Below are positions 1 to 64,000 of a DNA stretch of 64,000 nucleotides, piece by piece (within the stretch, counting starts at the first letter, position 1; each line of letters opens with the position of its first letter). The notes under the pieces are model-generated. The model had not been told where the DNA came from. It did no database searches and worked only from the letters and a program-made list of their open reading frames with translations. The DNA is taken from the NCBI RefSeq assembly GCF_027214005.1, contig NZ_JAPWGY010000003.1, forward strand, positions 186,001 through 250,000. The letters are read 5' to 3'. Source of the stretch: Kiloniella laminariae. Its GTDB lineage: Bacteria; Pseudomonadota; Alphaproteobacteria; Kiloniellales; Kiloniellaceae. The position numbers and the translations under genes are program-made.

Positions 1-2
1 AA

Positions 3-92
3 CCTGCTCTTGCTGCTCTCTTTAGTTGGGGGCTTGAGCATGTGGAAAATTCCATCCCGCCAGACCAATCCCTTCTTAAACTGCAGGATTGA
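3..92 (+). CDS. possible C-terminal end of an upstream gene (partial)
   Basis: Frame 3 is open from the window edge to a TGA at 90-92. It reads as a short hydrophobic stretch followed by a polar tail, ending in LLKLQD, which could be the end of a membrane protein. Frame 1 is also open to a TAA at 100-102, so the choice rests only on the more protein-like composition of frame 3. The product cannot be identified. It would be convergent with the DUF2461 gene. Confidence 0.25.
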   Translation, partial: PALAALFSWGLEHVENSIPPDQSLLKLQD

Positions 93-98
93 TCCCCT

Positions 99-794
99 CT
101 AACAAGGTACATCAACAGCCTTGCAGAGAAAATGCATCATAGGCATGGCCGCTTTATAGGACTTCACAACATCCTGTAAAAATTCAGGTTTCTGCGCAGC
201 TTCTGGTGAAGCCCGATGCATCAGAAAAAAAGTTTTGCGTTTCAGATCATCAAGATGCGGACTAGCTGCCGTAAATCCCTTTGGCGGGCGTTGTAATCCA
301 TCACCCCCGACACCTCCAAACATTTTTTTCAGCGCCTTGTCCTCAATGACCTTGCTCCAGGCTTCAGGGCGATCAGTAATTGCCCGGCGGATTTTGTAGA
401 GAGCGTCACTGGGGGGCAACCAGATCCCAGCGCCATAGAAAACCTCATCTGTTGCCAGGTGAACATAAAACCCCGGTGCATGAACATCTCGTCCCAGACC
501 ATGACGAAAATGACAGGCCGCATGCTCCTTATAGGGACGTTTGTCTTTGGAAAAACGTACATCGCGATGAATCCGGAACATGGAACCACCATTGCGGCGC
601 GCATCCGCAACAAAATGCGGCGTTAGTTCTGCCAGAGGATCAACCATAGCCTGGATAAAATCGAGCAGAGGATCTTGCAACGTTTCCCGATAACGTTTTT
701 TATTGGCCTGAAACCAGTCGCGGGTGTTGTTTTCCTTCAATTCATCAAGAAAATCAAAACCGGCTTTGGGAAAACCGGAAAATCCCGAACTCAT
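99..794 (-). CDS. DUF2461 (TIGR02453) family protein
   Basis: This is a 231-residue protein of the DUF2461 family. The family hallmark is visible at residues 74-91, the conserved run with RIHRDVRFSKDK followed by RPYKEH, and the N-terminus has the usual pattern of aromatic residues (FDFLDELKENNTRDWF). The length is normal for the family. No biochemical function is established for the family, and no catalytic residues can be assigned. There is no signal peptide, so the protein is probably cytoplasmic. It is followed two bases upstream on the same strand by the GFA-family gene, so the two may be co-transcribed, with the GFA gene first. Confidence 0.85.
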   Translation of the reverse strand: MSSGFSGFPKAGFDFLDELKENNTRDWFQANKKRYRETLQDPLLDFIQAMVDPLAELTPHFVADARRNGGSMFRIHRDVRFSKDKRPYKEHAACHFRHGLGRDVHAPGFYVHLATDEVFYGAGIWLPPSDALYKIRRAITDRPEAWSKVIEDKALKKMFGGVGGDGLQRPPKGFTAASPHLDDLKRKTFFLMHRASPEAAQKPEFLQDVVKSYKAAMPMMHFLCKAVDVPC

Positions 795-796
795 AT

Positions 797-1219
797 CTAG
801 CTCCTTCTTGGCGGAAAAGCGTCAAACTTGGGAATGGTATCATCCATTGAATCCCAAGGCAGTGCATTTTTGACAAACATATCCGCTGTCGGTCTGTAAA
901 GCTCAGGACGATCCAATGTTGCCGCCCCGATCAGGACAAGCCCCGGGCCTATTTCGGGTTTGCCATAAAGGCGACTGTTACAGCTGGCGCAAAAAAAAGT
1001 GCGCATTTTTTTACCGCTGCCGCCTGTTGTCTCAAAACAGGTAACCTCCCCTGTCACAGAAAAACTGTTTTCAGGAACTCCCAGTAAAGAAATATAGGCA
1101 GCGCCACTCAGCTTCTGGCAGTTGCGGCAGTGGCAGTTAACCTTGAAGGCTGAATCAAGACAACTTGTCTTATATCTGACCTTGCCACAAAAACACCCGC
1201 CTTCCAGGACATCGATCAT
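797..1219 (-). CDS. GFA family protein (glutathione-dependent formaldehyde-activating enzyme-like)
   Basis: A 140-residue zinc-binding protein of the GFA/CENP-V fold. The cysteine pattern is complete: CxC at 9/11, CxCxxC at 29/31/34 and CxxC at 77/80. Founding members were linked to S-hydroxymethylglutathione formation, but most family members have no proven substrate, so the function here is open. I chose the ATG at 1219, because a strong Shine-Dalgarno (GAGGAGG) lies just upstream. A longer frame to 1312 exists but adds 31 residues with no family resemblance. The gene lies just upstream of the DUF2461 gene on the same strand. Confidence 0.85.
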   Translation of the reverse strand: MIDVLEGGCFCGKVRYKTSCLDSAFKVNCHCRNCQKLSGAAYISLLGVPENSFSVTGEVTCFETTGGSGKKMRTFFCASCNSRLYGKPEIGPGLVLIGAATLDRPELYRPTADMFVKNALPWDSMDDTIPKFDAFPPRRS

Positions 1220-1471
1220 ATTTTCCTCCTCAGACCTGACCTGTTTTTTTACAATTACATAACTTGCAAAACAAAAGTGACTTGAATATGTCAAATCAGA
1301 ATAAGAATTCAACCCGAAGATCTTGTTGGATCAATCTTTAATAGCCCCATTCCGCAAGAACCCTGAACAGACAAATGCCACAGCTTTGCGATGAGAGAAG
1401 CATTTTTGCCTCATCTGCCTCGACACTATGACAGATCAGTCAAATTATTGCCTTTATTCAGTCACTTACCC

Positions 1472-1488
1472 TTTTTGTGACACAAAAA
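1472..1488. repeat. inverted repeat TTTTTGTG-A-CACAAAAA
   Basis: Perfect 8-base arms around a single base, about 110 bases upstream of the DUF1344 gene. It could be an operator or part of a promoter. No regulator can be assigned from the sequence. Confidence 0.4.
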
Positions 1489-1597
1489 TGTACAAAGAGG
1501 ATGCCCAAGTTTGACCAGATCTTGTCCCTTCACTTTGCCCCGTGCCCCACCCTATGTTTTGAGGACAGCAACAACAGAACAATAAAGGAACTATACA

Positions 1598-1852
1598 ATG
1601 AATAAATTGCTTCTTGCTTCTTGTGCTCTGGGTCTTCTTGGCGTGGCTTCCCTTGCTAATGCTGCTGAGGTCGCTGGTCGGGTCATGACAACCGACCCGG
1701 CCTCCAACACAATTGTAATGGAAGATGGAACAGTGCTGCAGCTGCCAGAAAACCAGACGGTAGAAGGCCTTGCGCCCGGGACAGAGATCATTGTGACCTT
1801 TGATGAGCAAGATGGAAAAAACATGGTCACCGATATCAAACCTGCTTCATAA
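1598..1852 (+). CDS. DUF1344 family secreted small protein
   Basis: An 84-residue protein with a clear Sec signal peptide: Lys3, a hydrophobic core at about residues 4-19, and an A-N-A cleavage site after residue 22. The mature part of about 62 residues resembles the DUF1344 family, with an MEDGTVLQLP strand pair and an EIIVTFDEQDGKN segment that suggest a small beta-barrel. It is presumably periplasmic; the family function is unknown. The start is supported by an AAAGGA ribosome-binding site 8 bases upstream. A perfect palindrome just after the gene acts as a terminator shared with the convergent DUF2062 gene. Confidence 0.8.
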   Translation: MNKLLLASCALGLLGVASLANAAEVAGRVMTTDPASNTIVMEDGTVLQLPENQTVEGLAPGTEIIVTFDEQDGKNMVTDIKPAS

Positions 1853-1881
1853 CAACAGGTTTATCATTAACGGTACTTATA

Positions 1882-1909
1882 ACAGGGGCGTGTATATACA
1901 CGCCCCTGT
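1882..1909. terminator. bidirectional terminator hairpin between DUF1344 and DUF2062 genes
   Basis: A perfect 28-base palindrome with arms ACAGGGGCGTGTAT and its complement. It sits between two convergent stop codons, as expected for a terminator serving both strands. Confidence 0.7.
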
Positions 1910-1919
1910 CTGTTCATTT

Positions 1920-2531
1920 TCAGGAAGGTATATCGTCGATGGCATTAAGTCCTGCCAGACGTTTTTTCCGGGCTTCAGCATAGCGTGTTGCCAGTTTGAA
2001 AGACACCCAATAGCCGACAAGCCCCAAACCGATGCTATAGGGAAGAAAGCCAACCAGAATTGAGGTCCCTGCTTTTTCAAGCATAAACCGGAAAACCTCG
2101 ACTACTGTACCCCACAAACCGGACTCAAAGGTAAGATGCTGACCAATGGTTCTGGAGAAACTTTCAAAGTCCTGTTCCGGGTCGAAATCGAGCAGCAACA
2201 GCCTTCCTGTGACATAATAGAGATAGTACAGAGGAAGCATGGTCAAGGGATTGGAGAGCCAGGACCAGGCCATGGCGATAATCAGGCTGAATTGCCAGCG
2301 CAATACATAACGGCAAACCCACCAGACAACAAAAACCATATAGAGTTGAACGCCGACTGTTGGCGTCATGCCCAGTGCCAGTCCCATCATGACACCACGG
2401 GCAACAGTCTCCGGCTGGTCGACAGACCTGAGTACGGGTATCACCAGGCGAAAATAAAGTAACCGAAGCATTCCTGCGCTCGGTTCTTTCTTATTGCGGG
2501 CGTGCATCTTGTTCTTGAACCAGGACTTCAT
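1920..2531 (-). CDS. DUF2062 domain membrane protein
   Basis: A 203-residue integral membrane protein of the DUF2062 family. After a basic N-terminus, the typical DUF2062 block follows, with SVDQPETVARGVMMGLALG, MTPTVGVQ and a W/L-rich segment ending in SNPLTMLPLYYLYY. Three or four membrane segments are predicted by eye (about 45-65, 70-95, 100-120 and 155-180). The family is widespread in alphaproteobacteria, is of unknown function, and is sometimes fused to glycosyltransferases or placed near lipid genes. Here the divergent neighbour is a CDP-alcohol phosphatidyltransferase, which fits a loose link to membrane lipid biogenesis, but that is only context. Confidence 0.85.
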   Translation of the reverse strand: MKSWFKNKMHARNKKEPSAGMLRLLYFRLVIPVLRSVDQPETVARGVMMGLALGMTPTVGVQLYMVFVVWWVCRYVLRWQFSLIIAMAWSWLSNPLTMLPLYYLYYVTGRLLLLDFDPEQDFESFSRTIGQHLTFESGLWGTVVEVFRFMLEKAGTSILVGFLPYSIGLGLVGYWVSFKLATRYAEARKKRLAGLNAIDDIPS

Positions 2532-2667
2532 CTATTCTTCTGTTAACGCCCTCTATAAATATATTCGAATTTCGCAAATAGGAATTGATCATCCTTGTGA
2601 CAACATACCGTGACTGTTATAAACCAAAATTATCGTTAGTCCACGGACAAAAATCCACTTTTCCGGG

Positions 2668-2704
2668 CTGTGACAGACCATCACAGTTCCTTGTGATCAT
2701 CACA
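2668..2704. promoter_or_regulatory. two tandem CRP/FNR-like inverted repeats
   Basis: The region upstream of the phosphatidyltransferase holds CTGTGA-N7-TCACAG (2668-2686) and TGTGA-N3-TCACA (2692-2704). Both use the TGTGA/TCACA half-sites typical of CRP/FNR-family regulators, but the spacers (7 and 3) differ from the standard 6 and 4. The second repeat lies 19 bases before the start codon. Confidence 0.35.
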
Positions 2705-2723
2705 TGCAAAGGGTAACGAAAGC

Positions 2724-3281
2724 ATGAATCTACCCAACTGGCTCAGTGTTTTCAGAAGCGGCGCAGGCTTCATTGTCATTTACCTGCTCACCCAGGGTAC
2801 ACAACCCCTTCTGATCACAGCCATCGTGGTGATGATGATTGCCGAAATATCAGACATGGCAGACGGTCACATTGCCCGTCGCTATGGCCAGGTCACCAAG
2901 CTCGGGATGATTATTGATCCCATGAGTGACAGCCTCTACCGCGCCATGGTGTTTATCGGATTTCTTGGAATTGGCTGGATACCCGTGTGGTTTGTAGCAA
3001 TTATTATCACGCGGGATATCGTGGTTTCCTACCTGCGGATTTTCGCCCAGCAACAGGGCTTTACCATGGCTGCCCGCTCCAGCGGAAAAATCAAGGCCAT
3101 CGTCCAGGCATGTGCCCAGGTTTGGACAGTCGGTCTCTACGCCCTTAACGGGTTTTTCAGCCAGTACATGGATATCCCCCAGGTTTCTTTCTGGCTGTTG
3201 GCAATTGCCACAGCTGTCACGGCCTGGTCGGGTTTCGACTATGCACTGGGCTATGTGAAATCCCTGCGCAAACCCGCTTGA
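2724..3281 (+). CDS. CDP-alcohol phosphatidyltransferase (PgsA-like)
   Basis: A 185-residue integral membrane enzyme of the CDP-alcohol phosphatidyltransferase family, which transfers a phosphatidyl group from CDP-diacylglycerol to an alcohol. The complete signature D-x2-DG-x2-AR-x8-G-x3-D-x3-D is present: D44, D47-G48, A51-R52, G61, D65 and D69, which bind the metal and CDP moiety. About five to six membrane helices follow. The size and the NLPNWLSVFR start resemble phosphatidylglycerophosphate synthase (PgsA), but the head-group acceptor cannot be proven from sequence. It stands alone on the plus strand, between the divergent DUF2062 gene and a convergent LysR gene. Confidence 0.85.
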   Translation: MNLPNWLSVFRSGAGFIVIYLLTQGTQPLLITAIVVMMIAEISDMADGHIARRYGQVTKLGMIIDPMSDSLYRAMVFIGFLGIGWIPVWFVAIIITRDIVVSYLRIFAQQQGFTMAARSSGKIKAIVQACAQVWTVGLYALNGFFSQYMDIPQVSFWLLAIATAVTAWSGFDYALGYVKSLRKPA

Positions 3282-3314
3282 TTTATTGCCAAGAGCCACG
3301 GGCAAGCGTTTGAT

Positions 3315-4280
3315 TTAAACAACTTTCTCGCCAACACGCATCTTTTCTATAACCCAGGGTGCAAAACGGGAAATTTCAGGTAGACAGCGTTGTTCCAGAA
3401 TTTCGCAGGACTTCTTGCTGATCATTTTTTGCAGTGATTCCAGTTCATGGCGACGGGTTGCCAGCATCAGGCTACGCGAAAACGCTGGCCCAGGCAGGGG
3501 TTCACAACGGATTGATGGCAAATGTGTCTTTGCCTGCAGGAGACAAAGCGGGGTGGTAATCGCCCAGCCGATCCCGACAGCAACCATCGCAAGCGTTGCA
3601 TCGGCAGTATCGAACTCAAACCGACGCCGTGCCTCAATCCCGAGCCGTCGCAGATGAGTCTCTATGTTAATCCCGGTCAGGGAACGAGAGCTATACCGTA
3701 CCAGGGGAATATCTTCCGACAGCTCCTTCAGGCTTTCTATTTTTTTTGTGTATCCCACAGGCAGGGCGAGAACAAAGGGTTCCCGCAGCAAACGATGCGA
3801 AATAATTCTCTCTTCCGTTTCCACACTGCCTTCCGTGATCACAACATCCACCTCCCGGGTAAACAGCCGCTTCACATGCAGCTTGGTCAAACCAGACCAG
3901 ACTGACCACTCCAGCGCCTCATCCATCAATTCCTTAACCAGATGCGGCCCGACTGTAATCCCGAAGGAATCGACCATTCCTACATTCAATCTCGGCAGAG
4001 ATCTCTGTTGGTGGGCCCGCACCATAAAGGAGGTTTCCCGCGCCGTATCAAGCAGGGATTTGGCCCGATCAAACAGGGTACGCCCTGCAGGCGTCAAGGC
4101 TGGCGGACGTACAGCACGGTCCATCAGCTTGACATTCATTTTCTTCTCAAGTCCACCAACAGCCTGGGAAACAGCTGATTGCGTAATTCCCTTCTGCTGC
4201 GATGCGGCTGTCATTCCCCCTGCTTCGACAACTGTCACAAAAATGTCCAACGCACGCAGATCAAGATCGAGATGAGACAC
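3315..4280 (-). CDS. LysR family transcriptional regulator
   Basis: A 321-residue LysR-type regulator. The N-terminal winged helix covers about residues 7-66, with LRALDIFVTVVEAGGMTAAS and the recognition region ITQSAVSQAVGGLEKK. The rest is the periplasmic-binding-like effector domain. The start is a GTG at 4280, with AAGG 9 bases upstream; no ATG lies nearby. It is divergent from the pyridoxamine-phosphate-oxidase-like gene across a 319-base gap, the arrangement LysR regulators often have with a target gene. The effector is unknown. Confidence 0.9.
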   Translation of the reverse strand: MSHLDLDLRALDIFVTVVEAGGMTAASQQKGITQSAVSQAVGGLEKKMNVKLMDRAVRPPALTPAGRTLFDRAKSLLDTARETSFMVRAHQQRSLPRLNVGMVDSFGITVGPHLVKELMDEALEWSVWSGLTKLHVKRLFTREVDVVITEGSVETEERIISHRLLREPFVLALPVGYTKKIESLKELSEDIPLVRYSSRSLTGINIETHLRRLGIEARRRFEFDTADATLAMVAVGIGWAITTPLCLLQAKTHLPSIRCEPLPGPAFSRSLMLATRRHELESLQKMISKKSCEILEQRCLPEISRFAPWVIEKMRVGEKVV

Positions 4281-4599
4281 AAAAAACTACCTTAAAAAGA
4301 GATAACTGCCCGAAACCGTTTATTTTTTGGCCACAGAGCCTTTCAGGAACCCGATAAAAGCAGGCCAACCTGATCGCCTATCCAACAATTAGCAACATTA
4401 GTATTACTTATAGTCTCATCAAAGCAAAAAGATCACACAAAGAGTGAGGGGAAGCAGCCTATAGGTCGCAACCCTTGCCTGAACGACTGCTATACGCGGA
4501 TTTTTGACTGCAATATTGAAAACCCATTATCAATGAATATCTGTTGATTTTTTGTTCACTAAATGTTCCCATTAATGCTCATTTTTCAGAGGATGCATC
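4281..4599. other. divergent intergenic region, LysR gene / PNPOx-like gene
   Basis: 319 bases, AT-rich, with no credible coding sequence. It must hold the promoters for both divergent genes. I see no unambiguous LysR box or terminator. Confidence 0.5.
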
Positions 4600-5157
4600 A
4601 TGGCGACAACAACTAAATTGCTGGAAGCACACTGTTCCTTTATCGAACAACAGCCGCTTTTTTTTGTGGCAACTGCTGGTCACAAGGGTCGGGTCAACCT
4701 CTCTCCCAAAGGTGTGGACAGCCTGCGTATTATTGATGAAAAAACAATCATGTGGCTTAACCTTAGTGGAAGTGGCAACGAAACTGCAGCTCACTTGCGT
4801 GAGTTAAATCGTATGACATTGATGTTCTGTGCCTTTGAAGGATCTGCTCTGATACTCCGGGTTTATGGTCAGGCAAAAGTTCTCCATCCCAGAGATTCCG
4901 GATGGAAGACATCTCTCGCCGCGTTTCCCGCTCTTGCCGGAAGCCGTCAGATTTTCATCATGACTATCGATCTTGTCCAGACCTCTTGCGGCACAGGTGT
5001 TCCTGTTATGCAGTTTGTCGAAAACCGGGCAGAGAAAGAACTTATCCCCTACTACGAAGAGATGGGACCAGAAGGTGTTGAAAAATACTGGAAGAGAAAA
5101 AACACCCGAAGCATTGATGGCCAGCCAACCGGAATATTCAATGATTCCGGGGTATGA
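4600..5157 (+). CDS. pyridoxamine 5'-phosphate oxidase family (FMN-binding split-barrel) protein
   Basis: A 185-residue protein with the split-barrel flavin-binding fold of the PNPOx superfamily. The typical elements are ATAGHKGRVNLSPKGVDSLRIIDEKTIMWLNLSGSGN, an early strand with NLSPKG and a later G-N-E-T dimer-interface region, then MTLMFCAFEG and ILRVYGQAKVL. Proteins of this branch may bind FMN, F420 or heme, and their substrates are mostly unknown; it is not a canonical PdxH. The ATG follows an AGAGG-like site (TCAGAGGATGCATC). It is convergent with the HAD phosphatase gene. Confidence 0.8.
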   Translation: MATTTKLLEAHCSFIEQQPLFFVATAGHKGRVNLSPKGVDSLRIIDEKTIMWLNLSGSGNETAAHLRELNRMTLMFCAFEGSALILRVYGQAKVLHPRDSGWKTSLAAFPALAGSRQIFIMTIDLVQTSCGTGVPVMQFVENRAEKELIPYYEEMGPEGVEKYWKRKNTRSIDGQPTGIFNDSGV

Positions 5158-5186
5158 CCTTAGAGTTCATCACCATTGCAGGTCCG

Positions 5187-5975
5187 TCATCCGATCAGGA
5201 GATTTGCCAGTTCAACGAAGCCCTGTCCGCTCCGGCTATCCGTGATCCAGGTTGGCTCATTGGGTATACGCCCAACAAAATCAGCAACATTCGCCACACC
5301 GACCGAATGGGGAAAACGGGCAAACATCGGAGCATCATTCGGGGAATCTCCAGCAAAAACCACCTGATCCAGAACATCTTCCAGCTCAAGATTATAAACT
5401 TCCCGGAACAGCACCTCTGTCATAGTCAGTTTGTCGTAATCACCAAACCAGCCGTTTACATGAATTGAACTGATCTTTGCCTTGGCTCCCGCCTCGTTAA
5501 AAAGGTCAACTATCCGGTCAATCTGCTCTTGTGGCAAAGCCTCAACATCCTCGCAAAAATCAACAGCGAGATCAGCGATTCTGTAATCCTGATCCGAAGC
5601 AATTCCACTCCCCGGCACTGCGAGAGGGATGGATTGCCGTAGCTGCTCGATCTTCATTCGATCAAGTTTGCGCTCAGTCTCATCCTTCCAGAAACGGCAG
5701 ATCATTTTACGATTGCCGTGATCATACCGAAAATAGAATGCTCCGTTTTCCCCTACAACAGCATCAACAGGCCACATCCGAGCAATATGATCACACCAGC
5801 CAGCAGGACGCCCGGTAATCGGGATCACATGGAACCCGGCCTTCTGCAGGCGATCCAGCGCCAGATAGCTTTCGCCTGTCAATCGGCCTTCGCTGGTGAC
5901 GGTGTCGTCAATGTCCGTCAATACAAAGCGGATATTACGACAGACAGACTTGGGAAATTCGTTCAGGGGCTTCAT
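5187..5975 (-). CDS. HAD-IIB family phosphatase
   Basis: A 262-residue HAD-superfamily hydrolase. Motif I is the D21-x-D23-D24-T25 sequence (LTDIDDTVT), a TGRPAG segment follows about 35 residues later, and motif IV is GDSPND at about 209-214. The large cap between motifs places it with the Cof/sucrose-phosphate or mannosyl-3-phosphoglycerate phosphatase type (IIB). The substrate is probably a phosphosugar but is not determinable. I use the ATG at 5975; a GTG four codons upstream (5987) is an alternative. The gene stands alone, convergent with the PNPOx-like gene. Confidence 0.85.
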   Translation of the reverse strand: MKPLNEFPKSVCRNIRFVLTDIDDTVTSEGRLTGESYLALDRLQKAGFHVIPITGRPAGWCDHIARMWPVDAVVGENGAFYFRYDHGNRKMICRFWKDETERKLDRMKIEQLRQSIPLAVPGSGIASDQDYRIADLAVDFCEDVEALPQEQIDRIVDLFNEAGAKAKISSIHVNGWFGDYDKLTMTEVLFREVYNLELEDVLDQVVFAGDSPNDAPMFARFPHSVGVANVADFVGRIPNEPTWITDSRSGQGFVELANLLIG

Positions 5976-6117
5976 CGCGCATTCCACTTTACTAGACAGA
6001 GTGGTGAGGAAGAAACTGTACCAGTGAATCTCCCCGCCAGGACTTACTCTACCTAACGTTTACCCAGATAAAAGAAAAGGTTTTCCAAAACCGTAAAAGG
6101 CCATCCAGTTCCGCCTT

Positions 6118-7656
6118 TTATGTCACCGCCTTCATAAAAACACCTGCCAGCTTTTGGCACCCCTGTTTGATTTCTTCCCGAGTACAGGCGCCGTATCCCA
6201 TCATCAGCCCTTGGTGAATATTTTCGGGCGACGCGTAGAACAAAGACAAGGGAGACAGTGAGATTTCCTCTTGATCAGCTCGTCTGACGATTTCACGATC
6301 TGTCGTTTTTTTCATAACCTTATCTGTCAGGAATGCAGTCAAATGTAATCCGGTTTCATCGGGTTCGACCTCCAGATATTCCGGTAAAAAGCGTCTGATA
6401 TTCTCGAGCATACAGATTTGCCGTTCGGCATAGAGGCGGCGCATACGGCGAATGTGCGCCGAAAAATGGCCTTCAGCCATAAAGTCTGCAAGGGCAGGCT
6501 GTGCCAGCAGGGACGAACGGTCATCCAGCAAGGCCCTGGCCGCGGCCACTGAATCAACCAGATCCTCGGGCACAACCACATACCCCAGGCGCAACACATG
6601 GAACAGGACCTTGGAAAAGGAACCAAGATAAACCACTCGCCCCGCCTGCCCGCTCCTTTGCAACCGCTCAGCTTCTAATCCCTGCAGAGAAGATAAGGGA
6701 TTCCCTGAAAACCGGAATTCACTGTCATAGTCATCTTCCAGCACCCAGGAATCATTCTCTATCGCCCAATCAAGCAGTTCCAGTCGACGGCGTAAAGACA
6801 TCACAACCCCGAGGGGGTATTGGTGTGAAGGCGAGACAACAGCCATACGGGCTGAAGGCGCCAGTCGCCGGCCTGCCTCGACTGAAAGCCCCTCTGCGTC
6901 TACAGGCACCGGGACTGTTGTAATTCCAGCGGAATGAAGAGGCCCCCGTAGCCCCGGATAACCTGGCTCTTCAAACCAGACCTGATCACCGGAATCAAGC
7001 AGAACCCTGGCCATGAGGTCGACCGCCTGCTGGGACCCCGATGTAATCATAACCTGTCGCCAGTCACATTGCAGTCCCCTTGCGGCTCTGAGGTGATCAG
7101 CAATTGTCTTGCGCAAGGGTGCATAACCACAGGGATCAGGGTTGCGCAGAACTTCATCTTTGGGATAACGCCAGGTTCGCGCCAGAGACCGGGCCCAAAG
7201 TGGAAAGGGAAATGAATCAAGATCAGTCATGCCCGGTGCAAAAACCCTGTGACTCCGATGAACCCTTTTCTCCATGGCGGCAAGCTCCAGCCCGCGCTTG
7301 GATAACCCTCGACCTGATCTGACTCCTCCCGTCTGCCCCTTTTCCCCTAACGCCTGTGCAATAGTCCCAAGATCTTCAGGCAACACCCCGGAAATAAAGG
7401 TTCCTGATCCCGTTTGTCCTTCCAGATACCCTTCAGCAAACAGCAGGTCAAAGGCGCCCAAAACCGTATTTCGAGAACAGGAGAGTTCTTTTGCCAGAAA
7501 GCGGGTAGACGGCAAACGCTCTCCTGGAAGAAGGCGTCCCTTGAGTACGAGATCCCTGATCTGGACATAGAGTTGCCGTTGAAGAGGCATTTCGTCCTCT
7601 TTTAGCAGACTGATTTCCAATAACGGTGTGTTGGATGATCGCGCAGAGGTGGACAA
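6118..7656 (-). CDS. MocR-type regulator: GntR DNA-binding domain fused to aminotransferase fold
   Basis: A fusion of an N-terminal GntR winged helix (LYVQIRDLVLKGRLLPGERLPSTR, then LSCSRNTVLGAFDLLFAEGYL) with a fold-type I aminotransferase domain. The PLP region has the expected YLGSFSKVLF motif, whose Lys would hold the cofactor. MocR/PdxR proteins usually act as PLP- or amine-sensing regulators of a neighbouring gene. Start choice: the frame is open up to a TTG at 7734, but a TTG at 7656 with AGGAG 11 bases upstream gives about 512 residues, close to family length; the start is uncertain. It is divergent from an EamA permease, its most likely target. The intergenic region holds repeated CAATTTTT elements. 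Confidence 0.85.
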   Translation of the reverse strand: MSTSARSSNTPLLEISLLKEDEMPLQRQLYVQIRDLVLKGRLLPGERLPSTRFLAKELSCSRNTVLGAFDLLFAEGYLEGQTGSGTFISGVLPEDLGTIAQALGEKGQTGGVRSGRGLSKRGLELAAMEKRVHRSHRVFAPGMTDLDSFPFPLWARSLARTWRYPKDEVLRNPDPCGYAPLRKTIADHLRAARGLQCDWRQVMITSGSQQAVDLMARVLLDSGDQVWFEEPGYPGLRGPLHSAGITTVPVPVDAEGLSVEAGRRLAPSARMAVVSPSHQYPLGVVMSLRRRLELLDWAIENDSWVLEDDYDSEFRFSGNPLSSLQGLEAERLQRSGQAGRVVYLGSFSKVLFHVLRLGYVVVPEDLVDSVAAARALLDDRSSLLAQPALADFMAEGHFSAHIRRMRRLYAERQICMLENIRRFLPEYLEVEPDETGLHLTAFLTDKVMKKTTDREIVRRADQEEISLSPLSLFYASPENIHQGLMMGYGACTREEIKQGCQKLAGVFMKAVT

Positions 7657-7704
7657 AATCAGGTTGGCTCCTGTGTTCTGAAAAATACAATGAACTGTTG
7701 GTAC

Positions 7705-7790
7705 CAATTTTTCATGAACCTGTCTTTGCCGCAACGGAGAAAAGCTTTCTAATACTCCTTGTCAAAAATTGAACCCGAACAATTTTTCAT
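7705..7790. promoter_or_regulatory. repeated CAATTTTT elements between the MocR and EamA genes
   Basis: CAATTTTTCAT occurs twice as a direct repeat (7705-7715 and 7780-7790). A third, inverted copy AAAAATTG lies at 7764-7771, forming AAAAATTG-N8-CAATTTTT with the right-hand copy. The position in the divergent promoter region fits operator sites for the MocR regulator. This is inference. Confidence 0.4.
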
Positions 7791-7870
7791 TCCAAATATC
7801 GTTACTGCAAATTTCCTTGGCGACTGTTATGCAAGAAGGGACCTATCCAGTTTATCCAGCAGGCAAATAA

Positions 7871-8791
7871 ATGTCCCAGCAAACCAACGGATCTTCCAGT
7901 CTTCTCGCCAGCCTCGCTCCTGGCAGCTTTGTCATTCTCTGGAGTTCAGGTTTCGTTTTTGCAAAAATGGCCTTGCCCTACGCCGAAACCATGACATTGC
8001 TGGCGACCCGTTTCCTCATCGCCATGGCTCTTATGCTGGTCATTTCCCTTATCTGGAAAGCCCGCTGGCCAAAAAGCATGACCCAGGCTTTACACATCGC
8101 TATCGCTGGTATTCTGCTTCACGCGACTTACCTTGGGGGAGTTTTCGCAGCAATTGAACGGGGACTGGAAGCAGGTGTTGCTGCCCTGATCGTAGGGATT
8201 CAGCCCCTGCTGGTCGCTTTTGTTGCAGGTATTTTTCTCAAGGAAAAGATAACAGCCAAACAATGGACAGGGCTCGTCCTAGGTGTCAGCGGTGTGATCC
8301 TTGTTGTCTGGTCCAAACTCGAAGACGGCCTGGGGACTGAACTCGGTGTCGCCATCGCCGTTATTGCCCTGATCGGTATTTCCATCGGGACGGTTTATCA
8401 AAAACGCTTCTGTGGTGAAATGGACCTGCGCACAGGTGCCGTCATTCAATATACAGCAGCAGCAATCCCGACGGGAATTTTAGCCTATTTCACGGAAACC
8501 ATGATCATCAACTGGACTGGAGAAATGATTTTTGCCATGGCATGGCTGGTCATTGTCTTGTCTGTCGGGGCGATCAGCTTGTTGTATCTTCTGATCCGCA
8601 AGGGTGCCGCCTCTAAAGTCTCAAGCCTGTTCTTTCTTGTGCCCCCTACGGCATCCCTGATGGCCTGGATACTTTATGACGAGGTTTTTCAATCCGCAGC
8701 CCTCATCGGTATGATCATGACGGTGCTGGGTGTTGCTCTCGTTAACCTGAAACCGATCAAGCGGTTTGGGCTACGTAGTCGGCCTGGTTAA
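7871..8791 (+). CDS. EamA/DMT family permease
   Basis: A 306-residue inner-membrane transporter of the drug/metabolite transporter superfamily. Two EamA repeats of five helices each are visible, with family features such as FVILWSSGFVFAKMALPYAETMTLLATRF at the start and GVSGVILVVWSK in the first half. Members export amino acids, metabolites or drugs; the substrate here is unknown. The divergent MocR regulator suggests control by an amine or PLP-related signal. The 3' end is convergent with the chorismate mutase gene, 22 bases away. Confidence 0.85.
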   Translation: MSQQTNGSSSLLASLAPGSFVILWSSGFVFAKMALPYAETMTLLATRFLIAMALMLVISLIWKARWPKSMTQALHIAIAGILLHATYLGGVFAAIERGLEAGVAALIVGIQPLLVAFVAGIFLKEKITAKQWTGLVLGVSGVILVVWSKLEDGLGTELGVAIAVIALIGISIGTVYQKRFCGEMDLRTGAVIQYTAAAIPTGILAYFTETMIINWTGEMIFAMAWLVIVLSVGAISLLYLLIRKGAASKVSSLFFLVPPTASLMAWILYDEVFQSAALIGMIMTVLGVALVNLKPIKRFGLRSRPG

Positions 8792-8813
8792 GAAAACCTG
8801 TTGCTGCGACGAC

Positions 8814-9092
8814 CTAGAGATTTCCCATAAGCCGATCTTCAAGCTCGCAGGATTCGTCGATGATCAGGGTATAAAGACGCCGTACAAATTCGGGATCAAC
8901 GCCTTTGAGCTTCCCTGTCTCGGCGTTGCGTTCACGGACTTCGTCAACCCGGTCCTGCAGCACAGCGGGGACCCCGTGTTTGCTCTTGAGCTGAGCCACT
9001 TCGCGAATAACCTGGAAGCGCTGGGAAAAGAGTTCCATGATCTGATCATCAAGATCATCGATACGTCGGCGATAAGGGGCTAGAAGCTCCAT
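8814..9092 (-). CDS. chorismate mutase, AroQ class
   Basis: A 92-residue stand-alone AroQ-type chorismate mutase, which converts chorismate to prephenate for phenylalanine and tyrosine synthesis. The helical family pattern is clear: RRRIDDLDDQIMELFSQRF near the N-terminus with the conserved arginine and D-x-x-I-x-x-L-x-x-R spacing, VAQLKSKHGVPAVLQDRVDEV with the conserved lysine and arginine, and a C-terminal helix. Length is typical for the monofunctional intracellular form. It lies in a run of small genes on the minus strand with the SDHAF4-like gene upstream. Confidence 0.88.
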   Translation of the reverse strand: MELLAPYRRRIDDLDDQIMELFSQRFQVIREVAQLKSKHGVPAVLQDRVDEVRERNAETGKLKGVDPEFVRRLYTLIIDESCELEDRLMGNL

Positions 9093-9146
9093 AAAGAAAG
9101 TAACTCCGGTACTTAAGAATCTGGCCTGTCGTGAAAATAGCAGGCC

Positions 9147-9407
9147 CTAGAAATCCACACAAATTCCCTTGCGTTCCCAATCACCATACCGTGTCGGCTC
9201 CAGCCCCTGCGGGCCACCGATCTCTTTTTTCCGCTCCAGGCCTTCCATCAGCTCCTTTTCGCGCTGAAGTCGGGCTTCAAGAGCACGCTCGAGATCCTTT
9301 GCGACAATCTTCTTGCGATTGGCAACAGCAGAGACTTCCTGCGAAGAGGAAGAAGAGACAACCGGGCGCTTTCCCCCCGGTTTATGTGCCGTAAATGTTC
9401 TCGTCAT
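9147..9407 (-). CDS. DUF1674 / SDHAF4-like succinate dehydrogenase assembly factor
   Basis: An 86-residue protein whose C-terminus matches the DUF1674 hallmark: EIGGPQGLEPTRYGDWERKG followed by ICVDF. In eukaryotes this family is the SDH assembly factor 4, which binds flavinated SdhA; the bacterial role is inferred from homology. The N-terminal half is low-complexity and charged, including a serine run and a predicted helix rich in K, R and E. It is divergent from rsmB, an arrangement I recall as common in alphaproteobacteria. Confidence 0.85.
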   Translation of the reverse strand: MTRTFTAHKPGGKRPVVSSSSSQEVSAVANRKKIVAKDLERALEARLQREKELMEGLERKKEIGGPQGLEPTRYGDWERKGICVDF

Positions 9408-9564
9408 ACCTATTCATATGGCATGTAAAAAGTCACAAGCCAAGCCCCGTTCACAAACAATTCCAGAGATAAAACACCCCCCAGATTACAGAAAACCATC
9501 TTTGCATGGCACCCTCGCTGAAAAATCGCTTTTCTCCTTTGCCAGACGTGATAAACCGTAGCTT

Positions 9565-10944
9565 ATGACAGAAAACAGCAAAAACTCTTCCAAGGCCCGT
9601 CCCGGCGGCAAAGTAAGTTCAAGTCGGAAGTCTTCTTCCCGACGGCCTGCAAACCCGCGCGAACTGGTTTTACTTCTCCTGAAAAGCATTCTCAGGGAAC
9701 AACAGACTCTTGACGAGGCTCTGGGCAACAACCTCGCTGCCTTTGAAGCAATGGAAAAACGGGATCGCGCCTTTACCCGGTTGCTGATCTCGACTCTGAT
9801 GCGACGCCTCGGGCAGATCGACAAAGCCATCAATGCCTGTATGAGCCGCAAGCTCCCGGTCAAGATGGTCGATGTTCGTGATATTTTGCGCCTTGGCGCA
9901 GCCCAGTTGCTGTTTCTCGATACACCACCGCATGCCGCTGTCAGTACATCTCTTGATCTTGCCCGGGGCCCGCGCCTGGCTGGGCACAAACCCTTGATGA
10001 ACGCCGTATTACGACGGATTTCCCGCGAAGCCGAAGAACTACTGGCTGGAATGGACGACAGCCGTGACAACATGCCCAAATGGATGTGGGAAAAGTGGTG
10101 CAAAATCTATGGTGAAGAAACCACCCGCGCCATTGCCCTTGCACATCTTGTAGAGCCCCCGCTTGATCTCAGTGTCAAATCTGCCCCGGAACAATGGGCA
10201 GAAAAGCTTGGTGGGACTGTCACTTCTGGAAATTCGATTCGTTTGCAGCAGGGATCCGGTGATCCAAGCCAGCTTCCCGGCTTCAACGACGGGGAATGGT
10301 GGGTTCAGGATTTTGCCGCCAGTTTGCCAGCCCTGCTTCTAGGCCCTGTAAAGGACCTCAGAATTGCGGATATCTGTGCCGCACCTGGCGGGAAAACCGC
10401 TGAGCTTGCTGCTGCAAAAGCAAATGTAACCGCGGTTGATGTTTCTTCCAAGCGGCTAAAGCGTTTGCGCGAAAATATCAAGCGCCTGAATCTCGACGTA
10501 GAGGTCCTTACAACAGATGCAACGACATGGCAGGTAGAGCAGCCTTTTGATGCCGTCCTGCTTGATGCCCCCTGTTCTGCCACCGGCACCTTGCGCAAGC
10601 ACCCTGAACTGGGACGGATCAAACGACAGGCCGACGTCAACCAGCTTTCCCAGATCCAGAGCAGACTCTTGGAAAACACCCTCTCCCTGGTTAAACCCGG
10701 GGGTCTTATTGTCTATGCGACCTGCTCGCTAGAACCGGAAGAAGGGGTAGAGCAGATAGAAAAGCTCCTCGAGGAAAACCCGGCGTTGGTAGAAAGGTTA
10801 CCCATCAGAGCTGAAGAGCTGGGTCCTGAACCCTGGCTCGCATCCCTTGTGACCGCTGAAGGCGATTTGCGTTGCCTTCCCTGTCACCAAAAAGAAGAAG
10901 GCGGCATAGATGGCTTTTACGCCTGCCGCCTCAAGAGGATATAG
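9565..10944 (+). CDS. rsmB: 16S rRNA (cytosine-5) methyltransferase RsmB family
   Basis: A 459-residue m5C methyltransferase. An N-terminal NusB-like helical domain (about residues 32-165) is followed by the SAM-dependent domain. The SAM loop CAAPGGKT is at 271-278. The two cysteines of m5C chemistry are in LLDAPCSATGT (C337) and YATCSLEPEEG (C387). E. coli RsmB methylates C967 of 16S rRNA; the same target is likely here. A basic, serine-rich tail of about 30 residues precedes the NusB domain. It is convergent with the chemoreceptor gene. The rsmB/rpe/heparinase/purH order of related genomes is kept, apart from inserted genes. Confidence 0.92.
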   Translation: MTENSKNSSKARPGGKVSSSRKSSSRRPANPRELVLLLLKSILREQQTLDEALGNNLAAFEAMEKRDRAFTRLLISTLMRRLGQIDKAINACMSRKLPVKMVDVRDILRLGAAQLLFLDTPPHAAVSTSLDLARGPRLAGHKPLMNAVLRRISREAEELLAGMDDSRDNMPKWMWEKWCKIYGEETTRAIALAHLVEPPLDLSVKSAPEQWAEKLGGTVTSGNSIRLQQGSGDPSQLPGFNDGEWWVQDFAASLPALLLGPVKDLRIADICAAPGGKTAELAAAKANVTAVDVSSKRLKRLRENIKRLNLDVEVLTTDATTWQVEQPFDAVLLDAPCSATGTLRKHPELGRIKRQADVNQLSQIQSRLLENTLSLVKPGGLIVYATCSLEPEEGVEQIEKLLEENPALVERLPIRAEELGPEPWLASLVTAEGDLRCLPCHQKEEGGIDGFYACRLKRI

Positions 10945-10967
10945 GAGCTTCGATAACTTCCAGGATA

Positions 10968-10985
10968 CCGGGCTATGCTGCCCGG
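10968..10985. terminator. hairpin at the rsmB / chemoreceptor convergent junction
   Basis: CCGGGC-TATGCT-GCCCGG, extended outward imperfectly by CCAGG and CCTGG. It spans the stop codon of the chemoreceptor gene and lies 23 bases after rsmB. No U-run follows, so termination efficiency is unclear. Confidence 0.4.
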
Positions 10986-13168
10986 ATACCCTGGATAAAC
11001 GCTTCAACATTCTTGCGCATTTCTTCTGAATGACGCGCAAGTTCATTGGAAGCTTCAAGAACCTGCTGAGATGAATGCCCAGTCTGAGACGAGGCCTCGC
11101 TCACCCCTTGCATGTTGGAAGTCACTTCAGAAGTCCCCGCAGAGGCTTCCTGAACATTTCTGGAAATTTCCTGTGTTGCCGATCCCTGCTCTTCAATAGC
11201 CGTGGAGATCGAGTTGGAAATATCATTCATTGCGGCAATTGTCTTGCCAATGGCCTCAATAGCAGCAACTGCAGATTTGGTTACTTCCTGCATCTCGTTA
11301 ACCTGCCCACTGATTTCATCAGTTGCTTTGGCCGTCTGGTTAGCAAGATTTTTCACCTCACTGGCAACAACAGCAAACCCTTTACCTGCTTCGCCAGCCC
11401 GAGCCGCTTCAATAGTCGCATTCAAGGCCAGAAGATTGGTTTGTTCAGCGATATCGGAAATAAGCCCGACCACCTCACCAATACGATTGGAAGCCTGCTC
11501 AAGCCCTCTGATTGTCGCAATGTTTGCATCTGCTTTGGAAACAGCATCACGGGCAATCTGACTGGACTCTCCAACCTGACGGTTTATCTCTTCGATTGAA
11601 CAACTCAGCTCTTCAGCAGCGGCCGCAACAGTTTGCACATTAACCGAAGCCTCTTCTGCTGCAGCTGCAACAGTATTGGAACGCATGGCCGTATCCTGGG
11701 CGATCGTCGACATCTCGCCAGAAGTATTTTTCATCTGGGCCGCTGCAGAACCAACCTGGGTCAGAATATCATTGCTATCCTTCTCAAAAGCAGCAACCAG
11801 TTGCTCGATACGTTTCGTCCGCGCTTCCCGCAGAGAAACCATTTCCAGTTCCTTGGCCGCCATTTCATCCTGTTTGATGGCATTCTCTTTAAAGGTCTGG
11901 AGAGCAGAAGCCATATCGCCGATTTCATCGCTGCGATCCCGACCAGAAACCTCAAAGGTTTTATCTCCATCCGCAAGTTTCAACATCTCATTCGTCGACT
12001 GCTGGATAGGACGGACAATCGAGCGGGCAAAATACCAACCCAGTAAAGCCACAAGAACCAGAACAACAAGCCCGATCAACAGAATATAAATGGCAGCTTC
12101 GTTTGAAGATTCCAGTACTTCCTCTTCGTCAATTTCAGCAATCATCGCCCAGCGAATGCCTTGAAAATTCAGCGGTACATAAGCAGATACAACCGGGATT
12201 CCACGGTAATCTGGTACAGTCTCAACACCACTTTGTCCCTCAAGAGCCAAGCGAACCGTCTCTGTTTCAACTTTTGTTTTAAGGATAGTTGGCTCATTGG
12301 ACAGTCTGGAATCACTGCGCATCAGATAGTCATTACCAACAACATAGGTTTCCCCACTGCGGCCCATACCTGTACTCAACTGCAATATGCTGTTGATGCG
12401 ATCAATAGGCATTTGAAAGACCAGGGCACCCTGAAATCCGGTAGTAGTTATAATCGGTGTCGCCATAAAACTTGCAGGTGCTCCATAACTTGGACTGTAA
12501 GGAGCAAAATCGATAAAGGTTATATGGCCAGCCTGTTTGCTGGCTTGTGCGCCTTTGAAGGCTGCTGCCAGTCCCGTATCTTTGTACTGCCCTTCAAGCA
12601 AATTTGTAGCGTAATCCAGCTCCTTGAAAACCGTATAGACAACATTGCCCTCTGCATCGACCAGAAAGATATCATAATAACCACGGCCATCCAGCATCTG
12701 CCGGAACCATGGGTGAAAACGTTTGTGTTCAATATGGTAGGCATCGTCTATAGCAGGTCCGTCAAAGAGGTGCTTTTCGCCCAGCTTTTCCGTATTCCCG
12801 GCCGCATTTGTTTCAGTTGTGCCGCTTTCGTTGATATAAATCCCCTGAAGGGATTTCAACGGGTCGCTATGAAGTCTTTTCTCATCTCGAAACCCAAGAG
12901 CCAGATTAGACAAAGCATTATGAACATAGCCGTTGGCCGCGGTGATCGTGATATCTTCTTCAATCGACTGAAGATATTGTGCCAATGATGCTGTTCTTGC
13001 TTCTGCACGGGCAAGTAACGTCTGTTTTTGCTGATCGACAAGATTACTGGATGTGTTTATGACAGAAAACACACCAACAGAAACAACAGACAATATCGCA
13101 ATAATCACAAACAATATTGGCAATTTTTGCGCTATTTTTAAATTGGTAACCATACCGGAACTCTTCAT
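10973..13168 (-). CDS. methyl-accepting chemotaxis protein (dCache sensor)
   Basis: A 731-residue chemoreceptor. TM1 is at about residues 12-35. A large periplasmic domain of the double-Cache type follows ([39 protein letters not shown] is typical), then TM2 ([22 protein letters not shown]), a HAMP domain and the cytoplasmic signalling rod. The hairpin tip is standard: [19 protein letters not shown] with [15 protein letters not shown]. There is no C-terminal CheR/CheB tethering pentapeptide. The ligand is unknown; dCache domains often bind amino acids or carboxylates. The start is set by AGGAGG 8 bases upstream. It is inserted between rsmB and rpe in opposite orientation. Confidence 0.92.
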
Positions 13169-13467
13169 CGAAAGGTCCTCCTATAGCCCTATTTCCTTTG
13201 ATTCTCTGGCTTAAAGTTTAATTTTTATCTAAAAAAGCCAAAAAATACTCCCGACTGCATACCATCGTATGTCAAAACATTTAATTCTTGCTTAAAATTT
13301 CGCCTTAAAACTCCGGGTAGAAATTCCGCATACTCAATCAATAACAAAGACGGAGCACCAGTCAGATAACCACCACCTTGCGAAAAACAGGTGTTGCTGT
13401 TACCAAAGTTAAAGAACATTTCTTTCATTTTTTGCCTGACAGGCCCCAGACAGAACGAAACAGAAAA

Positions 13468-14130
13468 ATGCAAAAACCCACCCGCATAGCTCCCTCAATA
13501 CTCGCCGCTGATTTTTCCCAACTCGGCAAGGAAATACAGCGTCTTGATCAGGCGGGTGCTGATTTAATTCATGTAGACATCATGGACGGCCATTTTGTCC
13601 CTAATATTTCATTTGGCCCGGCGATTACCAAATCTGTCCGATCAGTCACCAAAAAACCGTTTGACGTACACCTGATGATTTCACCCGTGGATCTCTACAT
13701 TGAAGCGTTTGTCGAAGCAGGTGCCGATATCATCACTATTCACCCTGAAGCTGGTCCACATTTTCATCGCACCATTCAGTTGATAAAATCTTTGGGTGTT
13801 AAAGCTGGCCTTGCCCTGAACCCCGGAACCCCGATTGAGATCGTGGATCATGTCATAGAAGACCTGGACCTTTTGCTTGTTATGTCTGTAAACCCCGGAT
13901 TTGGCGGGCAAAGCTTCATACCCGGCGCCCTTGATAAAATTTCTGCCTTGCGGCAGAAAATTGATACAACCGGAAAAGACATCGACCTGGAAGTTGATGG
14001 TGGTATTAATTTTGAAACGGCACCCAAGGCCATCGCCGCCGGAGCAGATCTTCTCGTCGCCGGAACCGCGACCTTCAAAGGTGGTCCAGATCACTACGCA
14101 GCCAATATCCTCAAAATGAAAGGCCAGTAA
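13468..14130 (+). CDS. rpe: ribulose-phosphate 3-epimerase
   Basis: A 220-residue TIM-barrel enzyme that interconverts ribulose-5-phosphate and xylulose-5-phosphate. The family motifs are all present: IAPSILAADFSQLGKEI, HVDIMDGHFVPNISFG with the metal-binding His and Asp, HLMI, MSVNPGFGGQSF, and EVDGGI near the C-terminus with the phosphate-binding VAGTATF. I chose the ATG at 13468; the frame is open 30 codons further upstream, but that extension is not conserved in the family. The heparinase-like gene follows after 12 bases, so the two are probably co-transcribed. Confidence 0.93.
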   Translation: MQKPTRIAPSILAADFSQLGKEIQRLDQAGADLIHVDIMDGHFVPNISFGPAITKSVRSVTKKPFDVHLMISPVDLYIEAFVEAGADIITIHPEAGPHFHRTIQLIKSLGVKAGLALNPGTPIEIVDHVIEDLDLLLVMSVNPGFGGQSFIPGALDKISALRQKIDTTGKDIDLEVDGGINFETAPKAIAAGADLLVAGTATFKGGPDHYAANILKMKGQ

Positions 14131-14142
14131 GAGCGCGCAGAG

Positions 14143-15936
14143 ATGGAAGGGCACAGCCAGTCCCAATCACCAGAAAATACCAGAATTTCAGACCGATGGG
14201 TTCGGGGAAAGACGAACCTGAGCGAGCGACTATCTGCTTTTTTTAGACTACCAGGTCCAATTGCTCTTGCCAGAATTGGTTTCAAATTAAGGTATCTCTA
14301 TTATATCAGCCCCCTGTTTTCGTCACAGTTGATACGGCGGCCCACCACCAGTCTTGTTTTCGCCCCCTCAGATCCGTGGCTCGGCAATACAACACGCGGG
14401 CGAAACATCCTTGCCGGACAGATCGAACTGGCAGGACAGATTATCCACAATCCCGCCCCTCTCTGGAATCCTCTTGGTGCTGAGCAGGAGTTTATCAAGG
14501 AACTACATTGTTTCGGGTGGTTGCGCGACCTGCGGGCTGTTGCCGGTGACCAGGCAAGACGATCCGCGCGCCAGATGGTCAACCTCTGGATAGAAGACAA
14601 TAGCAACTGGAGGCCCCTTTCCTGGGAACCTTCAATGACAGGCGCTCGTCTCTATAACTGGCTTGGTCACTATGAGTTTTTTGGCAGCTCGGCCGACATA
14701 GAGGTTCGTCAAAAATTACTGGAATCTATTTCTCATCAGGCCCGTTACCTTTTCCGCTGCCTCCCTGCAGGCTTAACTGGGGTCGAGCTTATCAGAGCGA
14801 TCAAGGGACTGCTTTACGCCGGTGCCTGCCTGCCAAACCGGGAACTCTGGCTTGAGCGGGCTTTAAGACTGTTGGCCAGGGAATTACCTGGTCAGGTTCT
14901 GCCTGATGGCGGCCACATACAGCGCAGCCCGCATATTCATCTCGAAGTATTGCGCCATCTGATCGATATACGCGCCACCCTTCACGCCTCGGGCAGAGAG
15001 GTGCCAGGGTATATCATCACAGCAATTGAGAGCATGTCACCAGTCCTGCGTCTGTTCCTTCACGGAGATGGAGGGCTTTGCCTGTTCAACGACTCAAATG
15101 AAGATCACGGCTGGCAAATCGATATGGTTTTGCAAAGAGCGGAAGGCAGAAAACAACCCCTTATGTCCGCCCCACAGAGTGGCTTTCAGCGTATTCAGTC
15201 AGGCAGGATACTTCTGATTGCAGATGCCGGAGCCCCTCCGCCGCCCGGACTTGATCTTAGTGCTCACGCAGGCACTCTCAGTTTCGAAATGTCGATTGGT
15301 CGCGAACGCCTTATCAGCAACTGTGGCGTGCAGCGTCATCACCCGCAATGGCGTTGGGCGCCAAGAGCAACGGCGGCCCATTCAACAGCCACGCTGGGGG
15401 AAACAAACTCAGCTTATCTTACCCCAAGCAACGGCCTGGCGCGCCGACCACAAAACGTGACCTGCAGACGGGACGAACGCTCTGGCGAAGTCTCTTTGGA
15501 TATGAGCCATGACGGTTATCTGGAGAAATTTTGTCTTGTTCATTATCGGCAGATCACAGTCTTGGCAAAGGGTGAAGGAATAGTCGGCATTGATTCCTTT
15601 TCTCCACCCAGTTCAAAAATACAAGCAGATAAAGTCAATTTTGCTATCCGCTTTCATCTCCACCCGGATGTCCAGGCATCCCTGATCAATGGAGCCGATG
15701 CCATTCTGCTTCGCCTGCAAAAGGGCGGTGGATGGCAGATTACCTGTCACGGAGCGCATCTTGCCCTGGAACCCAGCATATATCTCGGTAAAGCTGGTGA
15801 TATCAGAAGAAGCCAACAGGTCATCATGAGCGGTATAACAACCAGTAATGAAACAAAAGTAGAATGGAATCTGGTTAGGGTTACCAACAAAAAAACCGAT
15901 GATGAACCTGACCAAAGCAACTTGTGGGACCTGTAA
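14143..15936 (+). CDS. heparinase II/III family protein
   Basis: A 597-residue protein with an alpha/alpha-toroid N-terminal part and a C-terminal beta-sandwich of the heparinase II/III type. Visible elements are the tryptophan-rich segment around NSNWRPLSWEPSMTGARLYNWL, HIQRSPHIHLEVL and HLIDIR in the toroid, and FNDSNEDHGWQIDM before the sandwich. No Sec signal peptide is seen. Related proteins sit next to rsmB/rpe/purH in many alphaproteobacteria; their enzymatic activity is generally unproven, and a polysaccharide lyase or modifying role is likely. Its stop overlaps the start of the WecA-like gene, and the following genes are polysaccharide-initiation enzymes, which supports a surface-glycan role. 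Confidence 0.8.
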   Translation: MEGHSQSQSPENTRISDRWVRGKTNLSERLSAFFRLPGPIALARIGFKLRYLYYISPLFSSQLIRRPTTSLVFAPSDPWLGNTTRGRNILAGQIELAGQIIHNPAPLWNPLGAEQEFIKELHCFGWLRDLRAVAGDQARRSARQMVNLWIEDNSNWRPLSWEPSMTGARLYNWLGHYEFFGSSADIEVRQKLLESISHQARYLFRCLPAGLTGVELIRAIKGLLYAGACLPNRELWLERALRLLARELPGQVLPDGGHIQRSPHIHLEVLRHLIDIRATLHASGREVPGYIITAIESMSPVLRLFLHGDGGLCLFNDSNEDHGWQIDMVLQRAEGRKQPLMSAPQSGFQRIQSGRILLIADAGAPPPPGLDLSAHAGTLSFEMSIGRERLISNCGVQRHHPQWRWAPRATAAHSTATLGETNSAYLTPSNGLARRPQNVTCRRDERSGEVSLDMSHDGYLEKFCLVHYRQITVLAKGEGIVGIDSFSPPSSKIQADKVNFAIRFHLHPDVQASLINGADAILLRLQKGGGWQITCHGAHLALEPSIYLGKAGDIRRSQQVIMSGITTSNETKVEWNLVRVTNKKTDDEPDQSNLWDL

Positions 15937-16967
15937 ATTCGGTGCTTGATCTTCTGACAATTTTTGCCCTGTTCTGCCTTGCTTCCTGTCTTGCCACGAG
16001 CCTGTTGCGCAAGTTTTTACTGCGCAAAGGCGTCCTGGATACTCCCAATGAACGGAGCAGCCACACAATCCCGACTCCCAGAGGGGGGGGTATTGCACTG
16101 ATGGCCGTTCTTCTCACTGGTTGGGTGGGCTATGGCCTCTCTGCTCCCGAAGTCTTACCCGGATTTTGGCAGATTATCCTGGGCAGTCTGGCTTTGATGG
16201 CTGTTTCCTGGCTTGATGATGTAAAAAATTTATCAGCAAAAACGCGTCTTGTTATACAGATTTTTGCTGTAGCCCTGGGCTTCTGGGGTTTGAATCGTGC
16301 AGGGTTGTCGGTTCAGCTATTCCCCGGTTACCTCCCCCTTTGGTTAGATCATCTCATCCTCGGTCTAGCCTGGATCTGGTTAATCAATCTCTATAATTTC
16401 ATGGATGGTATCGACGGAATTTCAGGTATCCAGACAATCTCGATTACCCTTGGCTTAATTATCCTGGCCTGGCAATTGCCCCTTCCGCAAGGTTTTCAGT
16501 TTTTACCCCTTATCATTATGGCCTCGACAACCGGGTTTCTGATCTGGAACTGGGAACCAGCCTCGATTTTTCTGGGAGACGTGGGCTCAGTTCCTCTGGG
16601 GTACATTCTCGGATGGTTTTTTCTCTTGTTAATCTCCCAAGGCCTTTGGGCTGCCGCGTTGATCTTGCCGCTTTATTACCTCTGTGATGCGACCTTTACT
16701 TTGATAAAGCGCCTGCTTAAAAAGCAAAAAATCTGGCAAGCTCACCGGGAACACTGTTATCAATGGGCAGTCCGGAACGGAGCCAGCCACAAACAGGTCG
16801 TTCTGGTAATTCTGGGCTGTAATATCGGCTTGCTTGGGATAGCGGTATGGTTCAGCCAGAACCATCCATGGCTAAGTTTGACTTTTGCACTAATGCTGGT
16901 AAGCCTGACAATGATCGTTCTTCTTCGCAAACAGGGCTTAAAGGCCTCTGGCAAACAGAAGCCGTAA
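15924..16967 (+). CDS. WecA/MraY-family polyprenyl-phosphate sugar-1-phosphate transferase
   Basis: A 347-residue multi-pass membrane enzyme that transfers a sugar-1-phosphate (GlcNAc or a derivative) from UDP-sugar to undecaprenyl phosphate, the first step of O-antigen, capsule or glycoprotein glycan assembly. Motifs are LDTPNERSSHTIPTPRGGG near residue 35, WLDDVKNLSAKTR with the metal-binding Asp pair, NLYNFMDGIDGISG, and FLGDVGSVPLGY, all typical of the GT4/WecA group. About ten TM helices are present. The start is a GTG at 15924, overlapping the heparinase gene by 13 bases; a second GTG at 15942 is possible. The next gene is a PglF/WbpM-like dehydratase that would supply its substrate. 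Confidence 0.88.
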   Translation: MGPVNSVLDLLTIFALFCLASCLATSLLRKFLLRKGVLDTPNERSSHTIPTPRGGGIALMAVLLTGWVGYGLSAPEVLPGFWQIILGSLALMAVSWLDDVKNLSAKTRLVIQIFAVALGFWGLNRAGLSVQLFPGYLPLWLDHLILGLAWIWLINLYNFMDGIDGISGIQTISITLGLIILAWQLPLPQGFQFLPLIIMASTTGFLIWNWEPASIFLGDVGSVPLGYILGWFFLLLISQGLWAAALILPLYYLCDATFTLIKRLLKKQKIWQAHREHCYQWAVRNGASHKQVVLVILGCNIGLLGIAVWFSQNHPWLSLTFALMLVSLTMIVLLRKQGLKASGKQKP

Positions 16968-17031
16968 CCATTATTGTGCCGCACAGAATTGAAAGAAATT
17001 ATACTCGGTCGGTAATAAGGAAAGTGCACCA

Positions 17032-18969
17032 ATGAGGCTTCAGGCCACTCCCCGTTTCAAGTCTCTGGTAGCTTTTGTCCATGACCTGATCATGGTCGCG
17101 ATTTCTTTTGCCCTGGCACTTGCTCTGCGCACCGATGTCACTCAGCCCGTTTTGCTGCCTTCAGGCGACCTGTTGCCGACTTGGGGATTCTTTATAATAG
17201 TCGGTGCTTTTTCCTTTTGGTTACTGGGCTTTTACAAAGGAATATGGCGCTACGCCTCAATGAACGATCTTTTTAACATTATCAAAGCCGCCACTTTGAT
17301 CATGTTAATCTTTGTTCCTGTATTGTTTTTCTGGAACAGACTGGAAGACATCCCTAGAAGCTCGCTGATTATAAACTGGTTTATCCTGATCTTCTTGCTG
17401 GGTGCCCCCCGGATGCTCTATCGCATCTGGAAAGATCAGGGCTTTCGCCGGATAATGGAAAAAAACAGTCATCTCAGAATACCTGTCTTTCTGATCGGGG
17501 CCGATGATCTCGCGGAAGCTTTTGTTCGTCATATCAGCCGTGATCCCGGTAGCCTGTACGAGGTCGTCGGCATTCTTGATCCCAGCGGAAAAGAAGCGGG
17601 ACGGCGAATTCATGACATCCCGGTTGCTGGCCCCCTCGAGAAACTTGAGACTGCGCTAAAAGTCTGCAGCACGACGAACAGAGCACCACAAAGGCTTGTC
17701 ATATCAACAGTGCTGGAACGTGAGGTCATGCAGTTTATCAATGCTATAGCTGAAAAGCAGGCACTGATACTGGACCGCTTACCGAACCCTACCGAATTTA
17801 AAAGCAGTAATGGCGAAAACATCGAAGTGCGGCCAATTGCTATTGAAGATCTTCTGGGCCGGAAACAGGCCACTCTTGATCGGCAAGGAATGCGGGATCT
17901 GATTTCTGATCGCAGAGTATTGATCACAGGTTGCGGTGGTTCAATCGGCTCGGAGTTGGCACGGCAAATCGCATCCTTTGGTCCAGCACACCTGATCCTG
18001 CTCGATAGTTCTGAGTATAATCTCTATTCAATCGATCTGGAAATTGATGAAAATTTCCCGAATTTAAAAAGAGATGCTATCATTGGTGACGTCCGCGATC
18101 GTTCCCGACTTGAGCAGGTCTTTGAACGTTTCAAGCCCGAACTGGTCTTCCATGCTGCTGCACTGAAACATGTCCCGCTTGTAGAAGCTAACCCGGTAGA
18201 AGGCGTCCATACCAATACATTGGGCACCCGAAATACTGCCGATGCCTGTCGTAAGGCAGGCGTGAAAACGATGGTATTGATATCCACCGACAAAGCGATC
18301 AACCCTCCGAATGTCATGGGCGCAAGTAAGCGACTGGCAGAAAGCTATTGCCAAGCTCTCGATATTGCCGGAAGAGACGAAGGAAAAACCCGTTTTGTCA
18401 CCGTTCGTTTTGGCAATGTTCTCGGCTCAACCGGGTCTGTTGTCCCCCTTTTTGAACGGCAATTGCGTGCCGGAGGGCCCCTTACCGTTACCCACCCAGA
18501 TATTACACGCTATTTCATGACCATCCGAGAAGCCGTTGAGCTTGTCTTGCAAACCATGACTCTTGGCGCAGAACTTGGCAGTAACGATGCCGGAAAAATC
18601 TATGTTCTGGATATGGGTGACCCGGTAAAAATAGTGGATCTGGCCAAACAGGTTATCCGGCTTGGGGGATTTGAACCTGATCAAGAAGTCATGATCGAAT
18701 ACACTGGTTTACGACCAGGAGAAAAACTTTACGAAGAGCTTTTCCACGAAAGTGAACCACTCCTCCCAACCAACCATAACAGCCTCAAACTAGCTTCACC
18801 CAGAACGGCAGATCTGGAATTTATGATCCAGAGCCTGGATCACCTGTCCCAGCTCATCCAGAAAAGAGACCGGCCAGGGGTAATTGCCCAGCTGCGCCGT
18901 CTGGTTCCGGAGTATAATGGCCAACAACCCCAGGATAGAGATCTCGAAGCAGCAGCCTCTCACCAATGA
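17032..18969 (+). CDS. membrane-anchored nucleotide-sugar dehydratase, PglF/WbpM/CapD family
   Basis: A 645-residue protein with four N-terminal TM helices (about residues 10-125), a CoA-binding-like Rossmann domain, and a C-terminal SDR domain. The SDR nucleotide motif is TGCGGSIGSELARQI, and the catalytic region has ISTDKAINPPNVMGASKRLAE, where Met replaces the usual Tyr of YxxxK, as is normal for WbpM/PglF. Such enzymes act as UDP-GlcNAc 4,6-dehydratases, giving bacillosamine- or FucNAc-type precursors. It follows the WecA-like gene by 64 bases and precedes purH, so these two form a polysaccharide-initiation pair inside an otherwise housekeeping neighbourhood. Confidence 0.9.
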   Translation: MRLQATPRFKSLVAFVHDLIMVAISFALALALRTDVTQPVLLPSGDLLPTWGFFIIVGAFSFWLLGFYKGIWRYASMNDLFNIIKAATLIMLIFVPVLFFWNRLEDIPRSSLIINWFILIFLLGAPRMLYRIWKDQGFRRIMEKNSHLRIPVFLIGADDLAEAFVRHISRDPGSLYEVVGILDPSGKEAGRRIHDIPVAGPLEKLETALKVCSTTNRAPQRLVISTVLEREVMQFINAIAEKQALILDRLPNPTEFKSSNGENIEVRPIAIEDLLGRKQATLDRQGMRDLISDRRVLITGCGGSIGSELARQIASFGPAHLILLDSSEYNLYSIDLEIDENFPNLKRDAIIGDVRDRSRLEQVFERFKPELVFHAAALKHVPLVEANPVEGVHTNTLGTRNTADACRKAGVKTMVLISTDKAINPPNVMGASKRLAESYCQALDIAGRDEGKTRFVTVRFGNVLGSTGSVVPLFERQLRAGGPLTVTHPDITRYFMTIREAVELVLQTMTLGAELGSNDAGKIYVLDMGDPVKIVDLAKQVIRLGGFEPDQEVMIEYTGLRPGEKLYEELFHESEPLLPTNHNSLKLASPRTADLEFMIQSLDHLSQLIQKRDRPGVIAQLRRLVPEYNGQQPQDRDLEAAASHQ

Positions 18970-19027
18970 GATTATAGCTGCCACTTCAAGCACTCGACGC
19001 ATTGCATCAACCGACACTTCACGCTAT

Positions 19028-19126
19028 TAGTGGCGCGCCATTCGAAAAATCGGCCAACCAGGGCGACCACCCTTGTCAAAAGACACAGGGAACCGCCCCA
19101 CCTCCTGCTCCGGCGGGCAACCGGGG
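19028..19126 (+). promoter_or_regulatory. structured 5' leader of purH (candidate riboswitch)
   Basis: The 183-base gap before purH contains nested pairing. GGGCG (19061-19065) pairs with CGCCC (19094-19098), enclosing CCCTTGTC/GACACAGGG. A second hairpin is CTCCGG-CGGGCAA-CCGGGG (19108-19126). Upstream is an AGTGGCG element. PurH is a known target of the ZTP (pfl) riboswitch; the elements AGTGGCG and CCGGCGGGCAA loosely resemble its conserved ends, but the match is imperfect and I do not claim identity. Confidence 0.3.
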
Positions 19127-19152
19127 TAGAAGACAGCTGCTAAGGAACTGCT

Positions 19153-20727
19153 ATGTCTGAGACCATCCGTCGTGCGCTCGTTTCCGTTTCCGATAAATCC
19201 GGGCTTGTAGAATTCGGCAAGTTTCTTGCTGATCAGGGGATTGAGATCCTCTCAACCGGCGGATCAGCCAAGGCCTTGAAGGATGCTGGCGTACCGGTCA
19301 AGGAAGTATCCGCGCACACCGGTTTTCCTGAAATAATGGACGGGCGGGTCAAGACCCTGCACCCGAAGATCCATGGTGGTATTCTGGCCAGGCGCGATCT
19401 GAAAACCCACACCGATGCCATGACCGAACACGACATCGCCCCGATTGATCTGGTGATCGTTAACCTCTATCCCTTCGAGGCAACCGTGACCTCTGGTGCG
19501 GATTACGAAACCTGTGTGGAAAACATCGATATCGGAGGCCCCGGTATGGTACGGGCTGCAGCCAAGAACCACGGCTTTGTTACCATAATTACCGATCCGG
19601 CTGATTATCAGCTTGTGATCGACGAGATGAAGGCGCAGGGCAACAGCACATCCGCTGAACTCCGCCGCAAGCTGGCCGCCAGTGCCTACAGCCATACTGC
19701 CAGATATGATTCGATGATCTCCAACTGGCTCCAGAGTGAATGCGGGATCGACTTCCCCCGCGAGACCACTCTTGGCGGCAAACACAAACAGTCCCTGCGT
19801 TACGGCGAAAACCCGCATCAGGTTGCTGCCGTCTACAGCTCTATCGACGCACGTCCCGGTGTGGTCACCGCAAAGCAGCTGCAAGGGAAAGAGCTCAGCT
19901 ACAATAACCTCAATGATACCGACGCTGCTTTTGAACTGGTTTCCGAATTTGAGGCCCCGACCATTGCCATTATCAAACACGCCAACCCCTGTGGCGTAGC
20001 AACGGGCGACAATCTCAGTGATGCCTACAAGGCAGCGCTTGCCTGTGACCCGGTCAGTGCTTTTGGGGGCATTATCGCCACCAATCGGACCATGGACGCT
20101 GCCACAGCTTCTCAGGTCGCTGATCTTTTCGCCGAGGTTATCATTGCTCCGGATGTAGATGAAGAAGCCCGGGCGATCTTCGCATCAAAGAAAAACCTGC
20201 GTGTCCTGATCACTGGTGCCATGCCAAACCCGGCTGATCGGGGCATGACCATGAAAACCATCTCCGGCGGTTTCCTTCTGCAAGGTCGCGATAATGGGCG
20301 CATTACCGCTGCTGATCTGAAGGTCGTGACCAAACGCGCCCCGACAGAACAGGAACTTGCAGATATGCTGTTTTCCTTCCGTGTGGGCAAACACGTCAAG
20401 TCAAACGCCATTGTCTACGTCAAGAACGGTGCAACAGTCGGAATAGGTGCCGGACAGATGAGCCGGGTTGATTCCTCCCGCATTGCCGCCTGGAAAGGCA
20501 AAGAGGCTGCCGAGGCTGCAGGTCACGCACAATCAGTCACTGTTGGCTCGGTGGTTTCCTCTGATGCCTTCTTCCCCTTCGCTGACGGTCTGCTTGCAGC
20601 TGCAGAGGCAGGCGCTACAGCCGTGATACAGCCCGGTGGATCCATGCGGGATGACGAGGTCATCGCTGCGGCTGACAAAGCTGGTCTGGCAATGGTCTTT
20701 ACCGGCATGCGCCACTTCCGCCACTAG
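19153..20727 (+). CDS. purH: bifunctional AICAR transformylase / IMP cyclohydrolase
   Basis: A 524-residue bifunctional enzyme that catalyses the last two steps of IMP synthesis. The N-terminal MGS-like cyclohydrolase domain (about 1-195) shows [43 protein letters not shown] and the INLYPF-type NLYPFEATV. The C-terminal transformylase domain shows [18 protein letters not shown] with the catalytic Lys-His, DPVSAFGGI and [12 protein letters not shown]. Length is normal. The ATG follows AAGGA at 7 bases. A strong terminator follows the gene. Confidence 0.96.
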
Positions 20728-20748
20728 GCACAGAGCCCCGTATCTGCA

Positions 20749-20776
20749 ACAAAGGCTGCCGATTGGCAGCCTTTGT
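20749..20776 (+). terminator. terminator after purH
   Basis: A perfect 12-base stem ACAAAGGCTGCC with loop GATT and its complement, followed by TCTTGT. It lies 22 bases after the purH stop and would also serve the convergent cupin gene. Confidence 0.75.
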
Positions 20777-20847
20777 TCTTGTACAAGACAGTTACAGTTC
20801 AGGCCGCAGCAGTTTCCTGATCAAGTTCGACAAGCTCGAAAAGCTTC

Positions 20848-21336
20848 TCAGCTCTTTTTCCCTGCCAAACCGCCAGGCGTGACGATGTGTTCGTGGTTGA
20901 CCAGATCCCAGGGTTTGCCGTTGCTGCGATAGATGCGTTTGCCAAGTTTGGGATAATCGGCACTGTCGTGAGCAAGGCGTTGGCCAACAACGATACACTT
21001 GAGCGGCTCTGGCCCGTCATTGATCATCGTATGGGCCAGACCACCCGCGCGATAGCCAATAAAATCACCCGGCCCGATACTGTGTTCTTCCTCGCCGATA
21101 ATCACCTTGCCTGTACCGGAAAGCACATAGCTGCATTCGTCTTCGTTGTAATGCACATGATATTCGGTGGATTCACAGCCCGGTGGTACCTCTATGATAT
21201 GAAAACCCAGCCCGGTCAGGCCCGTAAGATCACCCAGCGATTTGTTATTTCGCCGGGCATTATCATTGAGAAAGTGGGTTTTCTCGAGACCTTCCATCGC
21301 TTCGATTTCGGCTTTGCTTATCACATATTTATCCAT
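20848..21336 (-). CDS. cupin domain protein
   Basis: A 162-residue single-domain cupin. The metal-binding cupin motif 1 is HVHYNEDECSYVLSGTG (two His and a Glu), followed by motif 2 GPGDFIGYRAGGLAHTMIN with the last His. The C-terminal third (HDSADYPKLGKRIYR and following) is an extension seen in a group of uncharacterised bacterial cupins. Function unknown. It is the last gene of a minus-strand run headed by a LysR regulator (LysR, cysteine-hydrolase-like, VOC, cupin). The ATG follows GGGAGAG. Confidence 0.85.
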   Translation of the reverse strand: MDKYVISKAEIEAMEGLEKTHFLNDNARRNNKSLGDLTGLTGLGFHIIEVPPGCESTEYHVHYNEDECSYVLSGTGKVIIGEEEHSIGPGDFIGYRAGGLAHTMINDGPEPLKCIVVGQRLAHDSADYPKLGKRIYRSNGKPWDLVNHEHIVTPGGLAGKKS

Positions 21337-21396
21337 GATCTCTCCCAGCTCTGCATATCAAGAGTAATTCTGTCTGACCTGCGCACTCTTGCTGAA

Positions 21397-21798
21397 TCAT
21401 TTCAGATCGTCACGACAAACAATATGAACCTTGTTGCCATCGGGATCGCGCAGATAGGCCCCGTAGTACCTCTCGCCGTACTGAGGCCGGGGTCCAGCGG
21501 CACCTTCATCACTTCCACCACTTTCCAGTCCCGCTTTCCAGGCAAGATCTACACAGGCGGGGTCTGGCGCCAGAAAGGCGACCATTACACCGTTACCAGC
21601 CAGGGCCGATTGGCGGTCAAAAGGTTGATAGACATAAAATCGTGGCAAAACCTGATCTGGAGAAACCCAGCAAAGCGCCTTTGGTCCCCCATCATCCGTC
21701 ACCTTCCGGCGGCGCAGGCCCAGGGGGATCAAAATCGCATCATAAAAATTTCCGGCCCGCTCCAGATCATTGCTGCCAACTGTCACATGACTAAACAT
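21397..21798 (-). CDS. VOC (glyoxalase/bleomycin-resistance fold) family protein
   Basis: A 133-residue protein of the vicinal oxygen chelate superfamily. Typical features are MFSHVTVGSNDLERAGNFYDAIL at the start and YGAYLRDPDGNKVHIVCR near the end, which holds a possible metal-ligand position. The substrate cannot be inferred; many such proteins are annotated as glyoxalase-like without evidence. It lies between the cupin and the cysteine-hydrolase-like gene on the same strand. SD GGGGGA precedes the ATG. Confidence 0.85.
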   Translation of the reverse strand: MFSHVTVGSNDLERAGNFYDAILIPLGLRRRKVTDDGGPKALCWVSPDQVLPRFYVYQPFDRQSALAGNGVMVAFLAPDPACVDLAWKAGLESGGSDEGAAGPRPQYGERYYGAYLRDPDGNKVHIVCRDDLK

Positions 21799-21877
21799 TC
21801 CGTTTCCCCCTTCATCTATACTGCACGCAGTGTCTTTTGAACCCGGACCCTATGAAGGCTCATTAATACATATTAGA

Positions 21878-22498
21878 TCAGTCGCCTATCGCTATCACAT
21901 CCTTACTGCTCACTACCTGGCAGTATTCGCCGTCAAGATTGGCAAGGGAGAGATTATGCACCTCTTCGGCGCTGCGCAGCACCCCGGAAAAATCAGGGCG
22001 GGCAAAGGTAAAACAGGTATCGGCCAGCAGCAGGGTGTCATAGCCCAGATTACCTGCCATACGCACCGTGGCCTCGACCGAATTGTTGGTGATCACCCCC
22101 ATAACAAGCAATCGTCTGATGCCCTGGTCGCGCAGGATCTGGTCAAGATCGGTACCGATAAAGGCAGAGTTAACCCGCTTGCCCAGAACCAGCTCGCCTT
22201 CGCACGGAACCACTTCAGGCTTGAAAGCGTGGCCGGGAGTCCCCGGACAATAGGTTGAAGCGGCTTCGCTGCTGTCATGGCGGATATGAATCACCCGCAG
22301 GCTCCGCCTGCGCCAATCGGCCAGCACTGCCGCCATGACCTGCTCGGCCTGTGGATTGTTCCGAGGTCCAAATTCTGCCCAGCGCGGGTCATCAATCGCC
22401 TGTTGCACATCCACCACCAGCAAGGCACTTTCACGACCAAAAGGAAGGTTGAGGCCCTTACGATTCTTTCCGGCATCTGAATCCGGTGTAACTGGCAT
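21878..22498 (-). CDS. isochorismatase-family (cysteine hydrolase-like) protein with Cys-to-Ser at the nucleophile position
   Basis: A 206-residue protein of the isochorismatase-like hydrolase superfamily. D30 (LLVVDVQQAI) and K107 (LGKRVNSAF) fit the usual Asp-Lys pair. The third member of the triad, normally Cys in G-x-x-T-x-x-C-V-x-x-T, is Ser here (S140 in GVITNNSVEATVRMA). It may be a hydrolase of a non-cysteine type or inactive as an amidase; isochorismatases themselves also lack the Cys. Substrate unknown. It starts 8 bases after the LysR gene ends, so the two are very likely co-transcribed. Confidence 0.82.
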   Translation of the reverse strand: MPVTPDSDAGKNRKGLNLPFGRESALLVVDVQQAIDDPRWAEFGPRNNPQAEQVMAAVLADWRRRSLRVIHIRHDSSEAASTYCPGTPGHAFKPEVVPCEGELVLGKRVNSAFIGTDLDQILRDQGIRRLLVMGVITNNSVEATVRMAGNLGYDTLLLADTCFTFARPDFSGVLRSAEEVHNLSLANLDGEYCQVVSSKDVIAIGD

Positions 22499-22506
22499 TT
22501 CTGATT

Positions 22507-23418
22507 TTACCCTGCACGCTCGAAATTGTTTTCCGGCAGATGAAACTTTTCTGCCATAAAGTCGACAAAGGCCCGGACTTTGGGCGAAAGATGCCGCCCC
22601 GGCGGATAGATCGCATAGATAGCGCTGTCCGGCACATGATAATCCACCAAAATCTCCCGCAGACGCCCCTCACGGATTGCCCGGCCCACCAGCCAGAGCG
22701 GCAGCAAAGCCACCCCGACATCACGCATGATCAGATCCATTATCACTTCGGGATTGTTGGCTTCAATCGCGCCGCCTACATGCACCGTTTCTTCCCCTTC
22801 CTGGCTGGTAAAGCGCCAGTCATTTCGAAAAGCCCGTGAGGTATAGATCAGGCAGTGGTGATGTTCCAGTTCACGCGGACTGTGGGGCACTCCATGTTTT
22901 TCCAGATAGCCCGGCGAGGCACAGACTACCCGGCGGTTGGCTGCCAGTTTCTTGGCGATGAGACTGGAATCTTCCAGATCACCAATACGCACCGCCAGAT
23001 CATACCCCTCGCTGAGCAGGTCAACAAAACGGTCCTGCAGATTCAGCTCCAGCTTGATTTCAGGATAGAGCTCCATAAATTCGGGGATCAAGGCCGCAAT
23101 CCACAAACGGCCAAAGGCCACAGGGACATTGAGCTTCAAAGTCCCGCGCGGTGCAGCATGCAGGTTGGCCACCGCATTTTCCGCTTCTTCCACATCTGCC
23201 AGAATCTGGCAGCAGCGATCATAGAAACCGCGCCCGACTTCGGTCAGGCTCAGATGGCGGGTCGTGCGGTTGAACAGCCGCGCCCCCAAGCGGTCTTCCA
23301 GCCGCCCGACCTGCTTGCTGACTGCCGAAGGAGTCAGGCCCGAGGCCCGCGCCGCCGCTGAAAAGCTGCCTTCCTTGACCACCTTGACAAAGATACCCAT
23401 CGCCGAAAGGTTATCCAT
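22507..23418 (-). CDS. LysR family transcriptional regulator
   Basis: A 303-residue LysR-type regulator. The winged helix is at the N-terminus (MGIFVKVVKEGSFSAAARASG, LTPSAVSKQVGRLEDRLGARLFNRTTR), followed by the effector-binding domain with PRGTLKLNVPVAFGR and DLAVRIGDLEDSSL, which resemble the CrgA/DmlR group. Unusually for LysR, it is not divergent from its likely targets but heads the same-strand run of the cysteine-hydrolase-like, VOC and cupin genes. The effector is unknown. SD GGGGAAG. Confidence 0.9.
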   Translation of the reverse strand: MDNLSAMGIFVKVVKEGSFSAAARASGLTPSAVSKQVGRLEDRLGARLFNRTTRHLSLTEVGRGFYDRCCQILADVEEAENAVANLHAAPRGTLKLNVPVAFGRLWIAALIPEFMELYPEIKLELNLQDRFVDLLSEGYDLAVRIGDLEDSSLIAKKLAANRRVVCASPGYLEKHGVPHSPRELEHHHCLIYTSRAFRNDWRFTSQEGEETVHVGGAIEANNPEVIMDLIMRDVGVALLPLWLVGRAIREGRLREILVDYHVPDSAIYAIYPPGRHLSPKVRAFVDFMAEKFHLPENNFERAG

Positions 23419-23638
23419 CTGCTTCCCCTGTCGCCCGGCTCCGCTTCAGGAGCCCTTATTTATGCCGATCAGGAATTAATAGCAGAGTTTGCTCAACAAG
23501 ACACCCATCTTGCGACTTAAATATAAGGGATTTTGTCGCAGAGCTGACAGCTATTTGCGTAAGTAAGGCGAGTAATCGTGTCCATAAACTATCTCATCCA
23601 AGAATATACTGGTACACGAACAGGGGCAATAAAACGGT

Positions 23639-23986
23639 TTATCGGCTCAGCAACCTTCTCAGCATATGTCTTACATGATCCTGTCCGCCAAAGAAGATGG
23701 CAAGAATACGGACCGTTTCGCTTGATGGATTCAGTTCGAACCAGACAATTGCCTGATCCAGGGTGACATGCCGCAGGCCCGGCAGGATTTCATCGTGCAA
23801 GGTTCCCCGGTAAGGCGCATTTGCAAGGCTCTCCGCTGATATCCTGATTTCTTCGATACGTTCAGCAGCCTGATCAAAGGCAGTTTCAATAGCGGCACCA
23901 AAAGCGCGGTAACTTTCGAAGAGATGATCGAAGATCAAATCAAAATCCTGTTCGGCATCAGCCGAAAACTCAACCTTCCAGACCAT
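23639..23986 (-). CDS. ParE/RelE superfamily toxin
   Basis: A 115-residue protein of the ParE toxin family. The pattern is VEFSADAEQDFDLIFDHLFESY at the start, a basic and arginine-rich centre (RIEEIRISAESLANAPYRG), LPGLRHVTLDQAIVWFEL, and a C-terminal strand VRILAIFFGGQDH. ParE-type toxins inhibit DNA gyrase; the target here is inferred from family only. Its start overlaps the antitoxin gene by 17 bases, the usual antitoxin-first order. At 115 residues it is slightly longer than typical ParE (about 100). Confidence 0.85.
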   Translation of the reverse strand: MVWKVEFSADAEQDFDLIFDHLFESYRAFGAAIETAFDQAAERIEEIRISAESLANAPYRGTLHDEILPGLRHVTLDQAIVWFELNPSSETVRILAIFFGGQDHVRHMLRRLLSR

Positions 23987-24245
23987 GCACCCGACGCTTT
24001 TTTGTTAGCCTGGCTGAAAGACGCTGTTTCATTTCGTTCCCGGAAATAAAATCTCCCTCACGTCGCTGGGCAATCAAAAGCCGCAAGGCTTCAGCTTCCA
24101 GAACTTCGGCTTCGGTTTTTTGCCGCAGCAAATCAAGCCCCTGTTGCACCACGGAACTCAGACTGGCGTAACGTCCTTCCCTTACCAGTGAACGGGCAAA
24201 GGCTGCCTGCTGATCAGTCAGAGATATCGATGATTTGACGGTCAT
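23970..24245 (-). CDS. ParD-type antitoxin
   Basis: A 91-residue antitoxin. The N-terminus has the ribbon-helix-helix pattern of ParD proteins (SISLTDQQAAFARSLVREGRYASLSSVVQQGLDLL), which dimerises and binds the operator. The acidic middle (KTEAEVLEAEALRLLI) and basic tail are the toxin-binding region. An SD of AAGGAAG precedes the ATG. A near-perfect inverted repeat lies across the predicted promoter, which fits autoregulation. Confidence 0.85.
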   Translation of the reverse strand: MTVKSSISLTDQQAAFARSLVREGRYASLSSVVQQGLDLLRQKTEAEVLEAEALRLLIAQRREGDFISGNEMKQRLSARLTKKRRVHGLEG

Positions 24246-24292
24246 CCGGGTTTTCTTCCTTGTTGTTCCTGGCTACACGCATGCATGCCTCG

Positions 24293-24321
24293 ATGGTACG
24301 ACCTAGTCGCACCAAAATCAA
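24293..24321 (-). promoter_or_regulatory. parDE promoter with overlapping operator
   Basis: On the minus strand, TTGATT (24321-24316), 17 bases, TACCAT (24298-24293) form a plausible -35/-10 pair. The inverted repeat TGGTACGAC-CTA-GTCGCACCA (24294-24314 on the plus strand, one mismatch) overlaps the spacer and the -10, as expected for repression by the antitoxin. Confidence 0.55.
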
Positions 24322-24402
24322 GATCATGACACCTCGCAGCAAGTTTCCAGTATAAAGAAAGAGAAAAACAGCCCCTCCAAACAAATTCGCCCTGCCGGGG
24401 TC

Positions 24403-25434
24403 TTATTTGACGCCCCAGTCGAGGATAACCTTGCCAGAGTTGCCAGAGCGCATGATCTGGAACCCCTCTTCAAAATCATCGATGTCAAAGTGGTGAGTGA
24501 TCATCGGAGTCAGGTCGAGCCCGCCCTGAATCAGGGCCGCCATCTTGTACCAGGTTTCATACATTTCCCGGCCATAGATGCCCTTGATCACCAGTCCCTT
24601 GAAGATTACCTGATTCCAGTCAATGCCCATACGGCCTGGCGGAATGCCGAGCATGGCGATACGCCCGCCATGATTCATGGCCGACAGCATGGAGTTGAAG
24701 GCTGGTTCACTGCCGGACATTTCCAGCCCGACGTCAAAACCTTCGGTCATGCCAAGATCTTTCATCACCGAGGGGATGGTTGTTTCCGAGACATTGACCG
24801 TATGTTTGATTCCCATCTTCCGCGCGAGGTCAAGGCGGTAGGGATTGATGTCAGTGATTACCACGTGGCGGGCGCCGATATGGCGACAGATCGCCGCCGC
24901 CATAATGCCGATGGGTCCCGCCCCGGTAACAAGCACATCTTCGCCGACCACATCAAACGAGAGCGCGGTGTGAGCGGCATTGCCAAAGGGATCGAGAATC
25001 GCGGCGATATCATCGGTAATCTCGTCCGGCAGAACAAACACGTTGCTCGCCGGAAGCGACAGGTATTCGGCAAATGAGCCGGTACGATTGACCCCGACAC
25101 CTTCGGTATTGCGACAGAGATGGCGCCGTCCGGCACGGCAGTTACGACAGTGGCCGCAGGTGATGTGACCTTCGCCGGAAACCCGCTGGCCGATCTGCAG
25201 GTGGCTGACCTGACTGCCGACCTGTTCAATCGTGCCAACATATTCGTGTCCCGTGGTCATGCCGACCGGAATGGTCGCCTTGGCCCAGTCATCCCAGTTG
25301 TAGATATGCACATCGGTGCCACAGATGGAGGATTTCCTGATCCTGATCAACACATCGTTGGGGCCGATTTCCGGGCGGGCTTCTTCGCGCATCCAGATAC
25401 CGGGCTCGGATTTCAGTTTAGCCAGGGTTTTCAT
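24403..25434 (-). CDS. tdh: L-threonine 3-dehydrogenase
   Basis: A 343-residue zinc-dependent medium-chain dehydrogenase that oxidises L-threonine to 2-amino-3-ketobutyrate with NAD. The catalytic zinc ligands C38 ([15 protein letters not shown]) and H63-E64 (GHEYVG) and the structural zinc cysteines C93, C96, C99 and C107 are all present, together with the Rossmann glycine motif [16 protein letters not shown]. Length matches the E. coli enzyme. It lies 98 bases downstream of kbl on the same strand; the two enzymes act in sequence, converting threonine to glycine plus acetyl-CoA. Confidence 0.95.
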
Positions 25435-25532
25435 TGCCGTGAGTCCACTTCTGTTTTTCCACCAGAAATCATCCTGCTGCCTACTTCAGCACAGGGATTT
25501 GGGCAGCTCTCGTCCCGTAATGCGGGGGGGCC

Positions 25533-26723
25533 TTAAGAGATAATGCCGAGTTCGCGACCTGCTTCACCAAAGGCAGCAATCGCACGATCCAGTTGCACGC
25601 GCGTGTGCGCCGCCGACATCTGTGTGCGAATGCGCGCCTTGCCTTTTGGTACAACCGGGAAGGAGAAGCCGATGACATAAATGCCCCGTTCCAGCAGCTT
25701 GTCTGCCAATTCGGTCGCCAGCGCTGCATCCCCGATCATCACCGGTATGATCGGATGTTCGCCGGACAGCAGATCAAAACCGAGCGCCGCCATTCCAGCG
25801 CGGAAATAGTTGCTGTTTTCCACCAGTTGCGCGCGCAGGCCTTTGCCGTTTTCCACCAGATCCAGAACCGCCAGCGAGGTTGCGGTGATCACCGGAGCCA
25901 GAGAGTTGGAAAAGAGATAGGGTCGCGAGCGCTGACGCAACCAGTCAATAACTTCACGCTTGGCCGAGGTATATCCGCCGGAAGCCCCCCCCAGGGCCTT
26001 GCCCAAGGTGCCCGTAATGATATCTACCCGGTCACGCACACCGCAATGATCCGGTGTGCCTGCACCGTTTGGCCCCATAAAGCCGACGGCATGGCTGTCA
26101 TCAACCATAACCAGCGCATCGTATTTGTCCGCCAGATCACAGATCGCGGTCAGATTGGCGATATAGCCATCCATGGAAAAGACACCATCCGTAACGATCA
26201 GACGGAAACGCTGGTCCTGAGATTCCTGCAGACAGCGCTCCAGCTCTGCCATATCCGAATTGGCATAGCGATAACGCTTGGCTTTGCAAAGACGTACCCC
26301 ATCAATGATACTGGCATGGTTGAGGGCGTCGCTGATGACCGCATCGCCTTCGCCCAACAGGGTTTCAAACAACCCGGCATTGGCATCGAAGCAGGAGGAA
26401 TAGAGGATCGTATCTTCCTGACCAAGGAAACCGGACAGGCGGGATTCCAGTTGCTTGTGGATATCCTGCGTGCCGCAGATAAAACGTACCGAGGAAAGTC
26501 CAAAACCGTATTCCTCCAGTGCCTTTTGCGCTGCCGTAACCAGGGCCGGATCATTCGAAAGACCAAGGTAGTTGTTGGCGCAGAAGTTCAGCACCTCGCC
26601 ACGCCCCGCCACATCAATTGCCGGAGATTGCGATGAGGTAATAACCCGCTCGGCCTTGTACAGCCCTGCTGATTTTAACTCCGCCAGTTCACTGGCTAGA
26701 TGCTTGATGATGGATCGGCTCAT
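25533..26723 (-). CDS. kbl: glycine C-acetyltransferase (2-amino-3-ketobutyrate CoA ligase)
   Basis: A 396-residue PLP enzyme of the alpha-oxoamine synthase family. It cleaves 2-amino-3-ketobutyrate with CoA to glycine and acetyl-CoA, removing the unstable product of Tdh. Marks are [11 protein letters not shown], the [13 protein letters not shown] loop, and K242 in [18 protein letters not shown], which holds the cofactor. Length equals that of E. coli Kbl. It is the first gene of a kbl-tdh operon. An AGGA site precedes the ATG. Its promoter contains an inverted repeat, shared with the XRE-cupin regulator gene, that fills the -35/-10 spacer. Confidence 0.95.
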
Positions 26724-27144
26724 TAATCCTGCCTCGGCTCATGTTTAATATGAGAGATACATTATCCAGTATAGTGGATTTGTCAAGTCAGAAGTCTCTC
26801 ATCTTTGACTTATGACTGCAGTCAGACTGACTTCGCCAGAAACCGGATCGCAAATCTAGCTTTGTGCATTTCGGCTTTCTTGCAATCAAGAAGAGCGATT
26901 ATACCATACCGGGAGCAAGTTTTGCAGGATTTACGACCCCTTGTCCTCAAGATCCATACTGGCGCTCTTGCTATAGAAAAGGCCGCGCCCTCGAAGACGA
27001 TCGACAAAAATCGATGATCCCCACACCGCTTTGCCCGGCTGGCTTGTCCAGCTTGAATACCGGGAACATCCCGTCTATTTCGATCACTACGATTTTTAAG
27101 CAAACAGCCAACCTGAAGCCAATCGCCTGTTTCAGGCTGGAAGC
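26724..27144. other. intergenic region between kbl and the GlxA-type gene
   Basis: 421 bases. It holds the kbl promoter and operator near its left end and a 12-base palindrome TGACTGCAGTCA at 26813-26824. Open frames on both strands in the rest have no protein-like composition and no family match, so I call no gene. Confidence 0.5.
26759..26786 (-). promoter_or_regulatory. kbl-tdh promoter with operator TCCA-N6-TGGA in the spacer
   Basis: On the minus strand TTGACA (26786-26781), a 16-base spacer and TAATGT (26764-26759) form a good promoter. The spacer contains TCCAGTATAGTGGA (26765-26778 on the plus strand), an inverted repeat also found upstream of the XRE-cupin gene. A repressor bound here would exclude RNA polymerase. 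Confidence 0.6.
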
Positions 27145-28101
27145 TCAAACCAGCTGGTAGTTCTGACGATAACGGGTCGGACTGATTCCCATCTGGTCAC
27201 GGAAATGATGTCGCAAGGTATCTGCCAGTCCAAAACCACAGTGATCGGCAATTTCCTCCACAGACATACGGGTTTCTTCCAGACAGGTGCAAGCAAGGGC
27301 CAGCCGCTCCTGAATCATCCAGCGCGCTGGCGGAAGACCTGTGGCTTCCTTGAATCGACGGATAAAGGTCCGAAGGCTCATATGTGCCCGCCTGGCAAGG
27401 TCCTCAACCCGAATTTGTTGCTTCAGATGTTTACGCACCCACTGCAAAAGTTCCTGCATTGCCTTTTCGTGTCGAACCTGCGGCCGATCAATAAACTGGG
27501 CCTGCCCCCCATCACGTTGAGCCGGAAGCACCAGACGCTTGGCTACCTTGTTCACGATCGCTGCCCCATGATCCTTGCGGATAATATTAAGGCAAAGATC
27601 CAGTCCTGCAGCAGAGCCGGCCGAGGTCATGATTCGCCCGCTATCAATAAAGAGAACATTGGGATCAACCTTCAGGTCCGGGTACATTTTTGACAGAATA
27701 TCAGCATGGCGCCAATGAGTTGTAACCTGCTGATTCCCGAGGATTCCGGCTGCAGCCAAAACGAAAACACCCGAGCAGACCGAGACAATGCGCGCCCCGC
27801 GATAATAGGCAGCCCAGATTGCCTCAAGCAAAGCTTCCGGGGGCCGTTCATACACAGAACGCCAGCCCGGAATCACGATGGTATCAGCCTCTTTCAAAAT
27901 TTCCAGCCCGTGATCTGCCACGACCTGTAACCCGCCCACAGCCTTACAGGGGCCGCTGTCTGCAGAGCAACTGACAAAGCGATACCAGTTATCAAATTCC
28001 GGTCGCGGCAGGCCAAAGGCCTCAACAACCTGGCCATATTCGAAAGTGCAAAGACCGTCATAAATAACTGCTGCAACAAGATGATCTTTTTTAAACGACA
28101 T
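27145..28101 (-). CDS. GlxA family transcriptional regulator (DJ-1/PfpI plus AraC)
   Basis: A 318-residue two-domain regulator. The N-terminal DJ-1/PfpI-like domain (about 1-190) carries the VSVCSGVFVLAAAG elbow with a cysteine at the usual nucleophile position. The C-terminal AraC domain (about 215-315) has two helix-turn-helix segments, RVEDLARRAHMSLRTFIRRFKEATGLPP and SVEEIADHCGFGLADTLRHHFRDQMGISP. Such regulators often control catabolism of glycine betaine, carnitine, choline or arginine; the target here is unknown. The ATG at 28101 is preferred, as AGGGAG lies 8 bases upstream; a GTG at 28110 is less likely. It stands between kbl-tdh and the XRE-cupin gene, which suggests an amino-acid-related role. 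Confidence 0.88.
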   Translation of the reverse strand: MSFKKDHLVAAVIYDGLCTFEYGQVVEAFGLPRPEFDNWYRFVSCSADSGPCKAVGGLQVVADHGLEILKEADTIVIPGWRSVYERPPEALLEAIWAAYYRGARIVSVCSGVFVLAAAGILGNQQVTTHWRHADILSKMYPDLKVDPNVLFIDSGRIMTSAGSAAGLDLCLNIIRKDHGAAIVNKVAKRLVLPAQRDGGQAQFIDRPQVRHEKAMQELLQWVRKHLKQQIRVEDLARRAHMSLRTFIRRFKEATGLPPARWMIQERLALACTCLEETRMSVEEIADHCGFGLADTLRHHFRDQMGISPTRYRQNYQLV

Positions 28102-28132
28102 GTCGGACACTCCCTGAATATTTTGTCATTAT

Positions 28133-28150
28133 ATACATGAATATATGTAT
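28133..28150. promoter_or_regulatory. inverted repeat ATACAT-N6-ATGTAT upstream of the GlxA-type gene
   Basis: An AT-rich inverted repeat 32 bases upstream of the GlxA-type start codon. It may be an operator or simply AT-rich promoter sequence. Confidence 0.3.
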
Positions 28151-28455
28151 TTATGCCAAATAACAAGCATAAAAGCCCTATGGTTTTGCAGTTTTTCAAT
28201 TTTTATTTCGGAGAAGGAATGATGTTCAGTGGCAAATATAAATGCATACTTAACAAGGCCCCCCACAGGAGCCTTCTCTTAGCGCGCTGACGAGACAGAA
28301 AAGGCGATTTCACCAGATAACAAACGCTGGAAAATTAGGGGCTGAACCCTTGAAACGATTTATATTCAGGCCTGAATACTTAAAGATCCTGATCAAAATG
28401 CCGCCGCAAGTTCATTCCGGAGCACAAAACAGCCCTATCAACTGCGCCCAGCAAA

Positions 28456-28484
28456 AAAGGCAGGTGCCAGAGACACCCGCCTTT
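28456..28484 (-). terminator. terminator downstream of the XRE-cupin gene
   Basis: Read on the minus strand, the stem AAAGGCGGGTG pairs with CACCTGCCTTT (one mismatch) and is followed by TTTGC within a T-run. It lies about 125 bases after the XRE-cupin stop. Confidence 0.6.
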
Positions 28485-28609
28485 ATCCACTAAAACCCCA
28501 GAAAATCAGACCTCTGATAAGACCAGGTGACATCATACATCTGCACAAAAGGACAGACCGTTCTTTACGCAGCAGGCGACATAGCCGCTCTAGGCAAAAA
28601 TTGATCTTC

Positions 28610-29203
28610 TTACTGCACGCCCTGCAAGCGCTCGACCACCAGCAGGGCCAGAGCCTCGCAATCGCCGGGATTGATCAGCGCATGATCGCAATCTGCCGGG
28701 TAACGAGCCGTTCCACCCGTTATCACAGAATCGCGCGCCCCTGCAGATTCAACCGTAATGGAGCCAGCTAGGACGGTAAGATGTTCGCGGGTGCCCCGGG
28801 CATGTGGGGCTGACCGCAAGACCCCGCCGGGCTCAAAGCGCAGCTCATACCATTCACAAACCGCCGCATTTTCCACAGGCGACAGGATGCGCATGACACA
28901 GGAACCATCCGGACTGGTCATGGTTGGCGTCAGATTTCCCGGCACCAGCTCGATCCGCACAACATCGGGCTCCGGCCCTCGCGGTGTTCCCTCAAGCAGT
29001 TCATGGATATCCATGCCAAAACTCTGGGTCAGATTCCACAGGGTAGCAAAGGTCGGATTGGCTTGACCGCGCTCGATTTGTGAGAGCATGGATTTCGACA
29101 CACCGGAAAGAGCAGCCAGTTGATCCAGCGTCAGGCTCTTTTCCTTGCGCAGGTCTCGGATCCTGTCGCCGATCTGGGGAACACTTTTACGTTTTGTCGG
29201 CAT
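28610..29203 (-). CDS. XRE family regulator with C-terminal cupin domain
   Basis: A 197-residue regulator: an N-terminal XRE helix-turn-helix (about 11-66; IRDLRKEKSLTLDQLAALSGVSKSMLSQIERGQANPTFATLWNLT split over two helices) and a C-terminal cupin (about 110-190) for effector sensing. This architecture is that of PuuR/SutR-like regulators of amino-acid and amine metabolism. Upstream of the gene lies TCCA-N6-TGGA, the same inverted repeat as in the kbl-tdh promoter, so I infer that this protein represses itself and threonine catabolism. It is transcribed in the same direction as NAD-glutamate dehydrogenase, but a terminator separates them. Confidence 0.88.
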   Translation of the reverse strand: MPTKRKSVPQIGDRIRDLRKEKSLTLDQLAALSGVSKSMLSQIERGQANPTFATLWNLTQSFGMDIHELLEGTPRGPEPDVVRIELVPGNLTPTMTSPDGSCVMRILSPVENAAVCEWYELRFEPGGVLRSAPHARGTREHLTVLAGSITVESAGARDSVITGGTARYPADCDHALINPGDCEALALLVVERLQGVQ

Positions 29204-29236
29204 CCTGGTTCGACTTCCTGCTTTTTTGATCTATTT

Positions 29237-29250
29237 TCCAACATAATGGA
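29237..29250. promoter_or_regulatory. operator TCCA-N6-TGGA upstream of the XRE-cupin gene
   Basis: TCCAACATAATGGA, centred 40 bases upstream of the start codon. The flanks also match the kbl site: both read ATT-n-TCCA-n2-ATA-n-TGGATTT. The -35/-10 elements here are less clear than at kbl. Confidence 0.55.
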
Positions 29251-29340
29251 TTTTTTACACCTGAGCCAGTCCCGAAACGACAGAAAGCCCTCCAGAAACC
29301 TTATTGCCAGAGCAGTAAATAGAGAATCTCACGAAAAGAT

Positions 29341-29377
29341 AAGGCCACAGCGCTTCCTCAAGAAACGCTGTGGCCTT
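29341..29377 (-). terminator. terminator of the NAD-glutamate dehydrogenase gene
   Basis: A perfect 12-base stem AAGGCCACAGCG / CGCTGTGGCCTT with a 13-base loop. On the minus strand it is followed by ATCTTTT. It lies about 50 bases after the dehydrogenase stop. Confidence 0.75.
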
Positions 29378-29424
29378 ACTATTTTTAGCAACAGCCTGTT
29401 GGTTTTCGCCTTGCTTCTGGCTTT

Positions 29425-32400
29425 CTAGGCCGAAACCATGTTCTTCAGCTGGCGATTGGCAACCGCCAGCATGGCATAGTCCGGTTTCCCGGCCGCATTG
29501 AGTTCTGCAAGTATTTGCTCGGTCCGGTTCACCAGAGGTTTCTTGGACTCGGCCCATTCCTTGATCGCGGCCTCAACCCGATCCACCTTGCCAGCTGCCT
29601 CCAGTACCCGGGCGGTCAATTCACCCTGATGGCCGAAGAGATCATCGACAATCGCGGTAACCGCCAGCTTGTCCCAGGCCGACTCACTCGGCAGGCGTCC
29701 CGCAGCCCCGCGCAACCAGTCAAAACCATAGCGCTCGCCAATAGAGAAGTAGGTGCTGCCAACCTTGTCCACCGGCATTTTCAACCGCTGGGCCAGACGG
29801 ACAATGTCACAGGCAGGAGTCAGCAAACGCAAGCCGGCGATCTGCTTGGCAATATCTGCCGGCACACCCTGTTTGACATAGTTCTTGATCTGGCTGGCCA
29901 GAAGGCTGGCGTTGTCTTTCGACACCAGCTTTTCCAGCTGTTTGGCAATGACCTCGACTTCCGAGGCATAGGAGGCAATTTCCTGATTGATGTCCAGCGG
30001 ATGAGTACCGTTCCTCAGGAACCAGACCGTGCCCTGTTCAATCAAACGACCGCATTCCGCCAGCAGGCTGGATTGCAGGGAAGCAGGAGCCTTGTTATCA
30101 AGATCCTCGATCATGTCGAACAGCTGGCGCATACCAAAAACCTCACGGGCAATGGTATAGGCCCGGGCGATATCGCAGGATGCCAGCCCGGTTTTTTCCT
30201 TCACCTCATAGACAAAGGTAATACCGACGCGGTTGACCATGTCGTTGGTAATGACGGTGGCGATGATCTCGCGGCGCAGACGGTGCAGACCGATCTGCTT
30301 CGCATACTTTTTCCGCAGTGCCGTCGGGAAGTAATCCACCAGCGGCCCCTCCATATAGGGATCATCGGGCAGATTGGAAGAAAGCAACTCGTCATACAGC
30401 GCGATCTTGCTATAGGACATCAATGTTGCCAGTTCCGGGCGCTCAAAGCCCGTCCCCTGTTTCATCCGTTCAAGCACCATTTCATCATCCGGCAGGAACT
30501 CGATCGCCCGATTCAGCAGTCCCTGTTTTTCCAGAGAGCGCATATAGCGGGCAATACGGTCCAGCAGACGACCACCAATATTGGCGGTTACCGAAATCGC
30601 CTGACTCTGCAGATAGTTATCACGCAATACCAGCTCGCCGACCTCATCGGTCATGCTTTCCAATAGCTTGTCACGCTGTTTGCGGGTGATGTCACCTTCT
30701 GCCTCGACAGCACCGAGCAGAATCTTGATGTTGACCTCATGGTCTGAACAGTCCACCCCGGCCGAGTTATCAAGGAAGTCTGTGTTGATCAGACCGCCAT
30801 TCTGGGCAAATTCAACACGGGCAGGATGGGTCATCCCCAGGTTGGCACCCTCGCCAACCACCTTGCAACGCAGCTGTTTGGCATTGATCCGCAGGGCATC
30901 GTTGGCACGATCACCGGCATCGGCATGGCTTTCGCCACTTTGCTTGATATAAGTACCGATACCGCCGAACCAGAGAAGCTCGGCTTTGGATTTCAGCATG
31001 GCCCGCATCAGATCCATCGGTGCCAGCTCATCCTCACTGATCTCGAACAGAGATTTCATTTCCTTGCTGATCTTGATCGACTTGGCACTGCGCTCGAATA
31101 CACCGCCACCCTGAGAGATCAGCTTGGCATCATAATCCGTCCAGGCGGAACGGGGCAGATTGAACAGGCGCTGACGCTCGGCAAAACTTTTCGCCACATC
31201 AGGTTCGGGATCGACAAAGATGTGCATGTGGTTGAAAGCACCGACCAGCTTGATCTGGGTCGAGAGCAACATACCGTTGCCAAAGACATCTCCCGACATA
31301 TCTCCGACACCAACAACGCTGAAAGGCTCTTTCTGGATATCCTTGCCCAGCTCGCGAAAGTGCCGTTTGACCGATTCCCATGCGCCTTTGGCCGTAATGC
31401 CCATTTTTTTGTGGTCATAGCCAGCCGAGCCGCCCGAGGCAAAGGCATCATCAAGCCAGAATCCATAGTCGACAGAAACACTGTTGGCGATGTCAGAGAA
31501 CGTCGCGGTTCCCTTGTCAGCTGCAACAACCAGATAGGGATCGTCACTGTCCCGACGCACCACATCAACCGGCGGCACGACCTCACCCGCAACCAAGTTG
31601 TCGGTTATATCGAGCAGACCCCGGATAAAGGTTTTGTAGCAGCCGATACCTGATTCAAGGAAAGCCTCTCGCCCGGCACTGGCAGGCGGTGGATTCTTGA
31701 CTACAAATCCCCCTTTGGAACCAACCGGAACAATAACCGAGTTCTTGACCTGTTGCGCCTTGACCAGCCCGAGAACCTCTGTCCGGAAATCCTCGCGGCG
31801 ATCAGACCAGCGCAGCCCTCCACGAGCGACAGAACCAAAGCGCAGATGGATACCCTCGACTTCCGGGCTATAGACAAATATCTCGCGGAAGGGGTTAGGC
31901 AGCGGCAGATCAATGATCTTGCGTGAATCAAGCTTGAAGGAAAGATAGGACTTATATTTCCCATCTTCAGATTTTTGCAGGAAGTTGGTCCGGAGAGTAC
32001 AGTCAATCACATTCCGGAAACGCCGGATAATGCGATCCTCGTCAAGATTGCTGACATTGTCGAGCAGACCATTGATCTCCTGATTGATCGCTGTCGCCTT
32101 GCCTTCATCCCCCTTACCGGCAAAGCGGACAAGGAACAGATCAACCAGCAGCCGGGTCAAATCGGGATTCTGTGCCAGTGTCTGTTCCATGTAGGACTGG
32201 GAGAAAGGTATCCGGGCCTGGAGCAGGTACTTGCAATAGGCACGGAGGATTGTCACTTCACGCACCTTCAATGCGGCAAGCAATACCAGACGGTTAAAGC
32301 CGTCGTTCTCCATCCGGCCATGCCAGACCGCCGCAAAGGCTTCGTGAAAACCTTCCCTGACAGAGCTGACAGAAACTTCGAGTTCTCCGGCCAGGACCAT

Positions 32401-34251
32401 GTTGAAATCATGCATCCATACGGATTCACCTGTTGCTTTCGAATGAAAGTTATAGGGAATTTCGCTAAGAACCTTCAGCCCCATGTTTTCCAGCATCGGC
32501 AGGACATCGGAAAGCGGAACCGGATTGTCTTTGAGATAGATCTTGAAACGGATCTGGTCTGGATCTGCCCCAAGGGGACGATAGAGATTCATCGCCAGAC
32601 CATCCCCGGCAAGAGCTTCTTCAGCCCGGGAAAGATCAAAAACGGCATCGTTCTCGTTGAAATGCTCTTGGTAGTTAACAGGGAAAGAAGCACCAAAACG
32701 GCGCATTGCCCGTATGCCCTGCTCTTCGCCCCGCGCCTCAACCAGCGCCTCTTCAAGACGATCTGCCCAGGAACGGCCAGCCTCGGCAACCTGTTGTTCC
32801 AGTTCCTGCACATCAACAACCGGCACCTGTCCCCGGGTTGTCTTGATAATAAAGTGGACCCTGGCCAGGGCTGTATCAGAAAGATGAGTAAAAAAGGCGC
32901 TGATCTGCCCGTCGTAGGCCTGGCAGAGAATATCCGACACCTTGCGGCGCAGAGCCGTATCAAAACGATCGCGCGGAATGTAGGTCAGGCAGGAAATAAA
33001 ACGCTCGAAGGGATCCTTGCGCACAAAAATCGCGATGCGGCGGCGCTCCTGCAGATGCAGAATCCCCAAGGAAGTACTGAACAGCTCGTCTTCTGAAATC
33101 TGGAACAGTTCGTCTCGGGGAAAGGTCTCGAGAATATGACTCAATGCCTTGCTGTCATGGCTGGCTGATTTGAATCCGGAACGATCCAACACCTTCTTGA
33201 CCTTGTGGCGCAGCAAAGGAATATCACTTGGAGAACGGGCATAAGCTGTAGAAGTGAAGAGACCGGCAAAGAGAATCTCGCCGATGACCTTGCCATTTTT
33301 GTCAAACTGCTTGACCGCCACAGTATCAAGATGAACCGAACGATGTACCGTAGAGCGACGATTGGCTTTGGTAATCCGGATCAAAACCGGTTGCGTCATA
33401 AAAGAACGCACTTCAGCAGGCAAACTTCCGAAATCGCGCAGACCATCAAAAACGTGCACATTGATATCACGCAGAACACCCAGGGAATTGGGGGCCACTT
33501 TCAGCGTCGCCTCCGTCCCCGTTCCATCGAATTGATATTCGCGATACCCGAGGAAGGTAAAGTTATCCTGTTTCAACCAGTCCAGAAAAGCGATCGACTC
33601 GCTGATTTCGCCTTTGGAAACAGCAGGCGGGGATTTTTGCATTTCATCCGTAACCACCTGCAGCTTTTCCACCATGGTTTGCCAGTCTTCAACCGCAGCT
33701 TTCACATCGGCAAAAACATCGGCAAGTTCATGTGCAATCTGGCTGTGGCTTTCCAGAACCTGCTCACTGATCTCAATATGCATCACAGATTCAGTGAGTT
33801 GTCCGGCGCCGCCTCCATTACCATTGACGGCTATGAGCTTGCCCTTGCCATCACGAAGGCAGCTGATCACCGGGTGGATAACCAGATGCACCTCGACTTC
33901 GAGCCTTTCAAGGGCCGCCGTAACGGAATCGACCAGAAACGGCATGTCATCATTAATGACTTCAATAACGGTATGGGATGATTTCCAGCCGTGCTCTTCG
34001 GGACGGGGATTATAAACCCTGATTTTAGGCTCTCCGGGGCTGCGTTGCTGCAACTGTCCCCAAAGAGCCAGAGATGAACCAAAAAGATTGTCGGCGGTTT
34101 CTCCGCGCAAATCATCTGGAGGAACGTTGTCATAGAAGGTTCGCACGAACTGTTCAATCATTGGTGCTTTATCAGCATTCAGTTTCTTGTGCACCAGTTC
34201 CGCTACTTTTTCGATACGCTCAGATATACTGTTGATGCCAGTAATGGCCAT
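29425..34251 (-). CDS. NAD-specific glutamate dehydrogenase, large (GDH-180) type
   Basis: A 1608-residue protein of the 180-kDa NAD-GDH family, which oxidatively deaminates glutamate to 2-oxoglutarate. The N-terminal roughly 700 residues hold ACT-like regulatory segments (for example HTVIEVINDDMPFLVDSV near residue 85). The catalytic core is central: GGLRWSDRREDFRTEVLGLVKAQ, then VPVGSKGGFVVK at about residues 840-855, and KGTATFSDIANSV and GVGDMSGDVFGNGML further on. Length is normal for alphaproteobacterial and pseudomonad members, which are allosterically regulated by amino acids. SD GAGGGAAGAG. It has a 699-base upstream region and its own terminator, so it is a single-gene unit. It fits the neighbouring amino-acid catabolism genes. 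Confidence 0.95.
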   Translation of the reverse strand: MAITGINSISERIEKVAELVHKKLNADKAPMIEQFVRTFYDNVPPDDLRGETADNLFGSSLALWGQLQQRSPGEPKIRVYNPRPEEHGWKSSHTVIEVINDDMPFLVDSVTAALERLEVEVHLVIHPVISCLRDGKGKLIAVNGNGGGAGQLTESVMHIEISEQVLESHSQIAHELADVFADVKAAVEDWQTMVEKLQVVTDEMQKSPPAVSKGEISESIAFLDWLKQDNFTFLGYREYQFDGTGTEATLKVAPNSLGVLRDINVHVFDGLRDFGSLPAEVRSFMTQPVLIRITKANRRSTVHRSVHLDTVAVKQFDKNGKVIGEILFAGLFTSTAYARSPSDIPLLRHKVKKVLDRSGFKSASHDSKALSHILETFPRDELFQISEDELFSTSLGILHLQERRRIAIFVRKDPFERFISCLTYIPRDRFDTALRRKVSDILCQAYDGQISAFFTHLSDTALARVHFIIKTTRGQVPVVDVQELEQQVAEAGRSWADRLEEALVEARGEEQGIRAMRRFGASFPVNYQEHFNENDAVFDLSRAEEALAGDGLAMNLYRPLGADPDQIRFKIYLKDNPVPLSDVLPMLENMGLKVLSEIPYNFHSKATGESVWMHDFNMVLAGELEVSVSSVREGFHEAFAAVWHGRMENDGFNRLVLLAALKVREVTILRAYCKYLLQARIPFSQSYMEQTLAQNPDLTRLLVDLFLVRFAGKGDEGKATAINQEINGLLDNVSNLDEDRIIRRFRNVIDCTLRTNFLQKSEDGKYKSYLSFKLDSRKIIDLPLPNPFREIFVYSPEVEGIHLRFGSVARGGLRWSDRREDFRTEVLGLVKAQQVKNSVIVPVGSKGGFVVKNPPPASAGREAFLESGIGCYKTFIRGLLDITDNLVAGEVVPPVDVVRRDSDDPYLVVAADKGTATFSDIANSVSVDYGFWLDDAFASGGSAGYDHKKMGITAKGAWESVKRHFRELGKDIQKEPFSVVGVGDMSGDVFGNGMLLSTQIKLVGAFNHMHIFVDPEPDVAKSFAERQRLFNLPRSAWTDYDAKLISQGGGVFERSAKSIKISKEMKSLFEISEDELAPMDLMRAMLKSKAELLWFGGIGTYIKQSGESHADAGDRANDALRINAKQLRCKVVGEGANLGMTHPARVEFAQNGGLINTDFLDNSAGVDCSDHEVNIKILLGAVEAEGDITRKQRDKLLESMTDEVGELVLRDNYLQSQAISVTANIGGRLLDRIARYMRSLEKQGLLNRAIEFLPDDEMVLERMKQGTGFERPELATLMSYSKIALYDELLSSNLPDDPYMEGPLVDYFPTALRKKYAKQIGLHRLRREIIATVITNDMVNRVGITFVYEVKEKTGLASCDIARAYTIAREVFGMRQLFDMIEDLDNKAPASLQSSLLAECGRLIEQGTVWFLRNGTHPLDINQEIASYASEVEVIAKQLEKLVSKDNASLLASQIKNYVKQGVPADIAKQIAGLRLLTPACDIVRLAQRLKMPVDKVGSTYFSIGERYGFDWLRGAAGRLPSESAWDKLAVTAIVDDLFGHQGELTARVLEAAGKVDRVEAAIKEWAESKKPLVNRTEQILAELNAAGKPDYAMLAVANRQLKNMVSA

Positions 34252-34950
34252 TGCTCTTCCCTCGGACCGCTGTCGCTTTGTTATTAGGTTTTTTTGCTCT
34301 ATTCGACGCCTTTGCCCCTGATCCGACCCAAGGGACGAAAGACCCTCACAAGTTAACCTATTTAGGAAGCAATGTGAGTAAAAAATGTGCCGTAATCAGG
34401 ATATTTCTCCTACCCCTTAAGAAACGATGAATTTAAATGGCAAACCACATCCCTTTACCGAAATAACAATATTATTTTCGCGTAAAAAGATCATTTTTTC
34501 TTATGACTCCTGATCTGCTCGCCTCGTCTGGCCCTGTCAAGACAGACAGCGGTGGTCCTTGCACCCTTGTCCGCAAACAGCAGAATCGAAAGAACATCAG
34601 TCGGGTTGGATCAGAAGAGTTTCCACATCAGGATAAAGAATTTGTTCATATTTAAGACACAGAGCCGGCACAATTGCTGAGTAATTTTTACGAGCTGTTC
34701 AGATTTTCCCAGCGCTGGTTCGCTTCATTTTGATTGAACGCGACGGAAGTAAACCCCGCAAAACTGACCAGGCGACGAGAAACTGTGAAGAACTTGCACC
34801 CGTCAAACAAAAGAGATAATTCTATGTGCATGAGTCAGATCCTAAACCTAACAGCTGTGCGAATGCCTGCAGATACCCGAATGACCAACGGCACTTGTAT
34901 GCCGAGCCGTTCGCCTGCCTGTTATCCTGTTTGCATCACGAGATCTGACC
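34252..34950. other. long intergenic region upstream of NAD-glutamate dehydrogenase
   Basis: 699 bases without a gene I can support. The half nearest the dehydrogenase is AT-rich and presumably carries its promoter. An 83-codon frame at 34734-34985 has an unnatural composition and was rejected. No terminator or riboswitch was recognised. Confidence 0.5.
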
Positions 34951-35316
34951 ATGCCATCCTCCCATTTCGCCTGCCCGGCAGATAAAACCGCACTACTGGC
35001 TCTTGCCCATATAGAATTTTCTTTGGGAGACCAGTCGCTTGATTTTGTCATCGACATCCTGCAGAAGCGCGGGTATGGCCCCTGTAAGTTTACAGGGCCT
35101 CTGCCTGCCACTGATAAGAACGAACTCTTATCCCGGCAGAAAAAAAGCATCAACCTGATGCTGCAAACAGATATCGATCCTCATTGGATCGTTCCTTTTG
35201 GCCGCTGGTTGATGAGAAAAGCCTTACTTAAGCAGCTTAAACTCGAACTCGTTGATTCTGAGGGAGAGATTCTGGCAGCAGTTCAACTCTACTGCACAGG
35301 CAACAACAGCTTCTGA
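34951..35316 (+). CDS. hypothetical protein
   Basis: A 121-residue frame with a globular, soluble composition (for example LAHIEFSLGDQSLDFVIDIL and KLELVDSEGEILAAVQLYC). No signal peptide, membrane segment or known motif is seen. It is convergent with the next gene and overlaps its 3' end by 28 bases. An 8-base perfect stem (CCCTGTAA-GT-TTACAGGG at 35080-35097) lies inside the frame. No function is proposed, and it may not be a real gene. Confidence 0.4.
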   Translation: MPSSHFACPADKTALLALAHIEFSLGDQSLDFVIDILQKRGYGPCKFTGPLPATDKNELLSRQKKSINLMLQTDIDPHWIVPFGRWLMRKALLKQLKLELVDSEGEILAAVQLYCTGNNSF

Positions 35317-35675
35317 AGCTGAGGGTCTTTCAGTATTTTGGGACACTGGTTGTCTAACATCGCCAGATAGAGAAAGAAATTCCCGGTTTCAGCCTTGAAA
35401 GCCGCCTGATCTTCCGGTCGAAGTCCCTGGCGACGAACCAGACGGCTGAAGGGTTCCTTCAGACTCTCAGGTGTCTTCGCCAGTACCGCATCGGTTGCGC
35501 AGTCGCAATGATGCTTCATCTTTGCCGCTTCGACAGCACCGATACGCTTGCCCAGCTCCGCGAGACAAAAGCTAAAGGTTTCATCCCGGTTTAGCTCTCC
35601 TGCAGCCAAAACAACTGTGTTTCCCGTCAAAAACAGGCCACCAGCAAACAGCATGATTTTCAGCCAGAGCTTCAT
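35289..35675 (-). CDS. hypothetical exported protein
   Basis: A 128-residue protein with a Sec signal peptide (Lys2 and Lys6, hydrophobic core to about residue 20, cleavage near VLAAGE at about residue 25). The mature part is helical and has four cysteines (CLAELGKR..., HHCDCAT, and NQCPKIL), so disulfides are possible. No family was recognised. It overlaps the stop of the DUF2842 gene by 4 bases (ATGA), which implies translational coupling. SD AGAGGAA. Confidence 0.65.
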   Translation of the reverse strand: MKLWLKIMLFAGGLFLTGNTVVLAAGELNRDETFSFCLAELGKRIGAVEAAKMKHHCDCATDAVLAKTPESLKEPFSRLVRRQGLRPEDQAAFKAETGNFFLYLAMLDNQCPKILKDPQLQKLLLPVQ

Positions 35676-35878
35676 TGTCCGGATTCCTCTCTTTTACGCT
35701 TCATCCAGAACATAAGTTTCGCAATTGGATAAATCCAGACTAGTCCAACAAAAGGATAATAGAGAAGATGCACATACCAGTAATCCGGCAACCAGTCAGT
35801 CCCGATCGTGACCACGAGGCTGACATAGGCCAGTAAAAACAGAAATGTCAGGAAATACAGGGTTAAAGATCTGGCCAA
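35672..35878 (-). CDS. DUF2842 family small membrane protein
   Basis: A 68-residue protein with two TM helices (about residues 5-25 and 36-60) joined by a short segment rich in W and Y (GTDWLPDYWYVHLLYYPFVGLVWIYP). This pattern matches DUF2842, a small alphaproteobacterial membrane family of unknown function. The start is a TTG at 35878 with GAGG 10 bases upstream. It is the first gene of a two-gene unit with the exported hypothetical protein. Confidence 0.7.
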   Translation of the reverse strand: MARSLTLYFLTFLFLLAYVSLVVTIGTDWLPDYWYVHLLYYPFVGLVWIYPIAKLMFWMKRKREESGQ

Positions 35879-36209
35879 CGGACAAGCATCCTCAAACGAT
35901 CAAAAGAACAAAGCACAATATATTACCGCTGAGTGATAGCCGAAAGAAGAAGCAAAAAACAGCTCAATCTCTCTCCTCTCGCATAAGCATCATTCAGTCA
36001 ATCAGGGGAACAGTCCATTTCACAGGGATATTTTTTGGACCTCCGCATCCGGACCTCCACATAGAGACAAAAGCCAAAGAATAAAGATTAAACCCGGAAA
36101 ACAGTCAAAGCCATCCACCCCGACCAGGACAAATCTAACAAGGCTGGTTTGAATAAGAGAAGTTGAAAAGAAAAAACCCGGCCAAAGCCGGGTCATTTTC
36201 AGACAACAC
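35879..36209. other. intergenic region between the DUF2842 gene and tRNA-Gly
   Basis: 331 bases with no supported coding sequence. It holds the DUF2842 gene promoter at the left and the tRNA-Gly terminator at 36176-36193. Confidence 0.5.
36176..36193 (-). terminator. terminator of tRNA-Gly
   Basis: Read on the minus strand, ACCCGGC-TTTG-GCCGGGT is followed by TTTTTTC. It is 17 bases beyond the tRNA 3' end. Confidence 0.8.
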
Positions 36210-36284
36210 TGGAGCGGGCGATGAGATTCGAACTCACGACATTCACCTTGGCAAGGTGACGCTCTACCCCTGAGCTACGCCCGC
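36210..36284 (-). tRNA. tRNA-Gly (anticodon GCC)
   Basis: A complete cloverleaf on the minus strand. The acceptor stem GCGGGCG/CGCCCGC spans 36284-36278 and 36220-36214. The D arm is GCTC-AGGGGTA-GAGC, the anticodon arm TCACC-TTGCCAA-GGTGA with anticodon GCC, and the T arm GTGAG-TTCGAAT-CTCAT. The discriminator U and an encoded CCA (36212-36210) end the gene. It stands alone, with its own promoter upstream and terminator downstream. Confidence 0.95.
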
Positions 36285-36305
36285 GCTCTCTGTGTTGGTG
36301 ACGGG

Positions 36306-36334
36306 TATTTACTCCACGGTGTTTGCCTTTGCAA
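36306..36334 (-). promoter_or_regulatory. promoter of tRNA-Gly
   Basis: On the minus strand, TTGCAA (36334-36329), a 17-base spacer and TAAATA (36311-36306). This would start transcription about 15 bases before the mature tRNA 5' end. Confidence 0.55.
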
Positions 36335-36459
36335 GGGCTTTTTTCAAAATAATATTCTTCCTTGCTCCCATAAGAGATCAAAAGCTAAAAAAACACTCAG
36401 ACCTGTATCACTTACTCTCTCTCGTTCGACAACCAACGACAGGTAAAGGCAGAAATTTG

Positions 36460-36996
36460 ATGACGACACCCCTTTCTCCCCTCACCCCGCAACAGCTTTT
36501 ACAAAAATTACAGGATCTGGGAATCCAGGCAGAAACAAAGACACATGCCCCGGTATTTACTGTCGAGGAATCCAAGGCATTGCGAGGTGATCTGCCCGGT
36601 GCTCATACAAAAAACCTGTTCCTGCGCAACAAAAAGGGACAGATGTGGCTTCTCGTCTGCCTTGAAGATCGCAAAATCGACATCAAAACACTGGGCAAAG
36701 CCCTTGATGCAGGAAAACTTTCTTTTGGCAGTTCCGACAGGCTGATGGAATTTTTGGGGGTCGAGCCTGGGTCAGTTTCAGCTTTCGCCGCCATTAATGA
36801 CCGGAATACTGAGGTAAAAGTTGTCCTCGATCAGCAGATGATGCAGCAATCCCCGATCAACTGTCACCCTCTTATCAACAGCATGACCACAGCGTTATCA
36901 CCGGAAAATCTTGTTCTTTTCCTTGAAAGCATCAATCATAGTCCCGAACTGCTGGACATGGATAAACTTAACGAATCAGCCCAGGACGCAGGCTGA
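36460..36996 (+). CDS. YbaK/EbsC-type prolyl-tRNA editing (ProX/ProXp-ala) protein
   Basis: A 178-residue free-standing editing-domain protein, which would hydrolyse mischarged Ala-tRNA(Pro). Family features are THAPVFTVEESKALRGDLPGAHTKNLFLRNKKG, with the catalytic-site lysine in HTKNLFL, and LSFGSSDRLMEFLGVEPGSVSAFAAIND, typical of the ProXp-ala group. I chose the ATG at 36460; the open frame extends upstream over the tRNA promoter region, where the sequence is not protein-like. It stands alone on the plus strand, followed by the thioredoxin-TPR gene. Confidence 0.88.
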   Translation: MTTPLSPLTPQQLLQKLQDLGIQAETKTHAPVFTVEESKALRGDLPGAHTKNLFLRNKKGQMWLLVCLEDRKIDIKTLGKALDAGKLSFGSSDRLMEFLGVEPGSVSAFAAINDRNTEVKVVLDQQMMQQSPINCHPLINSMTTALSPENLVLFLESINHSPELLDMDKLNESAQDAG

Positions 36997-37094
36997 GCTG
37001 TTATTCCTTGCAGAAGACCGGCCGAATCATCATCTTGGCTGGCAGATTCTCTCTCGTTTGATTTAACACACCAGAAGTCACGGACGACGGCACC

Positions 37095-38009
37095 ATGGAA
37101 ACACTAATTGGCGACTCTCCCGCTCCAAAAGCTGATCTTATTAAGGATTCCAATCAACAGGAGTTTGCTCAGGACGTAGTAAAGGCATCAATGGATCAAC
37201 CGGTCCTGGTTGATTTCTGGGCCCCCTGGTGCGGACCGTGCAAGCAAATGATGCCTGCGCTTGAAAGCGCCGTTCTTGCAGCCAAAGGTGCTGTCAAGCT
37301 GGTCAAAATCAATATTGATGAAAACCAGATGCTGGCCTCTCAACTTCGTGTCCAGTCTGTACCAACCGTCTATGCTTTTTATCAGGGCCAGCCTGTTGAT
37401 GGCTTTAACGGCGCCTTGCCCCCAAGTCAGCTTACCCAGTTCATCGAGCAGCTGATCAAAAAAACTGGCGCTGAAAAAGCTGATCCGCTCGCCGATGCTC
37501 TGGAACAGGCAGCATTGGCTCTGGAAAACGACGATGCCTTGGCAGCCATTGCCATTTACAGCCAGATTTTGGAACATTTCCCGGAAAACGAAGCCGCCCT
37601 TGCCGGGCTGCTGCACAGCCAGCTTGCCGCTAAAATGACGGATGAAGCCCGCGATTTTTTTGAGCAACTCCCAGAGGAAATCAAGACCAAGCCTGAATTC
37701 TCTGCTATTATTACAAAACTTGAACTTGCTGCTCAGTCTCTTGATAGTGCAGCTGTTCTGGAGTTGCGTAGAAAGATTGAACAGAACCCCTCTGATAACC
37801 AGGCAAGATACGAACTGGCACAGGCACTTCAGGCCGAAGATAACCGGGAGGAGGCTGCAGATCATCTTCTCTATATCATCAAAACAGACCGCAGCTGGAA
37901 TGAAGATGCGGCAAAGGTCCAGCTGTTAAAATATTTTGAAGCCTGGGGGATGAAAGACCCGATGACTGTTAAAGCCCGCAGCAGGCTGGCAGCCATACTC
38001 TTCAGCTGA
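37095..38009 (+). CDS. thioredoxin-TPR protein (CnoX/YbbN family)
   Basis: A 304-residue protein: an N-terminal thioredoxin domain with the active site WAPWCGPCK (C46 and C49; note that E. coli CnoX has SxxC instead), then a C-terminal helical part with TPR-like repeats (about 140-300; NDDALAAIAIYSQILEHFPENEAALAGLLHSQL and the later NQARYELAQALQAEDNREEAADHLLYII). CnoX acts as a chaperone and redox protector that hands clients to GroEL and DnaK. With an intact CxxC, this member probably has thioredoxin activity as well. The Lon-N domain gene follows by 44 bases, suggesting one operon of protein-quality genes. Confidence 0.9.
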   Translation: METLIGDSPAPKADLIKDSNQQEFAQDVVKASMDQPVLVDFWAPWCGPCKQMMPALESAVLAAKGAVKLVKINIDENQMLASQLRVQSVPTVYAFYQGQPVDGFNGALPPSQLTQFIEQLIKKTGAEKADPLADALEQAALALENDDALAAIAIYSQILEHFPENEAALAGLLHSQLAAKMTDEARDFFEQLPEEIKTKPEFSAIITKLELAAQSLDSAAVLELRRKIEQNPSDNQARYELAQALQAEDNREEAADHLLYIIKTDRSWNEDAAKVQLLKYFEAWGMKDPMTVKARSRLAAILFS

Positions 38010-38053
38010 GGCGTGAACAACAAGGGCGTGCCTGCCACCATTGGGAACCAAAT

Positions 38054-38713
38054 ATGACACGTGGTTTTTTTGACCCGAAGTACAGTAAGCTTCCAGAGGA
38101 TATTCCGCTTTTTCCTCTCACAGGGGCACTCTTGCTTCCCGGTGGCACCCTGCCCCTCAATGTCTTTGAACCCCGTTACCTTACGATGGTTGATCACGCC
38201 CTGAGCCAGGCACGCTGTATCGGCATGATTCAACCCTGCGAAGAAAGCAAAGATGAAGGCACTGCAAGCCTGTACAATATTGGCTGTCTGGGACGTATTA
38301 CCTCCTTTATGGAAACAGATGACGGACGCTATCTTATATCCCTGCAGGGATTAATCCGCTTTAGGATAGCCAAAGAGACCAACCACCCCTTCGGCTTCAG
38401 GCAAGCCCGTTGTGACTACAGCAACTTTCGAGGTGATATCGAGGAAAACGGCGCAGAAATAGTCGATCGCACCCGCTTGCTCAAATGTCTGGAAAGCTAT
38501 TTTGAAATCAACAGCATCAATGCCGACTGGAAAGCAATCGAACACACAGAAAACAGTCGCCTGGTCAACACACTGGCAATGATTTGTCCCTTTTCCGCAG
38601 CTGAAAAGCAGGCCATACTTGAGGCCCAGACCCTGTCTGAACGCTCTGAGGTTATGGAAACGATCATGGATATGGCCATTCACCAGAAAAACCAGAAGCT
38701 TGCGACACAATAA
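38054..38713 (+). CDS. Lon N-terminal (LON substrate-binding) domain protein
   Basis: A 219-residue protein that consists of a Lon N-terminal domain without the ATPase and protease parts. Marks are LPEDIPLFPLTGALLLPGGTLPLNVFEPRY and IGCLGRITSFMETDDGRYLISLQGLIRF. Such stand-alone proteins are widespread and of unknown function. Next to the thioredoxin-TPR gene and Trm112, it may take part in protein quality control. Length is typical. Confidence 0.9.
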   Translation: MTRGFFDPKYSKLPEDIPLFPLTGALLLPGGTLPLNVFEPRYLTMVDHALSQARCIGMIQPCEESKDEGTASLYNIGCLGRITSFMETDDGRYLISLQGLIRFRIAKETNHPFGFRQARCDYSNFRGDIEENGAEIVDRTRLLKCLESYFEINSINADWKAIEHTENSRLVNTLAMICPFSAAEKQAILEAQTLSERSEVMETIMDMAIHQKNQKLATQ

Positions 38714-38788
38714 TTGTTTCTGTAATGCCGAATTCCAGAGTAGAAAACTCACAGAACCAGCTGAATCAAAGAATAAATGGAGCACAGC

Positions 38789-38983
38789 ATGAGCGACGAC
38801 CCGCGTGTTGATAGAAAACTGCTTGAAATCCTTGTTTGTCCCGTCACCAAAGGACCTCTAGAGTATGATAGCGCCAATAACGAGCTGATCTCGCGTCAGG
38901 CCAAACTGGCCTACCCGATCCGTGAAGGTATTCCGATCATGCTTGCAGATGAAGCCCGCCCCCTGGAACAAACATCTGCATAA
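38789..38983 (+). CDS. Trm112 family protein
   Basis: A 64-residue Trm112-like protein. The pattern [25 protein letters not shown], then [20 protein letters not shown], is the family signature. In eukaryotes Trm112 activates methyltransferases; bacterial homologues are small zinc-ribbon-like proteins of unclear role. Only the first cysteine of the usual zinc site is present. The ATG at 38789 has GGAG 6 bases upstream; another ATG 12 bases earlier is less favoured. Confidence 0.88.
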
Positions 38984-39019
38984 GCTCACCAGCAGGCAAC
39001 CCACAGAAGAATTTAGCAC

Positions 39020-39418
39020 ATGAGCCGTTCGATCAAGGAAGAAAACGCCCAGTCTTTCAATACTGAACACTGGCCGACTGACATCCGCTATAAATCAGAT
39101 GCGCGGGCCCTGGAGATCACCTTTGATAACGGTGAAAGCTTTACCTTGCCTGCCGAATTCCTCAGGGTAGAAAGCCCTTCTGCAGAAGTACAGGGACATC
39201 ATCCCAGCCAAAAACAGACTCTTTCAGGGCGTCGCATGGTTGGGATTATCAAGATAGAACAGGTTGGCAACTATGCCATTAGGCTGACTTTCGACGACCT
39301 GCACGACAGCGGCATCTATTCCTGGCAGTACCTCTACAAGCTGGCATGTAATCAGCAGGATCTCTGGCAAAAATATCTGGATGAGTTGTCCGCAAAAGGC
39401 CTTTCACGAGACCCGTAA
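39020..39418 (+). CDS. DUF971 (gamma-butyrobetaine hydroxylase-like N-terminal domain) protein
   Basis: A 132-residue protein of the DUF971/GBBH-like N-terminal family. Signature segments are WPTDIRYKSDARALEITFDNGESFTLPAEFLRVESPSAEVQGH and VGNYAIRLTFDDLHDSGIYSW followed by QYLYKL. In eukaryotic hydroxylases the domain is fused to a catalytic part and binds zinc; stand-alone bacterial forms are linked to iron-sulfur protein handling, without firm proof. It is 36 bases after Trm112, in the same direction, probably the same operon. Confidence 0.9.
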   Translation: MSRSIKEENAQSFNTEHWPTDIRYKSDARALEITFDNGESFTLPAEFLRVESPSAEVQGHHPSQKQTLSGRRMVGIIKIEQVGNYAIRLTFDDLHDSGIYSWQYLYKLACNQQDLWQKYLDELSAKGLSRDP

Positions 39419-39492
39419 TGGCGTTTCGCAATTAAAAAATCCCGCCAGGGAGTTAAGCCACCCAAAAGCCTTTTCTCCCTGTCACATTCTAT

Positions 39493-40185
39493 CTATTGAG
39501 GGGCTCGAATCACCACGACGGAAGGCTTGCCGTCGAGCTGTGATAACACAGGAAGCCATTCAGGAGGGCAGGACTGTTGGGTAGATCCCTTGTGGCATGC
39601 CCATCCGGTTCTGATACCCTCAAAAGCAGCCCGCATCGCGTTTTCGGTTACAGGCTGGGCCCCGACTTCAAATTCAGGCACCCGGAAAACATGCTGAATC
39701 AGATACAAGGCATTGCGACCGACTGTGGCCCGGAACAGGGCAACTTCACCAGTGTTGCGCGTCAGATCCCGGGTGCAGTTAATCAACCTGAATCCGGTAG
39801 GAAAACCATTTACCTGATCTTTCAGGGGCGGCGTTGCCCCACTGGCCTCGCAATTCTGGCCGTAAATCTCTGCAAGTTCGTTGAGGAAGTCATCGACATC
39901 GCCCCCGGCCCAACCAGGAAAGACCTGAACAGTGATCATGTTGGTCCAGTTCTCGACATGCTGTCCCGGCGGCAACCATTCCGCAGTCGTCTGCTGCTGT
40001 TCAGTAGCCCGGGGCAGCGCATGCCAGCCTTCGGGTAAAGCTGCAAAAAAGACCTCTCCGTCACCGCCTTGGGCAATTACTGAATCACCCGCAGCTTGCA
40101 CAGCAGCCACGGGAATAAAGACCAGTAGTATTGCTGCAGCGAGTTGTCGCCACGGCTTTATTTTCGACAAAAACCCCTGTCGCAT
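39493..40185 (-). CDS. hypothetical exported protein
   Basis: A 230-residue protein with a Sec signal peptide: basic N-terminus (RQGFLSKIKPWR), hydrophobic core LAAAILLVFIPVAAV, cleavage near VQAAGD at about residue 32. The mature part has a roughly 190-residue domain with several cysteines, for example QNCEASG, LINCTRDL and TGWACHKG...QSCPPEW, so disulfides are likely. No family was recognised with confidence. The ATG at 40185 follows GGAGAG; the open frame reaches 40284 but lacks a start with a site. It lies downstream of the UbiH-family gene on the same strand, after a 163-base gap. Confidence 0.75.
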   Translation of the reverse strand: MRQGFLSKIKPWRQLAAAILLVFIPVAAVQAAGDSVIAQGGDGEVFFAALPEGWHALPRATEQQQTTAEWLPPGQHVENWTNMITVQVFPGWAGGDVDDFLNELAEIYGQNCEASGATPPLKDQVNGFPTGFRLINCTRDLTRNTGEVALFRATVGRNALYLIQHVFRVPEFEVGAQPVTENAMRAAFEGIRTGWACHKGSTQQSCPPEWLPVLSQLDGKPSVVVIRAPQ

Positions 40186-40348
40186 GGATTTCTCTCCAAC
40201 CACTACACACCACCCGAAAAAGGTATCTGTTGCCCTGAAACTTCTTGCGCAGGCCGCATATTTGTTTCCAACAAGAAAGATCATGACAAATGGACCAATA
40301 CTTCAATCATAGAAAGCAACTCGGGCAAATTTGTGGCTTCCCCTCAAA

Positions 40349-41599
40349 CTAGAGGCCTTCTCCGCGCATCAGACGTGGCAGGTCCCCGACAATACCCATT
40401 GCATGTTTCATAAAAAGTCGTTTGACCGGCGGAAGTTTGTCTACCGTTGCAAGCCCAAGATCCCGCGCAATGCGCAGGGGCGCCAGATCATTAGAGAAAA
40501 GCTTGACCAGACCATCCATCGCCCCCAGCAACAGCACATTATCAAAACGCCGCCAGCGAGCGTAGTCTTCAAGAACCTGGGCGGAACCGATATCCAGACC
40601 AACCCGACGTGCATCGACAATAACCTCGGCCAAAGCTGCCACGTCCCGCAGCCCCAGATTCAGGCCCTGCCCCGCAATTGGATGCATGCCATGAGCAGAA
40701 TCACCAACAAGAGCCAGGCGCAAATCAGTATAGCGCTCGGCATGTAAAGAGCTCAGTGGATAGGACCAGCGCATATCCGTAACCGTGAAATCTCCCAGCG
40801 CCTGACCAAACCGTCGATGCAACTCTGCAGCAAAAGCCTCATTATCCAGCGCAAGATAATCATTAACCAGCTCTCGTTTCTCGGACCAGACCAAAGAAGA
40901 TCGGTGCACACCTTCTTCACTGTCTGGCAGGGGCAGAAGAGCAAAGGGGCCTGAGGGCAGAAAATGTTCAAAGGCCACGCCATTATGCGGTTTCTCGTGC
41001 ACAACCGTACAGACGATACCGTTTTGGTGATAGTCAGTCTCTGCGACTTTGATGCCCGCTTCTTTACGCAATTGCGAATTGCGTCCATCAGCTCCGATGA
41101 CAAGGCCAGCCCTCAGATTGCGCCCATCGTCCAGTTGGGCACTCACCCCACGCTTGCTTCGCTCAAGCAGAGCAAGACTATGCGGTGCAAGATGATGAAG
41201 ATTGGTCAGGTTGGCTGCTTTTTCGTGAGTTGCGAGACGAATGGCCCGGTTCTCAACGATCCAGCCCATAGGCACGTTGCCAACTTCACTAAAATCATAA
41301 GACATGGAAAGCGGCGAAGCACCACGATCTATCTGACCATCTGTGATCTCGATATGCCGGATTGCTTCAGCTGCCCAGGACATCCCCTGCCACAGCCCCA
41401 CCTGATCAAAGACCCGCTGGGAACCCAGAGCAATAGCCGAAGACCGTCCATCAAAAGGGGCCGCCTTTTGATTGCCCGGTGCCTCTCGATCAACAACAGC
41501 CACCTCCAGCCCGGCCGTTGCCAATGCCACCCCAAGTGTGAGGCCAACCAGCCCTCCACCAACAACAAGTACTTCTACAGCAAGATCTTTTTCAGACAT
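40349..41599 (-). CDS. UbiH/UbiF/VisC family FAD-dependent hydroxylase
   Basis: A 416-residue flavoprotein monooxygenase of the ubiquinone-biosynthesis hydroxylase family. The FAD-binding GxGxxG region is at the N-terminus (VEVLVVGGGLVGLTLGVALATAG), the DG motif is ARAGLVIGADGRNSQLRKEAGI, and the GD motif is ALVGDSAHGMHPIAGQGLNLGLRDVAALAEV. Family members hydroxylate the aromatic ring of ubiquinone precursors at different positions; which position is not deducible. Length is typical. It is a single gene with its own upstream region, probably peripheral to the inner membrane. Confidence 0.9.
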   Translation of the reverse strand: MSEKDLAVEVLVVGGGLVGLTLGVALATAGLEVAVVDREAPGNQKAAPFDGRSSAIALGSQRVFDQVGLWQGMSWAAEAIRHIEITDGQIDRGASPLSMSYDFSEVGNVPMGWIVENRAIRLATHEKAANLTNLHHLAPHSLALLERSKRGVSAQLDDGRNLRAGLVIGADGRNSQLRKEAGIKVAETDYHQNGIVCTVVHEKPHNGVAFEHFLPSGPFALLPLPDSEEGVHRSSLVWSEKRELVNDYLALDNEAFAAELHRRFGQALGDFTVTDMRWSYPLSSLHAERYTDLRLALVGDSAHGMHPIAGQGLNLGLRDVAALAEVIVDARRVGLDIGSAQVLEDYARWRRFDNVLLLGAMDGLVKLFSNDLAPLRIARDLGLATVDKLPPVKRLFMKHAMGIVGDLPRLMRGEGL

Positions 41600-42004
41600 A
41601 CCCTGTCCCAGATTTTGTCAAAGGCCCATTGAAACACCACATTTATACCAAGCGATCCCGGCTTTAGTGATATGGACCCTTCCTCTATAAAATGCACCGG
41701 AATAAATGAAAAGGACACTTTGCCAAAAGTTCGGCTCTCTTGGCATTGCTTTCGAGGCTCGACACACTCAAGCTGACCTTGTCCCCATTGAAATAAACTC
41801 ACAACAAACCGAAAACTGTCGAATGTATCCAAGGCCGCTATTATGCCTCAGGCAGAATCATTTAGATAATTTTCAGATAATACAATTATAACAGATAGAT
41901 AAATATAATTTCCCCAACTGCCCTCTTCGTTATATTTTCAGGGCCAAGAAAATATGCACATTTATTAATCAATGTTGTGAAGTTGCCTATTTTTTGAGCT
42001 GGCA

Positions 42005-42023
42005 TTTTGTGCAACGCACAAAA
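42005..42023. promoter_or_regulatory. inverted repeat TTTTGTGC-AAC-GCACAAAA upstream of amt
   Basis: Perfect 8-base arms around three bases, 75 bases upstream of the sigma-54 -24 element. The position fits an activator site such as NtrC's, but the half-sites are in the order GTGC...GCAC, opposite to the NtrC consensus GCAC...GTGC, so the protein is not certain. Confidence 0.4.
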
Positions 42024-42097
42024 CCGATGCAGAGGCCAAGAAGGATAAATTCAACTAACATACTGATATATAACAATTATAATCGATTATAAAAAGT

Positions 42098-42113
42098 TGG
42101 CACGTTTCTTGGT
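42098..42113 (+). promoter_or_regulatory. sigma-54 promoter of the ammonium transporter gene
   Basis: TGGCAC-N5-TTGGT. The -24 element is perfect and the -12 element differs from consensus TTGC only in the last base. The two GG/GC positions are spaced correctly. The start of transcription would be about 42124, giving a short leader before the start codon. Confidence 0.7.
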
Positions 42114-42156
42114 TATAGAGTCTCAAAGCCCAGAACGCTTAAGGATGAAAAAACCA

Positions 42157-43542
42157 ATGACCAGCAAAATAAATCCCTGCAAAAAAAACTGTAAAAAAAT
42201 GGCCGCTTACACGCTCCCCCTGGCGGCATTCCTGTTGACCAGCATGCCCGCCCAGGCTGCCATAAGCGAAGAAACTTCCTTTGTATTCAACACTTTCTCC
42301 TTTTTGGTAAACGGCGCTCTCGTCATGTGGATGGCTGCCGGTTTCGCCATGCTGGAAGCCGGGCTGGTCCGCAGTAAAAACACGGCGGCAATCTGCCTTA
42401 AGAATATTGCCCTCTATTCCGTTGCCGGGCTGATGTTTTATCTTATCGGCTACAATCTGCTTTATGTCGGTGTCGGAGAAAATGGTCTTCTCGGAACCTT
42501 CTCGTTTTTCTATGATTCCAGTGCCGAAGAATTCGCCCTGCTTTCAGCCGAGGAAACAACAGAGGAAATGATCGCAGCCGTAACTACCAACGGCTACTCG
42601 GTCATGTCTGACTGGTTTTTCCAGATGGTATTTGTAGCCGCAACCGCCTCGATCGTTTCCGGCACCCTGGCAGAGCGCATCAAATTCTGGCCCTTCATGA
42701 CATTTATCGCCCTGCTCACTGCGGTTATCTATCCGATCCAGGCTTCCTGGAGCTGGGGGGGCGGCTGGTTATCCGCGCTTGGTTTCAGTGATTTTGCCGG
42801 TTCTAGCATTGTTCACTCCGTTGGTGGCTGGGCAGCACTCACAGGGGCGGTTATCCTGGGCGCCCGTACAGGAAAATTCTCTCTCGAAGGTCGCGTCAAA
42901 CCAATCCCTGGTTCAAACCTGCCCCTTGCAACACTGGGTACCTTTATCCTCTGGATGGGCTGGTTCGGCTTTAACGGTGGTTCACAACTGGCCCTTGGAT
43001 CAGCAAGTGATGCCGTTGCCATGGCCATTGTATTCGTCAACACCAATATGGCGGCGGCCGCTGGTGTGGTGGTTGCCATGGCCCTGACTCAGCTGCTTTA
43101 TAAAAAAATTGACCTGACCATGGCCCTCAACGGCGCTCTCGCCGGATTGGTATCGATCACTGCCGGCCCCGACGTTGCCCATGCCTATACCGCAATCATC
43201 ATCGGTGGTGTCGGTGGCGCGATTGTTGTCTTTACCGTACCACTGCTAGACGCCCTGAAAATTGATGACGTTGTCGGAGCCATCCCCGTTCATCTCTTTG
43301 GCGGCATCTGGGGCACACTTGCAGTCGGCATCTTTGGGTCAGGCACCGTTATCGCCCAGATCACCGGTATTATTGCCATTGGCGGCTTCACAATTGTCTG
43401 CAGCTCAGCCGTATGGCTCATCCTGAAACACACCGTCGGTATTCGTGTCACCGAAGAAGAAGAATACAACGGTCTTGATCTAAGCGAACTCGGACTGGAA
43501 GCCTATCCCGAGTTTGGCCGCGGGTCACAGAAGTTACTCTAG
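42157..43542 (+). CDS. amt: ammonium transporter (Amt family)
   Basis: A 461-residue Amt/MEP/Rh transporter. A signal-peptide-like N-terminus (LPLAAFLLTSMPAQAA) is followed by about eleven TM helices. Family motifs are AGFAMLEAGLVRSKN, WGGGWLSALGFSDFAGSSIVHSVGGWAALTGA with the channel histidine, WMGWFGFNGGS and IPVHLFGGIWGTLAVGIF with the second histidine. Transports ammonium for assimilation. The start at 42157 has AAGGA about 11 bases upstream; an ATG at 42145 is too close to that site. The sigma-54 promoter implies nitrogen (NtrC) control. No glnK is adjacent, which is unusual for amt. Confidence 0.93.
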   Translation: MTSKINPCKKNCKKMAAYTLPLAAFLLTSMPAQAAISEETSFVFNTFSFLVNGALVMWMAAGFAMLEAGLVRSKNTAAICLKNIALYSVAGLMFYLIGYNLLYVGVGENGLLGTFSFFYDSSAEEFALLSAEETTEEMIAAVTTNGYSVMSDWFFQMVFVAATASIVSGTLAERIKFWPFMTFIALLTAVIYPIQASWSWGGGWLSALGFSDFAGSSIVHSVGGWAALTGAVILGARTGKFSLEGRVKPIPGSNLPLATLGTFILWMGWFGFNGGSQLALGSASDAVAMAIVFVNTNMAAAAGVVVAMALTQLLYKKIDLTMALNGALAGLVSITAGPDVAHAYTAIIIGGVGGAIVVFTVPLLDALKIDDVVGAIPVHLFGGIWGTLAVGIFGSGTVIAQITGIIAIGGFTIVCSSAVWLILKHTVGIRVTEEEEYNGLDLSELGLEAYPEFGRGSQKLL

Positions 43543-43867
43543 ATATTTACTTCTTTGGTGGCGGCTCCGCTTGCGGAAAGGCCACCAGAGACACCGGTCA
43601 GTTATTTCCATCGGGTTTCTTGCCCCGGATTTAACCCAAGGTGTTTCTCCCCACAGGCCCTGCTGACCGCAATCCGAAGCTCTTTCCCCGCAGGGTCTTT
43701 ACTTGCCGCCTGTTGCTCTGTGCAACAGGCGGTCTTTTTATGCGCGATCTGTTTGTAGATTATTTCTGTTCAATCAGCAGAAAGATTTCTTTTCACTAGC
43801 CACGTTCCAGCCCGAATTGTTATCTAGATAGACCACAAGGCTGCTGCCCTCCGCTTCAGCCGGCCAA
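43543..43867. other. structured intergenic region after amt
   Basis: 325 bases with several possible pairings. A nested hairpin at 43556-43587 (TGGTGGC outer stem, TCCGC/GCGGA inner stem) follows the amt stop by 13 bases. CGGTCAG (43595-43601) can pair with CTGACCG (43663-43669), and CCCTGC (43658-43663) can pair alternatively with GCAGGG (43690-43695). A strong terminator ends the region at 43732. It may be a long 3' UTR or hold a small RNA. Confidence 0.4.
43706..43732 (+). terminator. strong terminator downstream of amt
   Basis: A perfect 11-base stem CCGCCTGTTGC / GCAACAGGCGG with loop TCTGT, followed by TCTTTTTA. It is 164 bases after the amt stop codon. Confidence 0.85.
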
Positions 43868-45190
43868 ATGACAAGAATCCACCAGCCAGAGGTTACTGCT
43901 GCCGTGATTACCCAGCACTTTGTTGATCGCCAGAAACTCCAGGAATTTCATCCCTTCACCCGGTTGCGCGCACTTCTTGATAAATACCCCGCGGGGCAAT
44001 CCCCTTTGGCAAACGGCAAGCCGATCAACCTCTCAATTGGCGAACCCCAGACACAGCCCCCGGCTTTTGTCGCTGAAGAAATCGCCAAGGCTTCTGCTGG
44101 CTGGTCGCGCTATCCACTGTCAAAAGGCAGCGAGGATTATCTTGGTGCTTCAAAGAAATGGCTCGAAAAACGGTACCACTTGCCTGAGACTATGATCGAC
44201 TCTGCGCGTCACCTGTTGGCGGTTCCAGGAACCCGCGAAGGGTTGTTCTTTACAGCCTTGACCGTTCTCCCAATGGCTGAACCCGGCAAGCCTGCCCCGG
44301 TGTTTCTCATGCCCAACCCCTGTTACCATGTCTATACTGGTGCCGCCGCAGCCGCGGGCGCAGAGGTAGTAACCTCTGTTGCAACAAAGGCCAGCGGTTA
44401 TCTGCCGGACTACACCAGCCTCCCGGCAGAAATCCTTGCACGCACAGCACTTTGTGTTCTGTGCAGTCCGTCAAATCCTGAGGGAGCGGTTGCCAGCCCC
44501 GAAAAAATCAAAGAACTGATTCTTCTCGCCCGTAAATATGACTTTGTCGTCGCCTTTGATGAGTGTTACGCCGAAATCTACAGTGAGACCCCTCCCCCTT
44601 CAGCGCTTGAAATCCTCGCAGAAATGGGTGGCGATCTATCCAATGTTCTGGTCTTCCACTCCCTGTCCAAACGCTCCAGCGCTGCTGGCTTGCGTTGCGG
44701 GTTTATCGCTGGTGATGAGAAATGGATCTCCATGATTAATACCACCTGCCAGGTGGGGGGAGCCGGTGTTCCCCTCCCTGTCCAGGCTGCAGGAACCAGA
44801 CTCTGGCAAGACGAAGAGCATGTGGAGAAAAACCGCGCGCTCTACCAGAAAAACTTCAGCCTGGCCCAGAAAATACTGGGACCGGTTTTTCCGGTTGAGA
44901 TTCCGTCTGGCGGCTTTTGCCTGTGGCTGGACGTTGGCAATGGCGTAGCTGCTGCGGAAACGCTCTGGCGTGAAGCGGGTATCCGGGTTCTGCCCGGAGC
45001 TTTTATGGGTCATCGGGGCGAAAACGGCTTCAATCCCGGTGACCGTTATATCCGATTGGCTCTGGTATATGACCCTGAATTGACAGCAGTGGCATTAGAG
45101 ACAATCCGGAATGTGCTCGCACCAGATCAGACGGCAACAAAAGAAAAGACTGAAAAGGCCCCAACAGACAAGATAGCGGGGGCTCTTTAA
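43868..45190 (+). CDS. class I/II aminotransferase (DapC-like)
   Basis: A 440-residue PLP enzyme of fold type I. The active-site lysine lies in VLVFHSLSKRSSAAGLRCGF; the cofactor region also shows CSPSNPEGAVAS and FDECYAEIYSE. The closest named type is succinyldiaminopimelate aminotransferase (DapC) of lysine and peptidoglycan precursor synthesis; this assignment is by resemblance. The protein has a longer N-terminus than usual and a Thr/Lys-rich tail. Its stop overlaps the ftsK start (TAATG), so both are co-translated, a common alphaproteobacterial pairing. Confidence 0.87.
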   Translation: MTRIHQPEVTAAVITQHFVDRQKLQEFHPFTRLRALLDKYPAGQSPLANGKPINLSIGEPQTQPPAFVAEEIAKASAGWSRYPLSKGSEDYLGASKKWLEKRYHLPETMIDSARHLLAVPGTREGLFFTALTVLPMAEPGKPAPVFLMPNPCYHVYTGAAAAAGAEVVTSVATKASGYLPDYTSLPAEILARTALCVLCSPSNPEGAVASPEKIKELILLARKYDFVVAFDECYAEIYSETPPPSALEILAEMGGDLSNVLVFHSLSKRSSAAGLRCGFIAGDEKWISMINTTCQVGGAGVPLPVQAAGTRLWQDEEHVEKNRALYQKNFSLAQKILGPVFPVEIPSGGFCLWLDVGNGVAAAETLWREAGIRVLPGAFMGHRGENGFNPGDRYIRLALVYDPELTAVALETIRNVLAPDQTATKEKTEKAPTDKIAGAL

Positions 45191-47571
45191 TGAACCGCTC
45201 CAGCAAAACCGGCCGAGTACAACTGTTACCGGATGGCACAGGGCTGTTTTTCCGCCATCGTCTGATTGAACTGACAGGCTTGGCTTTTCTGCTTCTCGCA
45301 ATTTCCCTGACACTTGCCTTTCTATCCTATGATGCAAACGATCCCGGTTTTAACCGGGCCTCTGATGGGCCCGTTTCCAACCTGCTTGGATTAGCCGGAG
45401 CAAATACTGCCAGTTTTCTGCTGCCCTTTCTCGGCCTTTCGGTCTATGTCTTGCCTCTGATTCTGGCCGCATGGTGCTGGCGCTGCTTCAAGGATCACAG
45501 CCTGAAAAAAGTCTGGTTGCGTATTCTGCTCATCCCCCTGTTGCTGGCCTGCCTCTCTCTCAGTTGTGCAGCCTTGCCCGGTGCAGTTGGTTGGCTGGGC
45601 CAAGGCCAGACGAGCAGTCTCGGCGGAACACTTGGTGTCATTATCCTGAAAGAGATTACCGCCTTTAGCAAACTTCCCTCAGGAATCATTGCCCTTATCG
45701 CACTTGCTCCCGCCTTGCCCTGTTTTGCCTATGCTGCCGCCTTGAAAGGTGGTGAGTGGAAACAGATTTTCCGCAGTTTCGGCCGGGGACTGCTCTCTCT
45801 TGTCAAAATCCGGGATCTGGTACAACGCCAGGACGAAGATGACTCTGCCACCGAAAATGACCAGCAGCTGACCATCCGCAGGAAACGGGACAAGGCGATC
45901 AGAAAGCGTGCACAGCAAGACCGGCTTGAACCTGTTCTTGAAGGGAAAACCCCGACACCCTCACGGGTGGAGACCCCGCTGAAAACGCCGCAACCCAGCA
46001 AACGTGTTAAGGCTGAAGAACAGGGCCGCCTTAATCTTGGAAAAAATGACGGCGAATATGAACTCCCGCCAATCTCGATGCTCAACCTGCCCCCCGAGAA
46101 CATCGGTAAAGACCGTCTGGGCAAGGATGCTCTGGAAAAAAACGCCCGCCTCCTGGAAACAGTGCTTGAGGATTTTGGCGTGCGCGGCGAGATCGTCACC
46201 ATCCGGCCCGGTCCTGTCGTCACGCTTTATGAACTTGAACCAGCACCGGGAACCAAAACCAGCCGCGTTGTCGGCCTGGCCGATGACATCGCCAGATCAA
46301 TGTCAGCTCTGTCAGTCAGGGTCGCTGTTGTTCCCGGCTCCAGCACAATTGGAATCGAGCTGCCCAACAGCAAAAGGGAAACCGTGTACCTGCAAGAGTT
46401 GATGGGCTCTAAGGATTTTGAACAGGACAAGAGCAAACTGCCGATTATTCTCGGCAAGGATATTGGCGGAAATCCCTCGATTGTTGATCTGGCCCGCATG
46501 CCCCATCTGCTGATCGCCGGAACCACAGGATCGGGTAAATCTGTGGCTGTGAACGCCATGATTTTGTCCCTGCTCTATCGGTTTACGCCCGATGAATGCA
46601 AGTTCATCATGATTGATCCGAAAATGCTGGAACTGTCAGTCTACGACAACATTCCCCACCTGCTGGCGCCCGTTGTAACAGAACCCAAAAAAGCAGTTGT
46701 TGCCTTGAAATGGACAGTTCGGGAAATGGAGGATCGCTATCGTGCCATGTCCCGCCTCGGGGTCAGGAACATTGATGGATACAATGCCCGTATGGCAGAG
46801 GCCCGTAAGAACGGCGAGGTTCTGACCCGGAAAGTCCAGACCGGATTTGATCCGGAAACCGGGCAGCCGATTCACGAAGAGCAACCCTTTGATATGAACC
46901 CCCTACCCTATATCGTTGTTGTTGTTGACGAAATGGCAGACCTCATGCTGGTCGCGGGTAAGGATATCGAAGGGGCTATTCAGCGATTGGCCCAGATGGC
47001 CCGTGCCGCTGGCATTCATATCATGATGGCAACACAACGGCCTTCGGTTGACGTTATCACGGGGACAATCAAGGCCAACTTCCCGACCCGGGTGAGTTTC
47101 CATGTGACCTCTAAAATTGACAGCCGTACCATTCTTGGCGAACAGGGTGCGGAACAGCTGCTTGGCCAGGGTGATATGCTCTATATGGGCCAAGGTGGCA
47201 GGATCCAGCGTGTCCACGGCCCTCTGGTCACAGACGAAGAAGTCGAAGAGGTCGTCGGCTGGCTTAAAAAACAGGCCCGCCCAAGCTATATTGAATCCGT
47301 CACCGCAGAAGAAGGAGAAGCCGGTGATTTCGATGGAGATACCGGATCCTATAGCGGGGGGAACGGCAACAAGGGTGACGAACTTTATGACAGCGCAGTT
47401 GCCGTGGTGATAAAAAGCCGCAAAGCCTCAACCAGTTTTGTCCAGCGACAACTTCAGATCGGTTACAACCGTGCTGCGACCATTATAGAACGCATGGAAG
47501 ACGAGGGACTGATTTCCTCGGCTAACCATGTCGGAAAGCGTGAAGTTCTTGTCCCTGACCGCGATGAGTAG
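45190..47571 (+). CDS. ftsK: DNA translocase FtsK
   Basis: A 793-residue septal DNA translocase that clears and aligns the chromosome terminus at division. Four N-terminal TM helices lie within about 30-185, followed by a short charged linker (about 205-290), much shorter than in E. coli. The motor has Walker A GTTGSGKS at 444-451 and Walker B VVVVDEMADLM with D580 and E581. The C-terminal gamma winged helix (about 730-790; SRKASTSFVQRQLQIGYNRAATIIERME) binds the KOPS orientation sequences. It is co-translated with the aminotransferase gene. Confidence 0.95.
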   Translation: MNRSSKTGRVQLLPDGTGLFFRHRLIELTGLAFLLLAISLTLAFLSYDANDPGFNRASDGPVSNLLGLAGANTASFLLPFLGLSVYVLPLILAAWCWRCFKDHSLKKVWLRILLIPLLLACLSLSCAALPGAVGWLGQGQTSSLGGTLGVIILKEITAFSKLPSGIIALIALAPALPCFAYAAALKGGEWKQIFRSFGRGLLSLVKIRDLVQRQDEDDSATENDQQLTIRRKRDKAIRKRAQQDRLEPVLEGKTPTPSRVETPLKTPQPSKRVKAEEQGRLNLGKNDGEYELPPISMLNLPPENIGKDRLGKDALEKNARLLETVLEDFGVRGEIVTIRPGPVVTLYELEPAPGTKTSRVVGLADDIARSMSALSVRVAVVPGSSTIGIELPNSKRETVYLQELMGSKDFEQDKSKLPIILGKDIGGNPSIVDLARMPHLLIAGTTGSGKSVAVNAMILSLLYRFTPDECKFIMIDPKMLELSVYDNIPHLLAPVVTEPKKAVVALKWTVREMEDRYRAMSRLGVRNIDGYNARMAEARKNGEVLTRKVQTGFDPETGQPIHEEQPFDMNPLPYIVVVVDEMADLMLVAGKDIEGAIQRLAQMARAAGIHIMMATQRPSVDVITGTIKANFPTRVSFHVTSKIDSRTILGEQGAEQLLGQGDMLYMGQGGRIQRVHGPLVTDEEVEEVVGWLKKQARPSYIESVTAEEGEAGDFDGDTGSYSGGNGNKGDELYDSAVAVVIKSRKASTSFVQRQLQIGYNRAATIIERMEDEGLISSANHVGKREVLVPDRDE

Positions 47572-47637
47572 TATTGCAAACCACCAGACAATAGCAGAAA
47601 CACTGTTGTCTGCCTTTATCATGCCCCAAAGGGCCGT

Positions 47638-48417
47638 ATGATGAAAAAGTCGACAAAAATTAAGGAAGAGACTTTGTTTACTTCACCAGAAGGCTTGGCC
47701 TCGCGAGCCGAATTAATGTCACCGCAAGGTTTCCTTGGAAGTACGCTTCGCAAGGGCTTGGCCATTCTATCCCTGGCATTACCACTGGTGCTGTTCAACG
47801 GGGCCAATGTCCAGGCAGAGACAACAGACACTCCCCAGGAGGAAAAGACCAACCTGAGCGGATTGTCTCCGGATGAGGTTGCCATTGTCCGTCGGGTTGA
47901 AGCCTATCTGAACGAACTTAAATCGGTTTCCTCCCGCTTCCTCCAGGTTTCCAGCACGGGAAGCCTTGCTGAAGGACAGCTGTTTCTGGAGCGTCCGGGA
48001 CGCATGCGGTTTGAATATGATGATCCCGTGCCGATTGTGATGATAGCCAATGGCGTGACTCTTCTTTACTTTGATAAAAAGCTGAAGCAGGCAACCTACC
48101 TGCCACTTTGGAAAACGCCCCTGTGGTTTCTCATCCGGGAAAAAGTTGAACTTCACAAGGATATCCAGATTCTCCGGGCACAGGAATCCAGCAGTACCGT
48201 TCAGCTGGAACTGCGCGCAGAAGGCGAGTCTGACGGAGCACAGATGACTCTGCTATTCAGCGACAATCCTCTGTCTCTGCGCAAATGGGAAGTTGTTGAC
48301 GCCCAAGGCATCACAACGCAGGTTTCCTTGATTGACCCGCTCTATGACAACCCGATTGACGAAACCGTCTTCAAAACTGACGACCTTGATATGAAGCGTA
48401 AAAATACTGCGAAATAA
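47638..48417 (+). CDS. lolA: LolA-like outer-membrane lipoprotein carrier
   Basis: A 259-residue periplasmic lipoprotein carrier of the LolA family. The mature domain shows VRRVEAYLNELKSVSSRFLQVSSTGSLAEGQLFLERPGRMRFEYDDP, the usual LolA core, and a C-terminal strand with DPLYDNPIDETVFK. The signal peptide core (LAILSLALPLVLFNG, cleavage near VQAE) sits unusually far from the first ATG, about residues 42-59. An internal ATG at 47716 would give a more normal leader, so the start is not certain. It follows ftsK by 66 bases. Terminator at 48454. Confidence 0.88.
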   Translation: MMKKSTKIKEETLFTSPEGLASRAELMSPQGFLGSTLRKGLAILSLALPLVLFNGANVQAETTDTPQEEKTNLSGLSPDEVAIVRRVEAYLNELKSVSSRFLQVSSTGSLAEGQLFLERPGRMRFEYDDPVPIVMIANGVTLLYFDKKLKQATYLPLWKTPLWFLIREKVELHKDIQILRAQESSSTVQLELRAEGESDGAQMTLLFSDNPLSLRKWEVVDAQGITTQVSLIDPLYDNPIDETVFKTDDLDMKRKNTAK

Positions 48418-48453
48418 ACAGGTTACCCTGTTCCTTTTTCCTCTCAAGATACC

Positions 48454-48481
48454 AAAGGCGGATAATTATTTATCCGCCTTT
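48454..48481. terminator. bidirectional terminator between lolA and the fatty-acid-hydroxylase-type gene
   Basis: A perfect 12-base stem AAAGGCGGATAA / TTATCCGCCTTT with a 4-base loop, followed by TTC on the plus strand. The right arm overlaps the last codons and stop of the convergent gene. Confidence 0.8.
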
Positions 48482-49317
48482 TCTTTCATCCGGAAGGGAC
48501 GAATTAACAACGCAGGCAGGTTTTTATCGTTTGCTCCCTCGACACCAATTGGCATGTCAGGAAAGCGTGGTTGTGCGCTTCTGGAATTGAAGACCCTGTC
48601 CCAGATACTCAATACAGTGCTGTAATTACTGTCCGTATCTGACCTGAGGGCATGGTGGTGAACCCAGTGGATCGAGGGCGTGACAACAATCGACGAAAGA
48701 ATTCGCTCAAAAGTCGCGGGAATCTGCAAGTTTGAATGATGAAAAATTGTCCCAAACAAAAGCAGGATTTCAAACACAAAAACTGAAAAGAGCGGGATAT
48801 CCAACAAGACGATAAAACCAACCCGCATCAGCGCCGAGAGCAGGACCTCGCCAAAATGAAAGCGAAGTGCCGAGGTGCTATCGAGGTGATTATCAAGATG
48901 ATGGATTTCGTGAAAACGCCACAAAAACGGCAACTCATGATTAAGGCGATGCCACCAGTAAATCAGGAAATCCAGAAACACCAGATCAAAGATCAAACCA
49001 CCTGCCCCACCAAAGACACCTTCGCGCCAGCTCCAAGGTAAAGCTGTTGCCCAGTAGGTAAGAGGCAAAACGATCAGTGGAGAAAGAAGTGTATTACAAA
49101 GCCACAAACCCAGATTTCGCCTAATCCTCGGGGTTAATATCTGTTCCCACAGAGCTTTCCCGACAGACCGGACAGCTTGTATCCTCTTTCTTGAGGCATA
49201 GGGCCACCGGCGTTCTGCCCAAAAAATCAGAAACAACCAGCCAAAGACAAGTCCCGCCCTGATAAAGAGCTCTGATTCTGTTATGTTTTCCATTTCTTGC
49301 CTAACTGTGGGGTTCAT
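48466..49317 (-). CDS. sterol desaturase / fatty acid hydroxylase superfamily protein
   Basis: A 283-residue integral membrane di-iron enzyme. The three histidine clusters are H123-x3-H127 (WWHRLNH), H136-x2-H139-H140 (FHEIHH) and H217-x2-H220-H221 (IHWVHH), with HH also at 193-194. Four to five membrane helices lie around them. Bacterial members hydroxylate or desaturate fatty acids, sterols or carotenoids, or cleave ether lipids; the substrate here is unknown. It is convergent with lolA. No redox partner gene is adjacent. Confidence 0.88.
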   Translation of the reverse strand: MNPTVRQEMENITESELFIRAGLVFGWLFLIFWAERRWPYASRKRIQAVRSVGKALWEQILTPRIRRNLGLWLCNTLLSPLIVLPLTYWATALPWSWREGVFGGAGGLIFDLVFLDFLIYWWHRLNHELPFLWRFHEIHHLDNHLDSTSALRFHFGEVLLSALMRVGFIVLLDIPLFSVFVFEILLLFGTIFHHSNLQIPATFERILSSIVVTPSIHWVHHHALRSDTDSNYSTVLSIWDRVFNSRSAQPRFPDMPIGVEGANDKNLPALLIRPFRMKEKADK

Positions 49318-49459
49318 CCGAGATTAACGCGAAGTGTCAGAAAACAGGCAAGTAAATTTCATTAAATTATCTGTGTCTATCAAGAAGGCTTGCGTCCAGA
49401 AAAAGAAGCTCTAACATCCTTCTCCAGTTTATTCAGTAATCGATACTCACAAGGCAAAC

Positions 49460-50236
49460 ATGTCGCGACGCTCCCTCCCTCTGGCCCTTCCTCTGGTTGG
49501 TGTTTCTTCCTGTGTACATAAAAGTGACACTCCCAAACCATTCCATGCCGTGGACGACAAGTATCTGAGGGCCGTTTCCCTGTCCGTTGAAGCAATGCCC
49601 CTGGTCATTCCCGCGCTGGGAGAGCTTCTCGACATACCAGGCCTGGTTTCCACGCTTGATGGCATTATGCTGACGGGCAGCGCCAGTAACGTTTTCCCCA
49701 AGCGTTATAACAAAGCCCCAAGCAAAGACGCTGAACCTTACGATCTGCAGAGGGATGAAACCACACTGCTTCTAATCCAGGAAGCCCTGCGCCAGGAAGT
49801 TCCCCTTCTGGCGATCTGTCGCGGCTTTCAGGAGCTTAATGTCGCTCTGGGCGGAAGCCTGCATCCACAAATCAATAAGATTGAGGGACGGATGGACCAC
49901 AGCAGTCCAAACACCAACGAAATGGAAGTGGACTACGGCCCGAGCCATCCTATCGATATCCAGGATGGCTGCCTGTTAAGTGATATTCTCAAGGCGAGTG
50001 AAGCCCAGGTCAATTCCTTGCACTATCAGGCAATTGATCAGTTGGGAGATGGCCTTGTGGTTGATGCACAGGCGGCTGATGGAACCGTCGAAGCGATTTC
50101 TCTTCCACGGCAGCGTTCTTTCGTCCTGGGTGTCCAGTGGCATCCAGAATATAAATCGGTTGAAAATGCTGTCTCTGCCAAAATCTTCAAAGCCTTTGGC
50201 GATGCAGTAAGAGCCCGTGCTGGCCAACGTGGTTAG
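49460..50236 (+). CDS. gamma-glutamyl-gamma-aminobutyrate hydrolase-like class I amidotransferase (PuuD family)
   Basis: A 258-residue stand-alone glutamine amidotransferase domain (peptidase C26). The nucleophile is C120 in LLAICRGFQELNVALGG, and the His/Glu pair is H228 and E230 in VQWHPEYK. PuuD cleaves gamma-glutamyl-GABA in putrescine degradation; others of the family act on different gamma-glutamyl amides. No other putrescine gene is next to it, so the role is unresolved. The start ATG has AAGG at 5 bases. The N-terminus is not a convincing signal peptide. Confidence 0.87.
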   Translation: MSRRSLPLALPLVGVSSCVHKSDTPKPFHAVDDKYLRAVSLSVEAMPLVIPALGELLDIPGLVSTLDGIMLTGSASNVFPKRYNKAPSKDAEPYDLQRDETTLLLIQEALRQEVPLLAICRGFQELNVALGGSLHPQINKIEGRMDHSSPNTNEMEVDYGPSHPIDIQDGCLLSDILKASEAQVNSLHYQAIDQLGDGLVVDAQAADGTVEAISLPRQRSFVLGVQWHPEYKSVENAVSAKIFKAFGDAVRARAGQRG

Positions 50237-50402
50237 ACTTGATATAAAACTGCTTTTCTGGAAAAGCCATATTTTCTCTGGAGTCTCGAAGAATTTATGA
50301 CAAAAAACAAGGTAATGATGTAATTACCAACACCATTATTTCCTATTTTACATACAATTATGAGATAATAATCCTAACACGTAAATTTTATCCACAGCTC
50401 CG

Positions 50403-50430
50403 TTGAAATCCCCACTAGATAGCTTATCTT
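50403..50430 (+). promoter_or_regulatory. promoter of the candidate small RNA
   Basis: TTGAAA (50403-50408), a 16-base spacer and TATCTT (50425-50430). The predicted start, about 50437, coincides with the first base of the first hairpin, as is common for bacterial small RNAs. Confidence 0.55.
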
Positions 50431-50436
50431 AGAATA

Positions 50437-50560
50437 ACGTCGCCTCCTACCTCACTCTTGGCGACGTATTCGGGAACTGGAATCCCCCCTCTGGTTCCTT
50501 GAAACTCTGCGAAGAAGCGGGAACACCTGGTTACCCCCCCAATCAGGTGTTCCTTTCTTT
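50437..50560 (+). ncRNA. candidate trans-acting small RNA with three C-rich-loop hairpins
   Basis: About 124 bases with three consecutive stem-loops. Hairpin 1: ACGTCGCC (50437-50444) with GGCGACGT (50460-50467), and CCTCC across the stem-loop border. Hairpin 2: GGAAC (50473-50477) with GTTCC (50494-50498), loop with six C. Hairpin 3: a 13-base stem (50520-50532 with 50541-50553, one G-U) and loop A-C7, followed by TTTCTTT as a terminator. C-rich exposed loops can pair with Shine-Dalgarno regions. This architecture resembles anti-SD-loop small RNAs of alphaproteobacteria such as the alpha-r14 and cuckoo types, but relation to a named family is not shown. Confidence 0.65.
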
Positions 50561-50718
50561 GCATTCGGGTCAGTTTTTGGTATATTTGATTATCAAACTG
50601 ATTCACGATAGTAAATTGACGTGATCTGTCATAAAAACCCAGTCATTTCCCATCCGAAACGAATAATTCAAAACCATTTCGAATATGGAATGATATAATT
50701 TCGCATCCGGAACATTTT

Positions 50719-51516
50719 ATGCCCACACGTATTGCCACATGGAATGTCAACTCTCTCCGCCAGCGACTTGAGCATCTCAAAGCCTTTACTGACAGCCATC
50801 AACCCGATGTACTCTGTCTGCAGGAAACCAAGGTTCAAGACAGCGAATTCCCGGAAGATGATATTAAATCAATGGGATATGAGACTGTTCTCTTTCACGG
50901 ACAGAAAAGCTACAACGGTGTTGCAATTCTCTGCCGGAACAGCATTTCCTCGAGCAACCGTAAAGTCTGGTGCGACAAGGATGACCGACGACACCTCATG
51001 GTAACCCTGCCCAATGGCATACAGGTTCACAATTTTTATGTTCCTTCCGGTGGACCCGTTCCGGATCCGGAACAAAATGACAAATTCGCACACAAGCTTT
51101 CTTTTCTTGAGGAAATGATTGCCTGGGCTGCAGAACCTTCAATCCGCAAGGAAAAAGTCATTCTGGTTGGCGACCTGAATGTTGCACCTCTGGAAACAGA
51201 TGTCTGGAATCACAAGAAACTTTTGAAATCCGTCGGGCACACGCCACAAGAGAGTGGGCTGATGGCCCGCTTAAAGGCTGCTGGTGACTTTACCGATGTC
51301 GGACGGCATTTCGTTCCTCCCGAACAGCCTCTCTACAGCTGGTGGGGTTACCGATACAAGCTTTCCTTTGCCAAGGACTATGGCTGGCGACTGGATCATA
51401 TTCTTGCGACCGAAGCTCTCCGTCCTCACCTCAAGCACTTTGAAGTTGTCAAGGATACCCGGAGCTGGGAGAAACCATCTGACCATGTGCCCAATCTGGT
51501 CGATCTCGACCTTTAG
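50719..51516 (+). CDS. xth: exodeoxyribonuclease III
   Basis: A 265-residue AP endonuclease/3'-exonuclease of the ExoIII (EEP) family, used in base-excision repair. Key residues are N10 in ATWNVNSLRQR, the metal-binding E36 in LCLQETKV, VLVGDLNVAP with the catalytic Asp and Asn, RLDHILAT, and SDHVPNLVDL with the terminal Asp-His. Length is normal. It is convergent with the cyclic-nucleotide-binding gene. The region directly upstream contains the candidate small RNA. Confidence 0.93.
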   Translation: MPTRIATWNVNSLRQRLEHLKAFTDSHQPDVLCLQETKVQDSEFPEDDIKSMGYETVLFHGQKSYNGVAILCRNSISSSNRKVWCDKDDRRHLMVTLPNGIQVHNFYVPSGGPVPDPEQNDKFAHKLSFLEEMIAWAAEPSIRKEKVILVGDLNVAPLETDVWNHKKLLKSVGHTPQESGLMARLKAAGDFTDVGRHFVPPEQPLYSWWGYRYKLSFAKDYGWRLDHILATEALRPHLKHFEVVKDTRSWEKPSDHVPNLVDLDL

Positions 51517-51563
51517 GTACAGAAAGGCTGTTTCCTCCGATCAGGATCCCGCAAACAGGCTCA

Positions 51564-52031
51564 TCAGGCAGAGCCTTTCTCACGCAAGGCATTCCGGGCT
51601 TCGGTCAGACGGCTGGTCGTATGTTCCAGTCGCTGCGCCAGAACACGCATGACCTCGACTCCCATCTCGGGAAAGTCCATCACCATATTGAAAAACAGTT
51701 CTTTGGTAATCTTGAGGGTAATCAGCTCTGACTTGGCTGTAATAGTGGCTGTACGAGGCACATCACAGAGGATCGCGATCTCGCCGACAAAATCGTTTTT
51801 CCCAAAACTGGCAACAACCAGCGCACCGGCATCCGTATCAACACTGACATCAGCATCGCCGTCAATCAGGATATAGGCGGCATCCCCGGCATCTCCCTGA
51901 TGGAACAGCTCCTGTCCCTGCTTGAATACCAGACGCTCGCTGGCAAAGGCCATCAGCTTGAGACGCGAAGGCTCTATGTTGGCAAAAAGCGGGATACTCT
52001 TGAGTGCTTCGACTTCTTGTTCAATCGACAT
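51564..52031 (-). CDS. cyclic nucleotide-binding domain protein
   Basis: A 155-residue stand-alone cNMP-binding domain without a DNA-binding part. The fold elements are LFHQGDAGDAAYILIDGDADVSV, and the phosphate-binding cassette FVGEIAILCDVPRTATITA with the conserved Glu and Arg. A C-terminal helix (VMRVLAQRLEHTTSRLTEARNAL) follows. It would bind cAMP, cGMP or an unknown ligand and regulate a partner. It starts 21 bases after the end of the large ABC gene, so the partner is most likely that protein. Confidence 0.88.
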   Translation of the reverse strand: MSIEQEVEALKSIPLFANIEPSRLKLMAFASERLVFKQGQELFHQGDAGDAAYILIDGDADVSVDTDAGALVVASFGKNDFVGEIAILCDVPRTATITAKSELITLKITKELFFNMVMDFPEMGVEVMRVLAQRLEHTTSRLTEARNALREKGSA

Positions 52032-52052
52032 CTGAAAACAATCTTTCCTTTA

Positions 52053-54770
52053 TCATTCCGCAGCTATGAGGCTTTTCAGCACTTTGCCCTTGGTGCTCAA
52101 TTCGCTGTAGGCGCCACTTTCGACAATTCTGCCATTCTGCATCACAAAGACCTGATCGAAATGCACCGCAAGTTCGGCCCGTTGCAGGGTCCAGACCAGG
52201 CCACGATCTCCCTGTGACTGGATAATGGCTGGTATCAACTTGTTCTGGCTTTGAGAATCCAGCACAGCAGCAGCTTCGTTGAGAATCAACAAATCGGGAT
52301 TCTTGATCAGGCTTCGGGCCATGGCCAGTTTCTGGCGCTGTACACCGCTTAATCTTTTGCCCCCGACACCGACATTGTAATCCAGCCCCACCTCAATGAC
52401 ATCGGAACGCAGTCCCAGTTCATCCAGCAGTTCTGTAATCACCCTCCCGATCGTCTCTGCAGCTTCCGCTCGCCCATAGGCCAGGCGGCCAAAGAGGATA
52501 TTATCCTGCAAGCTGGCAGCAGAGTTAAAGCGATCGGGGTCATAGAACTCGACGGCATCCGGATCTTTAGCCGCCAGTTTCTCTGCAAGAATGGCCCGCG
52601 CAGCCAGGGTTTTTCTCTCGACTTCTTCCGTCACAAGTCCAAGACGATGACGGGCCTCGACATAGTCAAAAGGCAGATACATCAAAGACTGTCTGTCCGC
52701 TTCTGTCAGATCGGAAAGTCCTGATTTATCAACACGCTTCACGATCTTGTCGAAATCAGGAAGATCATCTGCAGAAATAAAGCTGAATTGTTCAAAAAAT
52801 GGATGTGTCGGTGGAAGCCCGGTAAAAAGTTCGACCATGGTTCGGGCGATCGAGACACCCATATTGAGAATAGGTTCGCGTAATTCCGCCTTTTGTACGG
52901 CTTCTCTCAGAATCGGCATGGAGAGAAGGCTATCCCCGGCATAATCACTTTTGCGCGGCGTTCCAAAAAGCAGATTTTCCCGAAGGGTGGCGTTCTTATT
53001 GTAGCTTTCGGGATCAAAGGCAATAACCAGATCTTCTGCCCCGATCACCTTGAGGTGTTCTTTCAAGGCGACCCGCGCCCCCAGGATACTTTCGGCAATT
53101 TCCGGCCTAAACTCAGCGTCCACTGTCCCACTCAGGCCAAACCGATAAACATCTTCCTCCAGGTCAACCTTCTGGAGCACATCAACCACACGGTTTATCA
53201 ATTTGGTCTGGTCTTCGATCCCGGCAATCTTGTAGTCAATCCATTCTCCATCTGGTGTGAGAATGGTATTTCCTGTCCGAAGTGCTTCTGCCCGCTCACG
53301 TTCAACTTCTTTGGGATCCAATGGCTCTGTGATGTTGTCATTCAACATCCAGTTGCGCAGACCATAAAAAAGGTTATCCCGAACCGAAAGCGGGAAAAGA
53401 TAGGCATCCTGGCCGACATAGGAAAGACGCCGTCCCGTAATCGCAGATGGTAAATTCACCAGGGGCTTACCACCAATCTTGATCGACCCGTTACTTGGCT
53501 GGACCAGATTGGCCAGCATAAGTCCCAGATATTCCTTGCCACTGCCGGCATTACCAACAATGGCAACATTCTGACCGACCCCGAACGAAACATTGATTGT
53601 GTCAAGGAGTCGGTTTTCGTTTTCATCAACCAGCCCCAGATTACTGATTTCAACCTTGCCCGTCAGGGGTTCACCCCGCTCTTTTTCTGCCTGTTGCATC
53701 TCGGAAAGTATCAAACCATGGGGCTGGAACTGTTCGGCCACCTGTTCATATTTGATCTGGACATCATTGCGTTGCTGATCCCAGTTGATCAGGTCTTTCA
53801 CAGGAGGAGGCAGATCCTTGTAAGCAGCCAGAACGGCCACAAGGGTACCAATTTCAAACTGCCCGGTAATGACCAGATATCCGCCACCGAGATAAAAGAT
53901 AAAGGGCGTTATCTGGGCCAGAAGGTTGTTTAGAAACTTCACAAAAAACTTGCGCTGATAGATCTCGTACCGGATCGAGAAAATCTTGCCCAAGCGGCTG
54001 GAAATTTCGGCCCGCTCGTAGTTGGTCGTATCGTGGGACTGAATCTCTATCGCCCCTTCAACCAGTTCTGCAACCCGCCCGGCCAGAGCCCGCGCTGTCA
54101 TCTGGCGCTGACGACCCAGAGTAAGAATACGTTTACGCAAACGGGGAATCAGAAAAGCCTGTACCAGCACAATCGACATGGCCACCAGACCGAGCCACCA
54201 GCTTTGCACCATAATAAAGATCATTGCTGTCAGAGCCTGACCGCCCAGAAAAACCGGGGTAACAAAAGCATCGCCGATAAACCCGCCAAGCGGTTCGACT
54301 TCGTCCTTGATCATCGTCGCGATCTCGGCCTGCTTTATTTTTCGGCTGTGCAGAACGGGAAAGCGAAGAATGCGATCCGTCAACTCATAGCGCAAACGGC
54401 GTAACATCCGTTCACCCAGACGGCCTTTAAGCGTATTGATGACAAATTTGAAGACGCCATTGATCAGAACAAGAGACAGAAAGGACAGGCATAGAGCAAG
54501 CAACAGGGGAAGTTGCGTCAGCATAAAGCCTTCGAAGAGTGTAACCGGATGACCGAAAAGTGCTTCCCCATAAGGCAGCTCAAATTGCATAAACGGCAAG
54601 GTCGCGGATGGGTCCGAGAAAACTTCAGAACTGACCGCCTTGTTGATAATGCTTTTAGGCAGATCCAGGGACAGGAAATAAAATGGCATGGAAACCAGTA
54701 CAAGAACCAGGATACTGATCTGGTCTTTCCGGCTGTGTTTCCAGATATATTTAAAAAGTTCCGGTTCCAT
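52053..54770 (-). CDS. ABC exporter-like protein with degenerate nucleotide-binding domain and large insertion
   Basis: A 905-residue protein. The N-terminal part (about 15-330) is an ABC exporter membrane domain with helices near 20-38, 83-108, 170-215 and 283-303. The nucleotide-binding domain is altered: Walker A GNAGSGK (406-412) is followed by E413 instead of Ser/Thr; Walker B is LLILNEA with N831 for Asp, although E832 remains; the switch His is Q863. The Q-loop Q454 and the signature LSGVQ (807-811) are kept but lie about 350 residues apart, against the usual roughly 60. The insertion (about 475-800) carries a repeated 40-residue unit (565-603 and 724-761), each ending in a copy of the Q-loop-adjacent motif L-R-[ED]-N-[LI]-[LF]-F-G. 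It is likely co-transcribed with the cNMP-binding gene and divergent from the glycosyltransferase cluster. ATP hydrolysis is doubtful. Confidence 0.85.
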   Translation of the reverse strand: MEPELFKYIWKHSRKDQISILVLVLVSMPFYFLSLDLPKSIINKAVSSEVFSDPSATLPFMQFELPYGEALFGHPVTLFEGFMLTQLPLLLALCLSFLSLVLINGVFKFVINTLKGRLGERMLRRLRYELTDRILRFPVLHSRKIKQAEIATMIKDEVEPLGGFIGDAFVTPVFLGGQALTAMIFIMVQSWWLGLVAMSIVLVQAFLIPRLRKRILTLGRQRQMTARALAGRVAELVEGAIEIQSHDTTNYERAEISSRLGKIFSIRYEIYQRKFFVKFLNNLLAQITPFIFYLGGGYLVITGQFEIGTLVAVLAAYKDLPPPVKDLINWDQQRNDVQIKYEQVAEQFQPHGLILSEMQQAEKERGEPLTGKVEISNLGLVDENENRLLDTINVSFGVGQNVAIVGNAGSGKEYLGLMLANLVQPSNGSIKIGGKPLVNLPSAITGRRLSYVGQDAYLFPLSVRDNLFYGLRNWMLNDNITEPLDPKEVERERAEALRTGNTILTPDGEWIDYKIAGIEDQTKLINRVVDVLQKVDLEEDVYRFGLSGTVDAEFRPEIAESILGARVALKEHLKVIGAEDLVIAFDPESYNKNATLRENLLFGTPRKSDYAGDSLLSMPILREAVQKAELREPILNMGVSIARTMVELFTGLPPTHPFFEQFSFISADDLPDFDKIVKRVDKSGLSDLTEADRQSLMYLPFDYVEARHRLGLVTEEVERKTLAARAILAEKLAAKDPDAVEFYDPDRFNSAASLQDNILFGRLAYGRAEAAETIGRVITELLDELGLRSDVIEVGLDYNVGVGGKRLSGVQRQKLAMARSLIKNPDLLILNEAAAVLDSQSQNKLIPAIIQSQGDRGLVWTLQRAELAVHFDQVFVMQNGRIVESGAYSELSTKGKVLKSLIAAE

Positions 54771-55246
54771 TAAAGCTCAATATCCCCCAGCTAAGCCTTT
54801 ATTAACACTAAAATATAGTACGTTTGATATTATAGTATCCGAGTACAGGTTTATGTTCTTTCTGGTCCAGATCGCTTGTTTTTTGACCGCTCCTGTCAAG
54901 CTTAATGGATGTCACTATACAGGTAAACCAAAGTCGATAAACTCTTTGTCAGCACTTGTGTAAAGCCTTAGGCCTTGCCCCATGTTAGCTTGAAGACAGA
55001 CATGACAATAGTTCATCAGGCCGTTTACAAGCCGACAGTCGAACAGGTTGCCCAGAATCGAATTCCCTGGCAACAACCTATTATCAGCAGGCAATGTTAT
55101 ATTTCTCCCAAGAGCAGAGCAGATAAAAATGGCGGCAGGAAAGCATCCGGAAAAACACCCTGAAAAGAAATGTTCACAGCATTCTTTCTTGGGTCTTTCA
55201 GATAATTTGTGGCATAGTCGCCACGATTACCTGGGGGAGTAGAGCA
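54771..55246. other. divergent intergenic region between the ABC-like gene and the first glycosyltransferase
   Basis: 476 bases that must carry the promoters of both units. Small open frames (for example 55048-55242) have no protein-like composition. A strong Shine-Dalgarno GGGGGAG at 55233-55239 belongs to the glycosyltransferase. No operator was recognised. Confidence 0.5.
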
Positions 55247-56524
55247 ATCCTAAAAGACCGCGAACAGATAACCGATTGCCGGAACAACAAAGGCAAACGT
55301 GTTCTTATCTACAGTCACGACAGCTTCGGCCTTGGCCACCTGAGGCGCTGTCGCGAGATCGCACATACGCTGGTTGAGGAAAACAGCAACCTCTCGGTGC
55401 TGATCCTTTCGGGTTCTCCAATCATTGGGTCTTTCGGATTCAGGTCCAGAGTCGATTTTGTCCGTATCCCCGGCGTTATCAAGCTGCGTAATGGCGACTA
55501 CACCTCTCTTAATCTCCATATTGATATTGAGCAGACCTTGAGCATCCGCTCTTCGATCATCATGCATACAGCAGAGTTTTACGACCCGGATCTCTTTATC
55601 GTCGACAAAGAACCTCTCGGGTTGCGGGGCGAAGTCGAAGACACCCTGCGCCTGCTGAAAGAGCGCGGCACGCCCTGCGTTCTCGGCCTGCGGGATGTCA
55701 TGGATGATCCGGCCCTGCTTGCTTCAGAATGGAAAAGAAAGAACACAGCTCCCGCTCTGGCAGAATATTACGATGATATCTGGGTTTACGGTCTGCCACA
55801 GATCTGTGACCCGCTCGCAGGCATAGATATCAGCCCATCAGTTCGTCGCAAGATGACCTACACTGGTTATCTCCGTCGCTCTGGTGAAACCGGTATTCCT
55901 CTGCCCGTCCTGGAAAAAATTGATGAGAACACCCCCTATTTGCTGGTCACCGTAGGCGGCGGAGGCGATGGCGAGGAAATCATTGACTGGGTCCTCTCTG
56001 CTTACGAAGCCGATCCGGACATGCCTCACCCGGCGTTGATCGTGCTGGGCCCCTTTATGAATAGTGATCTGCAACACGATTTTCAGCTGCGCGCCAGCAA
56101 ACTGGATAACGTCGAGGCAATCACCTTCAACGCCCAGCTGGAAAGCCTGGTCAACGGTGCCATTGGTATTGTTGGTATGGGCGGATACAACACCTTCTGC
56201 GAGATTCTCTCGTTCAACAAACGTGCCCTGATCATTCCCCGGACCATCCCTCGCATGGAGCAGTACATTCGTGCTAGCCGTGCCCAGGAGCTCGGTTTTG
56301 TGCAGATGTTGGAAAACGATGGACAACGGGATCCGGTCAAGATGGCGACTGCCCTGCGTAATCTCCCTCAACAAAAACTGCCTGCTGATGTCATCGTCCC
56401 AGGCCTTCTGGATGGGCAGCAGAATGTTATCAAGCTTGCAGACAAGTGGTTCCGCAGCAAGCTTGATCATATCAAAACCGTTGAAACACTAGATAAAAAA
56501 CGGGTAAACGAAACTCCCTCCTGA
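55247..56524 (+). CDS. MurG-like glycosyltransferase, probable non-canonical ATC start
   Basis: A GT-B fold glycosyltransferase of about 425 residues. Reading upstream of the first GTG (55397) shows the conserved N-terminus GKRVLIYSHDSFGLGHLRRC, the counterpart of LLGIGHLRRA in the two paralogues downstream. That segment is needed for the fold, so the gene must start before about 55292. In this frame there is no ATG, GTG or TTG between the preceding stop (55124-55126) and that motif. An ATC at 55247 lies 7 bases after GGGGGAG and is the best candidate start. The C-terminal donor-site region is GIVGMGGYNTFCEILSFNKRALIIPRTIPRMEQ. Donor and acceptor are unknown. First gene of the cluster. Confidence 0.75.
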   Translation: MLKDREQITDCRNNKGKRVLIYSHDSFGLGHLRRCREIAHTLVEENSNLSVLILSGSPIIGSFGFRSRVDFVRIPGVIKLRNGDYTSLNLHIDIEQTLSIRSSIIMHTAEFYDPDLFIVDKEPLGLRGEVEDTLRLLKERGTPCVLGLRDVMDDPALLASEWKRKNTAPALAEYYDDIWVYGLPQICDPLAGIDISPSVRRKMTYTGYLRRSGETGIPLPVLEKIDENTPYLLVTVGGGGDGEEIIDWVLSAYEADPDMPHPALIVLGPFMNSDLQHDFQLRASKLDNVEAITFNAQLESLVNGAIGIVGMGGYNTFCEILSFNKRALIIPRTIPRMEQYIRASRAQELGFVQMLENDGQRDPVKMATALRNLPQQKLPADVIVPGLLDGQQNVIKLADKWFRSKLDHIKTVETLDKKRVNETPS

Positions 56525-56641
56525 ACTCCAGGAGAGCCTCAGAGAAACAACAACAGAGCCACAACAACGTACTGATTGTTTCAGTCTCTCAAGCGTTTCC
56601 TGATGAAGTACATACCTGTTTCTACTGGATAATAAGGCGGA

Positions 56642-57868
56642 ATGAGTAAAAAAGTAACTGTCATCCTCAAAGGATACCCCCGACTTTCCGAAACTTTCAT
56701 TGCCCAGGAACTTCTGGCTCTGGAACAAAGAGGGCTTGAGCTTTCTCTCGTGTCTCTACGTCATCCAACTGATAAATCCATTCATCCCATTCATCGGGAG
56801 ATAAAGGCCCCTGTCCGTTATTTGCCCGAATATGTCTATCAGGAACCTCTAAGGGTTCTGAAATCATGGTGGAAGGCTCGCAAACTTCCTGGCTATGAAA
56901 CGGCAAGGGCAACTTTTTTTAGAGACCTGAAACGGGATATTTCACCCAACAGAGTCCGGCGATTTGCCCAGGCCTGTGTCCTGGCAGCAGAATTACCTGA
57001 TCAGGTTGACTGGCTTTATGCTCACTTTCTTCACACACCTTCCTCTGTGACACGCTATACGGCCTTTATGCGCCAGCTGCCCTGGTGTGGATCGGCCCAT
57101 GCCAAGGACATCTGGACCTCACCCGAATGGGAATTGCGTGAAAAACTTTCTGATATCAAATGGTTAGCCACATGTACCAATGTGAACGCCGACTACCTCC
57201 GGAGCCTTTCTCCCGATAATGACCGGGTGGATCTGGTCTACCACGGGCTCGATTTTACCCGCTTTAACACCAAAGATCACCAGAGCCAGCTCAGAGACGG
57301 TACCCGGTCAGACCAACCCGTAATGCTTGTTTCAGTTGGCAGAGCGGTTGCCAAAAAGGGTTATGATGATCTGCTCACAGCTCTGTCTCTCTTGCCTGAA
57401 GAACTGAACTGGCGTTTCATCCACATTGGTGGCGGCAACCTGAGCAAGGACCTGAAGTCTCTTGCACAGAAGCTGGGCATCGCAGAGAATATCAACTGGA
57501 TGGGCGCACAACCGCAGGAAGTTGTTCTGGAACAGTATCGCCAGGCGGATCTTTTTGTTCTTGCCAGCCGGATTACCGAGGATGGAGATCGTGATGGCAT
57601 GCCAAACGTTCTGATGGAAGCACAAAGCCAGTCCCTCGCCTGTCTCTCGACCCGCGTTTCCGCCATACCTGAGCTGATTATCGACCAGGAAACCGGCCTT
57701 TTGGTTCCCCCGCAGGCACCTAAAGAACTCAGTCAGGCCTTGCAACACCTGATTTCCAACCCACAATTGCGACAGCAACTTGGCAAGGCTGGCGAAAAAC
57801 GGGTTCGGGAGAAATTCTCAATGAAACGGGGGATTGACCAGCTCATGACCCGCTTTATGGCTGGTTAA
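56642..57868 (+). CDS. GT4-family glycosyltransferase
   Basis: A 408-residue GT-B glycosyltransferase of the GT4 group. The N-terminal domain begins VTVILKGYPRLSETFIAQELLALEQRG, as in exopolysaccharide/colanic-acid GT4 enzymes. The C-terminal domain has VSVGRAVAKKGYDDLLTAL, and the nucleotide-sugar site with RITEDGDRDGMPNVLMEAQSQSLACLSTRVSAIPELI, including the E-x7-E pattern. It follows the first glycosyltransferase by 117 bases and precedes another GT4 gene by 12. SD AAGGCGGA. Likely inner-membrane-associated, acting on a lipid-linked glycan. Confidence 0.9.
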   Translation: MSKKVTVILKGYPRLSETFIAQELLALEQRGLELSLVSLRHPTDKSIHPIHREIKAPVRYLPEYVYQEPLRVLKSWWKARKLPGYETARATFFRDLKRDISPNRVRRFAQACVLAAELPDQVDWLYAHFLHTPSSVTRYTAFMRQLPWCGSAHAKDIWTSPEWELREKLSDIKWLATCTNVNADYLRSLSPDNDRVDLVYHGLDFTRFNTKDHQSQLRDGTRSDQPVMLVSVGRAVAKKGYDDLLTALSLLPEELNWRFIHIGGGNLSKDLKSLAQKLGIAENINWMGAQPQEVVLEQYRQADLFVLASRITEDGDRDGMPNVLMEAQSQSLACLSTRVSAIPELIIDQETGLLVPPQAPKELSQALQHLISNPQLRQQLGKAGEKRVREKFSMKRGIDQLMTRFMAG

Positions 57869-57880
57869 GGAACCACCGGG

Positions 57881-59089
57881 ATGAGGGTTGCTTTCTACGC
57901 TCCATTAAAATCGCCCCGGCATCCCACCCCGTCCGGTGATCGTCATATTGCAAGACTATTGATCAAGGCTCTTGAATCCCGGGGATGTGACGTCGAGATC
58001 GCCTCTCATCTGCGCAGTCGTGATGGTCTGGGCGATCCCGAGCGGCAGCGACGTCTGCAACAGGTCGGGGACAAACTCGCTCAAAGATATATCCGTAAAA
58101 CCCTGGCCCTTCCCCCAGCACAAAGGCCTGACCTCTGGTTAACCTATCATCTCTATTACAAGGCGGCAGACTGGATCGGACCAAAAGTCTGTAAAGCCCT
58201 CAAAATCCCCTATGTCGTTGTTGAGGCTTCTGTCGCCAACAAGCGGGCAGGCGGACCCTGGGATCTGGGACACCGTGCTGTTTTATCCGCCCTTTCCCAG
58301 GCAGAATGTGTAATCAGCCTGAATCCTCACGACACCCACTGTTTGCCCCAGTCCATCAGAAGCTGGAGCTTGCCTCCCTTTATTGAAAGTGACCAGATCA
58401 GTGCGGCTTTGACAAACAAAACTGCCTGTCGCCAGGAGCTGGCAAAACAGTACGCTCTGGATCCCGGCAAACAGTGGCTGTTATCTATCGCCATGATGCG
58501 CCCCGGGGACAAGCTGACATCCTATCAGGTTCTTGCCCGTGCTCTGCGTGGTTTGCCTGATCTCTCCTGGCAGTTACTGATTGTCGGAGACGGCCGGGCC
58601 CGTGAACAGGTACAGGCCGCCTTTAGCTGGGCAGCAGAACAGAAGGTTATCTTTGCTGGTGAATTGACCGGTGAACAGCTGGGCCGAGTGATTCCCGGCT
58701 GTGACATCTATGTCTGGCCAGCCGTGAATGAGGCTTTCGGTCTATCCCTGCTTGAAGCCCAGGCTGGTGGACTGCCCGTGATTGCAGGAAACACCGGCGG
58801 CGTCCCTGCCGTGGTCGCCAATGGCGAAACGGGTATCCTGACCACCCCAGGTGATCCTGTTGCCTTTGCTGCAGCGCTCAGATGCCTGATGACCGCCCCG
58901 GTTCGTCGACGATCCATGGGACAGGCGGCTGCTGAAAAAGTTGAAGGAATGCATAGTCTTGCCATTGCTGGAGAACGGCTTGAAGCGATCCTCAAAACCT
59001 GTCAGAAAGGCTATATCCAGCCAGGCTTGCCCTTGTTTGACTTCTGTCATGAACAAAAAAGTGAAACAGGAAACACCGAAGAATCATGA
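57881..59089 (+). CDS. GT4-family glycosyltransferase
   Basis: A 402-residue GT-B enzyme. The acceptor domain starts MRVAFYAPLKSPRHPTPSGDRHIARLLIKALESRGCDVE, and the donor domain has PAVNEAFGLSLLEAQAGGLPVIAGNTGGVPAVVANGETGIL, the GT4 E-x7-E signature. Substrates are unknown. Its last codons overlap the start of the next glycosyltransferase by 4 bases (ATGA), evidence of tight co-translation. Confidence 0.9.
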   Translation: MRVAFYAPLKSPRHPTPSGDRHIARLLIKALESRGCDVEIASHLRSRDGLGDPERQRRLQQVGDKLAQRYIRKTLALPPAQRPDLWLTYHLYYKAADWIGPKVCKALKIPYVVVEASVANKRAGGPWDLGHRAVLSALSQAECVISLNPHDTHCLPQSIRSWSLPPFIESDQISAALTNKTACRQELAKQYALDPGKQWLLSIAMMRPGDKLTSYQVLARALRGLPDLSWQLLIVGDGRAREQVQAAFSWAAEQKVIFAGELTGEQLGRVIPGCDIYVWPAVNEAFGLSLLEAQAGGLPVIAGNTGGVPAVVANGETGILTTPGDPVAFAAALRCLMTAPVRRRSMGQAAAEKVEGMHSLAIAGERLEAILKTCQKGYIQPGLPLFDFCHEQKSETGNTEES

Positions 59090-60252
59090 GCGACAATAAA
59101 CGCATTGATATCCTGTTTTATGTTCAACATCTGCTTGGAATCGGACACCAGCGTCGGGCAGCAACGCTTACACGTGCCCTTGAACGGGCGGGCTTGACTG
59201 TCGCCTTTGTCTCCGGTGGTATGGAGGTGCCGGGACTGGATACTGGCACAGCCGATTTTTATCAGCTTGATCCGGTCAAGGCTGACGGTATTTACTTCAC
59301 AGAGTTACAGGACCAGCAAGGCAAGGCCATTACCGCCGACTTCAGAAAGCAACGCTGTGAACAGCTTCTTGGTATACTCGACAAAACCTGTCCTCGGCTG
59401 ATTCTTCTGGAAATGTTCCCCTTTGGACGGCGACAGATGCGCTTTGAGCTCCTTCCCCTGCTCAAAGCTGCAACAGCGATGACCGGGCAGCCCAAAATTG
59501 TGTCTTCCGTTCGTGATATTCTGGTCAAGGCTCCAAAAAAAGAGCGTATCAGCGAGATGCTTGATTGGGTAAAGCTGTACTTTGATCAGGTGATTATTCA
59601 CGGCGACCCCGCTCTTATCCCTTTTGACAGAACCTTTGCCCCCGCCAGATCAATCATCGACAAGATTCGATACAGCGGCTATGTGGTTGATGAGCAGGTT
59701 GATGGCCCGCCACACCCTGTGGATGGCAAAGACGAGATTCTTGTCTCTACCGGCGGCGGGGCAGTCAGTGAGCGTCTGCTTGATGCTGCTCTTGCCGCAA
59801 GGGCACTCAGCCCCTTGAAAAACAAGGTCTGGCGCCTCTTGATCGGGCACAGCCTGCCGGAAGAAAAATTCGCCCGTTATTCCGCACAGGCTGAAGACAA
59901 GCTGATTATCCAGCGCTCCCGACCTGACTTTACTTCCCTGCTGCCCAACTGCATGCTTTCCATAAGTCAGGGGGGCTACAATACTGTGATGGAGGTCCTC
60001 CGTGCCGGTTGCCCCCGGGTCATCGTTCCCTATTCAGGGGGGTTGGAGACCGAACAGACACTCCGGGCCCAGCTTCTGTCAGAGAAAAATGCCCTGACCG
60101 TTGTCGATGAAACAAACCTGACAGGAGAAATCCTTGCCCGGGCCATGGAAAGCACTCTCAGACAAAAACAGTTATCCCCCTCTCAACTGAATACGGCCGG
60201 GGCAGAAAATACCGTGAATCTGTTGAAAAACCTGCTTGAGAAAACACCCTGA
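59086..60252 (+). CDS. MurG-like glycosyltransferase, paralogue A
   Basis: A 388-residue GT-B glycosyltransferase of the GT28/MurG-like type. N-terminal motif DILFYVQHLLGIGHQRRAATL; middle motif LLEMFPFGRRQMRFEL, then SSVRDILVKA; C-terminal donor motif SISQGGYNTVMEVLRAGCPRVIVPYSGG. It is clearly homologous along its whole length to the product at 60913 and more distantly to that at 55247. The 15-residue middle motif is identical in both close paralogues. No membrane segment. Donor and acceptor unknown. Confidence 0.85.
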   Translation: MSDNKRIDILFYVQHLLGIGHQRRAATLTRALERAGLTVAFVSGGMEVPGLDTGTADFYQLDPVKADGIYFTELQDQQGKAITADFRKQRCEQLLGILDKTCPRLILLEMFPFGRRQMRFELLPLLKAATAMTGQPKIVSSVRDILVKAPKKERISEMLDWVKLYFDQVIIHGDPALIPFDRTFAPARSIIDKIRYSGYVVDEQVDGPPHPVDGKDEILVSTGGGAVSERLLDAALAARALSPLKNKVWRLLIGHSLPEEKFARYSAQAEDKLIIQRSRPDFTSLLPNCMLSISQGGYNTVMEVLRAGCPRVIVPYSGGLETEQTLRAQLLSEKNALTVVDETNLTGEILARAMESTLRQKQLSPSQLNTAGAENTVNLLKNLLEKTP

Positions 60253-60267
60253 TGCTGGCCTTCTTGC

Positions 60268-60906
60268 ATGAGTGAAATTCTGGTTCTGCGCCATGGCCCC
60301 ACCCACTGGAATAGTGAGAAACGTCTCCAGGGACGATCGGATATTGTCCTTTCACCAACTGGCAGGGATCTCGTATCCAGCTGGCGGCTGCCCGCTGACT
60401 GGCTGACCGCCAACTGGCTGGTCAGCCCGCTCAAGCGTGCCCAAGAAACTGCCGAACTGCTCGGGCAACAGAAAATCATCACCGATCCCCTGCTGATTGA
60501 AATGTCCTGGGGAGACTGGGAAGGCAAGCGCCTGCCTGACCTCAGAGCTGATCCCGATAGCCAGATTTTCGAGCAGGAACAAAGAGGACTCGACCTTCTG
60601 CCCCCGGGCGGAGAGAGTCCGCGACAGGTCCAGAACCGCCTTAAACCGTTATTGCAAAGACTGGCCAGCCAGAATAACCCCCATGTCTGCGTGGCACATA
60701 AGGGGGTATTGCGGGCTCTTTATGCCATGGCCAGCGGCTGGAATATGATTGACAAGCCCGAGATAAAACTTCGAGACAGCTGTGCGCACCTTTTTCATTT
60801 ATCCGAAACCGGTATTCCCTGCATTGTCGCCATGAATCTCTCCCTATTGGATCCCGATCCGGCTTTCCCGCTCCCCCAGCACATCTCAAACCAGAGAAAG
60901 GGCTGA
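60268..60906 (+). CDS. histidine phosphatase family protein
   Basis: A 212-residue phosphatase of the phosphoglycerate-mutase-like superfamily. The catalytic histidine lies in ILVLRHGPTHWNSEKRLQGRSD at the N-terminus, Arg and Glu follow in SPLKRAQETAELLG and EMSWGDWEGKRL, and the second histidine is in VCVAHKGVLRALYAMA. Substrates of such enzymes range from sugar phosphates to nucleotides. Placed between two paralogous glycosyltransferases (gaps of 15 and 6 bases), it probably removes a phosphate from an intermediate of the glycan pathway, for example a glycosyl-phospho compound. Confidence 0.87.
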   Translation: MSEILVLRHGPTHWNSEKRLQGRSDIVLSPTGRDLVSSWRLPADWLTANWLVSPLKRAQETAELLGQQKIITDPLLIEMSWGDWEGKRLPDLRADPDSQIFEQEQRGLDLLPPGGESPRQVQNRLKPLLQRLASQNNPHVCVAHKGVLRALYAMASGWNMIDKPEIKLRDSCAHLFHLSETGIPCIVAMNLSLLDPDPAFPLPQHISNQRKG

Positions 60907-60912
60907 TTCTCC

Positions 60913-62076
60913 ATGAGCTGTGATGTTTTCCTCTATGTTCAGCACCTGCTGGGTATCGGGCATCTGCGGAGAGCATCAGTTCTCGCCCGAAGTTTTCACC
61001 AGGCGGGGCTGGAGGTTACGTTTGTTTCCGGCGGGCGCCCTGTACCGCACCTGAATGTGACAGGCGCCAGATTCATTCAGCTACCCTCCCTTCACGCCGC
61101 TGATAACAGTTTCAAAATTCTGGAAGATGAATCCGGGCAAATTGTTGATGAGAAATGGAAAAGTGCCCGATCAGAAATACTATTAAGAGCATTTCGTGAG
61201 GCAAAGCCCAAGGTCCTGCTGTTGGAAATGTTTCCTTTTGGCCGGCGACAGATGCGTTTTGAACTTGATCCACTTATCGCTCTTGCCAAGGAAATGTCTG
61301 TCCCCGTCCTTACGTCCGTCCGGGATATCCTGACGACCCACAAAACCCCGGGGAAAAGCGAATGGATAATTAAACGCGTAAAAACCGATATTGACCACGT
61401 ACTGGTGCATGGTGACCCCCGGTTTATTCCGCTAGAAGACAGCTTCCCCTTGGCAAACCAGATCACAGATAAAATTATCTACACAGGCTATGTTCTTGAT
61501 TCTCTTTCTGTCAGTACCCCGAAAAGCAAAAGAAATTCAGATAACAGCAGCCATCGGAAAGGCGTGCTGGTTTCTGCAGGCGGCGGTGCTGTCGCCCTGC
61601 CACTGGCAGAAACTGTCCTGGCTGCAAAAGCTCTCTGTAGCCTGAACAACGTTCCCTGGTTGCTGCTCCTTGGTGACAACCTGCCGGAAAGCGATTTTCA
61701 CGACCTGGTCAGTCGCGCACCAAAGGGACTGATTATCGAGCGGAACCGCCCGGATTTCCCAACCCTTCTGACCCAGGCCCAGCTATCAATCAGCCAGGCT
61801 GGCTATAACACCATCCTCGAGACCCTTGCCGCGGAAACTCCGGCTATTGTTGTTCCTTTTGCTGCCGAAGGACAAAGCGAGCAGACCACCCGTGCCGAAT
61901 TACTCGCCGCACGCGGTGTCTTGCAGATATTGATGGAGCGCGATTTGACTCCTTCAGCACTGGCCACCGCTATTGACCAGTGTCTCGCCGGTATCAGAGG
62001 GGACATCGCTCTGGATATGAAGGGTGCGGAAAAATCCACTTCCTTCATCAAAGAACTGATTCAGAAACAAGGCTGA
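60913..62076 (+). CDS. MurG-like glycosyltransferase, paralogue B
   Basis: A 387-residue paralogue of the product at 59086. It has LYVQHLLGIGHLRRASVLARSF, the identical LLEMFPFGRRQMRFEL, TSVRDILTTHKTPGK, VSAGGGAVALPLAETVLAAKAL, and SISQAGYNTILETLAAETPAIVVPF. The two genes most likely arose by duplication and now act on successive or alternative steps. The next gene starts 2 bases after its stop. Substrates unknown. Confidence 0.85.
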   Translation: MSCDVFLYVQHLLGIGHLRRASVLARSFHQAGLEVTFVSGGRPVPHLNVTGARFIQLPSLHAADNSFKILEDESGQIVDEKWKSARSEILLRAFREAKPKVLLLEMFPFGRRQMRFELDPLIALAKEMSVPVLTSVRDILTTHKTPGKSEWIIKRVKTDIDHVLVHGDPRFIPLEDSFPLANQITDKIIYTGYVLDSLSVSTPKSKRNSDNSSHRKGVLVSAGGGAVALPLAETVLAAKALCSLNNVPWLLLLGDNLPESDFHDLVSRAPKGLIIERNRPDFPTLLTQAQLSISQAGYNTILETLAAETPAIVVPFAAEGQSEQTTRAELLAARGVLQILMERDLTPSALATAIDQCLAGIRGDIALDMKGAEKSTSFIKELIQKQG

Positions 62077-62078
62077 TT

Positions 62079-62684
62079 ATGGAAACCGTTACCCCACAGA
62101 CCCTCCGCTATCCTCTTTTTGATATTATCTGGGATTATCTGAAAGCCCTTACAGGTGTGCTGATCGGTATAACGGGCCTGTTTTATGGAGCGGAAAACCT
62201 GTTTTCCCAAATTCTTTTTGGCAGTATTTTTCTGCTGTTCGGATTTTACGGGATTCAGAACTACAAACAACAGATCACCAGAATCCTGATCGATCAAGAG
62301 GGTGTGGAAATACGCGCTTTCTCTCGCCACAAGCTTCGCTGGAATGACATTGAAGAAATTGATCTGCGGTATTATGGACGCCCTTCAAAGAAAACGGAAG
62401 CAACCGCAGAAACAGAGCGGGAAAAGCATCTAAGTTCATCCCGGAAAGAAAAAGGAATACTCCGCCTTGTTTTAAAAGGGAAAAATGGGAAAATTTCCTG
62501 TGACTCAGGGCTTTATGGATTTCGATATCTGGTTTGGTGCAGTACTCAGATTGTGAAACATCACAAACCCCTGCTTGACCCCCACACCGTTGGTAATATG
62601 CTAGATATGGGATTTGATCCGGAAGGACAGAGCCGAAAACCGGATACGCTTGAATCCGGCTTTTTAAAACCCGGGCAAAAATGA
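62079..62684 (+). CDS. two-TM membrane protein with cytoplasmic domain
   Basis: A 201-residue protein with two adjacent TM helices (about residues 21-40 and 45-62) and a cytoplasmic part (from about 68) with alternating strands (ITRILIDQEGVEIRAFSRHKLRWNDIEEIDLRYYG), which looks like a bacterial PH-like or YcxB-like domain. A charged loop (about 110-128) and a C-terminal tail follow. No enzymatic motif. It starts 2 bases after the paralogue B stop, with AAGG upstream, so it belongs to the glycosyltransferase operon, perhaps as a membrane scaffold. The open frame reaches 61980, but that part lies inside the previous gene. Confidence 0.75.
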   Translation: METVTPQTLRYPLFDIIWDYLKALTGVLIGITGLFYGAENLFSQILFGSIFLLFGFYGIQNYKQQITRILIDQEGVEIRAFSRHKLRWNDIEEIDLRYYGRPSKKTEATAETEREKHLSSSRKEKGILRLVLKGKNGKISCDSGLYGFRYLVWCSTQIVKHHKPLLDPHTVGNMLDMGFDPEGQSRKPDTLESGFLKPGQK

Positions 62685-62749
62685 AATAAACCAAAAGCAG
62701 ATAAAGCTCGGGGATACGGGGAATTAACAGTGGGGCCAGGTTTCAAACC

Positions 62750-64000
62750 GTGAATGATTTGCTGAGAATCAAGAACCTTCGGGTTTCTTTCAGGTTGCCC
62801 GAAGGCGAACTGAATGCTGTCAGGGGGGTGTCCTTTCGCATCCCAAAGGGAAAAACTGTAGCACTGGTAGGTGAATCGGGTTCTGGTAAATCTGTTGTCA
62901 GCCAGGCCATCATGGGGATTCTCCCCCGGGCAGCGCGAATCTCAGACGGCGAAATCCTTTTTGCCGACCCACAAACGCCAGGCACAATCATCGACCTTGC
63001 CAAACTTGATCCTGACGGTACCCAGATGCGACAAATCCGGGGGGGGCGGATATCCATGGTTTTCCAGGAACCCATGACTTCGCTTTCCCCTGTCCATACT
63101 GTTGGTAACCAGATCTGTGAAGCTCTGGAACTTCACCGTGCCGTCAACAGAACCCAAGGGATGGCACTTACTACTGATATCTTAAAACTGGTAGGTTTTC
63201 CCAATCCCGAACGGGCTGCCAAAACCTTTCCCTTTGAACTTTCTGGTGGCCTGCGACAGCGTGCTGTCATCGCGATGGCTCTCGTTTGCCATCCGGTTCT
63301 CTTGATTGCCGATGAACCGACCACTGCCCTGGATGTCACAATACAGGCACAGATACTAAAGCTGATCAAGGACCTGCAGATTGAGCTTGAAATGTCTGTC
63401 CTGATGATCACGCACGATCTGGGTGTCGTTGCCAATATGGCTGATGAAGTTGTGGTGATGTATCACGGCGAGATCATGGAAAGCGGTACTGCAGAAGATA
63501 TCTTCCGAAACCCGAAACACCCCTATCTCAAAGCATTACTGGAAGCTGTCCCCCGTTTTGATATGAAACCGGATGAGCGACTGAAACCCATCCGCGAAAT
63601 TAAACACCATCCGGATAACCCGATTCTCACGGCAAAGCGGGACCGGAGAGTAATCTGTGATGACGATCCGCCGCTGCTTGAGGTGAAAAATATCAGCAAG
63701 GCTTTTTCGATTAAAAAGGGAGGCATGTTTTCCCGAAGTACAGAAGAAAAAGTTCTTGCTGTTGATGATATCAGTTTTTTTGTCCGTCGCGGCGAATGTC
63801 TGGGACTGGTTGGGGAAAGTGGTTGTGGCAAAACGACCTTGTCAAAAATCATCATGCGGGCACTTAAACCTGATACAGGGTCGATCACCTTCAGGGAACA
63901 GGATAACAGTCTGACCGATGTTTTGGCGCTCGAAAAAGATGCGCTTTTCAAATTCCGGGAACGGGTCCAATTCATGTTTCAGGACCCTTACAGCTCGCTC
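62750..64000 (+). CDS. dual-ATPase oligopeptide-type ABC transporter ATP-binding protein (YejF/GsiA-like), partial
   Basis: The first 417 codons of a fused two-ATPase ABC protein; the frame is open to the window edge. Domain 1 has Walker A GESGSGKSV near residue 40, Q-loop MVFQEPMTSLSP, signature ELSGGLRQRA, Walker B LLIADEPTTALDV and switch His ITHDLG, followed by the Opp/Dpp-type tail HPYLKALLEAVPR. Domain 2 begins near residue 305 and shows Walker A GESGCGKTT and Q-loop FMFQDPYSSL at the edge. Unlike the ABC-like protein at 52053, all visible motifs are intact. It would energise uptake of peptides or related solutes. The start is a GTG with AGG 9 bases upstream; an out-of-frame ATG overlaps it. 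Confidence 0.88.
   Translation, partial: MNDLLRIKNLRVSFRLPEGELNAVRGVSFRIPKGKTVALVGESGSGKSVVSQAIMGILPRAARISDGEILFADPQTPGTIIDLAKLDPDGTQMRQIRGGRISMVFQEPMTSLSPVHTVGNQICEALELHRAVNRTQGMALTTDILKLVGFPNPERAAKTFPFELSGGLRQRAVIAMALVCHPVLLIADEPTTALDVTIQAQILKLIKDLQIELEMSVLMITHDLGVVANMADEVVVMYHGEIMESGTAEDIFRNPKHPYLKALLEAVPRFDMKPDERLKPIREIKHHPDNPILTAKRDRRVICDDDPPLLEVKNISKAFSIKKGGMFSRSTEEKVLAVDDISFFVRRGECLGLVGESGCGKTTLSKIIMRALKPDTGSITFREQDNSLTDVLALEKDALFKFRERVQFMFQDPYSSL

Follow-up and report, generated by a model that had tools for sequence, protein, structure and literature searches.

A conserved small RNA beside xth in Kiloniella laminariae, a probable counterpart of Caulobacter RusT

A strongly folding predicted RNA of ~124 nt, whose series of three C-loop hairpins ends in an intrinsic terminator, lies upstream of xth in Kiloniella laminariae (NCBI taxonomy of the genus: Alphaproteobacteria, Rhodospirillales, Kiloniellaceae), at 50437-50560 on the plus strand of the window -- the whole 64,000-nt stretch of contig NZ_JAPWGY010000003.1 that was analyzed. 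Sequence comparison indicates that it is probably the Kiloniella counterpart (orthologue) of RusT of Caulobacter crescentus, that is, an independently transcribed, trans-acting RNA with its own terminator; this points to a greater age and a wider distribution of RusT than the single family of its description would imply.

RusT (CCNA_R0199) is described as a 118-nt, Hfq-dependent RNA with four stem-loops, encoded in the lolA-xth interval; it is controlled by NtrX, is raised by iron starvation, and represses TonB-dependent receptors together with ompW (PMC11005374). According to the same paper, Hfq binds at stem-loop 3, while pairing takes place via the C-rich seed loop of stem-loop 2, including C53, for which compensatory changes worked for two reporters and failed for a third; the promoter has two predicted DnaA sites (PMC11005374). 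Homologs have been reported there at the same locus in Caulobacteraceae (PMC11005374, Vogt et al. 2024), and a full-text literature search found no report, in the article portions it returned, of a RusT family wider than the Caulobacteraceae.

The small RNA and its locus

The predicted RNA has an MFE of -57.3 kcal/mol, compared with -30.8 (sd 3.2) for shuffled sequences (z -8.2; 0 of 200 shuffles equally stable). Folding confirms the three stem-loops with CCTCC or C-rich loops, the last followed by TTTCTTT, that the first-pass annotation had described from the letters of the sequence (Table 1). Of the four stem-loops of a RusT, the first, second and fourth (SL1, SL2 and SL4) are clear in the window and the third (SL3) is reduced, having at most three pairs in Kiloniella at a position where most of the aligned relatives have CUCC-GGAG. 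By analogy with RusT, the linker found in its place is a candidate Hfq site, and the SL2 loop would be the counterpart of the seed loop. The conserved linker is absent from the first-pass annotation.

Table 1. Features of the small-RNA locus and of the tonB lead; positions are those of the window, except for tonB
Feature	Position	Strand	Remarks
lolA	47638-48417	+	PF03548; the other locus marker
puuD-like peptidase C26 / class I glutamine amidotransferase	49460-50236	+	PF07722, PF00117; upstream neighbour
DnaA-box-like site, TTATCCACA	50388-50396	+	Perfect, just upstream of -35; same place in 8/8 Kiloniella
Promoter-like TTGAAA-N16-TATCTT	-35 50403-50408, -10 50425-50430	+	Score 9/12; Kiloniella conservation
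Stem-loop 1 (SL1)	50437-50467	+	8 pairs, loop CUCCUACCUCACUCU, CCTCC at the 5' edge of the loop
Stem-loop 2 (SL2)	50469-50503	+	Loop AUCCCCCC at 50482-50489
Linker CUCUGCGAAGAA	50505-50516	+	In the place of stem-loop 3 (SL3); identity 1.0 over 50501-50517 in seven relatives
Stem-loop 4 (SL4) with U-rich tail, intrinsic terminator	50519-50560	+	Hairpin 50519-50554, 14 pairs; loop ACCCCCCC at 50533-50540; TTTCTTT after the hairpin, to 50560
xth (exonuclease III, Endonuclease/Exonuclease/phosphatase family)	50719-51516	+	PF03372; downstream neighbour
tonB	L307 11760-12662 (G000:C58:55760-56662)		PF03544; just downstream of the sole PF00593 receptor

The promoter-like TTGAAA-N16-TATCTT is present as had been noted, though such sites are not rare: a 2-kb scan gave seven promoter-like sites scoring as well, against 2.0 in shuffles, so that the match by itself is weak proof. 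It is supported by the conservation of the block from 50380 to 50435 within Kiloniella (90%, against 49% for the upstream flank). The DnaA-box-like site just ahead of the promoter, named for its agreement with the DnaA-box consensus, has a counterpart, TTTTGCACA, at a fixed place in all four loci of the sister genus g4. None of the 43 more distant loci outside these two genera has such a site, so a DnaA box is not supported as a family-wide signal; as a regulatory link in the Kiloniella branch it is no more than suggestive.

The RNA lies inside the lolA-xth interval, on the strand of xth, with a gene for an FA hydroxylase and the puuD-like gene standing between lolA and the small RNA. The puuD-like gene adjoins many of the related loci too.

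Conservation within Kiloniella

Genus g1, to which the genome carrying the window (G000) belongs, contains eight further genomes, and the element was found by blastn in seven of these, being missing in G005, a genome that is 77% complete. Over the 171-nt query, the window copy is 97% identical to the other K. laminariae copy (L002). The seven relatives are on average 90% identical to the window in the promoter, SL1 and SL2, 97% in SL4 and 100% in the linker, while the intergenic flanks on either side show 49% (upstream) and 53%, and the first 60 nt of xth 62%; the promoter and RNA thus stand out in the eight Kiloniella as a conserved island, with a mean identity of about 90-100% as against values near 50% in the flanks. 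The sequence of the SL1 stem, 90% identical on average within Kiloniella, is different in other genera.

That no coding explanation fits the region, as the first-pass annotation had it, is borne out as far as reading frames can tell. The sole frame of at least 50 aa over the element is one of 60 aa on the minus strand. It is open in L002 and, though shortened by an upstream stop, in L008; in the remaining five of the seven relatives (L003-L007) it is frameshifted or disrupted, while the stems are retained. A coding explanation is therefore unlikely.

The position of the element between two co-oriented genes, with a terminator at its end, would also suit a cis element without trans action, whether it served xth as leader or attenuator or formed the 3' end of the transcript from the puuD-like gene. 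Conservation, however, extends beyond the terminator to the promoter and the loops, no riboswitch-like Rfam match was found in 50380-50620, and the distances from the RNA to xth and to the puuD-like gene vary widely among genomes, all of which makes a purely cis role highly improbable beside that of a separately transcribed RNA.

Covariation and distribution in the class

Covariance model R1 was built from ten sequences of two genera, and the wider model R2 from 30 sequences. Of the 23 family genomes R1 matched 22 (E<=1), and of the 61 order genomes 50 (E<=0.1), with one match apiece in 49 of the 50 positive order genomes; in the class sample it matched 31 of 385 genomes at E<=0.01, and R2 matched 72 of the 385 at the same threshold, some of them falsely.

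The first-pass annotation had proposed looking for compensatory changes in related genomes, and these were found: the stems are kept, and both partners have changed in 15 of the 24 pairs aligned for R2. On four of five covariation measures none of 500 shuffles reached the observed value, and on the fifth two did, in a test that ignores relatedness, which can inflate it; slid controls were all lower, on every measure. For each of the nine modelled pairs of the SL2 helix there is at least one sequence in which both partners differ, with 77.7% of cells paired and the alignment out of register in two genera, and the same is true of six of the 12 pairs of SL4, with 98.1% of cells paired. SL3 showed no covariation on the R2 alignment. 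In a pool of 66 distinct sequences -- some of them away from the locus, and with the order loci L124-L141 left out -- UCCCC occurs in the SL2 part of 61, and CCCC in the terminator loop region of 65. One of the order members left out of this pool, L125, has an SL2 without the UCCCC motif but with SL3 and the terminator retained.

A subtype is seen in seven loci from other families (L195, L200, L205, L173, L157, L074 and L188), with a C6-C8 run within GCC...GC of the first hairpin and UCCCC in the second hairpin as well. Separate from the locus, R1 gave weak matches (E 0.01-0.02) in three Kiloniella genomes to terminator hairpins with loops of C6 (L051 1501-1586 and L052 1501-1583) or C9 (L053 1501-1577), with no xth, lolA or puuD nearby; these are possibly further C-loop RNAs, to judge by their sequences.

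Since the models carry no information on neighbouring genes, synteny provides an independent test of the matches. R2 listed 84 matches in the class, 75 of which were examined for neighbours, the nine dropped being the second matches of G349, G240, G323, G119, G082, G092, G227 and G340 and the match of G412. At E<=1e-5 there are 42, a number that includes seven from R2 training sequences and counts genome G025 twice, and 39 of these lie within about 1.1 kb of lolA, the puuD-like gene or xth; of the other three, two have xth or puuD on the same strand some 5-6 kb away, and the last, in G400, has no xth, lolA or puuD neighbour in the 10 kb read. Between E 1e-5 and 0.01 merely 10 of 33 examined matches are at the locus, which means that the 72-genome count given above contains false matches and that weak matches are not to be counted. 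In G025 the two copies (L068 and L148) share 99.8% identity over 1.7 kb; one sits at the end of a single contig and the other 27 kb from the start of that contig, and they probably represent the unmerged overlap of a circular chromosome.

Relationship to RusT

For the comparison with RusT, family f70 was taken as Caulobacteraceae on the basis of PopZ similarity and of the locus itself; family f128, also considered for this role, was dropped after inspection of its four genomes. In the f70 genome G335, an ORF that by eye is like ftsK, lolA, an R2 match and xth follow in succession. In nine further f70 genomes xth was located, a tenth genome being of another family. The interval from lolA to xth contains a C-rich core resembling the one in L248, GCCGGAUCUAUCCCCUCCCGGCGGCGGCAUGAGAGAC, in six of the nine, and no such core in G412, G481 and G468. 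A pattern search found UCCCCUYCC in the lolA-xth gap of 12 of 14 Caulobacteraceae-like loci; it is missing from L236 and L253 in that search, and the seed motif is likewise missing from the xth-upstream stretch of L252. L252 and L253, both of the f70 genus g313, have in the stretch upstream of xth CUCUUCGUGUUAUGUGCC and a terminator, with no UCCCC seed. The C run of the terminator loop is absent from the four g320 sequences and present in some other f70 members.

In all nine Caulobacteraceae-like loci searched with R2, three of them preselected by that model, the best match (13-31 bits) lies on the lolA-xth gap. In the opposite direction, model R3, built from 12 f70 sequences alone, was run on the window with filters off and gave 15 matches up to E 10, none of them at 50437-50560. 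When R3 was run on 51 loci from the order and class, each of its 14 matches at E<=0.005 fell on the small RNA, and in 50 control loci, which come mostly from weak matches and so are terminator-rich, R3 gave eight matches at this threshold, reaching 27.3 bits, with R2 reaching 27.5; R3 scores below about 28 bits, and R2 scores of 13-31 bits, therefore mean little without position. Three loci score above the controls with R3: L205 (34.2 bits), L157 (29.7) and L173 (28.6). The last two, from one genus, bridge both models, as they score 49.5 and 37.7 bits, respectively, with R2, and L173 has lolA and puuD upstream. Because R3 misses the window copy and the bridging loci score with both models, orthology is called here by position, architecture and the bridging lineages, and not by direct similarity.

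The same failure of R3 to reach the window RNA would be expected if a trans-acting C-loop RNA had originated separately at the lolA-xth locus and were not an orthologue of RusT, and SL1, SL3 and the terminator loop do differ from those of the Caulobacteraceae-like sequences, while terminator-shaped hairpins alone score 20-27 bits. Such a separate origin nonetheless seems unlikely, given that slot and orientation are the same in many families, that a seed-like loop occurs in the same place, and that the bridging loci are matched by models built from both sides. Orthology with RusT thus remains the preferred reading of the Kiloniella RNA. StsR of Rhodobacter may be a name for the RNA of this same locus.

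Possible targets and mode of action

The first-pass annotation had envisaged a free-standing small RNA exposing anti-Shine-Dalgarno sequence in its C-rich loops. The free-standing RNA with its exposed loops is strongly supported, at the level of sequence, by fold, conservation and covariation; the pairing, in its generic form, is not. In a set of 424 ORFs, which covers roughly one tenth of the genome and takes its gene starts from a simple ORF caller, the loops paired no better with start regions than with gene interiors (Wilcoxon p 0.46, 0.57 and 0.97), and the window RNA therefore does not look like a general anti-Shine-Dalgarno device; a control with reversed SL1 gave p 0.004, which marks such pairing tests as weak. 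Runs of at least five G occur in 19 of the 424 start regions, against 12 of the 424 interiors.

The genome has a sole PF00593 receptor, which ranked 422 of 424 on cofolding and so is not supported as a target by prediction. The leader of the tonB gene just downstream of it contains a GGGGGA run. Among the 424 it ranks second for loop 1, eighth for loop 2 and ninth for loop 4, and 17th on cofolding. The 20-kb stretch containing tonB was chosen for its receptor and the three loops share a C run, so tonB is a lead, arrived at post hoc from modelled pairing, and not a result.

In the mechanism proposed for the RusT counterpart, the RNA would be transcribed as its own unit, ending at its own terminator, and Hfq would bind near the conserved linker. 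The C-rich loops, that of SL2 first, would base-pair to G-rich segments in the leaders of a restricted group of mRNAs, lowering the translation or stability of those mRNAs, and the RNA would answer to nutrient state, perhaps iron, or to cell-cycle state. Its targets have probably shifted from those of RusT, since Caulobacter has >60 TonB-dependent receptors and the window genome one PF00593 receptor; the first candidate would be the mRNA of tonB, the receptor's neighbour.

Small RNAs evolve rapidly, and not many are traceable across a whole bacterial class. A broader proposal, offered tentatively, is that RusT belongs to the ancient core of small RNAs in the Alphaproteobacteria, kept beside xth over much of the class with its seed loop retained and its regulon rewired -- in Caulobacter directed at many TonB-dependent receptors, and at the TonB energy supply itself where there is hardly any receptor -- and perhaps tied to replication by the DnaA box in the Kiloniella branch. 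If this is true, the fixed locus, seed-like loop and changing stems would make turnover of the RusT regulon traceable on a known tree.

Comparison with known alphaproteobacterial small RNAs

Searched against Rfam 15, the whole window gave no family at cut-off except a tRNA elsewhere. The Rfam search over the element region that the first-pass annotation had recommended likewise yielded no family at cut-off, the four matches to 50380-50620 at E<=10 all being to snoRNA or microRNA models and far below it. None of 39 related loci had a match over cut-off either; the strongest sub-threshold ones among them were Brucella CI408 in L247 and ar14 in L081, the former a 46-nt piece (E 8.6e-7, 38.5 of 398 bits) that adjoins the small RNA and is not on it.

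The first-pass annotation had also suggested that the RNA might be a member, or an analogue, of the ar14/cuckoo type (NfeR1; RF02344). With this group the window RNA shares several hairpins exposing C-rich loops, three of them here, with CCUCC at loop 1. A trans-acting RNA belonging to or descended with ar14/cuckoo, and blocking many ribosome-binding sites via repeated anti-Shine-Dalgarno loops, would also be in keeping with the ar14-model match of class member L081 (29 bits, E 0.17, cut-off 58.8), and with the finding that three of 30 ar14-model loci (L104, L113 and L116) are beside lolA or xth, L113 and L116 being the same places as R2 matches. The RF02344 model itself, however, matches nothing in 50380-50620 at E<=10 and nothing in G000, and over the 385 class genomes it has no match above cut-off, 25 of them having weak matches. 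The motif CCUCCUCCC, present in each of the three hairpins of ar14 members (PMC10746234, PMC3927594), is absent from the window element, and the loops lack the generic preference for start regions, as seen above. Membership is thus not supported, and an RNA of this kind is quite improbable here, though a distant tie is conceivable in view of the three loci beside lolA or xth; the looser suggestion of an analogue pairing through C-rich loops is plausible, although the loops show no preference for start regions among the 424 ORFs. One of the elements found by the ar14 model, L104 1480-1620 (G382), lies between lolA and xth and combines C-rich stretches with a terminator, and the slot in that genome may hold a fast-changing relative too.

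The alphaR8 RNAs of Caulobacter (SisA-D) have a seed, UUUCCUCCCU, that is single-stranded after a weak hairpin, and occur as four dispersed copies (PMC12559287). In common with the window RNA they have a C-rich seed in an alphaproteobacterial Hfq RNA (PMC12559287), on the assumption, by analogy, that the window RNA would bind Hfq. They differ in that the C-rich stretch of the window RNA is looped, the single-stranded UUUCCUCCCU core being absent from 50437-50560, and in their dispersed copies, as against the single match in nearly every positive order genome.

RusT is the closest known relative of the window RNA, fitting it better in position and architecture than does ar14/cuckoo, as judged from sequence. 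It differs in several respects: two genes separate lolA from the RNA in the window, SL3 is reduced, and loop 1 and the terminator loop are C-rich as well. Like RusT, on the other hand, the window RNA lies in the lolA-xth interval on the strand of xth, is about 120 nt long and consists of a series of hairpins ending in an intrinsic terminator; its promoter, with the DnaA-box-like site, recalls the two predicted DnaA sites of the RusT promoter, and its second stem-loop has the C-rich loop that, by analogy, would serve as the seed in Kiloniella too.
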